From Arenimonas composti TR7-09 = DSM 18010 (GTDB lineage Bacteria > Pseudomonadota > Gammaproteobacteria > Xanthomonadales > Xanthomonadaceae), in NCBI RefSeq assembly GCF_000426365.1, contig NZ_AUFF01000003.1, positions 310,001 to 374,000 of the forward strand: DNA of 64,000 bases, read 5' to 3'. Below, piece by piece: positions 1 to 64,000 of this stretch. Numbering within the stretch: the stretch's first letter is position 1; each line of letters begins with the position of its first letter. The translations under genes and the position numbers were made by a program. The notes beneath the pieces are model-generated. The model had not been told where the DNA came from and ran no database searches. It saw only the letters and a program-made list of their open reading frames with translations.

Positions 1-31
1 TTCCGGCCCCGCAACACCGCCTGGAGTCCGT

Positions 32-1540
32 ATGTCCCGCACGTTCCGCCGCCTGCCGCTCGCCCTCGCCTTCGCCGCCGTGCTCGCCGCCGGCCTGCCC
101 GTCGCCGCCAGTGACGCCGTCGCGCCGGCCAGCGCGGTGAACGCGACCGCCGGCAGCGCTGTCGACGCTGCGGGCCTCGACGCCGCCGCGCTCGCCGCCG
201 CCGCGCAGTTGCGCGACACCGCGATGGCCGGCAGCGGCGCGTTCGCGGTCGTCGAATCGCTGACCACCGAAGTCGGTCCGCGCCTGGCCGGCACCGAGGC
301 CGATGCGCGCGCGGTCGCGTGGGCCGAGGCGAAGTTCCGCGAACTCGGCTTCGACGAGGTGTACCTCGAGCCGGTGACGTTCAACGTTTGGTGGCGCGGG
401 CACGAGCGCGCGGCGGTGGTCGGCGCGTTCGCGCAGCCGCTGGTGCTGACCGCCCTCGGCGGCAGCATCGGCACCGACGGGCCGCTGCAGGCCGAAGTCG
501 TCGCCTTCCCGAGCCTGGAAGCGCTGCAGGCGGCGCCGGAGGGCAGCCTCGCCGGCAAGATCGCCTTCGTGAACTACCGCATGGAGCGTTTCCGCGACGG
601 CCACGGTTATTCGCCGGCCTCGCGCATCCGCGGCGCCGGCGCTTCCGAGGCGGCGAAGAAGGGCGCGGTCGCGCTGCTGATCCGCTCGGTCGGCACCGAC
701 CGCGACCGCCTGCCGCATACCGGTGTGATGCGCTATGCCGACGGCGTCGCGCGCATCCCGGCCGCGGCGCTGTCCAATCCCGATGCCGACCAGCTGCAGC
801 GCCTGGTCGACCGCGGCGCCCCGGTGCGGGTCGAACTCGACATCGCCGCCGAAACCCGCGGCGAATACACCTCGCACAACGTGATCGGCGAGATCCGCGG
901 GCGCGAGCTGCCGGACGAGGTCGTCGTGATCGGCGGCCACCTCGACTCCTGGGACCTCGGCACCGGCGCGATCGACGACGCCTCCGGCGTCGGCATCACG
1001 ATGGCGGCCGGACGCCTGATCGGCCAGCTGCCGCAGCGGCCGCGCCGCACCGTGCGCGTGATCGCCTTCGCGAACGAGGAAAGTGGCCTGTTCGGCGGCA
1101 AGGCCTACGCCGCCGCGCGCGCGGCCGAGGACCGCATCGGCGACCACCAGCTGGTCGCCGAGAGCGACTTCGGCGCCGGCCGCGTCTATGCGCTGCGCGG
1201 CGGCACCGAGCCGGCGGCGAGGCCGGTGCTCGAACGGATCGGCGCGGTGCTGGCGCCGATCGGCGTCGCCTACGAAAGCGAAGGCGGCGGCCCCGGCCCG
1301 GACGTGTCGCCGATCGCCGCACTCGGCGCGCCCTGGGGCCAGCTCGCCCAGGACGGCACCGACTACTTCGACTGGCACCACACCGCCAACGACACCCTCG
1401 ACAAGGTCGAGCCCGCGGCGCTCGACCAGCAGGTGGCGGCGTATGCGGTCATGGCCTTCCTGGCGGCGGAAACCACCGTCGACTTCGGCACGATCCCGGT
1501 CACTCCACCCGCACCGTCCGCTCCTGTGAAGGCGAATTAG
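32..1540 (+). CDS. Secreted M28-family zinc metallopeptidase (carboxypeptidase Q-like)
   Basis: The 502-residue product begins with a clear signal peptide (about residues 1-26), so it should act in the periplasm or outside the cell as an exo-/aminopeptidase. Dinuclear-zinc ligands of family M28 are visible: GGHLDSWD near residue 302, AIDDASG near 314, ANEESG near 348, an aspartate in AESDFGA and a C-terminal histidine in DWHHTAND near 448. A PA-like insert probably occupies residues 130-260. A GGAG ribosome site lies 6 nt before the ATG. The gene is alone on this strand, and its 3' end faces a methyltransferase gene across a REP-like repeat. Peptide specificity cannot be read from the sequence. 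Confidence 0.9.
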   Translation: MSRTFRRLPLALAFAAVLAAGLPVAASDAVAPASAVNATAGSAVDAAGLDAAALAAAAQLRDTAMAGSGAFAVVESLTTEVGPRLAGTEADARAVAWAEAKFRELGFDEVYLEPVTFNVWWRGHERAAVVGAFAQPLVLTALGGSIGTDGPLQAEVVAFPSLEALQAAPEGSLAGKIAFVNYRMERFRDGHGYSPASRIRGAGASEAAKKGAVALLIRSVGTDRDRLPHTGVMRYADGVARIPAAALSNPDADQLQRLVDRGAPVRVELDIAAETRGEYTSHNVIGEIRGRELPDEVVVIGGHLDSWDLGTGAIDDASGVGITMAAGRLIGQLPQRPRRTVRVIAFANEESGLFGGKAYAAARAAEDRIGDHQLVAESDFGAGRVYALRGGTEPAARPVLERIGAVLAPIGVAYESEGGGPGPDVSPIAALGAPWGQLAQDGTDYFDWHHTANDTLDKVEPAALDQQVAAYAVMAFLAAETTVDFGTIPVTPPAPSAPVKAN

Positions 1541-1591
1541 CTCGCGGATTTCGCAGATGAGGGCGGATCAGGATCGGTTCGCGGGGTAGGC

Positions 1592-1616
1592 ATCGCGGCT
1601 GAAGCCGCTCCTACAG
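1592..1616 (-). repeat. REP-like palindromic repeat, copy 1
   Basis: On the minus strand this reads TGTAGGAGCGGCTTCAGCC followed by GCGAT, the extragenic repeat common in Xanthomonadaceae and Pseudomonas. The core GCGGCT-TC-AGCCGC forms a hairpin. It lies in the 89-bp gap between two convergent genes. A second, slightly different copy is at 62076-62100. Confidence 0.8.
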
Positions 1617-1629
1617 GGGGCTGGTCGGG

Positions 1630-2529
1630 CTAGCGGTGGGCGACGAGGGTCCAGAGGCCGAAGATCGCCTCGCGGGGGTCGAAGGCGCGCTGCCACGCGG
1701 CGTGGCGGAAGCCGGTGGCGCGCAGCGTGTCGAGCAGGTCCCAGCCGAAGTGGTACCAGCACAGCACGCCGTCGCCGAGCGGGTCGGCGTGCAGTTCCGG
1801 CGGATCCAGCAAGTGTTCGATGCCGCCGTCGGCGCGCCGCCGCGCGAGCACTTCGGTGGCCTGGGTGTCGTCGAGGAAGGGCGCGGTCAGCACCAGCCGG
1901 CCGCCGGGGCGCAGCACGCGGGCGAATTCGTGCAGCGCGGCGGCGTAGTCGGGCACGTGCTCGAGCACATCGAAGCTGCCGATCGCATCGAGCGAGGCAT
2001 CGGCGAACGCGAGCGCGGTGACGTCGCGTTCGACCAGCGCGCCGTGGCCGCCGATCGCTTCGTAGTAGCGCTGCATGCGCGCACGCACGTCCGGCGCCAG
2101 CCCGTACTCGCTGCCCTCGGCGCGCGGCAAGCGGGCGCGCAGCCAGACGTAGGCCGGCGAGGCCTGCTCGGTCAGGTACACCCGCGCCTGCCGCGACTGC
2201 CCGGCCAGCAGCGCCGACAGCGCTGCGCGGTGTCGGGCATTGAGGCCGCAATGCGCGCATTCGAGCTGTTCGCGCAGGTCGCCGGCCGTGCTGCCGGCGC
2301 GCAGGGCGAAGTGCGCCGGCCGCCGGCACAGGCCACACCAGCCGGGCCAGGCACGGCCGCCGGCGACGGTCGGCACGGCGCTGAGGATGCAGTGCTGGGC
2401 GGCGGCGAGTTCGCCGTCGTCGCGCAGCCAGGCCTGCCACTCGGCGAGCGCGCCGAAGTCGCGCGCCGCCGGCGGTTCCGGCGCCGGCGGCGGGCGCCGC
2501 AGCAGCTGCTTCAGCCGGTGCAGGCGCAT
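1630..2529 (-). CDS. Class I SAM-dependent methyltransferase with N-terminal zinc ribbon
   Basis: This 299-residue protein has two Cys pairs (CGLC near residue 65 and CAHC near 90) that look like a zinc ribbon. A Methyltransf_11-type domain follows, with FDVLEHVPD and VLRPGGRLVL (about 170-195). The ATG at 2529 overlaps the TGA of the upstream protease gene by one base (TGATG), so the two are probably co-translated. The open frame continues far upstream, but that part is antisense-like shadow and the coupled ATG is the sensible start. The substrate is unknown. The ribbon suggests a macromolecular or glycan target, as in some polysaccharide-linked methyltransferases, but that is inference. Confidence 0.75.
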   Translation of the reverse strand: MRLHRLKQLLRRPPPAPEPPAARDFGALAEWQAWLRDDGELAAAQHCILSAVPTVAGGRAWPGWCGLCRRPAHFALRAGSTAGDLREQLECAHCGLNARHRAALSALLAGQSRQARVYLTEQASPAYVWLRARLPRAEGSEYGLAPDVRARMQRYYEAIGGHGALVERDVTALAFADASLDAIGSFDVLEHVPDYAAALHEFARVLRPGGRLVLTAPFLDDTQATEVLARRRADGGIEHLLDPPELHADPLGDGVLCWYHFGWDLLDTLRATGFRHAAWQRAFDPREAIFGLWTLVAHR

Positions 2530-3794
2530 CAGTTCAGCAACGGCGTCGCCAGCACCTGCGACGGCTTGCCGGCGAGCTTCTCGAACTGCTCGCGCAGATC
2601 CTCGCGCGAGACCTCGCGCAGCGGGATCAGCGCCCGCACGATGTCGTCCAGGTCGTGGTCGCCGTCGCTGGCGGCGCGCAGTTCGGCGTCGAGCTCGCGC
2701 AGCAGCTGCACGCCGCGGGCGGTACGTTCGCCCTGCGAGCGGTCGCTGGTCAGGCTGCGGATGCTGCGGCCGTGGCGGACCATCCACGACTGCGCCCGGT
2801 CGGCGCGGTCGTCGCTGAGCAGGTTGGCGCGGCGCAGCAGCTCGATCGAGTAGTACTCGGCCAGCGATTCGGCGATCCAGTCGTCGCCGTCGGCGCCGCG
2901 GATGCGGGTGACGACGTGGAAGATCTCGTGCGTCAGCGTGCTGGTGCCGTTCTCGCTGATCAGCGGGCGGTCGGCGTGCAGGAACAGCGAGCGCGGACCC
3001 GACAGGCCGCCGCGCCACATCGGGTCGCCGGCGCTGACGATCAGCAGCTTCGGCGGCAGGTCGCCGAAGGCGTTCTCGAAGGCCGGTACGAGGCCGTTGA
3101 AGAAGGCCAGCATGTCGTTGCGGCGGATCACGTCGCCCTTCGGGCCGGCGACGCTGATCTCGGTGCCGTCGATCACCTCGCGGCGGGTGCCGACGGCGCC
3201 GGCGATGATCCAGCCGACCGGGCGGTCGAAGTTGCGCTCGGGGTTCACGATCACGAAGGACTTGCGGTCGCGACTGTGCTTGAACGGGGTGTCGACATTG
3301 GTCCAGCCCTCCGGCAGCACGAAGCGCAGGCGTGCGCGCGAGTCGGCGCCGACGGTCGCGCGCACGCTGGCCGAGGGCACGAGGTCGTCGCCGCGGACGA
3401 TCACCCAGTCGGCGGTGATGCGGGCGTCGTAGCCGCCGCTCTGGCGCTGGTGGTCGATGCGGTAGCGGTAGCGCAGGCGGGCGCGGCCCTCGCGCGGCGG
3501 CACCCAGGTGACGTGGTCGCCGGCGCGCGTGACCTCGCCGTCGCCGGTCACCGCGGTGTAGCGGTCGGCCGGCATCTTCAGGCGCAGCGAGCGCACGGCG
3601 CCGTCGCCGGGTTTCAGCGCGATGCTGACCCGCGCCTGGCCGTCCTCGGGCAGGAATTCGACGGTGTAGTCGAGGTCGTAACTGGTGCGGGCGGCGGTGG
3701 CCGGCCCGGCGGAGACGAGCAGCGCGACCAGCAGCGCCGCCAGCCATGCGGCGGCGCGGCCGCGGCCGGCCGAGGGGAAAGGCATCCGGAACAT
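2529..3794 (-). CDS. Secreted gluzincin-like metalloprotease (M1-type fold), HEIFH motif
   Basis: The product has 421 residues with a hydrophobic signal segment (about 12-34). A zinc motif HEIFH is at residues 289-293, followed by WIAESLAEYY with the likely third ligand Glu309, as in M1-like gluzincins. The spacing between the motif and the glutamate is somewhat shorter than in classical aminopeptidase N. The N-terminal 200 residues look like an all-beta domain resembling the M1 N-terminal saddle. No other recognised domain is seen. It is translationally coupled to the zinc-ribbon methyltransferase downstream. It was probably exported. Peptidase activity is predicted from the motif only. Confidence 0.7.
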   Translation of the reverse strand: MFRMPFPSAGRGRAAAWLAALLVALLVSAGPATAARTSYDLDYTVEFLPEDGQARVSIALKPGDGAVRSLRLKMPADRYTAVTGDGEVTRAGDHVTWVPPREGRARLRYRYRIDHQRQSGGYDARITADWVIVRGDDLVPSASVRATVGADSRARLRFVLPEGWTNVDTPFKHSRDRKSFVIVNPERNFDRPVGWIIAGAVGTRREVIDGTEISVAGPKGDVIRRNDMLAFFNGLVPAFENAFGDLPPKLLIVSAGDPMWRGGLSGPRSLFLHADRPLISENGTSTLTHEIFHVVTRIRGADGDDWIAESLAEYYSIELLRRANLLSDDRADRAQSWMVRHGRSIRSLTSDRSQGERTARGVQLLRELDAELRAASDGDHDLDDIVRALIPLREVSREDLREQFEKLAGKPSQVLATPLLN

Positions 3795-3812
3795 GCCGGG
3801 ATTATGCCCGGC

Positions 3813-4766
3813 TCAGCCGTGACGCTGCCGCCACCACTCCCCGACCAGCACGGCCGTCGCTGCGGCGACGTTCAGGCTCTCCACCGCGCCGGTGCCCGGG
3901 ATGCCGAGCCGCAGCGCCGTCGCCGCCGCCAGCGCCGGATCGACGCCGGTCTGCTCGGCGCCGAGCACCAGCAGCAGCCGCTGCGGCAGCGCGGTGCCGT
4001 ACAGCGGCGTGCCGCCGCGCACCACCGTCGCCGCGGCGACGAAGCCGGCGGACGTCAGCTGCGCGAGCGCGTTGTCGGGGCGTCCCAGGCGCACCATCGG
4101 CACCCGCTCGGCGCCGCCTTCGGCCACCCGCGCGGCGGCGCCCGACAGCGCCAGCGGCGCGTGCTTCGGCAGCAGCACGCCGGCGACGCCGAAATGCGCC
4201 GCCGATCGCAGGATCGCCCCGAGGTTGTGCGGGTTGCCGACCCCGTCCAGCCACAGCGCGAGCTGCGGTCCGGTGGGGAGATCGCGCAGCCAGGCCGACA
4301 GCCCGAGCTCCGGTGCCGGCGCGACCGCCATCACCACGCCCTCGTGGTGCTCGCTGCCCGACAGCCGGCGCAGGTCCTCGTCGGCGACCACCGTGTAGCC
4401 GAGCCGGTGCTTCACGCAGAACGCGACGACCTCGCGCAGCACCGTCAGCCGCGATTCCAGCAGCCACAGCTTGCGCAGGTCCTGCGGGCGGCGTTCGAAC
4501 AGCGCCAGGCAGGCGTTGAGGCCGTACCAGCGCTGTTCGCGCTCGCGCGGTTCACGGGCGGCATCGACGGCGGGCGACGGCGCCGGCGCGGCCGGTCGCG
4601 GACGGCGGCGCTCCTCGCCCGCCTGTCCCACATGGCGACGCTCCTGCCCCGTGCGCGGCGAACCGCGCCTGTCCAGCTCGCGCTGGCGCTTGTCGCGCTT
4701 CTCGCCTGGGCCCTTGTACAGGCCGCTGCCTTCCCGCCGCTCGGTCACGTCGATGCTCCTGGACAC
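3813..4766 (-). CDS. TrmH/SpoU-family RNA 2'-O-ribose methyltransferase
   Basis: The 317-residue protein has a basic, disordered N-terminus (residues 1-70, rich in Arg/Lys/Glu), a substrate-binding domain, and a SpoU domain. The three SpoU motifs are visible: NPHNLGAILRSAAHFG, LGAEQTGVDP and ESLNVAAATAVLV, the last forming the deep trefoil knot that binds SAM. It most resembles the YfiF/TrmG-like group. Whether the target is tRNA or rRNA cannot be decided here. The gene starts 18 nt beyond the end of the metalloprotease gene (3795-3812 between them) and is on the same strand, so it may be cotranscribed with the pair downstream. Confidence 0.85.
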   Translation of the reverse strand: MSRSIDVTERREGSGLYKGPGEKRDKRQRELDRRGSPRTGQERRHVGQAGEERRRPRPAAPAPSPAVDAAREPREREQRWYGLNACLALFERRPQDLRKLWLLESRLTVLREVVAFCVKHRLGYTVVADEDLRRLSGSEHHEGVVMAVAPAPELGLSAWLRDLPTGPQLALWLDGVGNPHNLGAILRSAAHFGVAGVLLPKHAPLALSGAAARVAEGGAERVPMVRLGRPDNALAQLTSAGFVAAATVVRGGTPLYGTALPQRLLLVLGAEQTGVDPALAAATALRLGIPGTGAVESLNVAAATAVLVGEWWRQRHG

Positions 4767-4974
4767 GGTGGCAAGTCTAACGCCCCACTACCCATGCCGC
4801 CTCGCACAGCAACCGGCACCGGGTATGGGTGATGCGATCGGAGTTCGCCGAGGGCGTGGCCGCTGCTGGCTGGATCGAGGAGGAGCCGTGACCATCGGCC
4901 CAGGCTCCATCGGCACATGCCGCTCATCGCCTGGCTCCGAAGAATTCCGGCTTTCCGAAAACGACGCTCCCGCC

Positions 4975-5700
4975 ATGTCCCGGCTCGCCGATATCTTCAG
5001 CTATTCCGCCACCTTCGCCGCGATCGCATTCGCGCTGTTCCTGCTCGCGCGCTTCCGCGATGCACGCCTGTCGATTCCGCTCGGGTTCGCCTTCGCGCTC
5101 TACCTGGGCATCGATGATCTGCTCACCGCGCTCGGCGGCCAGGCCGGTCTGGCCTTCGTCGGCGGGAACTGGAACTGGTCGGGCAAGCTCTACAGCCTGG
5201 CGCTGGCGATCGCGGTGCTGCTGGCCTTCCGCATTCCGCGCGAGGCGGCGGGGCTGGTGTGGCCGCGGCGCAATGCCGGGTCATCGCTCGTCGCGACCTG
5301 CCTGCTGATCGCGCTGAGCGCGACGCTCGGCGCGGTCTTCCGCCCCGACGCACCAGATGCCGAAACCCTCGCCTTCCAGCTGACGATGCCGGGCATCGTC
5401 GAGGAACTGGTGTATCGCGGTGTCGCGCCGGCGCTGTTTCTCGGCCTGGTCGCCGGCCGGCGGGAGCCCGGCGCTTCGCCGTGGCCGGCGATCCTCGCGA
5501 CCGCGGTGATGTTCAGCCTCTGGCACGGCCTCGGCCTGCGCGGCGGCGAGTTCGGCTTCGAATGGATTCCGGCGGCCTACACGCTCGTCGGCGGGCTCGC
5601 CTACGGCTGGCTGCGTTTCCACAGCGGCAGCCTGCTGTGGCCGGTGATCGCCCACGCCGGCGGCAATGTCATCTTCCTGCTCGTACCGATGGTGATCTGA
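4975..5700 (+). CDS. CPBP-family intramembrane metalloprotease
   Basis: The 241-residue multi-pass membrane protein carries the CPBP (CaaX protease/bacteriocin-processing, Abi) signature: EELVYRG around residue 143, FSLWHGLGL around 180, and HAGGN near the C-terminus. These hold the expected Glu-Glu, Arg and His residues. About seven hydrophobic segments are visible. The ATG at 4975 is chosen because the hydrophobic N-terminus starts there. The longer open frame upstream is Arg-rich and overlaps the divergent methyltransferase gene. Bacterial members act in protein maturation or bacteriocin self-immunity. No bacteriocin gene is next to it, so the role here is open. Confidence 0.82.
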   Translation: MSRLADIFSYSATFAAIAFALFLLARFRDARLSIPLGFAFALYLGIDDLLTALGGQAGLAFVGGNWNWSGKLYSLALAIAVLLAFRIPREAAGLVWPRRNAGSSLVATCLLIALSATLGAVFRPDAPDAETLAFQLTMPGIVEELVYRGVAPALFLGLVAGRREPGASPWPAILATAVMFSLWHGLGLRGGEFGFEWIPAAYTLVGGLAYGWLRFHSGSLLWPVIAHAGGNVIFLLVPMVI

Positions 5701-5715
5701 GCCGGTCGCCCCGGC

Positions 5716-8700
5716 TCAGGCATGCCCGCCCACCGACGGCGTCTCCGCTTCCAGCTTCTCCAGCGTCCGCGCCACCGCGTCCGGTGAACGCGTGTACGGG
5801 GCGAGCAGCATGTAGAAGGCCGGCACCACGAACAGCGACAGCAGGGTCGAGAAGGCGACGCCGGCGATGACGACGATGCCGATCGTGCCGCGGCTGGCCG
5901 AACCGGGGCCGCCGGCGAGCACCAGCGGTACCGCGCCCATGATCGTCGCGATCGAGGTCATCAGGATCGGGCGCATGCGCACGGTCGCCGATTCGACGAT
6001 CGCCTGCGCGATCTCGCGGCCCTCGTCGCGCAGCTGGTTGGCGAACTCGACGATCAGGATGCCGTTCTTCGCCGCGAGGCCGATCAGCATCACGATGCCG
6101 ACCTGGCTGAACAGGTTCAGCGAGCTGCCGGCCAGCCACAGGCCGATCAGCGCGCCGAGCACCGCCAGCGGCACCGTCAGCATGATCACCAGCGGGTGCA
6201 GGAAGCTCTCGAACTGCGCCGCCAGCACCAGGTAGACGATCAGCAGGGCCATGCCGAAGGTGAACAGCGCGGCGCCGCCGGCGCGCTGGTATTCGCGCGA
6301 CTCGCCCTTGTAGTCGATCTGCGCGCGCTCCGGCAGTTCCTCGGCGGCGACCTGGCGGATCCAGTCCAGCGCCTCGCCGAGGGTGTAGCCCGGTGCCAGG
6401 CCGGCGCTGATCGTGATCGCGCGCAGGCGGTTGAAGCGGTTGAACTGGCCCGGCTCGGCGAGTTCGGTCAGGGTCACGAGGTTCGACAGCGGCACCAGCG
6501 CGCCGGTGGTCGTCGAGCGCACGTAGAGGTTGGCGAGGTCGGCCGGCGAGCCGCGGTTCTCCTGCCGGGCCTGCAGGATCACGTCGTATTCCTCGCCGTC
6601 GTCGACGTAGGTGGTGACGCGGCGCGAGCCCATCATCGTCTCGAGGGTGCGGCCGATCTCGGTGACCGACACGCCGAGGTCGGCGGCGCGGGCACGGTCG
6701 ATCTCGACGCGCAGCTGCGGCCGCGTTTCCTTGTAGTCGGAATCGGCGGCGAACAGCCGCGGGTTGGCCTCCATGCGCGCGAGCATGCGGTCGCGCCACT
6801 CGGCGAGTTCCTCGTAATCCGGGCCGCCGAGCACCACCGCCAGCGGCTGGCCACCGCTGCGCACCAGGCCGGTGCGCACCTGCGGACGGGCGGTGATGCC
6901 GGGCAGTTCGGCGAGTTCGGCGCGCAGCTGCTCGACGAGGTCGCCGGTGGCGACGTCGCGGGCGTTCCAGGGCTTCAGCAGCACGATCGCCTGGCCGGTA
7001 TGCATGTCGCCGGCCGGGCCGAAGCCGCCGGGCACGCGCGAGTTCACGCGGTCGATCGGGCCGTCCTCGCCCGCGTAGGGAAGCAGCACGCGTTCGACGG
7101 CATGCATCTGCTCGACGGTGTAGTCGTAGCCGGCGCCTTCCGGCCCGGAAATCGTCACGAAGAAGGCGCCGCGGTCCTCCGGCGGCGCCAGCTCGCGCGG
7201 CACCACCGCGCCGAGCAGCACGGTGACGCCGACGCCGGCGAGGATCGCGACGCCGGTGCCGGTGGCGAAGGTCTTCGGGCGCGCGACGAAGCGGCGCAGG
7301 GTCCGCCCGTAGGCCTCGCCGAGCCCGGCGATGTGGCCCTGCACCCAGGCATTGAAGCCGCGCGGTTGCTCGTGCCTGCGGATCAGCAGCGAGCACATCA
7401 TCGGCGTCAGCGTCAGCGCCACGAAGGCCGAGATCGACACCGCCGCCGCCATCGCCACGCTGAGCTCGCGGAACAGGCGGCCGGTATTGCCCTCCATGAA
7501 GCCGATCGGCAGGAACACCGCCGCCAGCACCGCGGTAGTCGCGATCACCGCGAACGCCACCTGCGCGGTGCCGCGCTTCGCCGCGACCAGCGGCGGCTCG
7601 CCGAGGTCGGCGCGGCGCTGCACGTTCTCGAGCACGACGATGGCGTCGTCGACCACCAGGCCGATGCACAGCACCAGCGCCAGCAGGGTCAGCAGGTTGA
7701 TCGTGAAGCCGAACGCCCACAGCGCGATGAACACCGTGACCAGGCAGACCGGCACCGTCACCGCCGGGATCAGCGCCGCGCGCACGCTGCCGAGGAACAG
7801 GAAGATCACCACCAGCACCAGCGCGATCGCCTCGCCGAGCGTCCAGTAGACGCGGTCGACGGCGGCGTCGATGAAGATCGTGCTGTCGAAGGCGACGAAG
7901 ATGCGGGTGCCTTCGGGCAGCGTGTCCTGGATCGCCGGCAGCGATTCCTTGATCAGGCGGGCGACGTCGAGGCTGTTGGCGGTCGAGGTCTTGACGATGC
8001 CGAGGCCGATGTTCGGCTGGCCGTTGCCGCGGAAGTAGGCGCGGCGCTCGGCCGAGGCGCGCTCGACGGTGGCGACGTCGCCGAGCCGCACGAGGTAGCC
8101 GTCGGCGCCGCGTGCCAGCGTGAGCTGGGCGAAGTCCTCGGGCTGCAGGTAGCCGCGCATCACGCGCAGGGTGAAGTCGCGGTCCTGCGATTCCAGGCTG
8201 CCGGCCGGCAGCTCGACGTTCTCGCGGCGCAGCGCGCTCTCGACGTCGTTGACGGTCAGGCCGCGCGCGGCCAGCGCCTCACGGTCGAGCCAGATGCGCA
8301 TCGCGTAGCGCTGCTGGCCACCGACGCGCACCTGGGCGACGCCGTCGATGCTCGACAGCCGGTCGACGACGTAACGTTCGGCGTAGTCGCTGAGCTCGAG
8401 CGTGTCCATGCGCTCGGAACTCATGTTCAGCCACAGGATGACCTCGGCGTCGGACTCGACCTTGGCGACTTCCGGCGGGTCTGCCTCTTCCGGCATGCGG
8501 TCCATGACCCGGCTGACGGCGTCGCGCACGTCGTTGGCGGCGGCTTCGATGTCGCGATTGAGCGAGAACTCGATCGTCACCGCGGCCTGGCCGGTGCGGC
8601 TGCGCGACTCGACGGTCTCGATGCCCTCGATGCCGGCGACGGCGTCCTCGAGGATCTGGGTGATGCGGGTCTCGACCACCGCCGCCGAGGCGCCCGGATA

Positions 8701-8850
8701 GCTGACCTGCACCGAGACGATCGGCGGGTCGATGTTCGGCAGTTCCCGCAGGGTCAGGCGGGTGAAGGCGATCGTGCCCATCACCAGCAGCAGCAGGCTC
8801 ATCACCGTCGCGAAGACGGGGCGCTTGATCGAGAGATCGGAGAGCTTCAT
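5716..8850 (-). CDS. RND multidrug efflux transporter, inner-membrane subunit (HAE1/AcrB type)
   Basis: The 1044-residue protein has the standard length and layout: TM1 at residues 12-30, a large periplasmic loop with the PN1-PC2 porter and docking domains, six TMs, a second loop and five more TMs. The family N-terminus (SIKRPVFATVMSLLLLVMG) and the proton-relay segment VVDDAIVVLENVQRR in TM4 are intact. It exports drugs or lipophilic compounds by proton antiport. It follows its periplasmic adaptor gene by 16 nt. No outer-membrane factor is encoded here, so a TolC-like protein from elsewhere must complete the pump. Confidence 0.95.
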   Translation of the reverse strand: MKLSDLSIKRPVFATVMSLLLLVMGTIAFTRLTLRELPNIDPPIVSVQVSYPGASAAVVETRITQILEDAVAGIEGIETVESRSRTGQAAVTIEFSLNRDIEAAANDVRDAVSRVMDRMPEEADPPEVAKVESDAEVILWLNMSSERMDTLELSDYAERYVVDRLSSIDGVAQVRVGGQQRYAMRIWLDREALAARGLTVNDVESALRRENVELPAGSLESQDRDFTLRVMRGYLQPEDFAQLTLARGADGYLVRLGDVATVERASAERRAYFRGNGQPNIGLGIVKTSTANSLDVARLIKESLPAIQDTLPEGTRIFVAFDSTIFIDAAVDRVYWTLGEAIALVLVVIFLFLGSVRAALIPAVTVPVCLVTVFIALWAFGFTINLLTLLALVLCIGLVVDDAIVVLENVQRRADLGEPPLVAAKRGTAQVAFAVIATTAVLAAVFLPIGFMEGNTGRLFRELSVAMAAAVSISAFVALTLTPMMCSLLIRRHEQPRGFNAWVQGHIAGLGEAYGRTLRRFVARPKTFATGTGVAILAGVGVTVLLGAVVPRELAPPEDRGAFFVTISGPEGAGYDYTVEQMHAVERVLLPYAGEDGPIDRVNSRVPGGFGPAGDMHTGQAIVLLKPWNARDVATGDLVEQLRAELAELPGITARPQVRTGLVRSGGQPLAVVLGGPDYEELAEWRDRMLARMEANPRLFAADSDYKETRPQLRVEIDRARAADLGVSVTEIGRTLETMMGSRRVTTYVDDGEEYDVILQARQENRGSPADLANLYVRSTTTGALVPLSNLVTLTELAEPGQFNRFNRLRAITISAGLAPGYTLGEALDWIRQVAAEELPERAQIDYKGESREYQRAGGAALFTFGMALLIVYLVLAAQFESFLHPLVIMLTVPLAVLGALIGLWLAGSSLNLFSQVGIVMLIGLAAKNGILIVEFANQLRDEGREIAQAIVESATVRMRPILMTSIATIMGAVPLVLAGGPGSASRGTIGIVVIAGVAFSTLLSLFVVPAFYMLLAPYTRSPDAVARTLEKLEAETPSVGGHA

Positions 8851-8866
8851 CGCCGCCCTGCCCGCC

Positions 8867-9949
8867 TCAGTTGCCGCCGGCCGCGGCGTCGGCCGCCGGC
8901 GGTTCCGCGGTGGCGGCGGCGGTCACGTCGCGGATCGTCATGCCGGCGCGCAGCTTGCCGCTGCCGTCGACGACGATGCGGTCACCCGGCTGCAGGCCGG
9001 ACAGCACTTCGACCTCGCCTTCGCGGCGGGCGCCGAGGCTGACGCCGACCTGCTCGACGCTGTCCCCGGCGCCGACGCGGAACACGTGCGCGTCGCGGGC
9101 GACCTGGATCACCGAGATCTCCGGCACGACCAGCGCCTGCCGCTCCGGCTGGAACACGCGCAGGGTCAGCAGCATGCCGGGGCGCAGGGCGCGGTCGGCG
9201 TTGGGGATTTCCGCGCGCACGGTGACGGCGCGGGTCACCGGGTCGACACGCGAGTCGATCGTGCGCACGGTGCCGGTGAACTCGCGGCCCGGGAAGGCAG
9301 CGCTGCGGGCGGTGACGGCCTGGCCCGGCGCCAGCGCCGACAGGAAGGTCTCGGGGACCGCGAAATCGAGCTTCATCACCGAGATGTCGTCGAGGCTGGC
9401 GATCGTCGTGCCCGGCGTCACCAGGGTGCCGGGGCTGACCTGGCGGAAGCCGAGCACGCCGGCGAACGGGGCGGTGATCACCCGGTCCTGCAGGCGTGCG
9501 CGCACCGCGTCGAGGCGGGCACGGGCGGCGTCCATCGTGCCGCGCTGGGTGTCGAGCTGGCTCGCCGGGATCAGCTGGCGCGCGGCGAGGTCCTGCATAC
9601 GCCGGTACTGCTGCTCGCTCTCACGGAAGGCGGCGGCGGCCTCGGCGAGGCCGGCGACTTCGGCGCGGCCGGACAGGTCGACCAGCACGTGGCCGGCCTC
9701 GACCAGGTCGCCGTCCTCGAAGTTCACCCGCACCACGGTCTCGGTGACCTTGGCGGTGACCAGCACGGATTCATTGGCGCGGGTGGTGCCGAGCGCCTCG
9801 ATCGCGTCGCTCCAGGGCCGCGCCTGCACCACCGTCGTCGTGACCGTCGCCGCCGGCGCGCCGCCGCGCGCGGCAGGGCCGTCGGCGCTGCAGCCGGCCA
9901 GGAGCGTGACGAACGCGGCGAGCAGGAGGGGACGGATCGATGGGGTCAT
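8867..9949 (-). CDS. RND efflux periplasmic adaptor (membrane fusion protein), lipoprotein
   Basis: The 360-residue product starts at the ATG at 9949, where a lipoprotein signal (LLAGC, lipobox Cys near residue 17) begins. The frame remains open far upstream, but that is shadow of the aldolase gene. The layout is that of HlyD/MFP adaptors: a lipoyl half-motif (VEAGHVLVDLSGR), a helical hairpin around residues 95-150, the second lipoyl half (TAPFAGVLGFRQVSPGTLV), a beta-barrel domain and a membrane-proximal domain. The C-terminal tail is Ala/Pro-rich. It links the RND pump downstream to an outer-membrane channel. A TACAAT -10 hexamer lies 61 nt before the start. Confidence 0.93.
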   Translation of the reverse strand: MTPSIRPLLLAAFVTLLAGCSADGPAARGGAPAATVTTTVVQARPWSDAIEALGTTRANESVLVTAKVTETVVRVNFEDGDLVEAGHVLVDLSGRAEVAGLAEAAAAFRESEQQYRRMQDLAARQLIPASQLDTQRGTMDAARARLDAVRARLQDRVITAPFAGVLGFRQVSPGTLVTPGTTIASLDDISVMKLDFAVPETFLSALAPGQAVTARSAAFPGREFTGTVRTIDSRVDPVTRAVTVRAEIPNADRALRPGMLLTLRVFQPERQALVVPEISVIQVARDAHVFRVGAGDSVEQVGVSLGARREGEVEVLSGLQPGDRIVVDGSGKLRAGMTIRDVTAAATAEPPAADAAAGGN

Positions 9950-10009
9950 GCAGGGTCGTCCTTGAAGCGGCAACGTGGTGGAAACTGGACGCCGCGGGAA
10001 TACGGGCCG

Positions 10010-10015
10010 ATTGTA
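10010..10015 (-). promoter_or_regulatory. Putative -10 element for the RND efflux operon
   Basis: The minus strand reads TACAAT followed by CGG, 61 nt upstream of the adaptor ATG. No convincing TTGACA-like -35 is visible. The same TACAATCG string precedes rpoZ and ridA. Confidence 0.42.
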
Positions 10016-10280
10016 CGGGCCAGTCGCCATGGGCGGGTGCAGGCACAGGCCCGCCGCTGCCCCGGAGCAGGGGTCGCGGACCATGACGCAGGAAAACCAA
10101 CGCACGGTCGCTGGAAACGTTGACGCGGGCCTGCTGCTCGCCGATGCCGCAATCACGCGCGACAGCGCATCCTCGGCGCGCTGATGCGCTGAACACCGCG
10201 GTCGACCTGCTGATGCAGGCGCTGGAGCGCCGCTGGCTACGGCTGTCGGTGGCGGGCTGAGGTCCGGGACCCGCGAATGA

Positions 10281-10305
10281 AAACGCCGGCACGAGGCCGG
10301 CGTTT
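10281..10305 (-). terminator. Rho-independent terminator of the aldolase gene
   Basis: A perfect 10-bp stem (AAACGCCGGC) with loop ACGAG is followed on the minus strand by TTTTCATT counting the stem end. It lies 25 nt beyond the aldolase stop codon. Confidence 0.8.
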
Positions 10306-10329
10306 CCGGGGAGCGGGCGATCCCCGCGC

Positions 10330-11331
10330 TTATTTCCAGCGGCCGAGCGCCGCCATGCCGTTGTCCTTCGCGCGGGCGTAGACGGTCTTCTGCGCTTCGC
10401 CGACGTTGGCCGCCATGTCCTTCGCCCACAGCTTCAGGGCGGCGGACTGCATCGCGCGGCCGTAGCTGAAGCTCAGCGGCCACGGCTTGGCGCCGAGCTT
10501 GTTCATCGCGTCGAGGTGGGCGGTGGCCTGCTCGTCGCTCTGGCCGCCGGACAGGAACACGATGCCCGGCAGGGTCGCCGGCACGGTGGCCTTCAGGCAG
10601 CGCAGGGTCATCTCGGCGACTTCCTCGACACTGGCCTGCTCCGGGCAGTCCTTGCCGGGGACGACCATGCTGGCCTTCAGGATCGTGCCCTCGAGCATCA
10701 CGTTGTGCTCGTACAGGGCGCCGAACAGCGAGCGCAGGGTGACCTCGGTGATCTCGTAGCAGGTCTCGATGTCGTGCTCGCCGTCCATCAGCACCTCGGG
10801 CTCGACCATCGGCACCAGGCCCTGCTCCTGGCAGAGCGCGGCGTAGCGGGCCAGCGCGTGGCTGTTGGCCTCGATGCAGGTACCCGACGGCATGTCCTCG
10901 CCGATCGTGATCACCGCGCGCCACTTGGCGAAGCGGGCGCCGAGCTTGGCGTATTCCTTCAGGCGGTCGCGCAGGCCGTCCAGGCCCTCGGTGACCAGCT
11001 CGCCCGGGAAGCCGGCGAGCGGCATTGCGCCCTTGTCGACCTTGATGCCCGGGATCACGCCGGCGTCGGTCATGACCTTCGTGAAGGGCACGCCGGCCTT
11101 GGTGCTCTGGCGCAGGGTCTCGTCGTACAGGATCGCGCCGGAGATATGGTCGCCCAGCTTCGGCGTCGTCAGCAGCATCTCGCGGTAGGCGCGGCGGTTC
11201 TCTTCCGTGCACTCGATGCCGACACCGTCGAAGCGCTTCTTGATGGTGTTGGTCGACTCGTCGATCGCGATGATGCCCTTGCCCGGGGCCACCATGGCCT
11301 GGGCGATTTCGGCGAGCTGGTCGATACTCAT
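10330..11331 (-). CDS. Fructose-bisphosphate aldolase, class I (eukaryotic type)
   Basis: This 333-residue cytoplasmic enzyme cleaves fructose 1,6-bisphosphate to triose phosphates through a lysine Schiff base. Recognisable class I motifs include APGKGIIAIDEST (about residues 15-27), the Glu-rich strand PMVEPEVLMDGEHD, LEGTILKASMVVPG with the Schiff-base lysine near residue 220, and FLSGGQSDEQAT. The ATG at 11331 matches the family N-terminus, and the longer open frame upstream lacks aldolase sequence. It is the last gene of the minus-strand glycolytic cluster and has its own TATAAT (11368-11373) and terminator. Class I rather than class II aldolase in this position is usual for Xanthomonadaceae. 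Confidence 0.95.
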   Translation of the reverse strand: MSIDQLAEIAQAMVAPGKGIIAIDESTNTIKKRFDGVGIECTEENRRAYREMLLTTPKLGDHISGAILYDETLRQSTKAGVPFTKVMTDAGVIPGIKVDKGAMPLAGFPGELVTEGLDGLRDRLKEYAKLGARFAKWRAVITIGEDMPSGTCIEANSHALARYAALCQEQGLVPMVEPEVLMDGEHDIETCYEITEVTLRSLFGALYEHNVMLEGTILKASMVVPGKDCPEQASVEEVAEMTLRCLKATVPATLPGIVFLSGGQSDEQATAHLDAMNKLGAKPWPLSFSYGRAMQSAALKLWAKDMAANVGEAQKTVYARAKDNGMAALGRWK

Positions 11332-11367
11332 GGCGGGTGGACTCCGGGGCTTGGGTGAAGGGCCGGC

Positions 11368-11373
11368 ATTATA
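11368..11373 (-). promoter_or_regulatory. Putative -10 element (TATAAT) for the aldolase gene
   Basis: The minus strand reads CTATAATGCC, 37 nt before the aldolase ATG, implying a leader of about 30 nt. The -35 region is not recognisable. Confidence 0.5.
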
Positions 11374-11415
11374 GCGGCTCGCCCGCTGGAAAGCCCTTGC
11401 GGAGCAAGGACTAAT

Positions 11416-11578
11416 GAGTAACGAGTGGAGAGTAACGAGTAACGAGTGGAAGCCCGCGCTTCGCGCGAGGGGCGAGTGATATGGCCGGGCGTTGCCGGCC
11501 TGGTGGGACCGTGCGAAGCACGCCCGCGCCATGGGCGCGGGCAGTCACTCGTTACTCGTTACTCTCCACTCGTTACTC
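11416..11578. repeat. Heptad inverted-repeat element E1 (33-bp perfect arms)
   Basis: The left arm (11416-11448) and right arm (11546-11578) are perfect reverse complements over 33 nt, separated by 97 nt. The arm is four 7-nt words (GAGTAAC three times, GAGTGGA once) plus a GAGTG tail. Arm GC is near 50% in an approximately 70% GC genome. The spacer holds a further perfect 8-bp hairpin at 11523-11541. On the pyk transcript the element begins 3 nt after the stop codon. It belongs with E2 (20580-20683) and E3 (27553-27645). Confidence 0.85.
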
Positions 11579-11581
11579 GCT

Positions 11582-13048
11582 TCAGAGCTCCCCCAGCCCC
11601 TCCGCCCGCCCCCCCGGCCCGACCTGCAGCAGCCGCAGCGTATTCGTCGCGCCGTGGTGCTCCATGTGGTCGCCGCTGGTGATGATCACGCGGTCGCCCT
11701 CGGCGAGCAGGCCGAGTTCGAACAGGTGGGCGACGGCGCCGCGTGCGGCCTCCCGCGTGCCCTTGCCCTGGCTGTCGTAGTGGATCGGGAAGACGTCGCG
11801 GATCAGGGCCATGCGCCGGCGCGCGGCGGCGTGCCGGGACAGGCCGAAGATCGGTGCCGCCGAGCGGAAGCGCGACAGGTAGCGGGCGGTGCCGCCGGAC
11901 TCGGTCAGGGCGATGATCGCGCGCACATTGATGTGCTCGGCGAGGAACATGCTCGCCATCGCGATCGCCTGGTCGACGCGCTGCAGGTTGCGTTCGGCCT
12001 TCTCGAAATCGGTGTCGTGGTCGAACTGGCGCTCGGCACCGAGGCAGATGCGCACCATCGCCTGCACCGCCTTCACCGGGTGGCTGCCCGACGCGGTCTC
12101 GGCCGACAGCATCACCGCGTCGGTGCCGTCGATCACCGAGTTGGCGACGTCGAGCACCTCGGCGCGGGTCGGGATCGGGTTGTCGACCATCGACTGCAGC
12201 ATCTGTGTCGCGGTGATCACGACGCGGTTGTGCTCGACGGCGGTGCGGATGATCTTCTTCTGCAGGCCCGGCAGCTCGGCGTCGCCGATCTCCACGCCGA
12301 GGTCGCCGCGGGCGACCATCACGACCTCGCTGGCCTGGGTGATCTCGACGAGGTTGGTGATCGCCTCGGCACGCTCGATCTTCGCGACCATCCAGGCGTC
12401 GCTGCCGGCGGCGCGGGCGAGCGCCCTCGCCTCCTCGATGTCGGCGGCCGAGCGGCAGAACGACACCGCGATGAAGTCGACGCCGAGCTCGGCGGCGATG
12501 CGGATGTGTTCGCGGTCCTGGTCGGTCAGCGCGCCCAGCGACAGGCCGCCGCCGAGCCGGTTCAGGCCCTTGCGGTTGGACAGGAAGCCGTCGGTGAGGA
12601 CCTCGGTGTGGATCTGGTCGCCGGCGACCGCGACCACCTTCACCGCCATCAGGCCGTCGTCGAGCAGCAATACGTCGCCGGGGGCGACGTCGCCGACCAG
12701 ACCGAGATAGCTGACGCCGACCCGGTTGCGGTCGCCCGGCGGTGCGTCGGCGCGGCAGTCGAGGCTGAAGCGGTCGCCGGAGCGCAGCGCGACCTTGCCC
12801 TCGGCGAACTTCTCGATGCGGATCTTCGGGCCCTGCAGGTCGACGAGGATGCCGACCTCGCGCCCCTGGGCGGCGGCGGTCGCGCGCACCGCGGCGACGC
12901 GGGCGGCGTGCTGGTCGGGCGTGCCGTGCGAGAAGTTCATGCGCACGACGTTGACGCCGGCGCGGATCAGGTCGTCGAGCACGCCGGGCGCGTCGGTCGC
13001 CGGGCCGAGCGTGGCGAGGATGCGGGTGCGGCGCAGTTGGTCGGTCAT
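11582..13048 (-). CDS. pyk: Pyruvate kinase
   Basis: This 488-residue enzyme converts phosphoenolpyruvate and ADP to pyruvate and ATP. Family motifs run in order: RTRILATLGPATD at the N-terminus, VVRMNFSHGT, the B domain, MVAKIERAEAI with the catalytic lysine, VMVARGDLGVEI, and VMLSAETASGSHPVKAV. The C-terminal allosteric domain is complete. Its ATG overlaps the stop of the upstream Sel1-repeat gene by 4 nt (ATGA), so translation is coupled. Heptad element E1 starts 3 nt beyond its stop codon and would form the first structure in the 3' untranslated RNA. Confidence 0.96.
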   Translation of the reverse strand: MTDQLRRTRILATLGPATDAPGVLDDLIRAGVNVVRMNFSHGTPDQHAARVAAVRATAAAQGREVGILVDLQGPKIRIEKFAEGKVALRSGDRFSLDCRADAPPGDRNRVGVSYLGLVGDVAPGDVLLLDDGLMAVKVVAVAGDQIHTEVLTDGFLSNRKGLNRLGGGLSLGALTDQDREHIRIAAELGVDFIAVSFCRSAADIEEARALARAAGSDAWMVAKIERAEAITNLVEITQASEVVMVARGDLGVEIGDAELPGLQKKIIRTAVEHNRVVITATQMLQSMVDNPIPTRAEVLDVANSVIDGTDAVMLSAETASGSHPVKAVQAMVRICLGAERQFDHDTDFEKAERNLQRVDQAIAMASMFLAEHINVRAIIALTESGGTARYLSRFRSAAPIFGLSRHAAARRRMALIRDVFPIHYDSQGKGTREAARGAVAHLFELGLLAEGDRVIITSGDHMEHHGATNTLRLLQVGPGGRAEGLGEL

Positions 13049-15420
13049 GGCTTCTGTCCCTTGTTGACGCCACGGTAGCGCAGCGCGTCTTCGCCGTCGG
13101 CGGGGGCGACGCCGCGCTCGCGTTCGGCGCGGGCGGCGGTGGCGGCGGCCTCGTCGGCCGCGCGCTGGGCGGCGACCGCTTCCGGTGTCTCGAGCCAGGC
13201 GCGGCCGTCGCGGTAATGGGCGAGGCGTTCGCGCATCGCCGGCAGCGAGGGGTCGTCGGCGTCACTCGCGGCGATCGCGTCGACGACGCGCTGCTGCAGT
13301 GCGCTCGCACGCGCGAACTCGCCGACCGCGGCGTGGCAGGCGGCGACGGTGTCGAGGTAGCCGAGCGGCATCGCGTCGGCGCCGACGGCCTCCGGGTCGC
13401 CGATGCGGCGCGCGGCCTCGAGGCCCTCGCGGCGCACGGTGGCGTCCAGGCCCGCCGTCGTGCACATCAGCCACGCGGCGTTGTTGAAGAGCATCGCTTC
13501 CGGCCGCTTCGCCAGCGCCTCGCGGTAGAGCGCGACCGCGCGCTCGCGGCCGTCGGCCTCGCCGCTCTCGTAGGCCAGATACATCGCCCAGGCATCGACG
13601 GTGACCGGGTGGAACTCGGCGAGGCCGTCGCGCAGCCAGCGCTGCGCTTCGTCGGCGTCGGGCGCGCCGAACCGGCCCTCGAGCAGGCTCCTCGCGAGCG
13701 TCGCCTGCGAACTGCGGTCGCCGCGGGCGGCGTCGGCCTCGAGCAGCGCGCGGGCTTTCGCGGGGTCGCGCGGCACCCGTTCACCCTCGAGGTGGAGCAT
13801 CGCCAGCATCCGGCGTGCCTCCGGGGAGTCGGCCTCGGCGAGCTGGTTCACCGCCCGCCGTGCGGCGTCGGCGCTGGCATCGGTCTGCAGCAGCAGCCGG
13901 GCATAGGCGACCCGCCCGGCCGGCAGGGCGTACACCGCCGCGCCGGAATACCACTGCAGGGCGTCGGCGGTGCGGCCCTCGCCCTCGTCCTGCCAGCCGA
14001 GCAGCAGCATCGCGAGCGCGTCGCCGCCCTGCGCCGACTGCTCGCGCAGGCGGCGCACCTCGGCGGCATCACCGCCGCCGCGTTCGAGCAGGTTGGCGAG
14101 CACGCGCTGCGCGTACGGCGAGCCGAGCGCGGCGGCACGGCGCAGCCACGGCAGCGCGTCGTCCGTGCGCTCGCGACGCAGCCGGTCGGCCGCGAGCTCG
14201 TCGAGGGCCGCGACCGAGCCGGCCTCGGCGTGCCGGCGCAGCGCCGCTTCCTGCGCCTCGGTGAGCCGCCGCTCCGCGTCCGCGGTGTCGCGCCAGCCGT
14301 CCTCCAGCAGCACGACCTCGGCCTGCGCATTGCCGGCGGCGGCCGCGGCCACGAGCCGCTCGCGCAGCGCCGGCGTCGGCGTCACATCGACCTCCTGCAG
14401 CAGCCGCGCGTACTGCAGCACCGCGGCCCCGCCGGGCAGGCGGGCGTTGGCGCGGTCGAGCAGCTGCATCGCCGCGTCCTCGTCGCGGGTGACGCCGACG
14501 CCGGCCGCGTAAGCGGCGGCGACGTGCACCAGCGCGAACGCGTGCCCGGCCTCGGCGCGCGGCAGCAGCACGTCGAGCAGTTCCTCGCCACACTGCGGAT
14601 GCGGCATGCGCACGCAGGTGTGGAACCACACCGAGCTCGCGAGGATGCCGCCGTCGTTCGCGACCTCGCGCAGCGCCGCGACCCGGGCCGGACCCTCGGC
14701 CTCGCGCCCGGCGGCGATCGCCGCCAGCCAGTCGCGGCCGATCAGCATCCGTGCGTTCGCGAGGTCGCGCGCCAGCGCCTGGCGCGCCTCGATGCGCGGG
14801 ACCGGGAAGCGCACCTCGCCCGGGCGGCCGCGCAGCACCAGCAGCGGCTCGAGGTAGTCGAAGCGCAGCAGGCGCTCGATCTGCTTCTCCGGATCCCAGG
14901 CGGCGACCAGCACGACGAGGTGGCGGCCCTGCGGAAACGGCTCGAAGCGCTCGTAGCGCCACTCGAGGCCGCTGGCGCGCAGGATCGTGTAGATGTCGCG
15001 ACCGGCGAGCACGCGGATCGGCGGCGCCTCGCGGTCGGGGTTCGACATCGCCAGCGCATGCCGGGCGACCGCGGCGAAACGGGCGGCGTGGCGCTCGGCC
15101 GCATCCTCGTCGCCGCGTGCCTCGGCGCAGCGGTAGGCGGTATGCACGACGAAGGCCGACAGCGCGGCGTCGCGCGCCGCCTGTTCGAGCGCGTCGGCCT
15201 GCTCGCGGCAGGCCGCTTCGACGACCTGTTCCTGCTCGTCGAGCACGTCGATCGCGACCGAGAAGGCCGAATACACCTTCGGGTCGTTGCCGCCGGCGAG
15301 CAGCGCCTGCCACTCCGCGGCGATGTCGGGTGCGGACTCGGCGGCGGCGACCACGCCGGGCAGCGCGAACAGGCAGGCGGCGGCCAGCACGGCCGCGCGC
15401 GGGAAGGAACGCAGGGGCAT
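13045..15420 (-). CDS. Exported Sel1/TPR-repeat protein of unknown function
   Basis: The 791-residue protein has a signal peptide (residues 1-26, cut after VAAA) and an N-terminal helical region. A long run of Sel1-like helix pairs follows between about residues 270 and 650, with recognisable pieces such as GHAFALVHVAAAYAAGVGV, GSPYAQRVLANLLERGGG and GDRSSQATLARSLLEGRFG. Such solenoids mediate protein contacts, and no enzyme motif is seen. It overlaps the DUF3857 gene before it (TGATG) and pyk after it (ATGA), so it is locked into the glycolytic transcript. It is probably periplasmic. The partner is most likely the DUF3857 protein. Confidence 0.8.
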   Translation of the reverse strand: MPLRSFPRAAVLAAACLFALPGVVAAAESAPDIAAEWQALLAGGNDPKVYSAFSVAIDVLDEQEQVVEAACREQADALEQAARDAALSAFVVHTAYRCAEARGDEDAAERHAARFAAVARHALAMSNPDREAPPIRVLAGRDIYTILRASGLEWRYERFEPFPQGRHLVVLVAAWDPEKQIERLLRFDYLEPLLVLRGRPGEVRFPVPRIEARQALARDLANARMLIGRDWLAAIAAGREAEGPARVAALREVANDGGILASSVWFHTCVRMPHPQCGEELLDVLLPRAEAGHAFALVHVAAAYAAGVGVTRDEDAAMQLLDRANARLPGGAAVLQYARLLQEVDVTPTPALRERLVAAAAAGNAQAEVVLLEDGWRDTADAERRLTEAQEAALRRHAEAGSVAALDELAADRLRRERTDDALPWLRRAAALGSPYAQRVLANLLERGGGDAAEVRRLREQSAQGGDALAMLLLGWQDEGEGRTADALQWYSGAAVYALPAGRVAYARLLLQTDASADAARRAVNQLAEADSPEARRMLAMLHLEGERVPRDPAKARALLEADAARGDRSSQATLARSLLEGRFGAPDADEAQRWLRDGLAEFHPVTVDAWAMYLAYESGEADGRERAVALYREALAKRPEAMLFNNAAWLMCTTAGLDATVRREGLEAARRIGDPEAVGADAMPLGYLDTVAACHAAVGEFARASALQQRVVDAIAASDADDPSLPAMRERLAHYRDGRAWLETPEAVAAQRAADEAAATAARAERERGVAPADGEDALRYRGVNKGQKP

Positions 15421-17468
15421 CAGCGGGCTCCGGTCGGGGCGTCGAGTTCGCCGCGCAGCAGGTCGCGCAGGCGGCGGTCGCGTTCGCTGTCGCGCAGCGC
15501 GGACGGCAGCGCGAAGGCGAGGCGCATGCCGGCGGCCGCCTTCGCCTCGCGCAGGCCGGCGACGTAGTCGCGCATCTGCGTGGCGTCGACGTATTCGCGG
15601 TCGTTCTTCAGCTCGTGCGTCATCTCGACGACGCCGTCGGCCTGGCGCAGCACGCGCCGGTATGCGATAGGGCCGCCGGCGGCGCTGACGGTGCCGGGCT
15701 CGCTCGACAGCTTCCAGCCCTCGGGCAGTTCGACGCGGATCTCGTGGCGCAGGGTTTCCGGGCGTTCCAGCCGCAGCGGCTCCTCACGGCTGACGCGGCC
15801 CGGCAGGTCGAGGCTGCCGGACAGCGCGTCGGGCCAGGTGTCGAGCAGCGCGGTGCCGCCGTGCCGCTGCCAGGGATCGGCGAGCGTGTAGTGCTCGACG
15901 ATCTTCATGACGTTCGCTTCCTCATCCTCGTCGACGCTGGCCGGGGTGGCGATCGCGAGTTCGCCGTAGCGCTTGCGGTAGTAGTCGGCCCAGTGTTCGG
16001 TCATCACCGCGAACGACTGCCCGTTGAGCTGACGGCGGATCGTTTCGGCGCGTTCGCCGCGGTAGGTCGTCTCGATGCGCAGGTCGACGCTGCGGCCGTC
16101 CGCCGCCGGGGCGAAGCGCTCGACGATGGTCAGCGCGTTGTGGATCCGCTCCGGCGGGTTCACGACCACCGGCGCGGTGACGCCGGCGGCGACCGGCAGC
16201 GCGACGCCGTAGTCGATCAGGTCGAGCTGGCGGATGTCGCCGCGCTGCGCGCTCAGCGTCGGGTCGAGCCAGTAGTCGCGGCCGTCGATGCGCAGGCGCA
16301 CGATCACATGGTTGAAGGCGGACGCCGCCGGGGCGCCGTCGGCGATCGCCTTGCCCCAGCTCGTGGACACCAGCGCCGGCACCGCGTCCAGGCCGAGCCG
16401 GCGCAGCAGCAGCGCGGTCAGCAGCGCCTTGTCCTTGCAGTCGCCGTAGCGGCGCGACCACACCAGCGCCGGCGGGTTCGGGCGATGGGTGTTGTCGGCG
16501 ATCTCGATGCCGAAATAACGCACTTCCTCCTGCACCAGGCGCAGCACCGCGCCGGCGATGCGGTAGGGGTCGCCCAGTGCGCGCCATTCCGGCAGCCTGG
16601 CCTCGAGTTCGGCCGGCAGTTCGTCGCCGACCGTGTAGAGCGGCAGCGCCCAGGCGACGATGTCGGCCCACGATTCGTCGCGGGCGATCTCGACGCTCGG
16701 GTAACGGCGGTACCAGTTCGGATAGTCGTCGGTGTCACGGATGGCGGCGGCACCTGCGCTGGTGAACGAGAACTCCAGGCCGTCGCGGGTCTCGCGGCGG
16801 CGCACCTGCAAATCGCTGCCGAAGACGCGCGCGCGGGCCGCGGTGGCCGCGTCGAACAGCACCCGCCCGTGCCGGTACAGCAGCGGCGCGCCGGCGGCGA
16901 GCCAGAACGAGTTGGCGACGTGGCCGTCCATGATCGGATTGCTGCCCTCGATCGTGAAGGCGATGCGCACGACGTCGCCGACGCGGACGTCGTCGATCAC
17001 GATCAGCGCGCTGACCTCGCCGTCGGCGAGGTCGTTCTCGAAACCGGACTCGCGGCGCGCGAGCGACACCGCGTCGGCGTCGAGGCGGTCGATCCACTCG
17101 CCGTCGCGGCGCACCTGCAGCGCGTGCAGGGTCAGGGTCTGGTATTCGGGGCTGAACGACACCGAATACTTGCCGGCATCGCCGAGCAGGCGCTGCGAAC
17201 CGGCCTGCCACGCGGCCGCGTGATAGAAGACGTGGCGGCCGTCGCGACGGTCGACCTGCTGGTCGAGCAGCCAGTGCCGCCACGGTTCCGCCGGATCCTT
17301 GCCGGCATCGGCGGTCCAGGTATCCGGGACCGCCTGTTCGACCACGAAGTCCGGCGCCGGCCCGACGGCGAAGCGGAACTCGCCGCGCTCATGGACCACC
17401 GGGGCCGCCGCCGGCGCGAGCGCCGGCAGCAGGGCGAGAAGCAGGAGCAGGGCGCCACGCAGGATCAT
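15420..17468 (-). CDS. Exported DUF3857 / transglutaminase-like protein
   Basis: The 682-residue protein has a signal peptide (residues 1-22), a DUF3857 domain (about 50-230), then a transglutaminase-core domain. The core has a plausible Cys-His-Asp triad: Cys343 in YGDCKDKALL, His near 386 in FNHVIVRL, and Asp near 401 in YWLDPTL. The C-terminus is a beta-rich domain of the DUF3858 kind. Family members are exported and uncharacterised, and the fold could cleave or cross-link peptide or isopeptide bonds. It starts 14 nt after the pgk stop and is coupled to the Sel1-repeat gene. Confidence 0.8.
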   Translation of the reverse strand: MILRGALLLLLALLPALAPAAAPVVHERGEFRFAVGPAPDFVVEQAVPDTWTADAGKDPAEPWRHWLLDQQVDRRDGRHVFYHAAAWQAGSQRLLGDAGKYSVSFSPEYQTLTLHALQVRRDGEWIDRLDADAVSLARRESGFENDLADGEVSALIVIDDVRVGDVVRIAFTIEGSNPIMDGHVANSFWLAAGAPLLYRHGRVLFDAATAARARVFGSDLQVRRRETRDGLEFSFTSAGAAAIRDTDDYPNWYRRYPSVEIARDESWADIVAWALPLYTVGDELPAELEARLPEWRALGDPYRIAGAVLRLVQEEVRYFGIEIADNTHRPNPPALVWSRRYGDCKDKALLTALLLRRLGLDAVPALVSTSWGKAIADGAPAASAFNHVIVRLRIDGRDYWLDPTLSAQRGDIRQLDLIDYGVALPVAAGVTAPVVVNPPERIHNALTIVERFAPAADGRSVDLRIETTYRGERAETIRRQLNGQSFAVMTEHWADYYRKRYGELAIATPASVDEDEEANVMKIVEHYTLADPWQRHGGTALLDTWPDALSGSLDLPGRVSREEPLRLERPETLRHEIRVELPEGWKLSSEPGTVSAAGGPIAYRRVLRQADGVVEMTHELKNDREYVDATQMRDYVAGLREAKAAAGMRLAFALPSALRDSERDRRLRDLLRGELDAPTGAR

Positions 17469-17482
17469 CGTGGTTCCGTTCT

Positions 17483-18655
17483 TCAGGCGCGGGCGCGCAG
17501 GGCGGTCACCGCCGGCAGTTCCTTGCCCTCGCAGAACTCGAGGAAGGCGCCGCCGCCGGTGGAGATGTAGCTGATGCCGGCTTCGACGCCGTACTTGTCG
17601 ACCGCGGCGAGGGTGTCGCCGCCACCGGCGATCGAGAACGCCTTCGAGGCGGCGATCGCTTTCGCCAGCACCTCGGTGCCCTTGCCGAAGGCGTCGAACT
17701 CGAACACGCCGACCGGGCCGTTCCAGACCACGCTGCCGGCCTTCGCGACCAGTTCGGCGTAGCGCGCGGCGGTGTCCGGGCCGATGTCGAGGATCATGTC
17801 GCCTTCGGCGACGTCTTCCACCCGCTTCACCGTCGCCGGTGCATCGGCGGCGAATTCCGGCGCGACCACGACATCGGTCGGCAGCGGGATCTCGGCGCCG
17901 CGCGCCTTGGCGTCGGCCATGATCGCGCGCGCGGTGTCGAGCAGGTCGGCCTCGTGCAGGGACTTGCCGACCGGATGCCCGAGCGCGGCGAGGAAGGTGT
18001 TGGCGATGCCGCCACCGACGATCAGCTGGTCGACCTTGCCGACCAGGCTCGACAGCAGCTCGAGCTTGGTGCTGACCTTGCTGCCGGCGACGATCGCCAG
18101 CAGCGGCCGCGCCGGGTTCTCCAGCGCCTTCGCCAGCGCGTCGAGCTCGGCCATCAGCAGCGGGCCACCGCAGGCGAGCTTCGCGTAGCGGATCGCGCCA
18201 TGCGTCGAGGCCTGGGCGCGGTGGGCGGTGCCGAAGGCGTCCATCACGTAGACGTCGCAGAGCGTGGCGAGCTTGCGGCTCAGCGCCTCGTCGTCGGCCT
18301 TCTCACCGACGTTCATGCGGCAGTTCTCGAGCAGCACGATCTGCCCGGGCAACACGTCGACGCCGTCGACCCAGTCCCTGAGCAGCGGCACGTCCCGGCC
18401 GAGCAGTTCCGACAGGCGCGCGGCGACCGGCGCCAGCGAATCCTCCTGCGTCCACACGCCTTCCTTCGGCCGGCCCAGGTGCGAGGTGACCATCACCGCG
18501 GCGCCCTTCTCCAGCGCCATGCGGATCGTCGGCAGCGCGGCGGTGATGCGCTGTTCCGACGTGATGCGGCCGTCCTTTACCGGGACGTTGAGGTCTTCGC
18601 GGATCAGCACGCGTTTGCCGGCCAGATCCAGGTCGGCCATGCGCAGGATGGACAT
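17483..18655 (-). CDS. pgk: Phosphoglycerate kinase
   Basis: This 390-residue two-domain glycolytic kinase transfers phosphate from 1,3-bisphosphoglycerate to ADP. Motifs seen are [16 protein letters not shown] at the N-terminus, [10 protein letters not shown], the hinge region [28 protein letters not shown], and the C-terminal [16 protein letters not shown] with the substrate- and ATP-binding glycines. Length is typical for bacteria. It lies between gap and the DUF3857/Sel1/pyk genes on the same strand. The next gene starts 14 nt after its stop. Confidence 0.96.
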
Positions 18656-18740
18656 CGTTCACTCCGTCTGCAGGAAGGCCGGCATTTTCCCCCGCGCCGA
18701 CGCCGCCCCGCAAACGCGGCGGGGCGTGGCAGGATGCGGC

Positions 18741-19532
18741 ATGGAGCGCGTCACGCCGCCCGTCACGCCGCCCGCCACGCCTACCGCGGTGCCGGCGCCG
18801 GCTGCCCCGGACCGTGCCCTTCACCTGCGCCCGGCGAAGCTGGCGCTGGCCTGGGCGCTGGCCCTGACCCTGCTGCTGCACTTCCTGCCGATGCTGCTGC
18901 CGGACTGGGGCCTGCGCTGGCTGCAGTGGCCGCTGCTGATCCTGTCGACGCTGGTGCACGAACTCGGGCACGGGCTGAGCGCGGCCGCGGTCGGCGGCGA
19001 GTTCCAGGCGCTGCGGCTGTGGGCCGACGGCTCCGGGGTCGCGCTGGCCAACGGCAACTTCAGCGCGCCCGACCGCGCCGCGGTCGCCGCCGGCGGCCTG
19101 CTCGGGGCGCCGCTGATGGCGCTGATGCTGCTGATGTCGAGTCGGCACCCGCGCGGCGCCCATGTCGCGCTCGGCGCGTGCGCGGCCGGCCTGCTGCTCG
19201 TGGTGCTGCTGTGGGCGGCGAACCCGTTCGCGGTCGGCTTCTGCATCGCGCTGGGAGTGCCGCTGGCGCTGCTGGCCTGGCGCGGGCCACCGGCGGCGAG
19301 CCAGGTGATCTGCGTGTTCCTGGCGATGCAGCTCGGCCTGGCCTCGTTCTCGCGGGCCGACTACCTGTTCATGGCGACCGCGCACACCGGCGACGGCGCG
19401 ATGCCTTCCGACGTCGCCCAGATCGCCGCGGCGCTGTGGCTGCCGTACTGGTTCTGGGGCGGGCTGATCGTGCTCGTGACGATGGCGATGCTCGGCTTCG
19501 GCGCCTGGTGGTTCCTGCGCGGATTGCGCTGA
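18741..19532 (+). CDS. M50B-like integral membrane metalloprotease
   Basis: The 263-residue multi-pass membrane protein has a Pro/Ala-rich N-terminal tail (residues 1-30). The zinc motif HELGHG is around residue 73, inside TM2, preceded by LLILSTLV. This is the M50B-like family. About seven hydrophobic helices follow, and a clear distal Asp ligand motif is not obvious. The ATG at 18741 sits 5 nt after a CAGGAT hexamer and has no Shine-Dalgarno, suggesting a leaderless or near-leaderless message. It is divergent from pgk and followed by tsaC after 34 nt. Substrate unknown. Confidence 0.72.
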   Translation: MERVTPPVTPPATPTAVPAPAAPDRALHLRPAKLALAWALALTLLLHFLPMLLPDWGLRWLQWPLLILSTLVHELGHGLSAAAVGGEFQALRLWADGSGVALANGNFSAPDRAAVAAGGLLGAPLMALMLLMSSRHPRGAHVALGACAAGLLLVVLLWAANPFAVGFCIALGVPLALLAWRGPPAASQVICVFLAMQLGLASFSRADYLFMATAHTGDGAMPSDVAQIAAALWLPYWFWGGLIVLVTMAMLGFGAWWFLRGLR

Positions 19533-19554
19533 GCAAGCGCCGGGGCGGCTCCGG

Positions 19555-19560
19555 TAGCAT
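19555..19560 (+). promoter_or_regulatory. Putative -10 element giving a leaderless tsaC message
   Basis: TAGCAT is followed by six bases and then the tsaC ATG at 19567, so the expected start point falls on the start codon. No Shine-Dalgarno is present. The -35 is not recognisable. Confidence 0.38.
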
Positions 19561-19566
19561 GCGCGC

Positions 19567-20550
19567 ATGCAGAATCCCGAACTCGACGACGAGATCGCGG
19601 CGGCGGTCGCGGCGCTGCGCCGCGGCGAGGCGATCGGCCTGCCGACCGAGACCGTCTACGGCCTCGCCGCGGACGCCGCGCAGCCGGACGCGGTGCGGCG
19701 CATCTTCGCGCTGAAGGGCCGGCCGGCCGACCACCCGCTGATCGTGCACATCGCCGGCGCCGACCAGATCGATGCCTGGGCGTGCCACGTGCCGGACGCG
19801 GCGCGGGCGCTGGCCGCGGCGTTCTGGCCCGGGCCGCTGACCCTGATCCTGGCGCGCGCGGCGACGGTGGCCGATGTCGTGACCGGTGGCCAGGACAGCG
19901 TCGGCCTGCGCGCGCCGGCGCATCCGCTGGCGCAGCGGCTGCTGCGCGCGTTCGGCGGCGGCGTCGCGGCGCCGTCGGCGAACCGCTTCGGCCGCATCAG
20001 CCCGACCCGCGCCGCGCACGTGCGCAGCGAATTCGGCGACGCGGTGCCGGTGGTGCTCGACGGCGGCGACTGCGCCGTCGGCATCGAGAGCACGATCGTC
20101 GACCTCAGCGGGGACACCCCGCGCATCCTGCGTCCCGGCGTGATTTCGCGGGCCCAGGTCGAGGCGGTGATCGGCCCGGTGGCGGTCGGCGCGGCGGCGA
20201 GCAGCCCACGCGCCTCCGGCACCCTCGCCGCCCATTACGCCCCGCGCACGCCGCTGCGCCTGCTGCCGCGCGCCGAGTTGGTGGCGGCGTTGCCGGCGAC
20301 GGCGGACGCGCTGGTGCTCGCCCTCGACGCGCTACCCGTCGGCAGCGAAGGCCTGAGCCTGCCCGCCGATCCCGCCGCATATGCGCACGGCCTCTATGCC
20401 GCGCTGCGCGAACTCGACGCCCGCGGCGCCGCGATGCTGCTGGTCGAGCGGCCGCCGGCCGGCGAGGCCTGGCGGGCCGTGCATGACCGGCTGGGGAGAG
20501 CGGCGGCGGGGGCGGGCGTGGGCGTGGGCGTGGGCGAGGATGCGCCGTGA
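19567..20550 (+). CDS. tsaC: L-threonylcarbamoyladenylate synthase (Sua5/TsaC long form)
   Basis: The 327-residue protein makes threonylcarbamoyl-AMP from threonine, bicarbonate and ATP, the first step of the t6A37 tRNA modification. The YrdC domain fills residues 1-205, with GLPTETVYGLAADA, FALKGRPADHPLIVHI, SVGLRAPAHPLAQ and the SAN motif AAPSANRFGRISPT. A linker and a Sua5-type C-terminal domain follow (SGTLAAHYAPRTPL, about 218-315). The last residues are a GVGVGVGE tail encoded by a hexanucleotide repeat (20514-20537). The long Sua5 form, rather than the short TsaC of E. coli, is present. Confidence 0.92.
   Translation: MQNPELDDEIAAAVAALRRGEAIGLPTETVYGLAADAAQPDAVRRIFALKGRPADHPLIVHIAGADQIDAWACHVPDAARALAAAFWPGPLTLILARAATVADVVTGGQDSVGLRAPAHPLAQRLLRAFGGGVAAPSANRFGRISPTRAAHVRSEFGDAVPVVLDGGDCAVGIESTIVDLSGDTPRILRPGVISRAQVEAVIGPVAVGAAASSPRASGTLAAHYAPRTPLRLLPRAELVAALPATADALVLALDALPVGSEGLSLPADPAAYAHGLYAALRELDARGAAMLLVERPPAGEAWRAVHDRLGRAAAGAGVGVGVGEDAP
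20514..20537 (+). repeat. GGGCGT hexanucleotide tandem repeat in the tsaC 3' end
   Basis: Three exact GGGCGT units and a fourth GGGCGA unit encode alternating Gly-Val at the extreme C-terminus of TsaC. Copy changes would keep frame. Confidence 0.85.
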
Positions 20551-20579
20551 GCTGGAGGAAGGCGAAAGGCCGGAGGCAG

Positions 20580-20683
20580 AAGGCAAGTAGTGGATAGGAA
20601 ATAGGAAGTAGTCGTCGTTCCCGCTGCCCGGCGACCTTTCACCAGCGACGACTACTTCCTGTTTCCTATCCACTACTTGCCTT
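20580..20683. repeat. Heptad inverted-repeat element E2 (38-nt arms, one mismatch)
   Basis: The left arm (20580-20617) and right arm (20646-20683) match as reverse complements at 37 of 38 positions around a 28-nt spacer. The central arm is four 7-nt words, each with TAG at positions 4-6: AAGTAGT, GGATAGG, AAATAGG, AAGTAGT. Flanks are AAGGC and CGTCG. It lies between convergent tsaC and gap, 29 nt after the tsaC stop. Confidence 0.85.
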
Positions 20684-20702
20684 TTGATCGGGGGAAAAGA
20701 GA

Positions 20703-20724
20703 AAGGCCCGCTTGCGCGGGCCTT
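20703..20724 (-). terminator. Rho-independent terminator of gap (possibly bidirectional)
   Basis: A perfect 9-bp stem (AAGGCCCGC) with a TTGC loop lies 24 nt past the gap stop. On the minus strand it is followed by a T-rich stretch (TCTCTTTT). Read from the other strand it can stop tsaC transcription. Confidence 0.75.
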
Positions 20725-20748
20725 CTCATCCATATCCAAAGCCGCCGC

Positions 20749-21762
20749 TTACTTCGCCGCCATCAGCGCCAGCGTCGTGTCCAGCATGCGGTTCGAGAAG
20801 CCCCACTCGTTGTCGTACCACGAGCAGACCTTGACCAGGGTGCCGCCCATGACCTGGGTCAGGGTGCTGTCGTAGACCGAGCTGCGCGGGTCGTGGTTGA
20901 AGTCGACCGAGACCAGCGGCTGGTCATTGAAGCCGATCACGCCCTTCAGCGCGCCCTCGGAGGCTTCGCGCACGATGGCGTCGATCTCTTCCTTGCTGGT
21001 CTCGCGCTGGGCGACGAACGACAGGTCGACGACCGAGACGTTGATCGTCGGCACGCGCATCGAGAAGCCGGTCAGCTTGCCGTTGAGTTCCGGCAGCACC
21101 AGGCCGACCGCGGCGGCGGCGCCGGTCTTGGTCGGGATCTGCGACATCGTCGCCGAGCGGGCGCGGCGCAGGTCCTTGTGGAAGACGTCGGTCAGCACCT
21201 GGTCGTTGGTGTAGGCGTGGATGGTCGTCATCAGGCCGTGCACGATCCCGATCTTCTCGTGCAGCACCTTGGCCAGCGGCGCCAGGCAGTTGGTGGTGCA
21301 GGAGGCGTTGGAGATGACGGTGTCGGAGGCCTTCAGGGTGTCGTGGTTGACGCCGAAGACGACGGTGTTGTCGACGTCCTTCTCGCCCGGGGCCGAGATC
21401 ACGACCTTCTTCGCACCGGCGGTGAGGTGCGCGCCGGCCTTGGCCTTCGAGGTGAACAGGCCGGTGCACTCGAACACGACGTCGACGCGCAGCTCGCCCC
21501 AGGGCAGCTTGGCCGGGTCGCGTTCGGCGCAGACGCGGATGCGGTCGCCGTTGACCACCATGTGATCGCCGTCGACGACGACTTCGGCGTTGAAGCGGCC
21601 GTGCGCGGTGTCGAAGCGGGTCAGGTGGGCATTGGTCTGCGCATCGCCCAGGTCGTTGATCGCGACGATCCGGATCTCGTTGGTGCGACCGCTCTCGTAG
21701 AGCGCGCGCAGGATGTTGCGACCGATGCGGCCGTAACCGTTGATGGCGACCTTGATGGACAT
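20749..21762 (-). CDS. gap: Glyceraldehyde-3-phosphate dehydrogenase, type I
   Basis: This 337-residue enzyme oxidises glyceraldehyde 3-phosphate with NAD and phosphate. The N-terminal Rossmann motif [12 protein letters not shown] is at residues 4-15. The catalytic cysteine is in [13 protein letters not shown] (about residue 155), and the C-terminus has [13 protein letters not shown]. The ATG at 21762 is chosen because the Rossmann fold begins at once; the longer open frame is shadow of the divergent ompW gene. It is part of the tkt-gap-pgk-pyk-aldolase cluster but transcribed as its own unit, with a promoter at 21815-21820 and a terminator. Confidence 0.96.
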
Positions 21763-21814
21763 GACGTCTCCTGGGGAACCGCCGCGAACCGGGCGGGAGG
21801 GTTGGAAACCCCGG

Positions 21815-21820
21815 ATTTTA
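21815..21820 (-). promoter_or_regulatory. Putative extended -10 element for gap
   Basis: The minus strand reads TTGCTAAAATCC, i.e. TAAAAT with an upstream TGN extension, about 53 nt before the gap ATG. Confidence 0.55.
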
Positions 21821-21856
21821 GCAACCCCCGGGGGCTCGCCGCAGCATCGGGCGGAT

Positions 21857-21870
21857 TTGACCTGCCTCAA
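21857..21870 (+). promoter_or_regulatory. FNR/Anr-like operator upstream of ompW
   Basis: TTGACCTGCCTCAA matches the FNR box TTGAT-N4-ATCAA at 8 of 10 defined bases and keeps the dyad. An A/T-rich hexamer (GAAAAT, 21894-21899) would place the start point about 42 nt from the dyad centre, the class II FNR geometry. ompW is FNR-responsive in E. coli. Binding here is inference. Confidence 0.5.
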
Positions 21871-21930
21871 GGCGGAGCCCAGGGGCGGCCCCGGAAAATT
21901 TCTCCGTCCCATCCCCAACGGAGAGTTCCG

Positions 21931-22551
21931 ATGCACGTTTCCAAGCTCCTCGCCCCGCTCGCCTGCGCCGCCGCGCTGGCTTTCGCGGCCCCCGCCCACG
22001 CCCAGGACGCCGGCGACTGGACCTTCTCGGTCGGTGCCGGCCTGGTCGCGCCGAAGTCCGGCAACGGCAGCCTGGCCGGTGGCGCCCTCGCCGCCGACGT
22101 CGGCGACGACTGGCGCCCGACAGTCACCGCCGAGTACTGGTTCAGCCGCAACTGGGGCCTGGAAATCCTGGCTGCGACGCCGTTCGAGCACGACATCCGC
22201 CTCAACGGCGCCCTCGCCGGCGCCACGAAGCACCTGCCGCCGACCGTCAGCCTGCAGTACCACTTCGACGGCGAGAAGGTGCGGCCCTTCATCGGCCTCG
22301 GCCTGAACTACACGGTGTTCTTCGACGAGGACACCCGCGGCCCGCTCAACGGCGCCGAACTCGAGCTCGACGCCTCGTTCGGCCTGGCGGCGCACGCCGG
22401 CCTGGACTTCGCGGTGGGTGAGGACAAGTGGGTGCGCGTCGACGCGCGCTGGATCGACATCCACACCGACGTGTCCGTGAACGGCGCCGACGTCGGCAGC
22501 GTCACGATCGATCCGATGGTCTACGGCGTGTCCTTCGTCTGGGCGTTCTGA
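21931..22551 (+). CDS. ompW: OmpW-family outer-membrane beta-barrel protein
   Basis: The 206-residue product starts at ATG 21931, with a GGAGAG ribosome site 6 nt upstream. It has a signal peptide cut after AHAQ (residue about 24). The mature chain alternates hydrophobic residues in the OmpW pattern: [16 protein letters not shown] at its start, a strand pair ending [24 protein letters not shown], and the C-terminal outer-membrane signature ending in Trp-Ala-Phe. OmpW forms an eight-stranded barrel thought to pass small hydrophobic molecules. It is divergent from gap, with an FNR-like box between them. Confidence 0.9.
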
Positions 22552-22582
22552 GCCCCGGCGTTCCGTAGCCGACTTCGGGCTT

Positions 22583-22613
22583 CATGGCCGCCGGCGTAGA
22601 ATCGGCGGCCATG
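22583..22613. promoter_or_regulatory. 11-bp inverted repeat spanning the nuclease -10 and start codon
   Basis: CATGGCCGCCG (22583-22593) and CGGCGGCCATG (22603-22613) are perfect reverse complements. The 9-nt loop contains TAGAAT (22597-22602), a -10 candidate, and the right arm contains the chosen ATG (22611). It could be an operator or a start-masking hairpin, or a chance product of GC-rich sequence. Confidence 0.45.
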
Positions 22614-23483
22614 AAGACCCGCATCGCCTGTCTTTCCCTGCTGCTGGCGGCGCTGCTGCCGGCAACGTCCCAGGCCTGGAGCCGCGAAGGCCACCAGCTC
22701 GTCGGTGAACTGGCGCAGCGCCAGCTGTCCGACGAGGCCGCCGCCGAAGTCACCCGCCTGCTGACCGCCGACGGCCAGCCCGAGCCGACGCTCGCCGCGA
22801 TCGCCGCGTGGGCCGACGAACTGCGTGCCGAGAACCGCGAACACGGCAACGAACTCGGCAAGCTCAGCGAGCGTTGGCACTACGTCAATTTCGCCCGCGA
22901 TGCCGATTGCGCCTTCGTGCCGGAGACCGTGTGCCCGTCCGGCAACTGCGTCGCCGATGCGATCGCCGCGCAGCAGGCGATCCTCGCCGACCGCAGCCGT
23001 TCCGACGCCGAGCGTGCACAGGCGCTGAAGTTCGTCGTGCATTTCGTCGGCGACGCCCACCAGCCGATGCACGCCGGCTACGGCGACGACCGCGGCGGCA
23101 ACAATTTCCAGCTGCAGCTGCGCACGCGCACCGCCCGCGATGGTGTCGAGGGTTCCAACCTGCACCGGGTCTGGGATTACCACCTGCTGGCCAGTGCCGG
23201 CCTCGGCCGCGATGCCTATGCCGAAACGCTGCTGCGTGGCCCGACGCCGGTCATCGCGCCGCTGGCGCCGATGCCCGACGCCGCGCGCGCGTGGTCGGTG
23301 GAGTCGTGCCGGCTGATCGTCGAGCACGCGGTGTATCCGTGGCCGCCGAACGACCCCCCGCGCGGCCGCGTGCTGCGCGACGACTACCTCGATCGTCACC
23401 GCCCGCTGGCCGAAGAGCGCCTGCGCCAGGCCGCCGCGCGACTCGCCGCGCTGCTGGAAGAAGCGCTGGCACCGGCGCGCTGA
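22611..23483 (+). CDS. Secreted S1/P1-type nuclease
   Basis: The 290-residue protein has a signal peptide (residues 1-21) whose cleavage after SQA leaves Trp as the mature N-terminus (WSREGHQLVGELA). That is the hallmark of S1/P1 nucleases, where this Trp and nearby His bind zinc. Other zinc-site pieces are WADELR, WHYVNFARD, HFVGDAHQPMHAGYGDDRGGN and NLHRVWDYHLL. It degrades single-stranded DNA/RNA outside the cytoplasm, probably for phosphate or nucleotide scavenging. The ATG at 22611 is preferred because it begins the signal peptide. An in-frame ATG at 22584 adds nine residues. Confidence 0.9.
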   Translation: MKTRIACLSLLLAALLPATSQAWSREGHQLVGELAQRQLSDEAAAEVTRLLTADGQPEPTLAAIAAWADELRAENREHGNELGKLSERWHYVNFARDADCAFVPETVCPSGNCVADAIAAQQAILADRSRSDAERAQALKFVVHFVGDAHQPMHAGYGDDRGGNNFQLQLRTRTARDGVEGSNLHRVWDYHLLASAGLGRDAYAETLLRGPTPVIAPLAPMPDAARAWSVESCRLIVEHAVYPWPPNDPPRGRVLRDDYLDRHRPLAEERLRQAAARLAALLEEALAPAR

Positions 23484-23508
23484 CGCCGCCGGCCGGCCGA
23501 CTTTCCGG

Positions 23509-25467
23509 ATGATGGCCGCGCCGCTCCACCTCGATTCGCTCGACACCACCGTCGACCGGCTGCTCGCACACGCCGGCCCGCATCTGGTGCTGGCGGCGCC
23601 GCTGGGCCTGGGCAAGCCGCATCGGCTGCTCAACGCGATCACCCGCCGCATCGCCGCGGAGCCCGAGCGTTCGCTGCAGCTGCTGACCGCGCTGTCGCTG
23701 ACCCCGCCTTCCGCCGGCAGCGGCCTGCAGGCGCGGTTCCTGCGCCCGTTCCTGGAACGCCACTTCGGCGCCGACTTCCCGGTGCTGGACTACGCGCTGG
23801 CGATGCGCGCCGGCCGCCTGCCGGAGAACATCCGCGTCGAGGAGTTCTACCTGCAGTCCGGGGCGATGCTGCGCTCGGACCAGGCGCAGCGGCAGTACGT
23901 GAGCCTGAACTACACCCACGTCGCCCGCGCGGTGGCCGAACGCGGCGCGAATGCCCTCGTGCAGAAGGTCGCGCGCGAACCCGGCGGCAGCCGCCTGAGC
24001 CTGAGCTGCAATCCGGACCTGAGCTTCGACCTGCTCGACGAGCTCACGCGCCTGGGCAAGCCGCGGCCGCTGCTGGTCGCGGAAGTGGACCCGCAACTGC
24101 CCTGGCTGGACGGCCCCTGCGCGGTCGACGCGGACTTCTTCGACATCGTGCTCGAGCTGCCCGGCCCGGCGCCGCAGCTGTTCGCGCTGCCGCGCGAGCC
24201 GGTGAACGACGCCGACTACGCGATCGGCCTGTACGCCAGCACGCTGGTACGCGACGGCGGCACGCTGCAGATCGGCATCGGCTCGCTGTCGGACGCGCTC
24301 TGCCACGCGCTGGTGCTGCGGCACACCCGCAACGCGGACTACCTGGCGGTGCTCGAGGCGCTGGCGCCCGGGCTGGCGCAGTCGCCGCTGGTATGCGCCG
24401 TCGGCGGCACGTCGCCGTTCACGTCGGGCCTGTACGGCGCCAGCGAGATGGTCAACGACGGCTTCCGTCGGCTGGCCGAGGCCGGCGTGCTGGTGCGCCG
24501 CGTCGTCGACGACGTCGATGCGATGGCGCGCCTCAACCGCGGCACGCCGACGCCGGACGACCTGGCCCTGCGCGAGGCCGAAGGCCGCTGGCTCGACGGC
24601 GCCTTCTACCTGGGCTCGAAGGACCTGTACCGCTGGCTGCGCGAACTGCCGCCGGAACAGGCGCGCGGCATCGGCATGACCCGCGTGTCCCACATCAACG
24701 AGCTGTACGGCAACAACGAGGCGCTGGAACGCGAGCAGCGCCGCGATGCGCGCTTCTTCAACACCTGCATGATGATGACCGCGCTCGGCGCGGCGGTGTC
24801 GGATGCGCTGGACGATGGTCGCGTCGTTTCCGGCGTCGGCGGCCAGTACAACTTCGTGGCGATGGCGCATGCCCTGCACGACGCACGTTCGGTGCTGATG
24901 CTGCGCGCGACCCGCGGCCGCGGCGACGGCAACATCCGCTGGAATTACGGCCACACCACCATTCCGCGCCACCTGCGCGACCTGGTGATCAGCGAATACG
25001 GCATCGCCGACCTGCGCGGTCGCAGCGACGAGGACTGCGTGCGCGCGATGCTGGCGATCACCGATGCCGCGCACCAGCCGGCGCTGGCGAAGCAGGCCGT
25101 GGCGGCCGGGAAGCTCGCGCCCGCGCACGCGAACGTCGCCGGAGACAACCAGCCGGAAGCGCTGGCGGCGCGACTGCGTCGGTTCCGTCGCAGTGGCGTG
25201 CTGCCCGACTACCCGATGGGCAGCGACTTCACCGAGGTCGAGCAGCGGCTGGCGCGTGCGCTGGCCCGGCTGCGCGCGCGCACCGCGACCAGGCGCGGGC
25301 GCCTGCGGGCCATCGCAGCGGCCCTGTTCGCCCCCACGCCGGACGACGCCGAGGCGCTGGCACGCATGGGCCTGGACCGGCCTTCCAGCGTCGGCGAGCG
25401 GATCGAGGCCCGCCTGCTGCGCTGGGCCCTCGCCGGCGAGCGGATCGACGACCGCCCGCGGCGCTGA
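23509..25467 (+). CDS. Acetyl-CoA hydrolase/transferase family protein
   Basis: This 652-residue cytoplasmic protein belongs to the CoA-transferase-like acetyl-CoA hydrolase/transferase family. The N-terminal half is divergent (GHLVL-like APLGLGKPHRLLNAI). The C-terminal half carries the family signature: GGTSPFTSGLYGASEMVNDG, ISEYGIADLRGRSDEDC and GVGGQYNFVAMAHAL. Length is greater than the roughly 500 residues of yeast Ach1-like enzymes because of an extra 80-residue C-terminal extension. The acyl acceptor is not predictable. It overlaps nothing and converges with tkt with one base between stops. Confidence 0.85.
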   Translation: MMAAPLHLDSLDTTVDRLLAHAGPHLVLAAPLGLGKPHRLLNAITRRIAAEPERSLQLLTALSLTPPSAGSGLQARFLRPFLERHFGADFPVLDYALAMRAGRLPENIRVEEFYLQSGAMLRSDQAQRQYVSLNYTHVARAVAERGANALVQKVAREPGGSRLSLSCNPDLSFDLLDELTRLGKPRPLLVAEVDPQLPWLDGPCAVDADFFDIVLELPGPAPQLFALPREPVNDADYAIGLYASTLVRDGGTLQIGIGSLSDALCHALVLRHTRNADYLAVLEALAPGLAQSPLVCAVGGTSPFTSGLYGASEMVNDGFRRLAEAGVLVRRVVDDVDAMARLNRGTPTPDDLALREAEGRWLDGAFYLGSKDLYRWLRELPPEQARGIGMTRVSHINELYGNNEALEREQRRDARFFNTCMMMTALGAAVSDALDDGRVVSGVGGQYNFVAMAHALHDARSVLMLRATRGRGDGNIRWNYGHTTIPRHLRDLVISEYGIADLRGRSDEDCVRAMLAITDAAHQPALAKQAVAAGKLAPAHANVAGDNQPEALAARLRRFRRSGVLPDYPMGSDFTEVEQRLARALARLRARTATRRGRLRAIAAALFAPTPDDAEALARMGLDRPSSVGERIEARLLRWALAGERIDDRPRR

Positions 25468-25468
25468 G

Positions 25469-27472
25469 TCAGCGCAGCGACTTCGCCGCGTCGACCACGG
25501 CCTCGACGGTGATGCCGAAGTGTTTGTACAGCTGGTCGGCCGGCGCCGAAGCACCGAAGGTATCGATGCCGATCACCGCGCCGTCGAGACCGACGTACTT
25601 GCGCCAGTAATCGGTGACGCCGGCTTCCACCGCGACACGCTTGCGGCACCACGACGGCAGCACGCCCTCGCGCCATTCGAGCGGCTGGCGGTCGAACACG
25701 TCGGTGCTCGGCATCGACACGACGCGGGCCTTGATGCCCTCGCCGGCCAGGCGGCGCATCGCCTCCATCGCCAGTTCCACCTCCGAGCCGGTGGCCAGCA
25801 GGATCAGGTCGAAGCTCGCGTCCGCGGGATCCGAGAGCACGTAGCCGCCGCGGGCGATGTCGGCGAGCTGTTCATCGCTGCGCGGCTGGTGGGCGAGGTT
25901 CTGCCGGCTGAAGACCAGGCAGCTCGGACCGCCGCGGCGCTCGATCGCCGCCTGCCAGCTGACCGCCGACTCGACCGCGTCGCAGGGACGCCAGACGTCG
26001 TTGTTCGGGATGTAGCGCAGCGAGGCCAGGTGCTCCACCGGCTGGTGGGTCGGGCCGTCCTCGCCGAGACCGATCGAATCGTGGGTGAACACGTGGATCG
26101 CGCGGGTCGGGATCAGCGCCGACATGCGCAGCGCATTGCGCGCGTAGTCGGAGAACACCAGGAAGGTGGCGTCGTAGGGAATGAAGCCGCCGTGCAGCGC
26201 GATGCCGTTGCTGATCGCGCTCATGCCGAACTCGCGCACGCCGTAGTGCACGTAATTCGCGGCTGCGTCGTCGCTGGTGACGGACCTGCTGCCCTTCCAC
26301 AGCGTGAGGTTGGAATGCGCGAGGTCGGCGGAGCCGCCGATCAGTTCCGGCAGCAGCGGGCCGAAGGCCTCGAGCGCCATCTGCGAAGCCTTGCGCGAGG
26401 CGACCACCGGGCCGTCCTGCTGCAGTTTCGCGGCATAGGCCTGCGCCGCTTCGGCGAAGTTCGCCGGCAGCTCGCCGGCGATGCGGCGGCGCAGCTCGGC
26501 GGCGGCTTCCGGGTGGGCGCCGGCATAGTTGTCGAACAGGGCGTTCCAGCGGCGTTCGCGTTCCGCACCCGCGGTGCGGGCGTCCCAGCCGGTGGCGACT
26601 GCGGCCGGAATCGTGAAAGCCTCGTGCGGCCAGCCCATCGCCTCGCGGGTCGCGGCGATCTCGTCCTTGCCCAGCGGGGCGCCGTGGCAGCTTTCCTTGC
26701 CGCACTTGGTCGGGGCGCCGTAGCCGATCACGGTGCGGCAGCAGATCAGGGTCGGCTTGCCGGTCTCGGCCTTGGCGGTGCGGATCGCCTGCAGCAGTTC
26801 CTGCGGGTCATGGCCGTCGACCTTGCGGATGACCTGCCAGCCGTAGGCCTCGAAGCGGGCGGCGGTGTCGTCGGTGAACCAGCCGGCGGTATCGCCGTCG
26901 ATCGAGATGCGGTTGTCGTCCCAGAAGGCGATCAGCTTGCCGAGGCCCCAGGTGCCGGCCAGCGAGGCGACTTCGTGCGAAATGCCTTCCATCAGGCAGC
27001 CGTCGCCCATGAACACCCACGTGTTGTGGTCGACGACGTCGAAACCCGGGCGGTTGAAGCGCTGCGCCAGGATCTTCTCCGCCAGCGCCATGCCGACCGC
27101 ATTCGCGAAGCCCTGGCCGAGCGGCCCGGTGGTGGTCTCGACGCCGGGGGTGTGGCCGTACTCGGGGTGGCCGGCGGTTTTCGAATGCAGCTGGCGGAAG
27201 CGCTTGAGCTGCTCGATCGGCAGGTCGTAGCCGCTCAGGTGCAGCAGCGCGTAGATCAGCATCGAACCGTGGCCGTTCGACAACACGAAACGGTCGCGGT
27301 TGAACCAGTGCGGATTGCCCGGGTTGTGGCTCAGGAAGTCGTTCCAGAGCACCTCGGCGATGTCGGCCATGCCCATCGGCATGCCCGGGTGGCCGGACTT
27401 GGCCGCCTCGACGGCGTCCATGGCGAGGAAACGGATGGCGTTCGCGAGGTCGCGACGGGTCGGGGTCGTCAT
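25469..27472 (-). CDS. tkt: Transketolase
   Basis: This 667-residue thiamine-diphosphate enzyme of the non-oxidative pentose phosphate pathway shows [19 protein letters not shown], the ThDP/Mg site [30 protein letters not shown], and the pyrimidine-binding domain [16 protein letters not shown] and [19 protein letters not shown]. Length and order are standard for bacterial TktA. It is the first gene of the minus-strand carbon-metabolism cluster. Heptad element E3 lies just upstream of it, at the 3' end of the symporter gene. Confidence 0.96.
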
Positions 27473-27552
27473 GTCTGGGATCGGGCAGCCGGCGGGGGCC
27501 GGTATTGTCCCATCCCTCCGGCGGCCTGTCTTGCGCCAGGCCGCCTTGCGTG

Positions 27553-27645
27553 GTTCGTAGTACGTACGAGGTACGAGGTAGTGACAGCGGGCTCCGGCTA
27601 CCTTCCGGCCGCCTCCCTATCTCGTACCTCGTACGAACTACGAAC
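27553..27645. repeat. Heptad inverted-repeat element E3 (29-nt arms, two mismatches)
   Basis: The left arm (27553-27581) and right arm (27617-27645) pair at 27 of 29 positions around a 35-nt spacer. The left arm is four 7-nt words each ending in GTA: GTTCGTA, GTACGTA, CGAGGTA, CGAGGTA, plus G. The right arm, read on the minus strand, contains the last sense codons and the TAG stop of the symporter gene. Confidence 0.85.
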
Positions 27646-28933
27646 TCGGCTCAGCCCGATGTGCCTCGCCGCGCGAGACGATCGTCGCGATCGCCAGGTC
27701 GCCGGTGACGTTCACCGTGGTGCGGCACATGTCGAGGAAGTGGTTCACGCCGAGGATCAGGCCGATGCCGTGCGGCGGCACCCCGACCATCGCGCAGATC
27801 AGCGCCACCACCGGCAGCGAACCGGACGGCACGCCGGCGGTGCCGATGCCGCCGAGGATGCAGACCAGCATCACCAGGACCTGGTCGCCCAGGCTGAGAT
27901 CGACGCCGAAGAACTGCGCCAGGAAGATCACCGTGACGCCCTCGAACAACGCGGTGCCGTTCTGGTTCGCGGTCGCGCCGATGGTCAGCACGAAGCGGGA
28001 CACGTGCGACGGCAGGCCCAGCCGCGTGTCGGCGACCCGTAGGGCGGCGGGCAGCGTCGCGTTGCTGGAGGCGGTGCTGAAGGCCACCAGCATCGGGCCC
28101 TGCACGCCGCGGAAGAACCGCGCCGGCGAGTAGCGGCCGAGCGCCTTGATCGCCAGCGGGTAGACGACGAACAGGTGGATCGCCAGCGCCCCGACCACCA
28201 CCGCGACGTAGGACGCCAGCCGCACGAGCAGGTCCCAGCCGAACAGCACGGCAAGATTGAACATGAAGCAGAACACCGCCAGCGGGGCCAGGCGGATCAC
28301 CAGTCCGATCAGGGTCATCGAGACTTCGAACAGGCCTTCGATGCCGCGCTTCAGCGTCGCCACCGCGGGCTTGTCGGCGCTGAGCACGATGCCGACGCCG
28401 AACATCAGCGAGAAGAACATCAGCGACAGGATCGTGCCGTTGTCGGACGCGGCCTTGATCACGTTCGTGGGCACGATCGACAGCAGCATGGCCATGCCGC
28501 TGGCCTGGCTGCGGCTGTCGTCGACGATCGCCGCGGCGCGGTCGCCCTGCTCGGCCAGCAGCTGCTGTGCGAGCGCGGGATCGACGCCGGCGCCGGGCTT
28601 GAATACGCCCACCAGCACCAGGCCGATCAGCACCGCGATGCCCGAGAACAAGACCGTGCAGGCCAGCGTGCGCCAGCCGATCCGCCCCAGCGAGGCGACG
28701 TCGCCCATTTCCGACACGCCGACCACGAGCGCCGAGAACAGCAGCGGCACGATCAGCATGAAGATCAGGTTGAGGAACAGGGTCGAGAACGGCTGCGTCG
28801 CCCAGGCGATCAGCTTGCGCACCCCGTCGACCTCGGGCCCGATGCCGTAGTGGACCGCCAGGCCGGCGATCAGGCCCACCACGAAGCCGATCGCGATCTT
28901 CCAGTGCAGGGGCATCGTCTTCGTCGTGCTCAT
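27638..28933 (-). CDS. Dicarboxylate/amino acid:cation symporter (DAACS family)
   Basis: The 431-residue secondary transporter of the GltP/DctA family has eight TM segments and two re-entrant hairpins. Signatures are FSTASSNATLPAALR (the serine-rich HP1 tip), GATANQNGTALFEGV (the TM7 NMDGT-like cation site) and GIGTAGVPSGSLPV (HP2). It imports C4-dicarboxylates or acidic amino acids with sodium or protons. Which substrate cannot be decided. The stop codon TAG lies within the right arm of heptad element E3, so the final two Ser residues are encoded by the repeat. Confidence 0.9.
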   Translation of the reverse strand: MSTTKTMPLHWKIAIGFVVGLIAGLAVHYGIGPEVDGVRKLIAWATQPFSTLFLNLIFMLIVPLLFSALVVGVSEMGDVASLGRIGWRTLACTVLFSGIAVLIGLVLVGVFKPGAGVDPALAQQLLAEQGDRAAAIVDDSRSQASGMAMLLSIVPTNVIKAASDNGTILSLMFFSLMFGVGIVLSADKPAVATLKRGIEGLFEVSMTLIGLVIRLAPLAVFCFMFNLAVLFGWDLLVRLASYVAVVVGALAIHLFVVYPLAIKALGRYSPARFFRGVQGPMLVAFSTASSNATLPAALRVADTRLGLPSHVSRFVLTIGATANQNGTALFEGVTVIFLAQFFGVDLSLGDQVLVMLVCILGGIGTAGVPSGSLPVVALICAMVGVPPHGIGLILGVNHFLDMCRTTVNVTGDLAIATIVSRGEAHRAEPSS

Positions 28934-29027
28934 CAGGCTCCCTCGGCCGCAGTCGTGGATCGCGGCGGACGCCCGATCGCTTCCGGGCCGCGCAGGCCCA
29001 CCACGGATTAGAACACGGGCGCCCGGC

Positions 29028-30179
29028 TCAGGCCGACGCCAGCCACTCGCCGAGCGCGCGCGGCCGGCCGATCAGATAGCCCTGCGCGTAGCGGCAGCCG
29101 ATCCGGCGCAGCTCGGCGAGCTGTTCGCCCGTTTCCACGCCTTCGACGACGATGTCGGTTCGCAGCGCCCTTCCGAGCTCGGCCAGATGTTCGATGATCG
29201 CCATCGCGCGCGGATCGGCGAGCATCGCGTGCGCGAACGAGCGATCGAGCTTCACGGTGTCGAAGTGCAGCCGGTGCAGCTGGCCGAAATGCGAGTAGCC
29301 GGTGCCGAAGTCGTCCAGCGCGACGCGGATGCCGTGGCGCTGGCACAGTTCGATGACGCGCGCGACGAGCTCGATGTCGAGCGCGCGGCTTTCGGTGATC
29401 TCCAGCTTCAGGCTGCCCGCCGGCAGGCCGGCGTGATGGACGCGCGCGAGGATGCGTTCGACCAGTCCCGGATGCACGAGCTGGCGCGCGGACACGTTCA
29501 CCGCCACGAACGGCACCGGGTCGACGCCGGCCCGCGCGAAGCGCGAGACGGCGGCGCAGGCGACGTCGATCACGTACTCGCCGATCGGCACGATCAGCGA
29601 GGTCTCCTCGGCGAGCGCGACGAACTCGGCCGGTGAGACCGGGCCACGCTCCGGATGCTGCCAGCGCACCAGCGCCTCGTAGCCGGCGATGCGGTCGGCG
29701 GGGATGTCGAGGATCGGCTGGTAGCTCAGCTCGAGCGCATGGCCCGCGAGCGCCTCGCGCAGCTGGGTTTCCAGCCGGATCTTGTCGATGCCGAGCTGTT
29801 CGGACGGGGTGCTCGTGTCCGGCAGGCTCTGGCCCTGCAGCGCGGCGAGCGCGCCGCGATAGCGCTTGAGCTGGCCTTCGAGCAGGGCGCGAATGATCGG
29901 GTCGGCGGCGACGAGGCGCTCGCCGATCTGCCGGCGATCGACCCGGTAGAGCACGCAGTCGGTGATCGCCGTCGCGGTGGCGGTCCGGTACGAATCGTCG
30001 ATCACCGCCATTTCGCCGACGAGGTCGCCCTCGCCGAGGATGCTGAGCACCACTTCGGTGTCGCCCTGGCGGACACGGACTTCGACCTCGCCGGACTCGA
30101 TCAGGAATGCGCTATCGGGAATCTCGCCCTGGCGGAAGAGGATTTGCCCGGCTTCGATCCTGGTCCGCAATCCCGACAT
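29028..30179 (-). CDS. Cyclic-nucleotide-binding domain / EAL phosphodiesterase fusion
   Basis: The 383-residue cytoplasmic protein has an N-terminal cNMP-binding (CAP-like) domain, about residues 1-120, with the phosphate-cassette pattern GEMAVIDDSYRTATA keeping Gly-Glu and Arg. An EAL domain follows, about 145-380: YEALVRW (Glu168), VNVSARQL, EITESRAL, DDFGTGYS and VEGVETGEQL. All metal and catalytic signatures expected of an active c-di-GMP phosphodiesterase are present, and no GGDEF domain is. The start at 30179 is chosen over the upstream ATG because AGGAGG lies 5 nt before it. It follows the pilMNOPQ operon on the same strand, separated by a terminator. Confidence 0.88.
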   Translation of the reverse strand: MSGLRTRIEAGQILFRQGEIPDSAFLIESGEVEVRVRQGDTEVVLSILGEGDLVGEMAVIDDSYRTATATAITDCVLYRVDRRQIGERLVAADPIIRALLEGQLKRYRGALAALQGQSLPDTSTPSEQLGIDKIRLETQLREALAGHALELSYQPILDIPADRIAGYEALVRWQHPERGPVSPAEFVALAEETSLIVPIGEYVIDVACAAVSRFARAGVDPVPFVAVNVSARQLVHPGLVERILARVHHAGLPAGSLKLEITESRALDIELVARVIELCQRHGIRVALDDFGTGYSHFGQLHRLHFDTVKLDRSFAHAMLADPRAMAIIEHLAELGRALRTDIVVEGVETGEQLAELRRIGCRYAQGYLIGRPRALGEWLASA

Positions 30180-30221
30180 CGCTTCCTCCTGTTCCTCGCT
30201 GCTGCGGCCCGCCACAACGGA

Positions 30222-30245
30222 ACAGGGCCGCTTGCGCGGCCCTGT
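30222..30245 (-). terminator. Terminator of the pilMNOPQ operon
   Basis: A perfect 10-bp stem (ACAGGGCCGC) with loop TTGC lies 25 nt after the pilQ stop. Only a short T-tract follows. It separates pilQ from the cNMP-EAL gene. Confidence 0.7.
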
Positions 30246-30270
30246 CCCTGGTTCACTTCAACGTTGCCGC

Positions 30271-32448
30271 TCAGTTCGGACGATGCGCGACCGTCAGGAT
30301 GCGCGGGGTCACGAAGATCAGCAGCTCGGCCTTGTTGACCGAACGGCCGCGGCTGCGGAACAGGTTGCCCAGCACCGGCACGTCGCCGAGGAACGGAACC
30401 TTGCGGATGTCCTCGCGGTTCTCGAACTCGTAGACGCCGCCGACCACGACCGTCTGGCCGTTGTCGATCAGCACGGCGGTGCTCACCTCGCGGCGGGCGA
30501 TCTGCGGCACGAAGCCACCGGCCGGGTTGGCGATCAGGTCGCTGACCTCGTCCTTCTTCACCATCAGGTTCAGGTAGACGCGGCCGTCCTGGGTGATCGT
30601 CGGGGTGACCTTGAGCTCCAGCAGGACTTCCTTGAACTCGACCGTGGCCTGGGCGACACCGCCCGGGGTGGTCGCCGGCTGGATCGTCAGGTAGCCGACC
30701 TCGTCACCCTGGCGGATGACCGCTTCGCGCTGGTTGGCGGTGATGACGCGCGGGTTCGACACGACTTCACCGCGGCCTTCCTCTTCCAGGGCCTGCAGCT
30801 CGAGATCCATGCGCACGTCGCTACGCAGGATGCTCAGGTTGAACAGGCCGGCCGGCGAGGTGATCGGCAGCGCCACGTCGAAGCCGGAATCGGTCGTCGT
30901 GCCCGGGTCGCCCTGGTCGATGCCGTTGCGGTCGGAGACGCCGAAGCGGACGCCGAGCTCGCGGGCGAAGGTTTCCGTCGCGACCACGATGCGGGCCTCG
31001 ATCAGGACCTGGTCGACCGGGCGGTCGAGGGTCGCCAGCAGCGCGCGGATCTCGTCGATCTTGCGCTGGGTGTCGATCAGCAGAAGCGTGTTGGTGCGGC
31101 TGTCGAAGCTGACGTTGCCGCGCGCCGACAGGAAGCCACGCAGGGCCACCGCGCCGCTGCCACCGGCCGCGGCCGAACCACCGCTGCCGCTGTTCTTGCT
31201 GTTTTCGGTCAGCAGCTTGGCGATGTCCTCGGCGTTGCCGTAGTTGATCGGAATGTACTCGGTGATCAGCGGCTCACGCTCCTCGAGCGCCATGCGGGCA
31301 TCGGCGCGGGCCTTCTCGTAATCCGCGATCTCGGCCTGCGGCGCGACCCACACGACGTTGCCGTCACGGCGCTTGTCGAGCTGCTTGGCGCGCAGGACGA
31401 TCTCGAGGGCCTGGTCCCAGGGCACGTTCACCAGACGCAGGGTGACGTTGCCGGAGACGGTGTCGGAAGCGACGACGTTGAGGTTCGACTCCTCGGCGAT
31501 CAGCTGCAGGACCGTGCGCACCGGCACGTCCTGGAAGTTGAACGTCACCGGACGGCCCGTGTAGGTCTCCGGACGGTCGAGGTTGTCGATCGCACCAGCG
31601 GCGCGGGCATCACCGGCGGCGGCGATGACCGTGCCACGCTTCGGCGCGATCTCGACCACGTACTCGTTGCCGGTCTGGTAGGCCATCGACTCGTAGGCAC
31701 CGCTGGTGTTGACCACCAGGCGGGTAGCGCCGGCATTGGCGCGCGGGTCGAGGCTGACCACGGGGGTGGCGAAGTCCGTCACGTCGAGCTGGCGGCGCAG
31801 GTTTTCCGGAATCGCCGCGTTGGCGACGTCGATGACGACCTGGTCGCCTTCGTTGCGCATGTCGGCGGCGGCGCCGTCGCCCGAGAAGCGCATGATGATG
31901 CGGCCCGCACCGTTTTCACCGCGGCGGAAGTCGATGTTGGCGACTTCCAGCGTGGCCGGAACGCGCTTTGTCGGATCGGAGGAATCGGCCAGCACATTGC
32001 TGCCGGCGGTCGGCGCCGCGGAAACCGCGCCGGCATCCACCGTCAGGATCAGCCGGTTGCCGTCGCTGCGCGCGGTGTAGCCGGCGGGCCGGAAGAGGTC
32101 GACGACGACACGCGTGCGGCCCGCGGCTTCGACCGCGGAGACCGCCGAGGTGGCGCCGCTGCCGATCACGACCCGACGCTGCTGCAGCGCGCTGGTGGTG
32201 TCCGGGATGTCCACCGCGATGCGCGGCGGAGTATCGGTGGTGAAGGCCTGGACCTCGCCCACGGGCTCGGCGAACTGCAAGGTGATGTCCACCTTGCCGC
32301 CCGGTGCGGACTCGTAGCGGACATCCTGGAGGACGTTGGCTGCCATGGCCGACAGCGACATCGCCATGCCGGCGGCGAACGTCCCTGCAGCCAGCCACCA
32401 GGTCCGCTTGCCGCCCTTCCCCTGGCCGATCGTCTTGTTAGCGGTCAT
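30271..32448 (-). CDS. pilQ: Type IV pilus secretin PilQ
   Basis: The 725-residue outer-membrane secretin forms the pore through which the pilus exits. It has an N-terminal membrane signal (about 20-40), two AMIN domains (residues 45-260), an STN/N0-type domain (TFNFQDVPVRTVLQLIAEES), N1 domain, and the C-terminal secretin domain with VNTSGAYESM upstream and the multimer core VISNPRVIT-like VVSNPRVITANQREA, then GGVYEFENREDIRKVPFLGD. The ATG at 32448 has a GGGGGAA ribosome site. A TTG 15 nt upstream also opens the frame. It is the last gene of pilMNOPQ. Confidence 0.95.
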   Translation of the reverse strand: MTANKTIGQGKGGKRTWWLAAGTFAAGMAMSLSAMAANVLQDVRYESAPGGKVDITLQFAEPVGEVQAFTTDTPPRIAVDIPDTTSALQQRRVVIGSGATSAVSAVEAAGRTRVVVDLFRPAGYTARSDGNRLILTVDAGAVSAAPTAGSNVLADSSDPTKRVPATLEVANIDFRRGENGAGRIIMRFSGDGAAADMRNEGDQVVIDVANAAIPENLRRQLDVTDFATPVVSLDPRANAGATRLVVNTSGAYESMAYQTGNEYVVEIAPKRGTVIAAAGDARAAGAIDNLDRPETYTGRPVTFNFQDVPVRTVLQLIAEESNLNVVASDTVSGNVTLRLVNVPWDQALEIVLRAKQLDKRRDGNVVWVAPQAEIADYEKARADARMALEEREPLITEYIPINYGNAEDIAKLLTENSKNSGSGGSAAAGGSGAVALRGFLSARGNVSFDSRTNTLLLIDTQRKIDEIRALLATLDRPVDQVLIEARIVVATETFARELGVRFGVSDRNGIDQGDPGTTTDSGFDVALPITSPAGLFNLSILRSDVRMDLELQALEEEGRGEVVSNPRVITANQREAVIRQGDEVGYLTIQPATTPGGVAQATVEFKEVLLELKVTPTITQDGRVYLNLMVKKDEVSDLIANPAGGFVPQIARREVSTAVLIDNGQTVVVGGVYEFENREDIRKVPFLGDVPVLGNLFRSRGRSVNKAELLIFVTPRILTVAHRPN

Positions 32449-32463
32449 CGTGCATTCCCCCAA

Positions 32464-32985
32464 TCAATTGTCTTCAAGGGCGATCTTGGCTTGACGCTCA
32501 AGCCAGCCACCCGCCCCATCAGGTACGAGTTCCACCATTTCGATGCGGTCTTCGTAGACGCCGGTGACTCGACCGTCGCTGAGCCCCATGTAATTGCCCG
32601 GCCGGACCCGGTAGGTCACCCTGTCGGGGCCCATGACGAGACCGATCACATCCTGACCGGCACCGATGGTGCCGACCATGTCGAGACTGTCGAGCGGGAA
32701 TGCCTCGAGCACTTCCTTGCGCCGGTCCGGGTCGGGCCGCAGTCCGCTGCCCTGTTCATCGGGGAGCGGCTGGGCGAACGGATCGCGCAGGGTCTGTGCG
32801 TTGTACTCGAACGTCTCGAAATTCCTCATCACCGGCAGCGGGTCCAGCGGCGGCGCGGGCTGCGCCTTCACTTCGGCGACCCACTCGCGCAGGTCACGGC
32901 TGTCACGCTTGCAGCCGGTGAGCGCCAGGGTGGCCGCGACCACCGCCACGGCCATCAGTGCCTTCTTCGGCGTGTTCGGGATCAC
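32464..32985 (-). CDS. pilP: Type IV pilus lipoprotein PilP
   Basis: The 173-residue lipoprotein (lipobox LTGC, Cys near residue 24) is anchored in the inner membrane. Its C-terminal HR/beta domain (PLDSLDMVGTIGAGQDV and RPGNYMGLSDGRVTGVYED) contacts the PilQ N0 domain, linking the inner-membrane alignment complex to the secretin. The ATG overlaps the pilO stop by 4 nt, and pilQ begins within 16 nt of its stop. Confidence 0.94.
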   Translation of the reverse strand: MIPNTPKKALMAVAVVAATLALTGCKRDSRDLREWVAEVKAQPAPPLDPLPVMRNFETFEYNAQTLRDPFAQPLPDEQGSGLRPDPDRRKEVLEAFPLDSLDMVGTIGAGQDVIGLVMGPDRVTYRVRPGNYMGLSDGRVTGVYEDRIEMVELVPDGAGGWLERQAKIALEDN

Positions 32986-33623
32986 TGCGCACCTCCGGTC
33001 GTCGCAGGGGCCGCGCCGGCCTGTTCATCCTCGTCGAGATAGCGGTAGGTCTTGACCGTACCCGCCAGGACGAGGGTGTTGTCGCCATTGCCACGCGGCG
33101 TCAGCGAGATGTCGTGCATCGTCATGATGACGACGCGGGGCAGCGAGGCCACACCGCTGACGAACGCGCCGAACTGGTGGTAGGTGCCCACCATGCGCAG
33201 CGAGATCGGCTTCTCGGCGTAGTACTGCAGACGGTTTTCCGGGCCGGGCTGGAACAGCTCGTTGTTGATGCCGCTGGCGAGAGCCGTCTGCGAGACGTCG
33301 ACGATCAGGTCGGGCATCTCGTTCTTGCTCGGCAGCTGGCGCAGCATCTGCTGCAGCATCACTTCCATCTGCGCGAGCTGCTGCTTCAGGGGCTCGAGGT
33401 TCGCGGCGCGGCCCTGCTTCTCCTGGAAGTCGGCCCGCAGCGCCCGTTCCTCGGCTTCCTTCTGCTCGATGATCACGCGCTGGTCGGTCACCAGGAAATA
33501 CCAGGTGGCGGCGATGATCACCGCCATCAGCGCGACGCAGGCGGCCATCTTGTACTGGATCGGCCAGTTGCCGGCGTTGTTGAAGTCGAGGTTGACGTCC
33601 TTCATGGACTTCTTGCTGCTCAC
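32982..33623 (-). CDS. pilO: Type IV pilus inner-membrane protein PilO
   Basis: This 213-residue protein has a short cytoplasmic N-terminus, one TM helix (residues 27-46), a coiled coil (about 50-100, rich in Glu/Gln/Leu) and a ferredoxin-like periplasmic domain. It heterodimerises with PilN to align PilM, PilP and the secretin. It overlaps pilN by 4 nt and pilP by 4 nt, so the whole operon is translationally coupled. Confidence 0.94.
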   Translation of the reverse strand: MSSKKSMKDVNLDFNNAGNWPIQYKMAACVALMAVIIAATWYFLVTDQRVIIEQKEAEERALRADFQEKQGRAANLEPLKQQLAQMEVMLQQMLRQLPSKNEMPDLIVDVSQTALASGINNELFQPGPENRLQYYAEKPISLRMVGTYHQFGAFVSGVASLPRVVIMTMHDISLTPRGNGDNTLVLAGTVKTYRYLDEDEQAGAAPATTGGAQ

Positions 33624-34227
33624 TGGACACCTCCCGCGGCGGCAGGCGCGGCGGCAGCCGCTTCGACCGAATCGGCTTCGGGCGCGCTCGGATCACGCAG
33701 CTTGACGCTGAGCGTGAACACGTTCGGCAGACCGCGGTCGCTGCCCTTCGCCTCGATGATCGTCAGATCCGGATTCGTCATCCAGCCCGAGGCCTCGAGA
33801 TTGCGCATGTAGGAGCTGACGCGGGCGTTGGACTGGGCGCTGCCCTCGAGGGTCAGCGTGTCGCCGTTCTGCTTGATCGAGCTCAGGCGCACGCCCTCGG
33901 GGATCGTGCGGACCAGTTCGTCGAACAGGTGCACCATCTGCGAGCGGCTGGCCTGCAGCTTCTCGATCACTTCCTTGCGGGCGATCAGGTCGGCGCGCTT
34001 CTTGTCCAGCAGCGCGATCTCGTCGATCTGCTTCTGGACCGCGGCGATCTCCTGCACCAGGTACTGGTTGCGCTCTTCCTGGCCGGTGATCTGGCCGTCG
34101 TGGTAGAGCCAGATCATCGCGCTGATCACGAGGCCGGCGAAGCCGGAAACGGCGAGCATGCTGACGAATTCCTGCTGGCGCTGCTTGCGCCGCTCGGCAC
34201 GCCAGGGGAGTAGGTTGATTCTGGCCA

Positions 34228-34228
<1 letters not shown>
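33620..34228 (-). CDS. pilN: Type IV pilus assembly protein PilN
   Basis: The 202-residue protein begins with the PilN signature INLLPWR, which docks into PilM in the cytoplasm. A TM helix (residues 24-43), a coiled coil (about 45-95) and a ferredoxin-like domain follow. The C-terminus is Ala/Pro-rich. The ATG shares one base with the pilM stop (TGATG). The larger open frame upstream is a shadow of pilM. Confidence 0.94.
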
Positions 34229-35310
<1,082 letters not shown>

Positions 35311-35337
35311 TTACACACGAATGGTGCGCCGTTACAT

Positions 35338-35365
35338 TAAATAACGAAATTTTCCCGAATGGCAA
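35338..35365 (-). promoter_or_regulatory. Putative sigma-70 promoter of pilMNOPQ
   Basis: The minus strand has TTGCCA (35360-35365), 16 nt, then TATTTA (35338-35343), about 52 nt before the pilM GTG. The region is markedly A/T-rich compared with its surroundings. Confidence 0.45.
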
Positions 35366-35527
35366 TGCCCCCCTGCCCCGGATGCTCGTGGACCCCTGCC
35401 CGCCGGCCCGGCGGGTTGCCTGTTAGACGAATTCGTTTCCCCGATCCGGCCGTCCCCGCGGCCAGAAGTCACGCCCCGTTCTATACTCCCTGCTCCATAT
35501 CGATGTAAACCACGGGAGAGGCCCTGG

Positions 35528-38029
35528 ATGGCCCGTTTGCTGCGCCTGCTCCGCCGGGCTCTGTACCTGTTCCTGGGCCTGGCGGTGCTGGGCATCCTGG
35601 CCATCGGGGTCCTCTACTGGCTGATCGCACCCCAGCTGCCGGACGTCCGCGAACTGCGCAACGTGCAGTTGCAGGTACCCCTGAGCATCTACACCCGCGA
35701 CGGCAAGCTGATGGCGCTGATCGGCGAGACCCGGCGCTTCCCGGTCGAGATCGAGCAAGTGCCGGAGCACGTCAAGAACGCCTTCATCGCGATCGAGGAC
35801 GCCAACTTCTACGAGCATCCCGGCATCGACTGGCGCGGCATCAGCCGCGCCGTGTGGCTGCTGGCGACCACCGACGACCAGCGCGTGCCCGGCGGCAGCA
35901 CGATCACCCAGCAGGTCGCGCGCCAGTTCTTCCTGAGCCCGGAGTACTCGTACACGCGCAAGGTCCGCGAGATCTTCCTGGCGCTGAAGATGGAGAACGA
36001 GCTGACGAAGGACGAGATCCTCGAGCTCTACCTGAACAAGAGTTTCTTCGGCAACCGCGCCTACGGCATCGCCGCCGCCGCCGACTACTACTACGGCAAG
36101 ACCCTCGACCAGCTGAGCCTCGACGAAGCCGCGACGCTGGCCTCGATTCCGAAGTTCCCGTCGACCGGCAACCCGATCATCAACCCTGGGCGCGCGCAGG
36201 TCCGCCGCGACTACACGATCGAGCGCATGCTCGAGCTCGGCATGATCTCCGAGGCCGAGGCGCGCGCCGCGACCGCGGCGCCGATGCATGCCAGCCCGCA
36301 CGAGCCGCGCATCGAGGCGGAAGCGCCCTATGTCGCCGAGATGGTCCGCGCCGAGATGGAGCGCCGCTACGGCGCCGAAGCCACGACCAGCGGCCTGCGC
36401 GTCTACACCACCGTGGACAGCACCCACCAGGCCGCCGCCGCCGCCGCGGTGATGCAGGGCCTGCTCGATTACGACCGCCGGCACGGCTGGCGCGGCGCCG
36501 AGGCGCACCTGGAGCTGGCGGCGGATGCCGACGACGCCGCCCTGCGCGAGCAGCTGAGGGCCTACCCGGCCCTCGGCGGCCTGCCGGCCGGCGTCGTGTC
36601 CGGCTTCGAAGGCGAGGCCGCGCGCGTGGTGCTGGCGGCGGGGGAACCGGTACTGCTCGACGCCAAGGCGACGCGCTGGACCGGCAAGAACCCGCGCCAG
36701 CTGCTGACCCGCGGCGACGTCGTGCGGGTCGCGACGCTGCCGCCGGCAGCGCCGAAGCCGGGTGCCGCGCCGCCGGAAACGCCGCCGCCGCCGGAGTACG
36801 TGGTCGCACAGATTCCCGCCGCGCAGGCGACCCTGGTGTCGCTGCAGCCCGAGGACGGGGCGATCCGCGCCCTCGTCGGCGGCTTCAGCTTCGGCCTCAA
36901 CAAGTTCAACCGCGCGACCCAGGCGCAGCGCCAGCCGGGCTCGAGCTTCAAGCCGTTCCTGTACGCGGCCGCGTTCGAGCGCGGTTTCTCGCCGGCCAGC
37001 ATCGTGCTCGATGCGCCGGTGGTGTTCCGCGACCGCGCCGGCAACGTCTGGCGGCCGCAGAACGACGCCGGCAATTTCGCCGGGCCGATGCGCCTGCGCG
37101 AGGCGCTGGTGCAGTCGCGCAACCTGGTGTCGGTGCGCCTGCTCGACGCGATCGGCGTCGATTTCGCGGTGCGCTACATCACCAACTTCGGCTTCACCCA
37201 GGAGAGCCTGCCGCCGAACCTGTCGATGTCGCTGGGCACCGCGTCGCTGACGCCGCTGTCGATCGCCCGCGGTTATTCGGTGTTCGCCAACGGCGGCTAC
37301 CTGGTCGAGCCGTGGTTCGTCGAGCGCGTGGTGGACCGCAACGGCGTCGAGCTGTCGCGGACGAATCCGGCCCGCGCCTGCGCCGCCTGCCCGGGCCGCC
37401 TCGCCGGCGAGCGGCGGGAGACCACGGTGGTCGACGGCTTCGACTTCGGCCCGGCGAGCACGCCGGCACCACCGGTCGCCGCCGGCAGCGAGGACAGCGA
37501 AGCCGCTCCCGCGCCGGTGGTCGACGGCCCGGTGAACCTCGCCCCGCGCGCGATCGACGAGCGCACCGCCTTCCTGATGCGCTCGCTGATGCGCGACGTC
37601 GTCCGCCGCGGCACCGCGACCGCCGCGCGCGTGCTCGAGCGCGAAGACCTCGGCGGCAAGACCGGTTCGACGAACGAACACCGCGATGCCTGGTTCTCAG
37701 GCTTCGGCGGCGACCTGGTGACGACCGTCTGGGTCGGCAAGGACGACTTCAAGACGCTCGGCAGCCGTGAGTACGGCGGCCGCGCCGCGCTGCCGATCTG
37801 GATCAGCTACATGCGCGAGGCGCTCGCCGGCGTCCCGGAAGCCGACCAGACGCCGCCGACCGGCGTGATCACCGCGACCATCAGCCCGGCCACCGGTCGG
37901 CTGGTTCCGGAAGGCACGCCCGGCGGCATGACCGAGTTCTTCAAGACCGAAGACTACGAGCGCGTCACGAGCAGTGGCTTCGAATTGGACCCGGCGTTGA
38001 GCGAAGAGGAAGCGTTCGACATCTTCTGA
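35528..38029 (+). CDS. mrcA: Penicillin-binding protein 1A (class A, bifunctional)
   Basis: The 833-residue peptidoglycan synthase has one N-terminal TM helix (residues 13-37). A GT51 glycosyltransferase domain follows with IAIEDANFYEHPGIDWRG, GGSTITQQVARQFFL and LYLNKSFFGNRAYG. An OB-like insert leads to the transpeptidase, with Ser472 in GSSFKPFLY (SxxK), SRN near 527 and KTGS near 711. A GGGAGAG ribosome site is 7 nt before the ATG. A TATACT hexamer at 35482-35487 may be its -10. It is divergent from pilM. A Pro-rich loop around residues 415-425 and an Ala/Pro-rich insert near 640-670 are the only oddities. Confidence 0.95.
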   Translation: MARLLRLLRRALYLFLGLAVLGILAIGVLYWLIAPQLPDVRELRNVQLQVPLSIYTRDGKLMALIGETRRFPVEIEQVPEHVKNAFIAIEDANFYEHPGIDWRGISRAVWLLATTDDQRVPGGSTITQQVARQFFLSPEYSYTRKVREIFLALKMENELTKDEILELYLNKSFFGNRAYGIAAAADYYYGKTLDQLSLDEAATLASIPKFPSTGNPIINPGRAQVRRDYTIERMLELGMISEAEARAATAAPMHASPHEPRIEAEAPYVAEMVRAEMERRYGAEATTSGLRVYTTVDSTHQAAAAAAVMQGLLDYDRRHGWRGAEAHLELAADADDAALREQLRAYPALGGLPAGVVSGFEGEAARVVLAAGEPVLLDAKATRWTGKNPRQLLTRGDVVRVATLPPAAPKPGAAPPETPPPPEYVVAQIPAAQATLVSLQPEDGAIRALVGGFSFGLNKFNRATQAQRQPGSSFKPFLYAAAFERGFSPASIVLDAPVVFRDRAGNVWRPQNDAGNFAGPMRLREALVQSRNLVSVRLLDAIGVDFAVRYITNFGFTQESLPPNLSMSLGTASLTPLSIARGYSVFANGGYLVEPWFVERVVDRNGVELSRTNPARACAACPGRLAGERRETTVVDGFDFGPASTPAPPVAAGSEDSEAAPAPVVDGPVNLAPRAIDERTAFLMRSLMRDVVRRGTATAARVLEREDLGGKTGSTNEHRDAWFSGFGGDLVTTVWVGKDDFKTLGSREYGGRAALPIWISYMREALAGVPEADQTPPTGVITATISPATGRLVPEGTPGGMTEFFKTEDYERVTSSGFELDPALSEEEAFDIF

Positions 38030-38041
38030 CCGGGAGGGCGC

Positions 38042-38653
38042 ATGGCCCGACGCGACGAGCCTGCGATCCGGCGCCAGCGCGCCAGGATCGCCGACGAGGT
38101 GGCCCGGCTGCTGGCCGAGGGCGCCGAGAGCGACCCGGCGCGGGCGCGCCGCAAGGTCGCCGAACGCCTCGGTGTCCGCGACGAGGCCGCCCTGCCCGGC
38201 GGCGACGAGATCCGCGCTGCGGTGCTCGCCTACCGGCAGCTGTTCGCTCCCGCCGATGGTGGCCGCCTGCGCGCGCAGCGCGAGGCCGCGCTGGCGGCGA
38301 TGCAGCACTTCGCCCACCTGGATCCGCGTCTGGCCGGCCCCGTCCTCGACGGCAGCGCCGATGCGCGCACACCGGTCACCCTGCACCTGCACGCCGACGA
38401 CCCGGACGCGGTGACGCATGCGCTGCTCGAGCGTGACGTGCCGGCGCGGCAGTCGCAGGCAGCGGTGCGCCTGGACCGCCGTCAGCGCATCGACGTGCCC
38501 GCCTGGCGGTTCAGTGCCGGCGGCGTCGATTTCGAGCTGCTGCAACTGCCGCTGTCGGCGGCGCGGCAGGCGCCCTGGGATCCGCTCGAAGACCGCCCGC
38601 TGGAACGCGCCGGCATCGCCGCCCTGCGGCGGCTGCTCGACGCGGCGGGTTGA
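38042..38653 (+). CDS. Conserved hypothetical protein
   Basis: The 203-residue cytoplasmic protein is not recognised. Its first 60 residues are Arg/Glu/Ala-rich helix (RRQRARIADEVARLLAEG). The middle has a strand-rich section (TPVTLHLHADDPDAVTHALL), which might be a small alpha/beta fold. No signal peptide, TM segment or catalytic motif is seen. It follows the PBP1A gene by 12 nt and GGGAGG precedes its ATG, so it is probably cotranscribed with it. Confidence 0.7.
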   Translation: MARRDEPAIRRQRARIADEVARLLAEGAESDPARARRKVAERLGVRDEAALPGGDEIRAAVLAYRQLFAPADGGRLRAQREAALAAMQHFAHLDPRLAGPVLDGSADARTPVTLHLHADDPDAVTHALLERDVPARQSQAAVRLDRRQRIDVPAWRFSAGGVDFELLQLPLSAARQAPWDPLEDRPLERAGIAALRRLLDAAG

Positions 38654-38691
38654 GCGCCGCCAGGACGCGCATTCCACGACCCGGAAACGAC

Positions 38692-38715
38692 GACGCCCCG
38701 CCGGAGCGGGGCGTC
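38692..38715. terminator. Bidirectional terminator between the hypothetical gene and gltA
   Basis: A perfect 10-bp stem (GACGCCCCGC) with a CGGA loop lies between two convergent genes, 38 nt after the plus-strand stop and 23 nt after the gltA stop. There is no strong T-tract on either side. Confidence 0.65.
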
Positions 38716-38738
38716 TGCAAAGCGCGGCGTGCCGTGAC

Positions 38739-40028
38739 TCAGCGCTTGTCGGCCGGCACGTAGTCGCGCCGGTCGGCGCCGGTGTAGATCTGCCGCGGAC
38801 GGCCGATCTTGGCTTCCGGATCGTTCTGCTGCTCCAGCCAGTGCGAGACCCAGCCGGCGGTGCGCGCGATCGCGAACATCACCGTGAACATCTCGGTCGG
38901 GATGCCGAGCGCCTTGTAGATGATGCCGCTGTAGAAGTCGACGTTCGGGTAGAGCTTGCGCTGGATGAAGTAGTCGTCCTTCAGCGCCGCCTCCTCGAGC
39001 CGCATCGCGACCTCGAGCATCGGATCGTCGACACCGAGTTCGGCCAGCACCTTGTGGCACATCTCGCGGATGATCGTCGCGCGCGGATCGAAGTTCTTGT
39101 AGACGCGGTGGCCGAAGCCCATCAGGCGGAAGCCCGAGTTCTTGTCCTTGGCGCGGTCGACGGCCTTGGCGACGTCTTCCGGGCGGCCGATTTCGGCGAG
39201 CATCTTCAGCACCGCCTCGTTGGCACCGCCGTGGGCCGGGCCCCAGAGCGCGGCGACGCCGGCGGCGACGCAGGCATACGGATTGGCGCCGGTGGAACCG
39301 ACCAGACGCACCGTCGAGGTCGAGGCGTTCTGCTCATGGTCGGCGTGCAGGATGAACAGCAGGTCCAGCGCCCTGGCCGCGACCGGCTTGAGCTCGAGCG
39401 GGCCGCTCGGCACCTCGAACATCATGTGCAGGAAGCGCTCGACGTACTCGAGGTTGTTGCGCGGATAGCGCACCGGCCAGCCGATCGAGTAGCGGTAGCA
39501 GGCGGCGGCGATCGTCGGCACCTTGGCGATCAGGCGAATCGCGGCCAGGCGGCGCTGCTCCGGATCCTCGAGGTCGAGACCGTCGTGGTAGAAGGCCGCG
39601 AGCGAGCCGATCATGCCGCAGAGCATCGCCATCGGATGCGCGTCGTGGCGGAAGCCGCCGAGGAAGGCCTTGAAGGCCTCGTGCATCATCGTGTGGTGGG
39701 TGACTTCGTGCTCGAACTTCGCGAACTCGTCCTTGGTCGGCAGCTCGCCGTTCATCAGCAGGTAGCTGACCTCGAGGAAGCTCGACTGCTTGGCGAGCTG
39801 CTCGATCGGGTAGCCGCGGTACAGCAGCACGCCCTCGTCGCCGTCGATGTAGGTCACCGCGCTGCGGCAGCTGGCGGTGGCGACGAAGCCCGGGTCGTAG
39901 GTGAAGAGCCCGGTTTCCTTCGGCAGCTTGCCGATGTCGATGCACGGGGCGCCGAGCGTGCCGGTGTGCACGGGAAGCTCGACATTCTTGCCGCCAGCGG
40001 CGAGCGCGACGCTCTTGAGGTCGGTCAC
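38739..40028 (-). CDS. gltA: Citrate synthase (type II)
   Basis: This 429-residue TCA-cycle enzyme condenses acetyl-CoA with oxaloacetate. It carries [31 protein letters not shown] with the first catalytic histidine, [15 protein letters not shown] with the second, and [17 protein letters not shown] at 40028 is the chosen start: AGGAG lies 7 nt upstream and it begins the family N-terminus TDLKSVAL. The upstream 27 codons in frame do not resemble citrate synthase. It is monocistronic between two terminators. Confidence 0.95.
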
Positions 40029-40225
40029 GGGAAGACTCCTGTCTCGAAGGCGAAGCCGCGCCGCGGAAACTCCCGGCGAAGGCGTTCGCGATGGTTCTTC
40101 GGCAACCACGCGGAAGCGCCGGCCACCATTCGGCGAAGTATCGCACAGCCCCGCGGCGCCGACACCGACCGGAACCCGGTTTCGCGAAACCGGTTACGGA
40201 ACGCCGCGTCGCGGCCCGGAACGAC

Positions 40226-40249
40226 GAAGGCCGCCCGGAGGCGGCCTTC
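40226..40249 (-). terminator. Terminator of rpmE2
   Basis: A perfect 10-bp stem (GAAGGCCGCC) with a CGGA loop starts 33 nt past the rpmE2 stop on the minus strand. The same loop occurs at 38702-38705. Confidence 0.7.
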
Positions 40250-40282
40250 GCGGCGAACCGGCCCCTCGCGGGGCGGCGCGGA

Positions 40283-40525
40283 TTACTTGGCGTAGCGCTT
40301 GCGGAAGCGGTCGACGCGGCCGCCGGTGTCGAGCACCTTCTGCTTGCCGGTGTAGAACGGGTGTGAGGCGGACGTGATGTCGACCTTGATCAGCGGGTAT
40401 TCGTTGCCGTCCTCCCACTTGACCGTCTCCTTGCTGGAGAGGGTCGAACGGGTCAGGAACGCGAAGTCGGAGGACAGGTCCTGGAAGACGACTTCTTTGT
40501 AATTCGGATGGATGTCGGCCTTCAT
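40283..40525 (-). CDS. rpmE2: 50S ribosomal protein L31 type B
   Basis: This 80-residue ribosomal protein is the type B paralogue: it has [21 protein letters not shown], and SHPFYTGKQ and lacks the CxxC zinc pairs of type A L31. In many bacteria type B is the zinc-starvation copy. Whether a type A gene exists elsewhere cannot be seen. I found no Zur-like box upstream. A TATAAT at 40566-40571 is the likely promoter, and a terminator follows. Confidence 0.95.
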
Positions 40526-40565
40526 GGCTTGGAACTCCGCCGGGTGCTGGAATGAAAGAAGCGGG

Positions 40566-40595
40566 ATTATAGGGGGCCGGCGGACCCCGCCGCAA
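40566..40595 (-). promoter_or_regulatory. Putative promoter of rpmE2
   Basis: The minus strand has TTGCGG (40590-40595), 18 nt, then TATAAT (40566-40571), 41 nt before the ATG. Confidence 0.55.
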
Positions 40596-40657
40596 GCTGC
40601 GACCCCGTCTGCCGCGCCGGCCGCGCGGCCTTCACGGCCTGCGCGGGAGGCCGCGGT

Positions 40658-41590
40658 TCAGGCGCCGAGGGCCTCGCGCACCTGCGCCGCGAACAGCGCC
40701 GGGTCGTAGTCCAGCACGATCCGGGCGTTCTCCGGCCGGCCGCTCCGGCGCTGCCAGTCGACCACGGTGGCGCCGCGTGACAGCCGGCCCTCGAGTTCGA
40801 CCGCCAAGTGGCGGGTTTCGGCCCGGCGAACGCCTTCGGGCTGCAGCGCCACCGCCATCGCCAGCGCATCGGCGCTGTGGAAACCGTGCGGGTCCCGGGC
40901 CATCGACCATTGCCGCGTGTGCCGGGAAATCCCCTCGTAGAAACGGGCGCGGGCATCGTCGGCCTGCAGCCAGGCCTCGAGGCTCCCGCGTGGCAGGGGA
41001 TGCCGCACGACGGCCTCCCAGTCCGCCAGCTCGAACTGCGGGAAGGCGCGGAAGACGACCTCGGCGGCCTCGGGATCGAAGCCGATGTTGAATTCGGCCG
41101 GGATCGAGGTATTGCCCTGCCCGGTCACCGCCCCGCCCATCACCACCAGGCGGGCGATCCGCTGCGGCAGTTCCGGGTCCAGGCGCAGGGCCAGCGCGAC
41201 ATTGGTCAGCGGTCCGAGGGTCACCAGCACCAGCCGGCCCGCGTGCTCGCGGGCGTGGCGGACGATCGCCAGCGCCGCGTGCTCGTCGGCGGCGGCGCGC
41301 GCGGCCGGCGCGTAGCCGGTATCGCCGAAGCCGTCGCGGCCATGCACGTAGGCAGCGTCGGCGGCCGGGTGCACCAGCGGCACCGGGCAGCCGGGATGGA
41401 CGGGCACGTCGACGCCGGCGACCTCGCAGAGCTTCAGCGCGTTCGCGACCGTGTGGTCGAGGCCGACGTTGCCGGCGGCGATGGTCAGGCCGAGCAGGCG
41501 GTGCCGGCGGTCTGCGAAGGCCATCAGCAGGGCCAGGGCGTCGTCGACGCCGGGGTCGGTGTCGATCAGCAGCGGGATGGGGTCGTTCAT
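40658..41590 (-). CDS. Nucleoside hydrolase (IUNH family)
   Basis: The 310-residue enzyme hydrolyses the N-glycosidic bond of ribonucleosides for purine/pyrimidine salvage. The calcium-binding N-terminus DTDPGVDDALALL is at residues 9-21. Further family pieces are VTLGPLTNVALAL, VVMGGAVTGQGNTSIPAEFNI and the C-terminal active-site region around FHSADALAMAV with its aspartate. Base specificity is not evident. It starts 36 nt after recG ends, so it could share the recG transcript. Confidence 0.9.
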   Translation of the reverse strand: MNDPIPLLIDTDPGVDDALALLMAFADRRHRLLGLTIAAGNVGLDHTVANALKLCEVAGVDVPVHPGCPVPLVHPAADAAYVHGRDGFGDTGYAPAARAAADEHAALAIVRHAREHAGRLVLVTLGPLTNVALALRLDPELPQRIARLVVMGGAVTGQGNTSIPAEFNIGFDPEAAEVVFRAFPQFELADWEAVVRHPLPRGSLEAWLQADDARARFYEGISRHTRQWSMARDPHGFHSADALAMAVALQPEGVRRAETRHLAVELEGRLSRGATVVDWQRRSGRPENARIVLDYDPALFAAQVREALGA

Positions 41591-41626
41591 CGCCGGATTA
41601 TCGCGGGTTCGCCCGGCGGCGTCGCC

Positions 41627-43732
41627 TCAGGCCCCGGCGAAGCGGGCGGCGGCGCCGACCCAGCGCGCGACGAGGCGGTCGGCGACCTGCGGATCCTGCG
41701 CCAGCAGCGCGTCGGCGATCTCCTGCACGTGCGGCAGCAGCGCGGCGTCGCGGCCGAGGTCGGCGATGCGAAAGGCCGCGAGTCCGGTCTGGCGGGTGCC
41801 GAGCAGTTCGCCGGGCCCGCGCAGTTCGAGGTCCTTCTCGGCGATCAGGAAACCGTCGGTGCTCGCCCGCATCACCTCCAGGCGTTCGCGCGCCATCGCC
41901 GACAGCGGCCCCTTGTACATCAGCACGCAGCTCGAGGCGGCGGCGCCGCGACCGACGCGGCCGCGCAGCTGGTGCAGCTGCGCCAGGCCGAGGCGCTCGG
42001 CGTTCTCGATGATCATCAGGCTGGCATTGGGCACGTCGACACCGACCTCGATGACCGTCGTCGCCACCAGCAGCTGCAGCTCGCCGGCCTTGAAGCGGGC
42101 CATCACCGCCTGTTTCTCCGCCGGCTTCATGCGCCCGTGCAGCAGGCCCAGGCGCAGGCCCGGCAGGGCCGTGCCCAGCAGTTCGAAGGTCGACTGCGCG
42201 GCCTGCGCCTCGACCTCCTCGCTGTCCTCGATCAGGGTGCAGACCCAGTAGGCCTGGCGGCCCTCGGCACAGGCCGCCTGGATGCGCGCGACGACCTCGC
42301 CGCGCCGGTCGGCGTTGACCGCGACCGTCGTCACCGGGGTACGTCCCGGCGGCATCTCGTCGATCACCGACACGTCGAGGTCGGCGTAGGCCGACATCGC
42401 CAGCGTGCGCGGGATCGGCGTCGCGGTCATCACCAGCTGGTGCGGCACGCGGTCGCCGGCCAGGCCCTTGTCGCGCAGCGCCAGCCGCTGGTGCACGCCG
42501 AAACGGTGCTGCTCGTCGACGATCGCCAGCGCCAGCCCGGCGAACGCGACCTGCTGCTGCATCAGCGCGTGCGTGCCGACGACGATCTGGGCGCGGCCAT
42601 CGGCGATCCGCGCCAGCGTGGCCGTGCGGGCGCGGCCGGTGACCTTGCCTGCCAGCCACGCGACCTCGACGCCGAGCGCGTCGAACCAGGCGCGGAAGTT
42701 CGCCAGATGCTGCTCGGCCAGCAACTCGGTCGGCGCCATCAGCGCGACCTGGTGACCGGCGGCGACGACATCGGCGGCGGCGAGCGCCGCCACCACCGTC
42801 TTGCCGCTGCCGACGTCGCCCTGCACCAGCCGCAGCATCGGCTCGGGCCGGGCGATGTCGCCGGCGATCTCCTGCAGCACGCGCTGCTGCGCGCCGGTCA
42901 GCGCGAACTTCAGCCGACCGCGCAGGTCCTTGGCCAGGCGGCTGCCGGGACGCACCGCGGCGGCCCCATGCCGACGCAGCGCGACCCGCTGCCGGCGCAG
43001 GCTCAGGGTGTGCGCCAGCAGCTCCTCCAGCGCCAGCCGGCGCAGCGCCGGATGGCTGCCGTCGGCGAAACCGGCGAGCTCGTCGCCCGGCGGCGGCCGG
43101 TGCGCGAGCAGCAGCGCCTCGCGCAGGCCCGGCAGGCCGAGCCGGGCGCAGGCGTCGGCGGGCAGCAGTTCGAGCGTGGCGGCGTCCGGCAGCCGCTGCA
43201 GTGCCGCGTCGACGAGGCGCGCGAAGCTCGCCGGGCCGATGCCATCCACCGTCGGATACACCGGGTCGAGGCGGTCACCCGGCACCACCACCGCGTCCTC
43301 GGCGAGCAGGCGATAGCTCGGGTGCACCATCTCCAGCCCATGCAGACCCGGACGCGCCTCGCCGAAACACAGGATCCGCCGGCCGGGCGCGAACTGCGCC
43401 AGCTGCGCGCGATTGAAGTGGAAGAAGCGCAGGGCCAGGCCGCCGCGCGAGTCGTCCGCGACCACGATGCGCAGCGTGGGTCGGCCGCGGAATCCGCGCT
43501 CGACCGCGACCACCCGCCCCAGCACCTGCGCCGTCATGCCGGGCCGCAGCGCCGCGACCGGCGTCAGTCGGGTGCGGTCCTCGTAACGCAGCGGCAGCTG
43601 GAACCAGAAGTCCTGGACATGCAGCAGGCCGCGCGCCGCCAGCTTCTCCGCGACCGCCGGTCCCACGCCCGGGAGGGTCGACGCCGGCTGCAGCTGCGGA
43701 TCGACCGCGGGCGATTCCTTGCGCTTGCGCAT
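41627..43732 (-). CDS. recG: ATP-dependent DNA helicase RecG
   Basis: This 701-residue branch-migration helicase rescues stalled forks. It has an N-terminal wedge/OB domain (TLPGVGPAVAEKLAARG, about residues 22-38, then RYEDRTRL). The helicase domains carry Walker A GDVGSGKT, MAPTELLAEQH, DEQHRFGVHQR, TATPIPRTLA and the C-terminal motifs VGVDVPNASLMI and QLHQLRGRVGRG. The ATG at 43732 gives the normal family length, and the in-frame extension overlaps ridA. It is downstream of ridA on the same strand, with a 7-bp hairpin (43743-43761) in the gap. Confidence 0.95.
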   Translation of the reverse strand: MRKRKESPAVDPQLQPASTLPGVGPAVAEKLAARGLLHVQDFWFQLPLRYEDRTRLTPVAALRPGMTAQVLGRVVAVERGFRGRPTLRIVVADDSRGGLALRFFHFNRAQLAQFAPGRRILCFGEARPGLHGLEMVHPSYRLLAEDAVVVPGDRLDPVYPTVDGIGPASFARLVDAALQRLPDAATLELLPADACARLGLPGLREALLLAHRPPPGDELAGFADGSHPALRRLALEELLAHTLSLRRQRVALRRHGAAAVRPGSRLAKDLRGRLKFALTGAQQRVLQEIAGDIARPEPMLRLVQGDVGSGKTVVAALAAADVVAAGHQVALMAPTELLAEQHLANFRAWFDALGVEVAWLAGKVTGRARTATLARIADGRAQIVVGTHALMQQQVAFAGLALAIVDEQHRFGVHQRLALRDKGLAGDRVPHQLVMTATPIPRTLAMSAYADLDVSVIDEMPPGRTPVTTVAVNADRRGEVVARIQAACAEGRQAYWVCTLIEDSEEVEAQAAQSTFELLGTALPGLRLGLLHGRMKPAEKQAVMARFKAGELQLLVATTVIEVGVDVPNASLMIIENAERLGLAQLHQLRGRVGRGAAASSCVLMYKGPLSAMARERLEVMRASTDGFLIAEKDLELRGPGELLGTRQTGLAAFRIADLGRDAALLPHVQEIADALLAQDPQVADRLVARWVGAAARFAGA

Positions 43733-43773
43733 CCGCGAAGGATGCCGGCAACGCGCCGGCACCGGAAGCCGGT

Positions 43774-44157
43774 TCAGCCGAGCTGCATCACCGCGTCGAC
43801 CTCGACGCGCGCGCCGCGCGGCAGGCCGGCGACCTGGATCGTCGAACGCGCCGGATACGGGGCGTCGAAGTATTCGGCCATCACCGCGTTCACCTGCGCG
43901 AAGTCGCCCAGGTCCATCACGTAGATGCCGACGCGCACGACGTCGGCGAGCGAGCCACCGGCGGCCGCGCAGACCGCGGTGAGGTTGTCGAACACGCGGC
44001 GGGTCTGGGTCGCGATGTCGCCGTCGACCAGTTCGCCGGTCGCCGGGTCGAGCGGGATCTGGCCGGACAGCCACACGGTGCCGCCGGCGCGAACCGCCTG
44101 CGAATACGGGCCGATCGCGGCCGGCGCGCGGTCGCTGCTGACGGGTTCACGGGCCAT
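43774..44157 (-). CDS. RidA-family enamine/imine deaminase
   Basis: This 127-residue protein has the Rid signature: IGPYSQAV near the N-terminus, VWLSGQIPLDPATGELV, and RVGIYVMDLGDFAQVN. The active-site Arg that binds the substrate carboxylate is in PARSTIQVAGLPRGARVE (about residue 104). RidA hydrolyses reactive 2-aminoacrylate. The gene lies between spoT and recG as in other Xanthomonadales, with its own TACAAT element 28 nt upstream of the ATG. Confidence 0.92.
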   Translation of the reverse strand: MAREPVSSDRAPAAIGPYSQAVRAGGTVWLSGQIPLDPATGELVDGDIATQTRRVFDNLTAVCAAAGGSLADVVRVGIYVMDLGDFAQVNAVMAEYFDAPYPARSTIQVAGLPRGARVEVDAVMQLG

Positions 44158-44184
44158 GGCGGATCTCTCGGAAAGGGAGCGGCG

Positions 44185-44190
44185 ATTGTA
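44185..44190 (-). promoter_or_regulatory. Putative -10 element of ridA
   Basis: The minus strand reads TACAATCGCCG, 28 nt before the ridA ATG. It overlaps the end of the spoT-ridA gap. No clear -35 is visible. Confidence 0.42.
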
Positions 44191-44196
44191 GGCCGG

Positions 44197-46374
44197 CTAC
44201 ATCCGCTGCACACCGTGCACGACGCCGAGCCGGCGGATCCGCCGGATCACGTCGGCCAGATGCTTGCGGTTGCGCACCTCGATCGAGAACTCCATCACCG
44301 AGATCGCGACGTCGCGTTCGCGGTACTCCACCGAGTCGATGTTCGAGTTGCTCTCGGCGACCGCGGCGGCGACCTGGGCGAGCACGCCCGGCTTGTTCTC
44401 GACCTCGATGCGCAGGCCGACGCGGTAGTCGCCCCGGACGTCGCGGTCCCAGGCCATCGGTACGCAGCGCTCCGGGAACTTGCGGTATTCGCCGACGTTC
44501 GGGCAGTCGAGCCGGTGCACCACCACGCCCTTGCCGGCGCTGAGGAAACCCATGATCTCGTCGCCGGGGATCGGGTGGCAGCACTGCGCGAAGCTCAGCA
44601 CGCCGCGCTCGCCGCCGGAGATCGTGATCCGTTCGGTGGACGGCGCCGCGGACGATGCCGGCCCCTCCTCCTGCCCGTGCACCATCAGCCGTGCGACCTG
44701 CGCCGGCATGCGGTTGCCGAGCGCGATGTCGGCCAGCAGGTCCTCGAGACGGCGATAGCGCATGTCGGCGAGCAGTGCCTCCATGCGTTCCGCCGGGATG
44801 CGGTCGAAGGAGCTGTCCTGGTTCTCGAGCGCGCGGTCGAGCATGCGGTGGCCGAGATCGACGGCGTCCTCGTGCTCGAGCCGCTTCAGGTAGTGGCGGA
44901 TCGCGGTGCGCGCCTTGCTCGACACGACGAACTCCAGCCACTGCGGGCCCGGCGCCGCCGACGGCGCGGTGATCACCTCGACGCTCTGCCCGCTCGCCAG
45001 CTTCGCGCGCAGCGGCACCAGCTTGCGATCGACGCGGGCGGCGACCGCGTGGTTGCCGACGTCGGTGTGCACCGCGTACGCGAAGTCGAGGGCGGTGGCG
45101 TTGCGCGGCAGCGCCAGGATGTCGCCCTTCGGGGTGAACAGGTAGACCTCGTCGGGGAACAGGTCGACCTTCACGTTCTCGAGGAATTCCAGCGACGAAC
45201 CGGCGGCCTGCTGGCTGTCCATCAGGTTGCGCACCCAGTCCTGCGCGCGCGCCTGCGCGGCGCTGCCGCCGCTGCCGGCGGACTTGTAGACCCAGTGCGC
45301 GGCGATGCCGCGTTCGGCGACCAGGTCCATGTCCTCGGTGCGGATCTGCACCTCGACCGGCGCGCCGTAGGGACCGAACAGCACGGTGTGCAGGCTCTGG
45401 TAACCGTTCGCCTTCGGGATCGCTATGAAGTCGCGGAAACGCGCGTCCAGCGGCTTGTACAGCGAATGCACGGCGCCGAGCGCGTGGTAGCACTGCATCA
45501 CCGTCGGCACGACGATGCGGAAGCCGAAGACGTCGAGCACCTGCTCGAGCGATTTGTTCTCCTGGCGCATCTTCGTATAGATGCTCCACGGCGACTTCAC
45601 CCGGCTCACCAGCGTGTGGCGCAGGCCTTCCTGCGCGAGCCGCTGCGCCAGCTGCGCCTCGATCGTCGCCAGCGCCTCGCGGCGCATCACCGGCTGCGCG
45701 GCGATGCGCCGGCGGATCACCTCATGCCGGAACGGATACAGGGCGCGGAAGCCGAGATCCTGCAGTTCGGCCTTGATCTTGTTCATGCCCAGGCGCTGGG
45801 CGATCGGCGCGTAGATCTCCAGCGTCTCGCGGGCGATGCGCCGGCGCGACTCGGTCGCCATCGCGTCGAGGGTGCGCATGTTGTGCAGGCGGTCCGCGAG
45901 CTTGATCAGGATGACGCGCAGGTCGCGCGCCATCGCCAGCATCATCTTGCGGAAGCTCTCGGCGGCGGCCTCCTGGCGGTCGCGGAACTGCAGCTTGTCG
46001 AGCTTGGTGACGCCGTCGACCAGCTCGGCGACGGTCGGGCTGAACTCGCGCTCGATCTCGGTGCGCGGCAGCGCGGTGTCCTCGAGCGCGTCGTGCAGGA
46101 TCGCCGCGCACAGCGTCTCGGCGTCCAGGCGCAGCTCGGCGAGGATCGTCGCGACGGCGACCGGATGGGTGATGTAGGGCTCGCCGCTCTTGCGGGTCTG
46201 GCCGTCGTGGGCGCGGGCGCCGACCTCGTAGGCGCGGCGGACCCGGCGCACCTGGTCGGACGGCAGGTAGTCGCGCAGGCGCTTTTCGAGGGCGTCGACG
46301 GCGTCCGGACAGGGGTCCGGGCAGGCGTCCGCCGTGGCCGCGGCACGGGTCTGCGGGGGGGAAAAATGCGACAT
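44197..46374 (-). CDS. spoT: Bifunctional (p)ppGpp synthetase/hydrolase SpoT
   Basis: The 725-residue RelA/SpoT homologue has an HD hydrolase domain with intact metal residues (HDALEDT, about residues 90-96). The synthetase domain has RFRDFIAIPKANGYQSLHT, and the TGS domain has LFPDEVYLFTPKGDILALP. A Zn-finger/helical region contains CCHPIPGDEIMGF, and an ACT domain follows (GVLAQVAAAVAESNSNIDSV). Both activities look intact, so it can make and destroy the alarmone. Context is classical: omega upstream, ridA and recG downstream. The rpoZ terminator separates it from rpoZ. Confidence 0.95.
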   Translation of the reverse strand: MSHFSPPQTRAAATADACPDPCPDAVDALEKRLRDYLPSDQVRRVRRAYEVGARAHDGQTRKSGEPYITHPVAVATILAELRLDAETLCAAILHDALEDTALPRTEIEREFSPTVAELVDGVTKLDKLQFRDRQEAAAESFRKMMLAMARDLRVILIKLADRLHNMRTLDAMATESRRRIARETLEIYAPIAQRLGMNKIKAELQDLGFRALYPFRHEVIRRRIAAQPVMRREALATIEAQLAQRLAQEGLRHTLVSRVKSPWSIYTKMRQENKSLEQVLDVFGFRIVVPTVMQCYHALGAVHSLYKPLDARFRDFIAIPKANGYQSLHTVLFGPYGAPVEVQIRTEDMDLVAERGIAAHWVYKSAGSGGSAAQARAQDWVRNLMDSQQAAGSSLEFLENVKVDLFPDEVYLFTPKGDILALPRNATALDFAYAVHTDVGNHAVAARVDRKLVPLRAKLASGQSVEVITAPSAAPGPQWLEFVVSSKARTAIRHYLKRLEHEDAVDLGHRMLDRALENQDSSFDRIPAERMEALLADMRYRRLEDLLADIALGNRMPAQVARLMVHGQEEGPASSAAPSTERITISGGERGVLSFAQCCHPIPGDEIMGFLSAGKGVVVHRLDCPNVGEYRKFPERCVPMAWDRDVRGDYRVGLRIEVENKPGVLAQVAAAVAESNSNIDSVEYRERDVAISVMEFSIEVRNRKHLADVIRRIRRLGVVHGVQRM

Positions 46375-46438
46375 GCCGGCAGGTTACGCGGCGCGCCGGG
46401 GAGCGGCAACGGCGCCGCCGAGCGCCATTCACGTGACG

Positions 46439-46467
46439 AAAAAAAACGCGCCGGCGAACCGGCGCGT
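46439..46467 (-). terminator. Strong rho-independent terminator of rpoZ
   Basis: A perfect 9-bp stem (ACGCGCCGG) with a CGAA loop is followed on the minus strand by eight T residues. It lies between rpoZ and spoT, 38 nt after the rpoZ stop. It is the only hairpin in the window with a long T-tract. Confidence 0.9.
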
Positions 46468-46504
46468 CTTCATCCCGGCCTCGGGCTGATCGGCCCGGGG
46501 CGAC

Positions 46505-46807
46505 TCAGAGGTCGTCGCCGCCCTTGCCCAGGTCGTCGTCGACGACTTCGGCGGCGGCCCACTCCAGCGCCTCGCGCTCGGCGCGCTCGCGCTCGGCCTT
46601 CTCGACCTCGTCGATCAGCTTCTGGTCGATCCGGCGACCGGCGATCTCGCGCAGGGCCAGCACGGTCGGCTTGTCCTGCTGCTCGCTGTTGTCGATGGTC
46701 GGCTCGACGCCCTTCGCCAGCTGGCGGGCGCGCTTGGAGGCCATCAGGACCAGTTCGAAGCGGTTGTCGACGACCGCCAGGCAGTCTTCCACGGTGATGC
46801 GGGCCAT
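46505..46807 (-). CDS. rpoZ: RNA polymerase omega subunit
   Basis: The 100-residue subunit begins MARITVEDC and contains [19 protein letters not shown], the conserved contact with the beta' subunit, then [14 protein letters not shown]. The acidic C-terminal tail is typical. The ATG at 46807 is the family start; an in-frame extension of 20 codons upstream is not conserved sequence. Omega helps assembly of RNA polymerase and forms part of the ppGpp site 1, fitting its place beside spoT. Confidence 0.95.
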
Positions 46808-46838
46808 TGAGGGTCTCGGGGGGTTGCGAGGACCGGCG

Positions 46839-46844
46839 ATTGTA
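46839..46844 (-). promoter_or_regulatory. Putative -10 element of rpoZ
   Basis: The minus strand reads TACAATCGCCGG, 32 nt before the rpoZ ATG, nearly identical to the ridA element. Confidence 0.48.
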
Positions 46845-46909
46845 CGGAATCCCCGCCCGCGGGGCAAATCCCAGGGGGTGGGGCGAGTTCGTCCCCCTAG
46901 GCTCAGGCT

Positions 46910-47542
46910 TCAGGCGAGTAGGTCGCGGATCAGGGCCGCGTGGCGCCTGGCCTGCGCTTCCCGGCGCAGGCGGTGGGCGACGAAGATCGAACGCAGTTCG
47001 GCGGCGGCGGCGTCGAAGTGCTCGTTGACGATCACGTAGTCGAACTCGTCGTAGTGCGACATCTCCTCGCGCGCGGCGGCGAGCCGGCGGGCGATCGTCT
47101 CCTCGCTGTCCTGGCCGCGGTTGCGCATGCGCTGCTGCAGCGCCTCCTTCGACGGCGGCAGGATGAACACGCTGACGCTGTCGGGCACCTTCTCGCGCAC
47201 CTGGCGGGCGCCCTGCCAGTCGATCTCCAGCAGCACGTCCTTGCCGGCCAGCAGCTGCGGCATCACCGACTGCTTCGCGGTGCCCTTGTAGTCGCCGTGC
47301 ACCAGCGCGTGCTCGAAGAAGTCGCCGGCGGCGATCATCGCCTCGAACTCCGCCTTCGTGACGAAGTGGTAGTGCTGGGCGTGCCGCTCGCCCGGGCGCG
47401 GCGCCCGCGAGGTGAACGAGATCGACAGCGCGATGCCCGGCTCCTTGGCCAGGGTGGTGTTGACGAGGCTGGACTTGCCGGCGCCGGACGGCGCGGCGAC
47501 GACGAACAGGGTGCCGGGCAGCGGCGCGTCGGGGGTGTTCAT
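46910..47542 (-). CDS. gmk: Guanylate kinase
   Basis: The 210-residue enzyme phosphorylates GMP to GDP. The P-loop [14 protein letters not shown] is at residues 13-26, the GMP-binding region has [12 protein letters not shown] and [14 protein letters not shown], and [14 protein letters not shown] and the lid [12 protein letters not shown] follow. It overlaps the end of the yicC gene by 4 nt, so translation is coupled, and precedes rpoZ on the same strand by about 100 nt. Confidence 0.95.
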
Positions 47543-48402
47543 TCGAGGTTCTGCACCTGCTCGCGCAGCTGTTCGATCAGCACCTTCAGTTCGACCGCGG
47601 CCTGCGTGGTGCGCGCGTCGACGGACTTGGAGCCGAGGGTGTTGGCCTCGCGGTTGAATTCCTGCATCAGGAAATCGAGCCGGCGGCCGACCGCCTCCGG
47701 CAGGCCGAGCACACGTCTGGCCTCGGCGACGTGGCTGTCGAGGCGGTCGAGTTCCTCGTCGACGTCCATCTTCTGCAGGTTCAGCACGATCTCCTGCTCC
47801 AGCCGGCCCGGATCGAGCGGCTGTTTCAGGTCGGCCAGGCGGGCGTCGAGGCGGGCGCGCAACGCGGCGCGGATGTCCGGCAGCCAGGCGCGCACCTGGG
47901 TGGTGATGCGTTCGATGCCGTCGAGGCGCTCGCGCATCACCGCGGCGAGCTTGCCGCCCTCGCGCTCGCGCGCGGCGACGAACTCGCCCAGCGTGCGGTC
48001 GAGCAGGGCCATCGCCTCGGCCTGCAGGCCGGCGTGGTCGAGCGGATCCTCGTGCACGACGCCGGGCCAGGCCAGCAGCTCGGTGAAGCTGGTGCGCAGG
48101 CCAGGGAAGCGCTGCTGGGTGTCCTGTGCCAGCGCCGCGAGTTGCCCGAGCAGGCCGTTGTCGACCTTCAGTTCGCCGCGCGGGCCGGCGGCCGCGCGAA
48201 AGCGCAGGGTCAGGTCGATCTTGCCGCGCGACACCTTCGACGCGACGCGCCCGCGCATCGCCGGCTCGATCGCACGCAGTTCCTCGGGGGCGCGCACGCT
48301 GAGTTCGTGGAAGCGATGGTTGACCGCGCGCAGTTCGCAGGCGAGCGTGCCGCCGGTGGCGGGCGCCTCGCAGGCGGCGAAGGCGGTCATGCTGCGGATC
48401 AT
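47539..48402 (-). CDS. yicC: YicC/YloC-family endoribonuclease
   Basis: The 287-residue protein has the YicC N-terminal domain ([20 protein letters not shown], then [15 protein letters not shown]) and a helical C-terminal DUF1732 domain with [21 protein letters not shown]. coli YicC is an RNase acting on sRNA such as RyhB and PNPase-linked decay. Conserved Glu and His residues of the C-terminal domain are present. It is coupled to gmk and divergent from rph. Confidence 0.92.
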
Positions 48403-48433
48403 CGTCCGTTCCGGGTGGCAGGGAGGGCGAATG

Positions 48434-48440
48434 GTAGTCT
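48434..48440. promoter_or_regulatory. Overlapping divergent -10 elements of rph and yicC
   Basis: The 7-mer TAGTCTA reads TAGTCT on the plus strand (toward rph, 41 nt before its ATG) and TAGACT on the minus strand (toward yicC, 32 nt before its ATG). Both resemble the TANAAT-type -10 of this genome. Confidence 0.35.
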
Positions 48441-48480
48441 AGCCGGCCTGCGCCCGCCCGCTCCGCCCCGGAATTCCGTG

Positions 48481-49212
48481 ATGACCGTCTCCCTTCGCCC
48501 CAGTGGCCGCACCCCGGCGCAGCTGCGCGACATCCGCATCGAACGCGGCTACACCCGCCACGCCGAAGGCTCGGTGCTGATCTCCTTCGGCGACACCCGC
48601 GTGCTGTGCACCGCCAGCGTCGACAACAAGGTGCCGGGCTTCCTGCGCGGCAAGGGCGAAGGCTGGATCACCGCCGAGTACGGCATGCTCCCGCGCGCCA
48701 CCAACACCCGCAACGACCGCGAGGCGTCCCGCGGCAAGCAGGGCGGCCGCACGCTCGAGATCCAGCGCCTGATCGGCCGCGCGCTGCGCGCCTGCGTCGA
48801 CCGCCGCGCGCTCGGCGAACGCACGATCACCCTCGACTGCGACGTGCTGCAGGCCGACGGCGGCACCCGCTGCGCGGCGATCACCGGCGCCTACGTGGCG
48901 CTGTGCGATGCCACGGCGTGGCTGAAGAAGCGCGGCGACATCGGCCGCGATCCGGTGGTCGGCGCGGTCGCCGCGGTCTCGGTCGGGCTGTGGCAGGGCG
49001 TGCCGGTGCTCGACCTCGATTACCGCGAGGACAGCGCCTGCGACACCGACATGAACGTGGTGATGAACGACGGCGGCGGTTTCATCGAGATCCAGGGCAC
49101 CGCCGAGGGCCACGCCTTCCGCCGCGACGAACTCGACCGGCTGCTCGAACTCGCTGGCCAGGGCTGCAACGAACTCATCGCCCTGCAGCGCGCCGCGCTC
49201 GCGCAGCCTTGA
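48481..49212 (+). CDS. rph: Ribonuclease PH
   Basis: This 243-residue phosphorolytic exoribonuclease trims tRNA 3' ends. It has [19 protein letters not shown] at the N-terminus, [41 protein letters not shown] with phosphate-binding Arg residues, [38 protein letters not shown], and [15 protein letters not shown]. The ATG at 48481 is where family identity begins. It heads rph-rdgB-hemW and is divergent from yicC. Confidence 0.95.
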
Positions 49213-49351
49213 ACGAACGAACAACGGCTTCGCCCGGATCGAAGCCGATCAGGTTCGAACCGGGGCCCAGGTTCCGTCCCAGTGCCATGGTGTCCGGCGA
49301 AAACCGCAACGAACTGCGAAACCAATCCGAGAGAATCCGGGCGAATCCGTT
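49213..49351 (+). other. rph-rdgB intergenic leader
   Basis: The 139-nt gap holds a 6-bp hairpin (GCTTCG/CGAAGC, near 49229-49247) and a 10-bp self-complementary site GGTTCGAACC. No coding potential or promoter match stands out. Confidence 0.3.
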
Positions 49352-49957
49352 GTGAACAAGTCCCCCCGCCGTGTGGTCCTGGCGACATCCAACGCCGGCA
49401 AGCTGGCCGAGCTGCGGCCGCTGCTGGCCGATGCCGGTTTCGCGCTGGTGGCACAGTCGGAACTGGGCATCGACGACGCCATCGAGGATGGCCGCAGTTT
49501 CGTCGAGAACGCGCTGATCAAGGCGCGACACGCTGCCGCCGCCAGCGGCCTGCCGGCGATCGCCGACGATTCCGGGCTGGTGGTGCCGGCGCTCGGCGGC
49601 GCGCCGGGGCTTTACAGCGCCCGCTACGCCGGCGCCCACGGCGACGCGGCGGCGAACATCCGCAGGCTGCTCGGCGAACTCGCCGGCCGACCCGGGGGCG
49701 ACCGCCGCGCCTACTTCCACTGCGCGCTGGTGCTGCTGCGCCACGCCGACGATCCGCAGCCGCTGATCGCCGAAGGCAGCTGGCACGGCCGCGTGCTCGA
49801 CGCCCCGCGCGGCGACGGTGGCTTCGGCTACGACCCGGTCTTCCTGGACGAAGAACACGGCCTCACCGCCGCCGAACTCCCCGCGACGACCAAGAACGCG
49901 ATCAGCCACCGCGGCCGCGCGATCGCCGCCCTGCGCGCCCGACTCGGCGATGTCTGA
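49352..49957 (+). CDS. rdgB: XTP/dITP (non-canonical purine NTP) pyrophosphatase
   Basis: The 201-residue housecleaning enzyme hydrolyses dITP, XTP and related triphosphates. Motifs are VLATSNAGKLAEL at the N-terminus, RSFVENALIKARHAA, IADDSGLVVPALGG with the metal-binding Asp pair, GAPGLYSARYAG, DGGFGYDPVF and ISHRGRAI. It starts with GTG at 49352. Its stop lies 8 nt inside the hemW gene, so the two are coupled. Confidence 0.95.
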   Translation: MNKSPRRVVLATSNAGKLAELRPLLADAGFALVAQSELGIDDAIEDGRSFVENALIKARHAAAASGLPAIADDSGLVVPALGGAPGLYSARYAGAHGDAAANIRRLLGELAGRPGGDRRAYFHCALVLLRHADDPQPLIAEGSWHGRVLDAPRGDGGFGYDPVFLDEEHGLTAAELPATTKNAISHRGRAIAALRARLGDV

Positions 49958-51140
49958 GCCGGACAGCCGCGGGGACGCGACGACGCCGGCGCTGATCCCG
50001 CCGCCGCTGTCGCTGTACATCCACATCCCGTGGTGCGTGCGCAAATGCCCGTACTGCGACTTCAACTCGCACGGCCAGCGCGGCGAGCTGCCGATCGGTG
50101 AATACGTCGCCGCGCTGGTGCGCGACCTCGAGCAGGACCTGCCGCTGGTCTGGGGCCGGCCGGTGCACAGCGTGTTCTTCGGCGGCGGCACGCCGAGCCT
50201 GTTCCCGCCGGCGGCGATCGGCGACATCCTCGCCGCCTGCGCCGCGCGCCTGAAGTTCCACCCGGGCGCCGAGATCACGCTGGAATGCAATCCCGGCACC
50301 GCCGAGCACGGCCGTTTCGAGGGCTACCGCGCCGCCGGCGTCAACCGCGTCAGCTTCGGCATCCAGAGCTTCGACGACGGCTGCCTGCAGCGGCTCGGGC
50401 GCATCCACGACAGCCGCGAGGCGGAAGCGGCGGTGAAGCTGGCCCAGGACGCCGGCCTCGACAACCTCAACCTCGACCTGATGTACGCCCTGCCCGGCCA
50501 GGACCTGGCGATGGCGCTGCACGACATCGAGCGCGCGATCGCCCTGCAGCCGGCGCACGTGTCGCACTACCAGCTGACGCTCGAGCCGAACACGCAGTTC
50601 GCCGCGCGGCCGCCGGAAGGGCTGCCGGAGGAGGACGCCGCCTGGGACATCCAGGAAGCCTGCATCGCCCGCCTCGCCGACGCCGGTTACGCCCAGTACG
50701 AGGTCTCGGCCTATGCCCGCACCGGCCGGCAGTGCGCGCACAACCTCAACTACTGGCGCTTCGGCGATTACCTGGGCATCGGCGCCGGCGCCCACGGCAA
50801 GATCAGCGACGGCGCCAGCGGCACGATCCGCCGGCGCTGGAAGCCGAAGAACCCGCGCGACTACCTCGCCCACGCCGGCACCGCGGCCGGCATCGGCGGC
50901 GACGATCCGATCGCGCCGGCGAACCGGCCGTTCGACTACATGCTCAACGCCCTGCGCCTGGTCGAGGGCTTCGCGCTGCGCGATTTCGAGGCCCGCACCG
51001 GCCTGACGCGCCGCGCCATCGCCGGCGAACTGGCGACCGCGCGCGAACGCGGCTGGCTCGAGGGCGACGGCGAGTACCTGCGCCCGACCGAGCTGGGCCG
51101 CCGATTCACCAACGACGTCATCGCCCTCTTCCTGCGCTGA
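49950..51140 (+). CDS. hemW: Radical SAM heme chaperone HemW
   Basis: The 396-residue protein has the radical SAM triad in CVRKCPYCDF (about residues 30-39), with a fourth cysteine-like Phe pattern of HemW. It also has FFGGGTPSLF, ECNPGT, VNRVSFGIQSFDD, NLDLMYALPGQ and YEVSAYARTGRQCAHNLNYW. HemW inserts haem into respiratory enzymes and is not a coproporphyrinogen oxidase, although it is often annotated so. The ATG at 49950 overlaps the rdgB end. Confidence 0.93.
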   Translation: MSEPDSRGDATTPALIPPPLSLYIHIPWCVRKCPYCDFNSHGQRGELPIGEYVAALVRDLEQDLPLVWGRPVHSVFFGGGTPSLFPPAAIGDILAACAARLKFHPGAEITLECNPGTAEHGRFEGYRAAGVNRVSFGIQSFDDGCLQRLGRIHDSREAEAAVKLAQDAGLDNLNLDLMYALPGQDLAMALHDIERAIALQPAHVSHYQLTLEPNTQFAARPPEGLPEEDAAWDIQEACIARLADAGYAQYEVSAYARTGRQCAHNLNYWRFGDYLGIGAGAHGKISDGASGTIRRRWKPKNPRDYLAHAGTAAGIGGDDPIAPANRPFDYMLNALRLVEGFALRDFEARTGLTRRAIAGELATARERGWLEGDGEYLRPTELGRRFTNDVIALFLR

Positions 51141-51153
51141 GCGCTAGAATGCG

Positions 51154-51315
51154 CGGCCCCTGGTGACGGGAAGCCGGTCGAACTCCGGCGCTGCCCCCGC
51201 AACGGTAGGTCAGGACATCCTTCCAGCAAGCCACTGTGCCGCCGGCATGGGAAGGCGGAAGGACCGGCACGGCGACGTGCCACTGGCGAGCCCGGAGACC
51301 GGCCAGGAGCGGCCG
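51154..51315 (+). ncRNA. Cobalamin (B12) riboswitch
   Basis: The conserved core GCTGCCCCCGCAACGGTA (51189-51206), upstream GGGAAGCCGGT (51168-51178), GGGAAGGCG (51249-51257) and AGCCCGGAGACCGGCC (51289-51304) are the B12-box elements in order. A P1 stem forms between 51154-51163 and 51303-51315. It precedes btuB by 130 nt. A TAGAAT at 51145-51150 is the likely -10. It represses expression when adenosylcobalamin is bound. Confidence 0.95.
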
Positions 51316-51377
51316 CCGCCTGTCGGCGGCCACCACGGCACGTCGCGGAGGGCGACGGGGCGGCGTCGGCCCCCGTC
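51311..51377 (+). promoter_or_regulatory. Candidate expression platform of the B12 riboswitch
   Basis: Two hairpins follow the aptamer: an 8-bp perfect stem (GGCCGCCG/CGGCGGCC, 51311-51331) and GACGGGG/CCCCGTC (51354-51377), then a T-containing run. Termination or sequestering of the btuB ribosome site is inferred. Confidence 0.45.
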
Positions 51378-51445
51378 GGGCTTCCGTTTCCCCGTTTTCT
51401 CCGCCGCGTGTCTTCCCGCGGGTGTGCGATTCCAGGAGAAGACCG

Positions 51446-53287
51446 ATGTTCCGCCATGTTCCCCCCCACCGCCGGCGCGCCGCCGCGCGGCCGTCCCTCG
51501 CCGTCCTGCCCGCCGCGCTGCTGCTGGCGACCGCGGCCCAGGCCACCTCGCCGACGAAGCTCGACACCGTGCAGGTCACGGCCAGCCGCGTCGAGCGTCC
51601 GCTCGACGAGTCGCTGGCTTCGGTCACCGTGCTCGAGCGCACCGACATCGAGGCCAGCCAGGCCCCGGACCTGATCGACCTGCTCGGCCGCCAGGCCGGC
51701 ATCGACGTCGCCCGCACCGGCGGGCACGGCAGCGGCAGCGCCCTGTTCATGCGCGGCGGCAACTCGACCCACACCCTGGTGCTGGTCGACGGCATCCGGG
51801 TGAACTCGACCGGCCAGGGCGTGTTCGACTTCGCCCACCTGCCGCTGGAGCAGATCGAGCGCATCGAGATCGTGCGTGGGCCGCGCGCCTCGGTCTGGGG
51901 GTCGGATGCGCTGGCCGGCGTCATCCAGATCTTCACCCGCGACCCGTCCGCGGCCTCGGCCCGCGCCTGGGCCGGCAGTTACGGCCGGGTCGGCGCCAGC
52001 GCCGGTGCCGGCTTCGCCGGCGAGCGCGGCGGCTTCGGCGTCACCGCTGGCTACGACCATGCCGACGGCTTCTCGGCCACCAACCCGCTCGCCTGGGGCC
52101 ACGACCCCGACGACGACGGTTACCGCAACGCCAACCTGAGCCTGCGCGGCCGCACCACCGTCGGCGGCCACACGCTGGCGGCGACCGCGATCGCCACCCG
52201 CGGCACCGTGCAGATCGACCAGGGCGTGACCCGCGCCCGCAATTCCTCGGGCGGGGTCACCCTCGCCGGCCGGCTCGGCGGCGACTGGCGGCATGAGCTG
52301 GTGCTCGGCCACGCCCGCGAGGACCTCGACACCCTGGCCGCCTTCAGCCACGCATTCCGCAGCCGGCGCACCAGCGTCGACTGGCTGCACGACGTCGCCA
52401 CCGGCACCGGCACCTCGCTGCGCTTCGGCCTGAACTGGCAGCGCGAGGACGGTGTTTCGAGCAATGCCTTCGACGGCGTGATCTTCGACGGCGACCGCGA
52501 CAGCACCGGCGTCTTCGTCGCCTGGGGCGGGCGGGTCGGCGCGCATGTATTCGACCTCGGCGCCCGCCGCGACCACAGCAGCCAGTACGGCGACGCCGAC
52601 ACCGGCCACGCCGGCTGGGGCTGGGACCTCAGCGACACCCTGCAGTGGCGGCTGAGCTGGGGCGAGGGCTTCCGGGCGCCGAACTTCAACGAGCTCTACT
52701 ACCCCGACACCGGCTACGGCTACGGCGGCGACCCGGACCTGCGCCCGGAGCGCTCGCGCACCTGGGAAGCCGGGCTCGACTGGCGGCCGGCGCCGGCGCA
52801 CCGGCTCGGCCTGTCGGCCTACCGCTCGCGGGTGCATGACCTGATCGCCTTCGCCGCTCCCGGCACCAACAACGCGATCAACATCGATCGCGCCGAACTC
52901 GACGGCGTCGAACTCGAATACCGCTGGTCGGACGGCGGCTGGAGCGCGGGTGGCAACCTCGCCTGGCTGTCGGCCGAGGACGCCGCGACCGGCCAACGCC
53001 TGCTGCGCCGCGCCGACCGCAAGGCGCATGCCGATATCGGCCATGTCTGGGACAGCGGCCTGTCGCTGGGTGTCGACGTCGACCATGTCTCCGACCGCCC
53101 GGACTACGGCGCCCACCTCGACGCCTTCACCCTGGTGCACCTGCGCCTGGGCTGGGAGCTTGCGCCGCGGTGGCGGCTCGAGGCCCGGGTCGAGAACCTC
53201 GGCGACCGCGACTACGCCTGGGTCCACGGCTACAACACGCCTGGCCGCAGCGTGCTGCTCTCGCTGTCCTGGGACGCTGCCCGCTGA
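51446..53287 (+). CDS. btuB: TonB-dependent cobalamin receptor BtuB
   Basis: The 613-residue outer-membrane receptor has a signal peptide (about residues 1-34). A TonB box-like DTVQVTA follows, then a plug domain (RQAGIDVARTGGHGSGSALF, VLVDGIRVNS, IEIVRGPRASVWGSDALAGV) and a 22-strand barrel ending in an aromatic-containing strand (VLLSLSWDAAR). AGGAGAA lies 7 nt before ATG 51446. The B12 riboswitch directly upstream makes the vitamin B12 assignment solid. It takes up cobalamin using TonB energy. Confidence 0.93.
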   Translation: MFRHVPPHRRRAAARPSLAVLPAALLLATAAQATSPTKLDTVQVTASRVERPLDESLASVTVLERTDIEASQAPDLIDLLGRQAGIDVARTGGHGSGSALFMRGGNSTHTLVLVDGIRVNSTGQGVFDFAHLPLEQIERIEIVRGPRASVWGSDALAGVIQIFTRDPSAASARAWAGSYGRVGASAGAGFAGERGGFGVTAGYDHADGFSATNPLAWGHDPDDDGYRNANLSLRGRTTVGGHTLAATAIATRGTVQIDQGVTRARNSSGGVTLAGRLGGDWRHELVLGHAREDLDTLAAFSHAFRSRRTSVDWLHDVATGTGTSLRFGLNWQREDGVSSNAFDGVIFDGDRDSTGVFVAWGGRVGAHVFDLGARRDHSSQYGDADTGHAGWGWDLSDTLQWRLSWGEGFRAPNFNELYYPDTGYGYGGDPDLRPERSRTWEAGLDWRPAPAHRLGLSAYRSRVHDLIAFAAPGTNNAINIDRAELDGVELEYRWSDGGWSAGGNLAWLSAEDAATGQRLLRRADRKAHADIGHVWDSGLSLGVDVDHVSDRPDYGAHLDAFTLVHLRLGWELAPRWRLEARVENLGDRDYAWVHGYNTPGRSVLLSLSWDAAR

Positions 53288-53297
53288 GCGCACGATC

Positions 53298-53324
53298 GCC
53301 GTCGCCGGCTTTCACGGCGACGGC
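53298..53324 (+). terminator. Possible btuB terminator
   Basis: A perfect 10-bp stem (GCCGTCGCCG) with a 7-nt loop lies 10 nt after the btuB stop. It has no T-tract. Confidence 0.4.
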
Positions 53325-53390
53325 GTCGACCCCGCGCCCGGGCTGGCCGTCGTCGCGGCGGTGTGCCTAGAATCGTGCAGGGGAATCTGA

Positions 53391-55784
53391 ATGGAGCGGC
53401 GAATGTCGGCATCGGCGCCAGGGCCGCACGCGGCCGCACCCACGCTTGCCTCGCGCCCGCTGCCCGAACGGGTGCGGACGCTGCTGGGCAACGTGCTGGA
53501 GCGCACGTCCGAGGAAATGGAGCGGACCCTCGTCGCGGTCCTCGACGAGTTCGAACAGCAGCTGTTCCGGCACGCCGAGCAGGCCCGCAGCAATTCCGTG
53601 CAGGTGCGCTGGCTGGAAGCGCAGCGGCTGGTCAAGCGCACCCGCCCGGATCTGGTGCCGCGCTTCCTGGTCGCGCTCGAGGCCGAGCTCGCCTGCATCC
53701 GCGACACGCCCGGCAGCCGCACCAGCACCGGCGGCTTCCGCCTGAGCCATACCGAACTTGCCCTGGTCGAGAACCTCGACCTCGACGAAGCGACGGTGAT
53801 GACCGAGATCGCCGGCCGCACCGAGGTCCGCAACAGCCTGCCGCTCTACCTGCTCGGGCAGCGCTTCGGCGTGCTCGCCGGCCGCCCGGCTTTCGATGCC
53901 GAGAACCTGCCGGTCGGCCCGCAGGCGCTGTGCCGCATGCTGCGCCAGGCGTCCGACTGCCTGCAGCTGCAGACCGAACACCGGCTGCTGATGTTCCGCA
54001 TCTTCGACCGCCACCTGGTGCCGCTGTACGGCCCCTACGTGGAGGCCGTGAACAGCATGCTGTCGCGCAACGGCGTGCTGCCGAACCTGCACTACGTGCC
54101 GGTGCGCGCGCGGCCGACCGGCCAGGGCGCCGCGCTGCCGCGCTCGGCGCGCGGTGACGACGGGCGCCCGGCCCGCCGCGGCAACGAGTCCGCCGACGCC
54201 GGCGGCGCCGCCGGCAACGACGGCGGCTCGCCGCGGCAGGCAGGCGGCGGTGGCGACGCGCCGGCCGGGGCCGAGGCCGCCGGGGCCGCCGCGCGCGCGG
54301 CGATCGGCGCCGCGAACGCGCTGCGCGACGCCGCCAACGACGCCTTCCAGCAGATGCGCCACCTGCTCGCCGGCCGCCGGCAGCTGCTCGGCAAGCTCGG
54401 CGGTGGCGGGGCGCGCCCGGACCCCGGCAATTCGGTCACCGTCAGCACCGCCGAGGTGCAGTACGTGCTCGGCAACCTGCAGCACAGCCTGAAGCCGACG
54501 GTGATGGCCAACGGCAAGCCGGTGGCGCGCACGGTCAACCACCTCAAGCAGGACCTGCTGGCGCAGCTGCGCACCGCCCTGCCCGGCGACAAGGCACCGG
54601 CGCTCGCCGAAGAGGACGGCGACGCGATCGACCTCGTCGGCATGCTGTTCGACCACATCATGAAGGACGTGCGGCCGAGCAGTCCGGCCTCGAGCCTGCT
54701 CGCGAAGCTGCAGGTGCCGCTGCTGCGCGTGGCGCTGCAGGACAAGGCCTTCTTCACCCGGCCGCAGCACCCGGCCCGGCAGATGCTCAATGCGATCGCC
54801 GAGACCGGCGCCTACTGGCTCGGCGAGGACGATGCCGACCAGCAGCTGGTCGGCAAGATGAACGCCGTCGTCGACCGCACCGTGCGCGACTTCGACGGCG
54901 ACCTGTCGCTGTTCTCGAACCTGCTCGAGGACCTGAGCTCGCACCTGCAGACGATCTCGCGCAAGGCCGAGGTCGCCGAGAAGCGGCACGTCGAGGCGGC
55001 CCGCGGCAAGGAGAAGCTGGCGCTCGCCCGCGACCGCGCGTCCGAGGTCGTCGAGGGCATGCTCGGCCGCCAGGAACTGCCGCGCTTCACCCACACCCTG
55101 CTCAGCCAGGCCTGGACCGACGTGATGGCGCTGACCGCGCTGCGCCAGGGCGAGGATTCCGCCGCCTGGGCGCACCAGCTCGCGGTCGCCGAGCGGCTGA
55201 TCCAGGTCGCGCAGTCGCCGCCCGGGATCACCCTGACGACCGAACAGGCCCAGGCGCTGCGGCAGGAAGTGCTCGCCTCGCTGTCGCAGGTCGGTTACCA
55301 CGAGGAGGAAGCCGCGGCGATCGCCCAGCGCCTCGTCGAACCGCAGACGCTCGCCGACGACGATTCGGCCGCCAGCCGCACCGAGATGACGCTGCGCATG
55401 AAATCGCGCGCCCGCCTCGGCGAGGAGATGGAACCCGGCCAGCGCGCGAAGATCCCGCTGTCGACGGAGGAACAGGCGCGGCTCGAGCAGATCAAGCACC
55501 TGCCGTTCGGCACCTGGTTCGAGTTCACGCTGAACCAGCAGGGCGACAAGGTGCGCCGGCGGCTGTCGTGGTTCTCCACCGTCACCGGCCACATGCTGTT
55601 CGTGAACCATCGCGGCCAGAAGGTCGGCGAGTACACGCTCGAGAGCCTGGCGCGGCTGATGGCGCAGAACCAGGCGAAGCTCGTCGAGGAGGAGAAGGGC
55701 ACGATGATCGACCGCGCATGGTCGACGGTGATGAATGCGCTGCGCACCTTCGCCGGACAGTCCCCGGCCGGGAATCCGCAATGA
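53391..55784 (+). CDS. DUF1631-family protein with C-terminal PilZ-like module
   Basis: The 797-residue cytoplasmic protein matches the DUF1631 family, sometimes misannotated as thymidine phosphorylase. The N-terminal helical region (residues 1-240) is separated by a Gly/Ala-rich linker (about 245-305) from a central helical body. A C-terminal beta module follows (GTWFEFTLNQQGDKVRRRL and HMLFVNHRGQKVGEY, about 695-750) that resembles PilZ-type strands. The start at 53391 has AGGGGAA upstream; ATG 53403 is an alternative. Its stop overlaps the PilZ gene ATG by 4 nt. Function unknown; a c-di-GMP link is inferred from the neighbours. Confidence 0.8.
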   Translation: MERRMSASAPGPHAAAPTLASRPLPERVRTLLGNVLERTSEEMERTLVAVLDEFEQQLFRHAEQARSNSVQVRWLEAQRLVKRTRPDLVPRFLVALEAELACIRDTPGSRTSTGGFRLSHTELALVENLDLDEATVMTEIAGRTEVRNSLPLYLLGQRFGVLAGRPAFDAENLPVGPQALCRMLRQASDCLQLQTEHRLLMFRIFDRHLVPLYGPYVEAVNSMLSRNGVLPNLHYVPVRARPTGQGAALPRSARGDDGRPARRGNESADAGGAAGNDGGSPRQAGGGGDAPAGAEAAGAAARAAIGAANALRDAANDAFQQMRHLLAGRRQLLGKLGGGGARPDPGNSVTVSTAEVQYVLGNLQHSLKPTVMANGKPVARTVNHLKQDLLAQLRTALPGDKAPALAEEDGDAIDLVGMLFDHIMKDVRPSSPASSLLAKLQVPLLRVALQDKAFFTRPQHPARQMLNAIAETGAYWLGEDDADQQLVGKMNAVVDRTVRDFDGDLSLFSNLLEDLSSHLQTISRKAEVAEKRHVEAARGKEKLALARDRASEVVEGMLGRQELPRFTHTLLSQAWTDVMALTALRQGEDSAAWAHQLAVAERLIQVAQSPPGITLTTEQAQALRQEVLASLSQVGYHEEEAAAIAQRLVEPQTLADDDSAASRTEMTLRMKSRARLGEEMEPGQRAKIPLSTEEQARLEQIKHLPFGTWFEFTLNQQGDKVRRRLSWFSTVTGHMLFVNHRGQKVGEYTLESLARLMAQNQAKLVEEEKGTMIDRAWSTVMNALRTFAGQSPAGNPQ

Positions 55785-56137
55785 GCACGCCGCCGAACGA
55801 ACTCCGCCGCGCGAAGCGGCGCAAGGTCGACGCGATCGACGTCACCGACACGATGACCGGCCAGGTCGTCGGTCACCTGAGCAACCTCTCCGAGACCGGC
55901 ATGCTGCTGATCCTCGGCGAGAAGCTGGTCAGCGACGCGCTCTACCAGATGCGCTTCGCGCTGCCGCGCCCCGACGGCCAGCTGCGCGAGGTCGAGGTCG
56001 GCGCGCACGAACTGTGGAACGACGAGGCGTCGGCGCCGGGCCAGGTCTGGACCGGCTTCCGCTTCATCGACGTGTCCCCGGAGGACGTCGCCTTCATCCG
56101 CGAGTGGGTGGATGCGCCCGGCAGCCAGTACGTCTAG
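55781..56137 (+). CDS. PilZ-domain protein (c-di-GMP receptor)
   Basis: The 118-residue single-domain PilZ protein has an RAKRR arginine motif (RxxxR, about residues 10-14) and NLSETGML (NxSxxG, about 34-41), the two loops that grip c-di-GMP. Both are intact, so binding is expected. It is translationally coupled to the DUF1631 gene upstream and overlapped by the apbE start downstream (26 nt). It may be the sensor or regulator of the DUF1631 protein. Confidence 0.87.
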   Translation: MSTPPNELRRAKRRKVDAIDVTDTMTGQVVGHLSNLSETGMLLILGEKLVSDALYQMRFALPRPDGQLREVEVGAHELWNDEASAPGQVWTGFRFIDVSPEDVAFIREWVDAPGSQYV

Positions 56138-57197
56138 GCGCCTGATCGCGGCGGCGGCGCTGCTGGCGGCACTGGCCGGGTGCCGGTCGGGGACGCCGGC
56201 ACTGGCCGAGGAGTTCGAGGCCTTCGACGGCCACATCCGCGTCGAGATCCACGGCGACCCGGCGACCGCCCGCGCCGCCTTCGACGAGCTCGCCGCTGCG
56301 CTGCGCCACGACAGCGCCGAATGGCATGCCTGGCAGCCCTCGCCGGTCACCGCGATCAACGCCGCCCTCGCCGCCGGCGAAACCGCGCAGGCGACGCCGT
56401 CGGTCGCTGCGCTGCTGCAGCGGGCGAAGCCGCTCGTCGAAGCCAGCGAGGGCCTGTTCGACCCGGGCGTCGGCGGCCTGATCGCCGCCTGGGGCTTCCA
56501 CACGACCACGTTCCCGGTGGTGTCGCCACCGCCGACCCGGCGCTGGATCGACCGCTGGCTGGCGCAGCGGCCGTCGCTGGCGCAGCTGCAGGTCGAGGGC
56601 TTCGCGCTGCGCAGCGACAACCCGCAGCTGCAGCTCGACTTCGGCGCGATGGCCGAGGGCATGGCGGCCGAACGCGCAGTGGCGATCCTGCGCCGGCACG
56701 GCGTCGCCGAAGCGCGGGTCGCCTTCGGCAGCGGCGACGGCATCGTGCTCGGCCACGGCCCCGGCCGGCCCTGGACGGTGGCGCTGCGCGACCCGTTCGG
56801 CGGCACCCTCGGCGAGGCGATGCTGGAGGACGGCGAGGCGATCTTCAGCACCGGGAATTTCAGCAAGTTCCGCCCCTCCGCGAGCGGCACCCGCTGGCCG
56901 CACATTCTCGACCCGCGCACCGGCCACCCGGCGCGCGGCGCGGCGGCGGTCGTCGTGATCGACAACGACCCGGTGCGCGCCGATGCCGCCGCCACCGCGC
57001 TCTACGTCGCCGGGCCCTCGGGCTTCGAGGCCACGGCACGGGCGATGCGGGTCGGTTGTGCGCTGCTGCTCACCGACGAGAACGAAATCCTCGTCACCGC
57101 CGCGCTGGTCCCGCGCCTTCGCCTCCAGCGCGATCCCGTCCCCCTCGGGCCCCCGATCGACCTCGGACCTTCATGCTCCGCTGTGGCCTCGCGCTGA
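56112..57197 (+). CDS. apbE: FAD:protein FMN transferase (ApbE family), lipoprotein
   Basis: The 361-residue protein has a lipoprotein signal (LAALAGC, Cys near residue 23), so it sits on the periplasmic side. Family pieces are EASEGLFDPGVGGLIAAWGF, LDFGAMAEGMAAERAV, HILDPRTGHPARG and IDNDPVRADAAATALY with the metal-binding Asp. ApbE links FMN to Thr in Nqr/Rnf and other flavoproteins. The Gly-Asp-Gly region (FGSGDGIVLG) replaces the usual Gly-Asn form, a mild divergence. The start overlaps the PilZ gene by 26 nt; a later in-frame start is possible but would lose the lipobox. Confidence 0.85.
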   Translation: MRPAASTSRRLIAAAALLAALAGCRSGTPALAEEFEAFDGHIRVEIHGDPATARAAFDELAAALRHDSAEWHAWQPSPVTAINAALAAGETAQATPSVAALLQRAKPLVEASEGLFDPGVGGLIAAWGFHTTTFPVVSPPPTRRWIDRWLAQRPSLAQLQVEGFALRSDNPQLQLDFGAMAEGMAAERAVAILRRHGVAEARVAFGSGDGIVLGHGPGRPWTVALRDPFGGTLGEAMLEDGEAIFSTGNFSKFRPSASGTRWPHILDPRTGHPARGAAAVVVIDNDPVRADAAATALYVAGPSGFEATARAMRVGCALLLTDENEILVTAALVPRLRLQRDPVPLGPPIDLGPSCSAVASR

Positions 57198-57224
57198 TTC
57201 TTCCTCGCTGGCGGACGGCACCGC

Positions 57225-57287
57225 GCTGAAGGGGTGCCCCGCGCCTCACACAAGGCCTTTACGTTCGGCGCGGGGCACCCCTTCAGC
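57225..57287 (+). ncRNA. Perfect 21-bp hairpin of the left module
   Basis: Arms 57225-57245 and 57267-57287 are perfect complements with a 21-nt loop, starting 28 nt after the apbE stop. It could act as a terminator or 3'-end stabiliser. Confidence 0.7.
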
Positions 57288-57430
57288 ACGCCGCCGCCGC
57301 GACGGGGTCATCGCGGTTCCGCAGACGGTTCTTCGGCGCGCGGGCCACGCCGGCGGGTGCGTTTCCGCCGCGTTCGCGGACAGGCGCCATTCGCGGCGAC
57401 CGGCGACAACGCGTCGCACCGATCTACCGA

Positions 57431-57477
57431 TCCGGGCGCGCACCTGAAGTGCGCAGGTTCTGCCTGCGTGGTGGCCG
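57431..57477 (+). repeat. 47-nt invariant core, left copy
   Basis: Identical over 47 nt to the reverse complement of 57734-57780, although the remainder of the modules has diverged. It begins TCCGGGCGCG and ends GTGGCCG. Confidence 0.85.
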
Positions 57478-57733
57478 CGGGAAATCGGCTGCGGAATTCG
57501 GCGGCGCCGGACGAGGCGGGGTGGACGCGAAGATAAGAGCGAAAGCGGGCCGATGCTTCTGCGCGTCGCGTATGAGTAGCGAAGCCATACGCGCGCGGAC
57601 AGCCTGCGCTCGAGCGGCAAACGAAACGCCGTCGCAGAACCGCGATTTCGCGGTCCACGGCATGCGCTTTCGATGAGGTCGCGGTCACGGCGGCGTTATG
57701 GCCGCAGCGCCACCACTCGCATCCGGTTTCCCA

Positions 57734-57780
57734 CGGCCACCACGCAGGCAGAACCTGCGCACTTCAGGTGCGCGCCCGGA
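57734..57780 (-). repeat. 47-nt invariant core, right copy
   Basis: The reverse complement of 57431-57477 without mismatch. It lies at the inner end of the right module. Confidence 0.85.
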
Positions 57781-57920
57781 ACGGCCGCTCGGATCGCGCA
57801 CACGTGTCCGGTCGCCACGCACGGGGCGTGTCCGCAGACGCGCAGGCAACGCACCCGCCGCCGTCGCGCGCGCGCCGAGGGCGCGGACTGCGGAACCGCG
57901 ACGAATCCGTCGCGGCGGCG

Positions 57921-57991
57921 CCGCGCTGAAGGCAGGCCCCGCGCCGAACTTGAAAGCTGTGTGTGAGGCGCGGGGCCTGCCTTCAGCGCGG
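57921..57991 (-). ncRNA. Perfect 25-bp hairpin of the right module
   Basis: Arms 57921-57945 and 57967-57991 are perfect complements with a 21-nt loop, starting 44 nt after the stop of the GGDEF-EAL gene on the minus strand. Three base pairs differ from the left hairpin, each with a matching change in the other arm. Confidence 0.7.
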
Positions 57992-58035
57992 TGCCGACCG
58001 CCGACCACCGAACGCCGACCGCCGACCCGGAACAG

Positions 58036-60684
58036 TCACGGCCCGAAGCACGCCGCCCGTTCCGGTTTGTGGATGGCGAAGCCCTGGGCGTAGTCGACGG
58101 AGAGCCCGCGGAGCAGGTCGCGGGCCTTGTCGTCGGCGACCCACTCGGCGATGACCTGCAGCCCCAGCTGGTGACCGATGTCGGTGACCGCGCGCACGAT
58201 CGAATAGCTGACCGGATCGTTCTCGAGGTTGCGGATGAAGCTGCCGTCGATCTTCAGGTAGTCGACCGGCAGGTTCTTCAGATAGCCGAAGGAGGCCATG
58301 CCCGAGCCGAAGTCGTCGAGCGAGAACCGGCAGCCGGCGCCGCGCAGGCGCTGCATGAAGGCGATCGCGCGGGTCATGTTGCTGACCGCCGCGGTCTCGG
58401 TGATCTCGAAGCAGATGCGGCTCGGCGGCACGTCGTATTCCTCGAGCCGCTGCAGCACGAAGTCGGCGAAGCTGTCGTCCTCGAAGGTCGGGCCCGACAG
58501 GTTGATCGCGCACAGCCGCGGCGGCTTGCCGGAAGCATGCAGGCGGCCGAAGTTCGCGAGCGTGGTGTCGACGACCCAGCGGTCGAGCAGCGGCATCAGG
58601 CCGAAGCGTTCGGCGGCCGGGATGAACGCGCCCGGCGGCACCATCGCGCCGGCCTCGTCGCGCATGCGGATCAGCATCTCCATGTGCACGCCGTCGGCGC
58701 CCTCGCGATGCCACAGCGGCGCGAGTTCCTGGTAATGCAGTTCGAAGCGGCCCTCTGACAGCGCCTCGCGCACCTTGCCGGCCCACTCCATCTCGCTGCG
58801 CCGGCGCGCGGTCTCGGAATCGGTATCGGAGAACACGTGCACGCGGTTGCGGCCGCGCTCCTTCGCCATGTAGCAGGCGGTGTCGGCCTGGGCGAGCACC
58901 TTGCGCAGGCTCAGGCCGGGGCCGTCGAGCAGCACGACGCCGACGCTGGCGGTGGTCGTGTAGTTGCGTTCCTCCCAGCCGAACACGAAGCCGTCGATCT
59001 CGACGCGGATGCGTTCGGCCAGCGCGGTCGCGCCCTCGGCGTCGATCGCCGGCACCAGCACCGCGAATTCGTCGCCACCGAGACGGGCGAGCGTCGCCGA
59101 CTCCGGCAGCACGCCGGTGATGATCGAGCCCAGCTGCGCCAGCAGCTGGTCGCCGGCGTAGTGGCCGGAGGTGTCGTTGACGAGCTTGAACTGGTCGAGG
59201 TCGAGGTAGATCAGTGCCCCCGGCGCGGCGCCGGCGTCGAGCGCGACGATCGCGCGGTGCAACCGGCGCTCGAACTCGCGCCGGTTCTCGAGCCCGGTCA
59301 GCACGTCGTGGCTCGACTGCCAACTGAGTTCCTCGCTGAGCACGCGCAGCTCGGTGGTGTCGTTGGCGACCGCGAGCAGGTGCGGGCGGCCGTCGAACTC
59401 GATGCGGGTCACCGACAGCGTCGCCCAGAACGGATCGGCGCCACCGCTGCCGCGCAGCGCGGCACTCTCGTTGACGAGGTCGCCGTCACCGCTGCCGAGC
59501 GCGCGCAGGCGTTCGCGCAGGTCGGCGTCCTCGACGATGTCGGCGAGCACGAGCTCGTCGCCGGTGTCGATCGCGAACCGGTCGCGGCAGGCCTGGTTCG
59601 CATACACCACGCGGCCGCTGGCGCTGTCGGCCAGCAGCACCAGCGCCGGCAGCAGGTCGTTGAGCGCGCGGAAACGCTCCTCGCTCTCGCGGAAGCGCGC
59701 CGACATGCCCTCGGCCAGGGCGAGCGCGCGCTGGCGGGTGCCGGCCATCGACCACACCAGCGCCGCGAGCAGGCCACTGCCGAGCAGGCCGAGCGCGAAG
59801 GTCAGCAGCGGCGACCAGCGGGTGTCGCCGCTGGCCAGGCGCGGCCAGGCCTCGATCCGCCAGTTGCGGGTGCCGTAGGCGATCTCGCGCACGAAAACCG
59901 TGCCGTCGTGATCGTGGTCGCCGACGTCCTCGCCGAACAGCACTTTCGGCGCCGCCTCGGTGACGTCGGTCACCCGCAGGTCGAAGGTCTCGCGGCTCTC
60001 GTCCGGCAGCGCGCCGGCGATCAGCGTGCTGACCCGGAACGACACGGCCAGCGAACCGATCTCGCGCGCCCGGCGCTCGCCGACGTCGCGCGGCAGCAGG
60101 CCGGCCGAGAACACCGGCAGCCGGATCGTGATGCCGTCGCGCGGGCCGGGCGCGTCGGCCCGCTGCACGAGGGCGAACGGCGCCGACATCACCGGGCGGT
60201 CGGCGTCGCGCGCGAACAGTGCCGCGGCCAGGTTCGCCGGCTGCCGGGCGACGTCGAAGCCGCGCAGCGATTCGTTTCCGGAGCGCGGTTCGAGCAACAC
60301 CGTCGGGTAATGCGGTTCGCCGTCTTCGCCGACTTGGCGGACCGCGTAGGCGACCGCCTGCAGGCTCGGGAACAGGTCGCGCGGGCGCAGGTTGGCGTAC
60401 ATCGCGCCGAACTCGTCCTCGGTGACGTCGTCGGAGGACAGGAACAGCGCCTGCAGCGAGCGCACCAGCAGACCGCAGGTTTCCAGCTGCGCGGCGAGCG
60501 CGTCGAAGGTGCGCTCGGCGACACGTTCCAGGCGCGCGTGCTCCTCGCGTTCGAGCGAGCGCGCGTGCAGGCCCGTGAGCACCGTGCTGAGCACCAGGCC
60601 CAGGGCGAACGCGACCGCGGCCCAGACCCACGCGGGCCAGCCGAGGAATCCGCGTTGTAGGCGCTGGTCGTGCTGCGGGGACAT
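58036..60684 (-). CDS. Membrane CHASE-GGDEF-EAL c-di-GMP signalling protein
   Basis: The 882-residue protein has a TM helix (about residues 17-38), a periplasmic CHASE-type sensor (about 50-290), a second TM (about 305-325) and a PAS-like segment (about 345-470). The GGDEF domain has the intact GGDEF motif near residue 536. The EAL domain reads HMEMLIRM in place of EAL (Glu669 kept) and has INLSGPTF, FEITETA, LDDFGSGM and LKIDGSF. The cyclase motif is complete. The phosphodiesterase keeps most metal residues with an EML variant like the EVLLRM seen in many hybrids, so activity is likely but unproven. The start at 60684 begins the TM segment; the upstream extension is unsupported. Confidence 0.88.
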   Translation of the reverse strand: MSPQHDQRLQRGFLGWPAWVWAAVAFALGLVLSTVLTGLHARSLEREEHARLERVAERTFDALAAQLETCGLLVRSLQALFLSSDDVTEDEFGAMYANLRPRDLFPSLQAVAYAVRQVGEDGEPHYPTVLLEPRSGNESLRGFDVARQPANLAAALFARDADRPVMSAPFALVQRADAPGPRDGITIRLPVFSAGLLPRDVGERRAREIGSLAVSFRVSTLIAGALPDESRETFDLRVTDVTEAAPKVLFGEDVGDHDHDGTVFVREIAYGTRNWRIEAWPRLASGDTRWSPLLTFALGLLGSGLLAALVWSMAGTRQRALALAEGMSARFRESEERFRALNDLLPALVLLADSASGRVVYANQACRDRFAIDTGDELVLADIVEDADLRERLRALGSGDGDLVNESAALRGSGGADPFWATLSVTRIEFDGRPHLLAVANDTTELRVLSEELSWQSSHDVLTGLENRREFERRLHRAIVALDAGAAPGALIYLDLDQFKLVNDTSGHYAGDQLLAQLGSIITGVLPESATLARLGGDEFAVLVPAIDAEGATALAERIRVEIDGFVFGWEERNYTTTASVGVVLLDGPGLSLRKVLAQADTACYMAKERGRNRVHVFSDTDSETARRRSEMEWAGKVREALSEGRFELHYQELAPLWHREGADGVHMEMLIRMRDEAGAMVPPGAFIPAAERFGLMPLLDRWVVDTTLANFGRLHASGKPPRLCAINLSGPTFEDDSFADFVLQRLEEYDVPPSRICFEITETAAVSNMTRAIAFMQRLRGAGCRFSLDDFGSGMASFGYLKNLPVDYLKIDGSFIRNLENDPVSYSIVRAVTDIGHQLGLQVIAEWVADDKARDLLRGLSVDYAQGFAIHKPERAACFGP

Positions 60685-60745
60685 GCGTTCTCTGCGCGGG
60701 GGGAGGGGTTTGCGGCAGAATCCGGACTTTCCGCGGAAGCTGCCG

Positions 60746-62050
60746 ATGAACGCCGAAACCAGTCTATATCGCGCCCACCTCGACACGATCAAGGCGCGCG
60801 CCGACGCGGCGCTGCAAAAAGGGGGATTCGATCACCTTCTGATCGCCTCCGGCGTGGAGAAATTCGAGTTTCTCGACGACCGGCCCTATCCCTTCCGCCC
60901 GAATCCGCAGTTCAAGGCCTGGCTGCCGCTGACGCGGCATCCGCAGTGCTGGATCGCCTACACGCCGGGACGCAAGCCGGTACTGGTGTATTTCCAGCCG
61001 GATGACTATTGGCACGTGCCGCCGAGCCCGCCTTCGGGTGTGTGGGTCGACGAATTCGACATCCGCGTCGTCAGCGATCCTGCGCAGGTCGCTCAGCACT
61101 TGCCCGCGAACGGACGCGCGGCGATCATCGGTGAAGCCGATGCCGCGGTGCCGGGTTTCGCGCCGAACGATCCGAGAACCGTCATCGACTACCTGCACTA
61201 CCAGCGCGCGTACAAGACGGCCTGGGAGCTCGAGCGCATGCGTGCCGCGCAGCGCCGCGCGGTGCCCGGCCACCTCGCCGCACGCGAAGCCTTCCTCGCC
61301 GGCGCCTCCGAGATGGCCATCCACGCGGAGTACCTGCGCGCGACCGGCCATACCGATCTCGACCTGCCTTACACCAACATCGTCTGCCTCAATGAACACG
61401 CGGCGGTGCTGCACTACCAGTACAAGGACGCCGCGGCGCCGACGCGCTCGCGCACGCTGCTGATCGACGCCGGCGCCGAGGTCGACGGCTACAACGCCGA
61501 CATCACCCGCACCTGGGGCGACGGCGACGAACGCTTCGAGCGCCTTGTCGCCGCGGTCGACGCCGAGCAGCAGGCGCTCTGCGGCCTGGTCCGCGCCGGC
61601 ACCGACTACCGCGAGCTGCATCTGCAGGCGCATCTGCGCCTCGGCAATGTGCTGCGCACGCTGGGCGTCGTCGACATGGATCCGGGCGACATGCTCGCGA
61701 CCGGCGTCACGTCGGTGTTCTTCCCGCACGGCCTCGGCCACCCGATCGGTCTGCAGGTGCACGACGTCGCCGGTTTCCAGGACGAGGACGGCCAGCTGAT
61801 CCCGCGCCCCGAGGGCCACCCCTACCTGCGCATGACCCGCACGCTGGCACCCGGCATGGTGGTGACGATCGAGCCCGGCCTGTACTTCATCCCGATGCTG
61901 CTCGCGCAGCTGCGCGAAACGCCGCAGGCGAAACACGTCGACTGGGACCTCGTCGAGCACTTCCTGCCTTTCGGCGGCGTGCGCATCGAGGACGAGGTGC
62001 ATTGCACCGACGGCGAACCCGAAAACCTCACCCGCGACGCCTTCGCCTGA
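60746..62050 (+). CDS. pepQ: Xaa-Pro dipeptidase
   Basis: The 434-residue cytoplasmic M24B metallopeptidase cleaves dipeptides with C-terminal proline. The metal ligands of the pita-bread fold are visible: LIDAGAEVDGYNADITRTW, FFPHGLGHPIGLQVHDVAG, the glutamate in TIEPGLYF and the last in GGVRIEDEVH. Length fits PepQ (E. coli about 443). The ATG at 60746 is used because the N-terminal domain starts there. It is divergent from the GGDEF-EAL gene. Confidence 0.93.
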   Translation: MNAETSLYRAHLDTIKARADAALQKGGFDHLLIASGVEKFEFLDDRPYPFRPNPQFKAWLPLTRHPQCWIAYTPGRKPVLVYFQPDDYWHVPPSPPSGVWVDEFDIRVVSDPAQVAQHLPANGRAAIIGEADAAVPGFAPNDPRTVIDYLHYQRAYKTAWELERMRAAQRRAVPGHLAAREAFLAGASEMAIHAEYLRATGHTDLDLPYTNIVCLNEHAAVLHYQYKDAAAPTRSRTLLIDAGAEVDGYNADITRTWGDGDERFERLVAAVDAEQQALCGLVRAGTDYRELHLQAHLRLGNVLRTLGVVDMDPGDMLATGVTSVFFPHGLGHPIGLQVHDVAGFQDEDGQLIPRPEGHPYLRMTRTLAPGMVVTIEPGLYFIPMLLAQLRETPQAKHVDWDLVEHFLPFGGVRIEDEVHCTDGEPENLTRDAFA

Positions 62051-62075
62051 CTCTCCGACCCCCACCCCCTCGCTC

Positions 62076-62100
62076 TGTAGGAGCGCCTTCAGGCGCGATC
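62076..62100 (+). repeat. REP-like palindromic repeat, copy 2
   Basis: TGTAGGAGCGCCTTCAGGC plus GCGATC: the same extragenic repeat as at 1592-1616 with the hairpin core changed to GCGCCT-TC-AGGCGC, so pairing is kept. It lies between convergent pepQ and the DUF1963 gene. Confidence 0.8.
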
Positions 62101-62134
62101 CCAAGCGATCACACGCAACCTGCCCAACCACCCC

Positions 62135-63064
62135 TCAACAACAATCCCACCAGAACACCACCCGCGAAAAATCGCGCCGCCGCAGCGCCCCGCGCGGAAT
62201 CAGGAAGTTGGCCTTCCCGCAATTCCCCCACATCAGCACGTCGTCGGAGCTGAGGCCGAACAGCACGACGTCGAGCCCGTCGCCCTCGGCCTTCCTGCGG
62301 AAGTCCGCTTGCGTGTAGGCCGGATGCCCGCCGGTCTTGTGGCCGCGCACCTGCCCGTCGCGCCAGGCCTCGAGCATCCGGTCGATACCGGCCCGATGCA
62401 GCTTGCCCTGCAGTCGCTGCTGCATGCGCCAGTCGCTGTCCGGCAACGGATCGAGTTCCAGTTCGCCGGGCACCAGCGCGACACCGCGCCGGCGCAGCGC
62501 GTGATCGATGAAGGGCGAGTACTCCACGCCGGTGTCCGCGTTGCCGGCCTCCTCGACCAGCGGCGGCGGCTCGACGAGCCGGCCGCCGTCGATCCGGTCG
62601 CGCCAGAACAGCCGCGCCCGTCCCAGCCCGGGTGCGGCGAAGTCGGCGCCGTAGAGATCGTCGCCACCGATGAAGAACTGCAGCAGGCCCTGGCGCGGGA
62701 AATCCGCCAGTTCCGGCAGTCCGGCGAAATCGAGCTGGCCGAGGAACTCCAGCGGCCACCCTTCGTCGTCGCGCGGCCAGTTCTCGCCGTCCGGCAGCCA
62801 GGCCGGGCCGCCGAGGCGGCAGCCATCGGTGCTGACGGGTCGTTCCGGCGCGGGCCGCAGCGGCACCGCCGGCAAGGCGTTCGCCAGCCGGAACGTCTCC
62901 AGTTCCGCGATCTCGTCGGCAGCGAGCGCCGCCCCGGGCTTGCGCCGGGACCGGGGCACCTCCGGCTCCGGCGCCCCCGCCAGCGGGCGGCGCGAGGGAA
63001 TGGCGAATACGATCACCACGACGACGACGACGGTGATGACGGCGGCGAGCGGATCGATCGGCAT
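62135..63064 (-). CDS. DUF1963-family membrane-anchored protein
   Basis: The 309-residue protein has a single N-terminal TM helix (residues 5-22, a run of valines) and a C-terminal DUF1963 (YwqG-like) domain. Typical family pieces are STDGCRLGGPAWLP, PLEFLGQLDFAGLPEL, LLQFFIGGDDLYG and VVLFGLSSDDVLMWGNCGKANFLI. The family has a cytoplasmic or periplasmic beta fold and unknown function. Its ATG is about 145 nt from the divergent valS start. Nothing in the neighbours suggests a role. Confidence 0.85.
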   Translation of the reverse strand: MPIDPLAAVITVVVVVVIVFAIPSRRPLAGAPEPEVPRSRRKPGAALAADEIAELETFRLANALPAVPLRPAPERPVSTDGCRLGGPAWLPDGENWPRDDEGWPLEFLGQLDFAGLPELADFPRQGLLQFFIGGDDLYGADFAAPGLGRARLFWRDRIDGGRLVEPPPLVEEAGNADTGVEYSPFIDHALRRRGVALVPGELELDPLPDSDWRMQQRLQGKLHRAGIDRMLEAWRDGQVRGHKTGGHPAYTQADFRRKAEGDGLDVVLFGLSSDDVLMWGNCGKANFLIPRGALRRRDFSRVVFWWDCC

Positions 63065-63141
63065 CGGTGAAGACTAGCGGAAGCCGGCCCGCGAAAACGT
63101 CGGCGAAGCCGCCGGGCACCCGCGGCAAGCGCCTGATTTGC

Positions 63142-63147
63142 TAGGAT
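63142..63147 (+). promoter_or_regulatory. Putative -10 element of valS
   Basis: TAGGAT preceded by TTTGC, 62 nt before the valS ATG. The -35 is unclear. Confidence 0.35.
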
Positions 63148-63209
63148 TTGCGCCCTTCCCCGCCCACTTCGCCCCGGCCCCGCGGCCGGGCGCCGCCTTT
63201 CGGAACACC

Positions 63210-64000
63210 ATGGACAAGAGCTTCGAACCCGCCGCCTTCGAGACGAAGTGGTACGCGCACTGGGAGTCGACCGGCTGCTTCAGGCCCAGCGGCCGCGGCC
63301 CGGCCTACACGATCATGCTGCCGCCGCCGAACGTCACCGGCACCCTGCACATGGGCCACGCCTTCCAGCACACGCTGATGGACGCGCTGATCCGCTGGCA
63401 CCGCATGCGCGGCTTCGACACCCTGTGGCAGGTCGGCACCGACCACGCCGGCATCGCCACCGAGATGGTGGTCAGCCGCAATCTCGCGCTCGAGGGCAAG
63501 GGCGAAACCCGCGATTCCCTCGGTCGCGACAAGTTCATCGAGAAGGTGTGGGAGTGGAAGCAGCACTCCGGCGACACCATCACCCGGCAGATGCGCCGCC
63601 TCGGCGCGTCCGGCGACTGGAGCCGCGAGACCTTCACGATGGATCCCGGCCCGAGCGCCGCGGTCGTCGAGACCTTCGTGCGCCTTTACGAGCAGGACCT
63701 GATCTACCGCGGCCAGCGCCTGGTGAACTGGGATCCGGTGCTGAAGACCGCGATCTCCGACCTCGAGGTCGTCAGCGAGGAGGAGAACGGCTTCCTGTGG
63801 TCGATCCGCTATCCGCTGGCCGACGGCGCCAGCTACGAGCACGTCGAACTCGACGCCGACGGCAACGAGATCCTGCGCGAAACCCGTGACTACCTGATCG
63901 TCGCGACCACCCGCCCGGAGACCATGCTCGGCGACACCGCGGTGATGGTGCATCCGGAAGACCCGCGCTACGCCGCGCTGATCGGCAAGGCCGTGCGCCT
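63210..64000 (+). CDS. valS: Valyl-tRNA synthetase (N-terminal part, runs off the window)
   Basis: The first 263 codons of a class I synthetase are present. The nucleotide-binding HIGH motif appears as [15 protein letters not shown] (residues about 37-51), followed by [16 protein letters not shown] and the start of the CP1 editing domain ([21 protein letters not shown]), which deacylates Thr-tRNA(Val). The gene is cut by the window end, so the KMSKS motif and C-terminal coiled coil are not seen. Confidence 0.95.

Follow-up and report, generated by a model that had tools for sequence, protein, structure and literature searches.

The convergent gap between apbE and a CHASE-GGDEF-EAL gene of Arenimonas composti holds an inverted-repeat element of some 790 nt. 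It belongs to a real, Arenimonas-specific family that is undescribed as far as could be searched. We lean toward the view that this family is a non-coding, terminator-associated mobile element of the genus, with hairpin ends under selection as a folded single strand. A literature search, limited to openly licensed papers, found no paper on the element.

In the window (the whole stretch of 64,000 nt that was analyzed), apbE (56112-57197, plus strand; ApbE family, PF02424, E 1.3e-49) and the CHASE-GGDEF-EAL gene (58036-60792, minus strand; PF00563, PF00990 and PF03924) are separated by 838 nt between their stop codons (57198-58035), and this gap corresponds to inserted DNA. The outer limits of the palindrome lie at approximately 57210 and 58002, and its outermost stretches (57210-57324 and 57888-58002) are 85% complementary. 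A preliminary description had recognized two head-out inverted copies of one module here, and its account of their form was accurate: the left half-element (57212-57493, plus strand) and the right half-element (57718-58000, minus strand), each read from its outer end inward, are 82% identical, and the two terminal hairpins lie exactly where they had been placed. The left one (57225-57287) has a perfect 21-bp stem and the loop TCACACAAGGCCTTTACGTTC (57246-57266); the right one (57921-57991) has a perfect 25-bp stem and the loop GAACTTGAAAGCTGTGTGTGA (57946-57966). Both loops are 21 nt long, and no other stem of at least 16 bp with a loop of 10 to 40 nt occurs in the window.

Is each copy the unit, or only part of one? 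The copies are continued by an inner long-range stem, whose left arm (57419-57493) pairs with its right arm (57718-57792) at 91% complementarity; in alignments, these arms differ between loci and match within a locus. We conclude that the unit is the whole ~790-nt element and that both copies are its parts. Inside the half-element there is also a small hairpin, seen in the compensated forms GCGTCC-GAAG-GGACGC, GCGTTC-AGGG-GAACGC and GTGTCC-GAAG-GGACAC. Open reading frames within the window element lacked a Pfam match and were rejected as spurious, and no gene-like reading frame lies inside any of the elements except for overlaps at their edges. No tRNA or tmRNA was found, and nothing scored above the Rfam gathering score; the sub-threshold matches were mostly microRNA-hairpin look-alikes.

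The genes apbE and EAL abut or overlap in 14 congeners, with gaps of -17 to +64 nt, and only in the A. composti genome is the gap 838 nt. Since the gap lacks the module in these relatives, comparison of the sequences indicates that the whole element is a lineage-specific insertion, confined to this species.

How widely is the family distributed? Two covariance models, R1 and R3, were run across related genomes. The R3 hairpin is present in 13 of 27 Arenimonas genomes, and hence the paired copies are not a mere recent duplication. Among 297 genomes of the bacterial family, R3 matched 11, nine of them Arenimonas and two weak ones outside the genus. Neither weak match survived inspection: the one in G273 is a different palindrome, and G103 has no hairpin. 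The palindrome in G273, a genome of another genus of the family, is the unrelated GTCATCCCCGCGCAGGCGGGGATC with a 24-nt loop (L133, contig C1), and a second one there is TGTAGGAGCGACGCGAGTCGCGA. A BLAST search with the whole element against 395 genomes of the bacterial family recovered 11 Arenimonas genomes and one marginal other. In another BLAST search, a match in G020 (L032) proved to be coding sequence and was discarded. In a pattern scan of 84,980 species, 15 of the 17 matching stretches were from Arenimonas and the other two from metagenome bins. The hairpin specific to Arenimonas is present in both bins (L138 and L150), whose labels are Rhizobium and Burkholderiales; in the Rhizobium case, a label is probably wrong. 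The plasmid, phage and viral-contig collections yielded no relatives of the element. The highest count, ten head-out pairs and one solo hairpin, was reached in a closed genome (G003).

Complete elements are palindromes of 600 to 870 nt with the ends TGGCGCCG...CGGCGCCA. Two further type I elements are present in the genome that contains the window: one at C2:11520-12248 and another, with a single hairpin, on C4. It also holds a type II subfamily, with another loop and a related core, at no fewer than eight loci; copy numbers in this genome rest on searches. Type II (L039:856-1689; L164, on C12, in the suhB-secF gap; L220 to L227) has a bulged stem and a loop containing GCGTGGCTCGG, and several of its copies lie at contig ends. 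A type II element apparently occupies the suhB-secF gap of this genome, the gap in which other species have type I elements.

Three base pairs had been reported to differ between the two window stems, all of them compensated, and this was confirmed. That such covariation should hold when more copies were added had been set beforehand, and it does hold in about 60 further hairpins. Among the four type I hairpins of the window element and the next element of the same genome, 14 of 26 pairs have changed in both partners and no pair in just one, a result reached by 0 of 500 shuffles; slid controls gave 0 to 2 such pairs. In five other type I hairpins, 15 of 26 pairs have changed in this two-sided way; of the changed cells, 23 are two-sided and 0 one-sided. 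Stem sequence thus differs almost freely between type I copies while pairing is kept. Across 60 distinct hairpins, 97% of positions are paired, yet every stem position is variable; the loops are conserved within subfamilies.

The few mismatches that do occur are distributed very unevenly. We scored them on each half read from its outer end inward. Over the first 24 pairs from the loop, the 60 hairpins contain 1,403 Watson-Crick pairs, 24 A.C, 1 G.T and 12 others (a 26-pair count was also made). The ratio of A.C to G.T is 18 to 1 when one event is counted per genome, position and type (p = 8e-5), and 12 to 1 when events are collapsed by position and type (p = 0.003). An A.C on one strand is a G.U on the other. 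The simplest reading of this one-sidedness is that selection acts on a folded single strand that reads from the center outward; for the window element, the family-wide asymmetry would make this the minus strand at the left hairpin and the plus strand at the right one. The preliminary description had the flanking genes read into the structured strand, and that direction must be reversed: A.C falls on the gene-read strand and G.U on the opposite one, 24 to 1, and the constrained strand is opposite to flanking-gene transcripts that enter the element. In the interior, A exceeds T and C exceeds G on the outward strand, opposite to the traces that excess C-to-T mutation would leave there. Consensus folding of whole halves gave no clear strand preference because G.U pairs are freely accepted in it; for this reason we relied on the mismatch count in the fixed stem.

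Where do the elements reside? By our reading of the coding scores of an iterated codon model, the genes on either side of the 29 complete elements are convergent in 13 cases, tandem in 14 and divergent in 2, and at least one gene end faces the element in 27 of the 29. An intrinsic terminator reading toward the element was found at 18 of 56 ends and one reading away at 5; shuffles gave 0.16. A second, slightly different set had a terminator at 24 of 66 ends, and for 13 of these 24 the distance was 18 to 25 nt from the element edge. The window locus has no terminator outside the element. In one species group, a conserved block (TTCTTCTCCCAAGT) that occurs mainly beside elements lies between terminator and hairpin, and the true outer limit of the element may therefore extend as far as the terminator. 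At L109, L119, L121, L122, L124, L130 and L131, the block GGTTCTTCTCCCAAGTNNGGGA is conserved between the T-run of the terminator and the element, outside the hairpins; it is found mainly beside elements in G002, G011, G018 and G022.

The suhB-secF gap offers both empty and filled sites. It measures 59 to 95 nt, mostly with a single shared terminator and with no element, in ten genomes (G001, G005, G008, G013, G014, G016, G017, G018, G021 and G024) and 834 to 949 nt in four (G000, G003, G004 and G020); the left end in G000 resembles the type II hairpin. In G023, the gap is 235 nt and holds a solo hairpin with an element terminus on each side. Such solo hairpins between both termini, reminiscent of solo LTRs, were seen at L159:2307-2547 (G023) and L105:1980-2085 (G003), and represent internal deletions or else a minimal mobile form. 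Beside the element at L172 (G003:C1:2871890-2872522), suhB has an in-frame TGA; this closed genome has an estimated completeness of 86%, and the TGA may be a sequencing error.

Comparison of flanking proteins showed that several loci are occupied in more than one species. At such shared loci, an element usually resembles those elsewhere in its own genome or species pair more than its counterparts at the locus, which suggests either recurrent insertion at preferred sites or homogenization by gene conversion. The orthologous filled sites could be old shared insertions homogenized in this way, a point that counts against our preferred explanation. Four copies in G020 have near-identical ends (TGGCGCCGTCGTCACCG...CGACGGCGCCA), unrelated flanks and diverged interiors; in one of them, the central segment is flipped. 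No target-site duplication is visible in these four copies. We found no parent transposon with the same ends, and many copies lie at contig ends.

Perhaps a tyrosine (HUH) transposase, supplied in trans, recognizes the hairpin ends as single-stranded DNA, with no RNA involved, as in REPINs or TIRtrons? An inverted palindrome doublet located 3' of genes recalls both REPINs and the dispersed TIR families of Stenotrophomonas, tolerance of G.T on one strand also fits single-stranded DNA, and Y1_Tnp genes are common in Arenimonas: 21 of the 27 genomes have RAYT-type tyrosine transposases (PF01797). However, some of these genomes lack the element, and element ends flank none of the 12 Y1_Tnp loci that we read (the other loci were judged by coordinates only). 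Of the listed transposases, none is closer than about 5 kb to any listed element, and one apparent transposase neighbor (L232) turned out to be coding sequence. Moreover, one end of the element is constrained on one strand and the other end on the opposite strand, unlike IS200/IS605, in which both ends are read on one strand. A link to the tyrosine transposases was thus unsupported at the loci read, and we regard this explanation as rather unlikely.

The suggestion that the copies are a structured RNA module of the flanking genes' 3' ends, each gene reading inward, came with the preliminary description. It agrees with stems that covary and with the 27 of 29 elements at a gene's 3' end, but the mismatch asymmetry favors the opposite strand, apbE and the EAL gene lie side by side without the module in 14 related species, and many elements in relatives lie beyond the terminators of other genes. 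We consider it very improbable. A passive palindrome, in which template switching or cruciform-guided correction of one arm by the other produces the compensation and the fold has no function, would explain why wobble intermediates are very rare, why the whole element is palindromic and, through internal recombination, the flipped central segment. Yet correction at the DNA level should be blind to strand, and the mismatches are 24 to 1; loops, too, are kept within subfamilies while stems vary. As a full account, we think this unlikely. Wobbles make up just 25 of 1,440 pairs in the terminal stems, a rarity that selection on RNA alone would not predict, so cruciform-guided, arm-to-arm repair of DNA may nevertheless contribute to the near-perfect stems.

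A terminator-associated mobile element with hairpin ends selected as a folded single strand is the explanation to which we give the most weight. Such an element, having no enzyme of its own, would presumably be moved in trans. It settles beside the 3' ends of genes, in many cases a short way beyond an intrinsic terminator. Its ends are hairpins of 20 to 35 bp with a subfamily-specific loop, and they would be conserved as a folded strand running from the center outward, most probably as RNA, if not as a single-stranded DNA intermediate. Recognition, presumably by a protein, may rely on shape and loop and not on stem sequence, and the halves may stay alike through copying of the element as a unit together with internal recombination. 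More speculatively, each half might be a structured non-coding RNA gene of about 300 to 400 nt, transcribed from the center outward and ending in the terminal hairpin, and the paired divergent RNAs might guide or template insertion behind intrinsic terminators. We hold this version only tentatively; if true, it would describe a new kind of RNA-based, terminator-targeting mobile element in bacteria.

The family is limited to one genus, its ends are precise, sister species offer both filled and empty sites, and about 60 of its hairpins covary, which makes it a clean system for the spread of non-coding elements. It lets one ask why elements settle behind terminators and whether RNA function or DNA repair maintains paired stems that change freely. 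The strand test of A.C against G.T needs nothing but sequence to separate these two, and other palindromic repeats can be examined in the same way.

Among the nearest known systems, REPINs are extragenic, non-coding pairs of inverted palindromes, mostly 3' of genes and copied as a unit (PMC3116915, PMC3733652). The Arenimonas element shares this inverted pair in one unit, its extragenic position, mostly 3' of genes, and its lack of coding capacity; every complete element has a plus and then a minus hairpin. However, REPs are 20 to 40 bp, with stems of 5 to 13 bp and a GTAG or CGTC tag, and occur in high copy number, whereas our elements have stems of about 20 to 35 bp in units of 600 to 870 nt and reach few to about ten copies with no transposase neighbor found; CGTC occurs at only some ends, about 9 nt from the stem. 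TIRYTs have dispersed TIR families, for example in Stenotrophomonas maltophilia of the same bacterial family, that are self-complementary TIR dimers away from the transposase gene (PMC3733652). In contrast, the 12 loci read yielded no RAYT or TIRYT gene flanked by element ends, and the halves here are about 300 to 400 nt with several small hairpins. Like the MITEs ERIC, NEMIS, YPAL and bcr1, which are thought to act partly as RNA (PMC2267715, PMC3733652, PMC6542083), the element is taxon-restricted, non-coding, palindromic and intergenic, and it has terminal inverted repeats and dispersed copies with unrelated flanks. MITEs are 70 to 300 bp with TIRs of 15 to 30 bp, whereas the Arenimonas element is longer and has a hairpin inside each end whose stem sequence can vary freely. 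Intrinsic terminators are insertion sites of group IIC introns (PMC4424553), and a subset of our ends likewise lies at one, but the element has neither an intron ribozyme (by Rfam) nor a reverse transcriptase. What distinguishes the family from REPINs, TIRYT TIRs and MITEs is the size of the element, its long hairpin ends, a constraint that is specific to one strand and the lack of any linked transposase.
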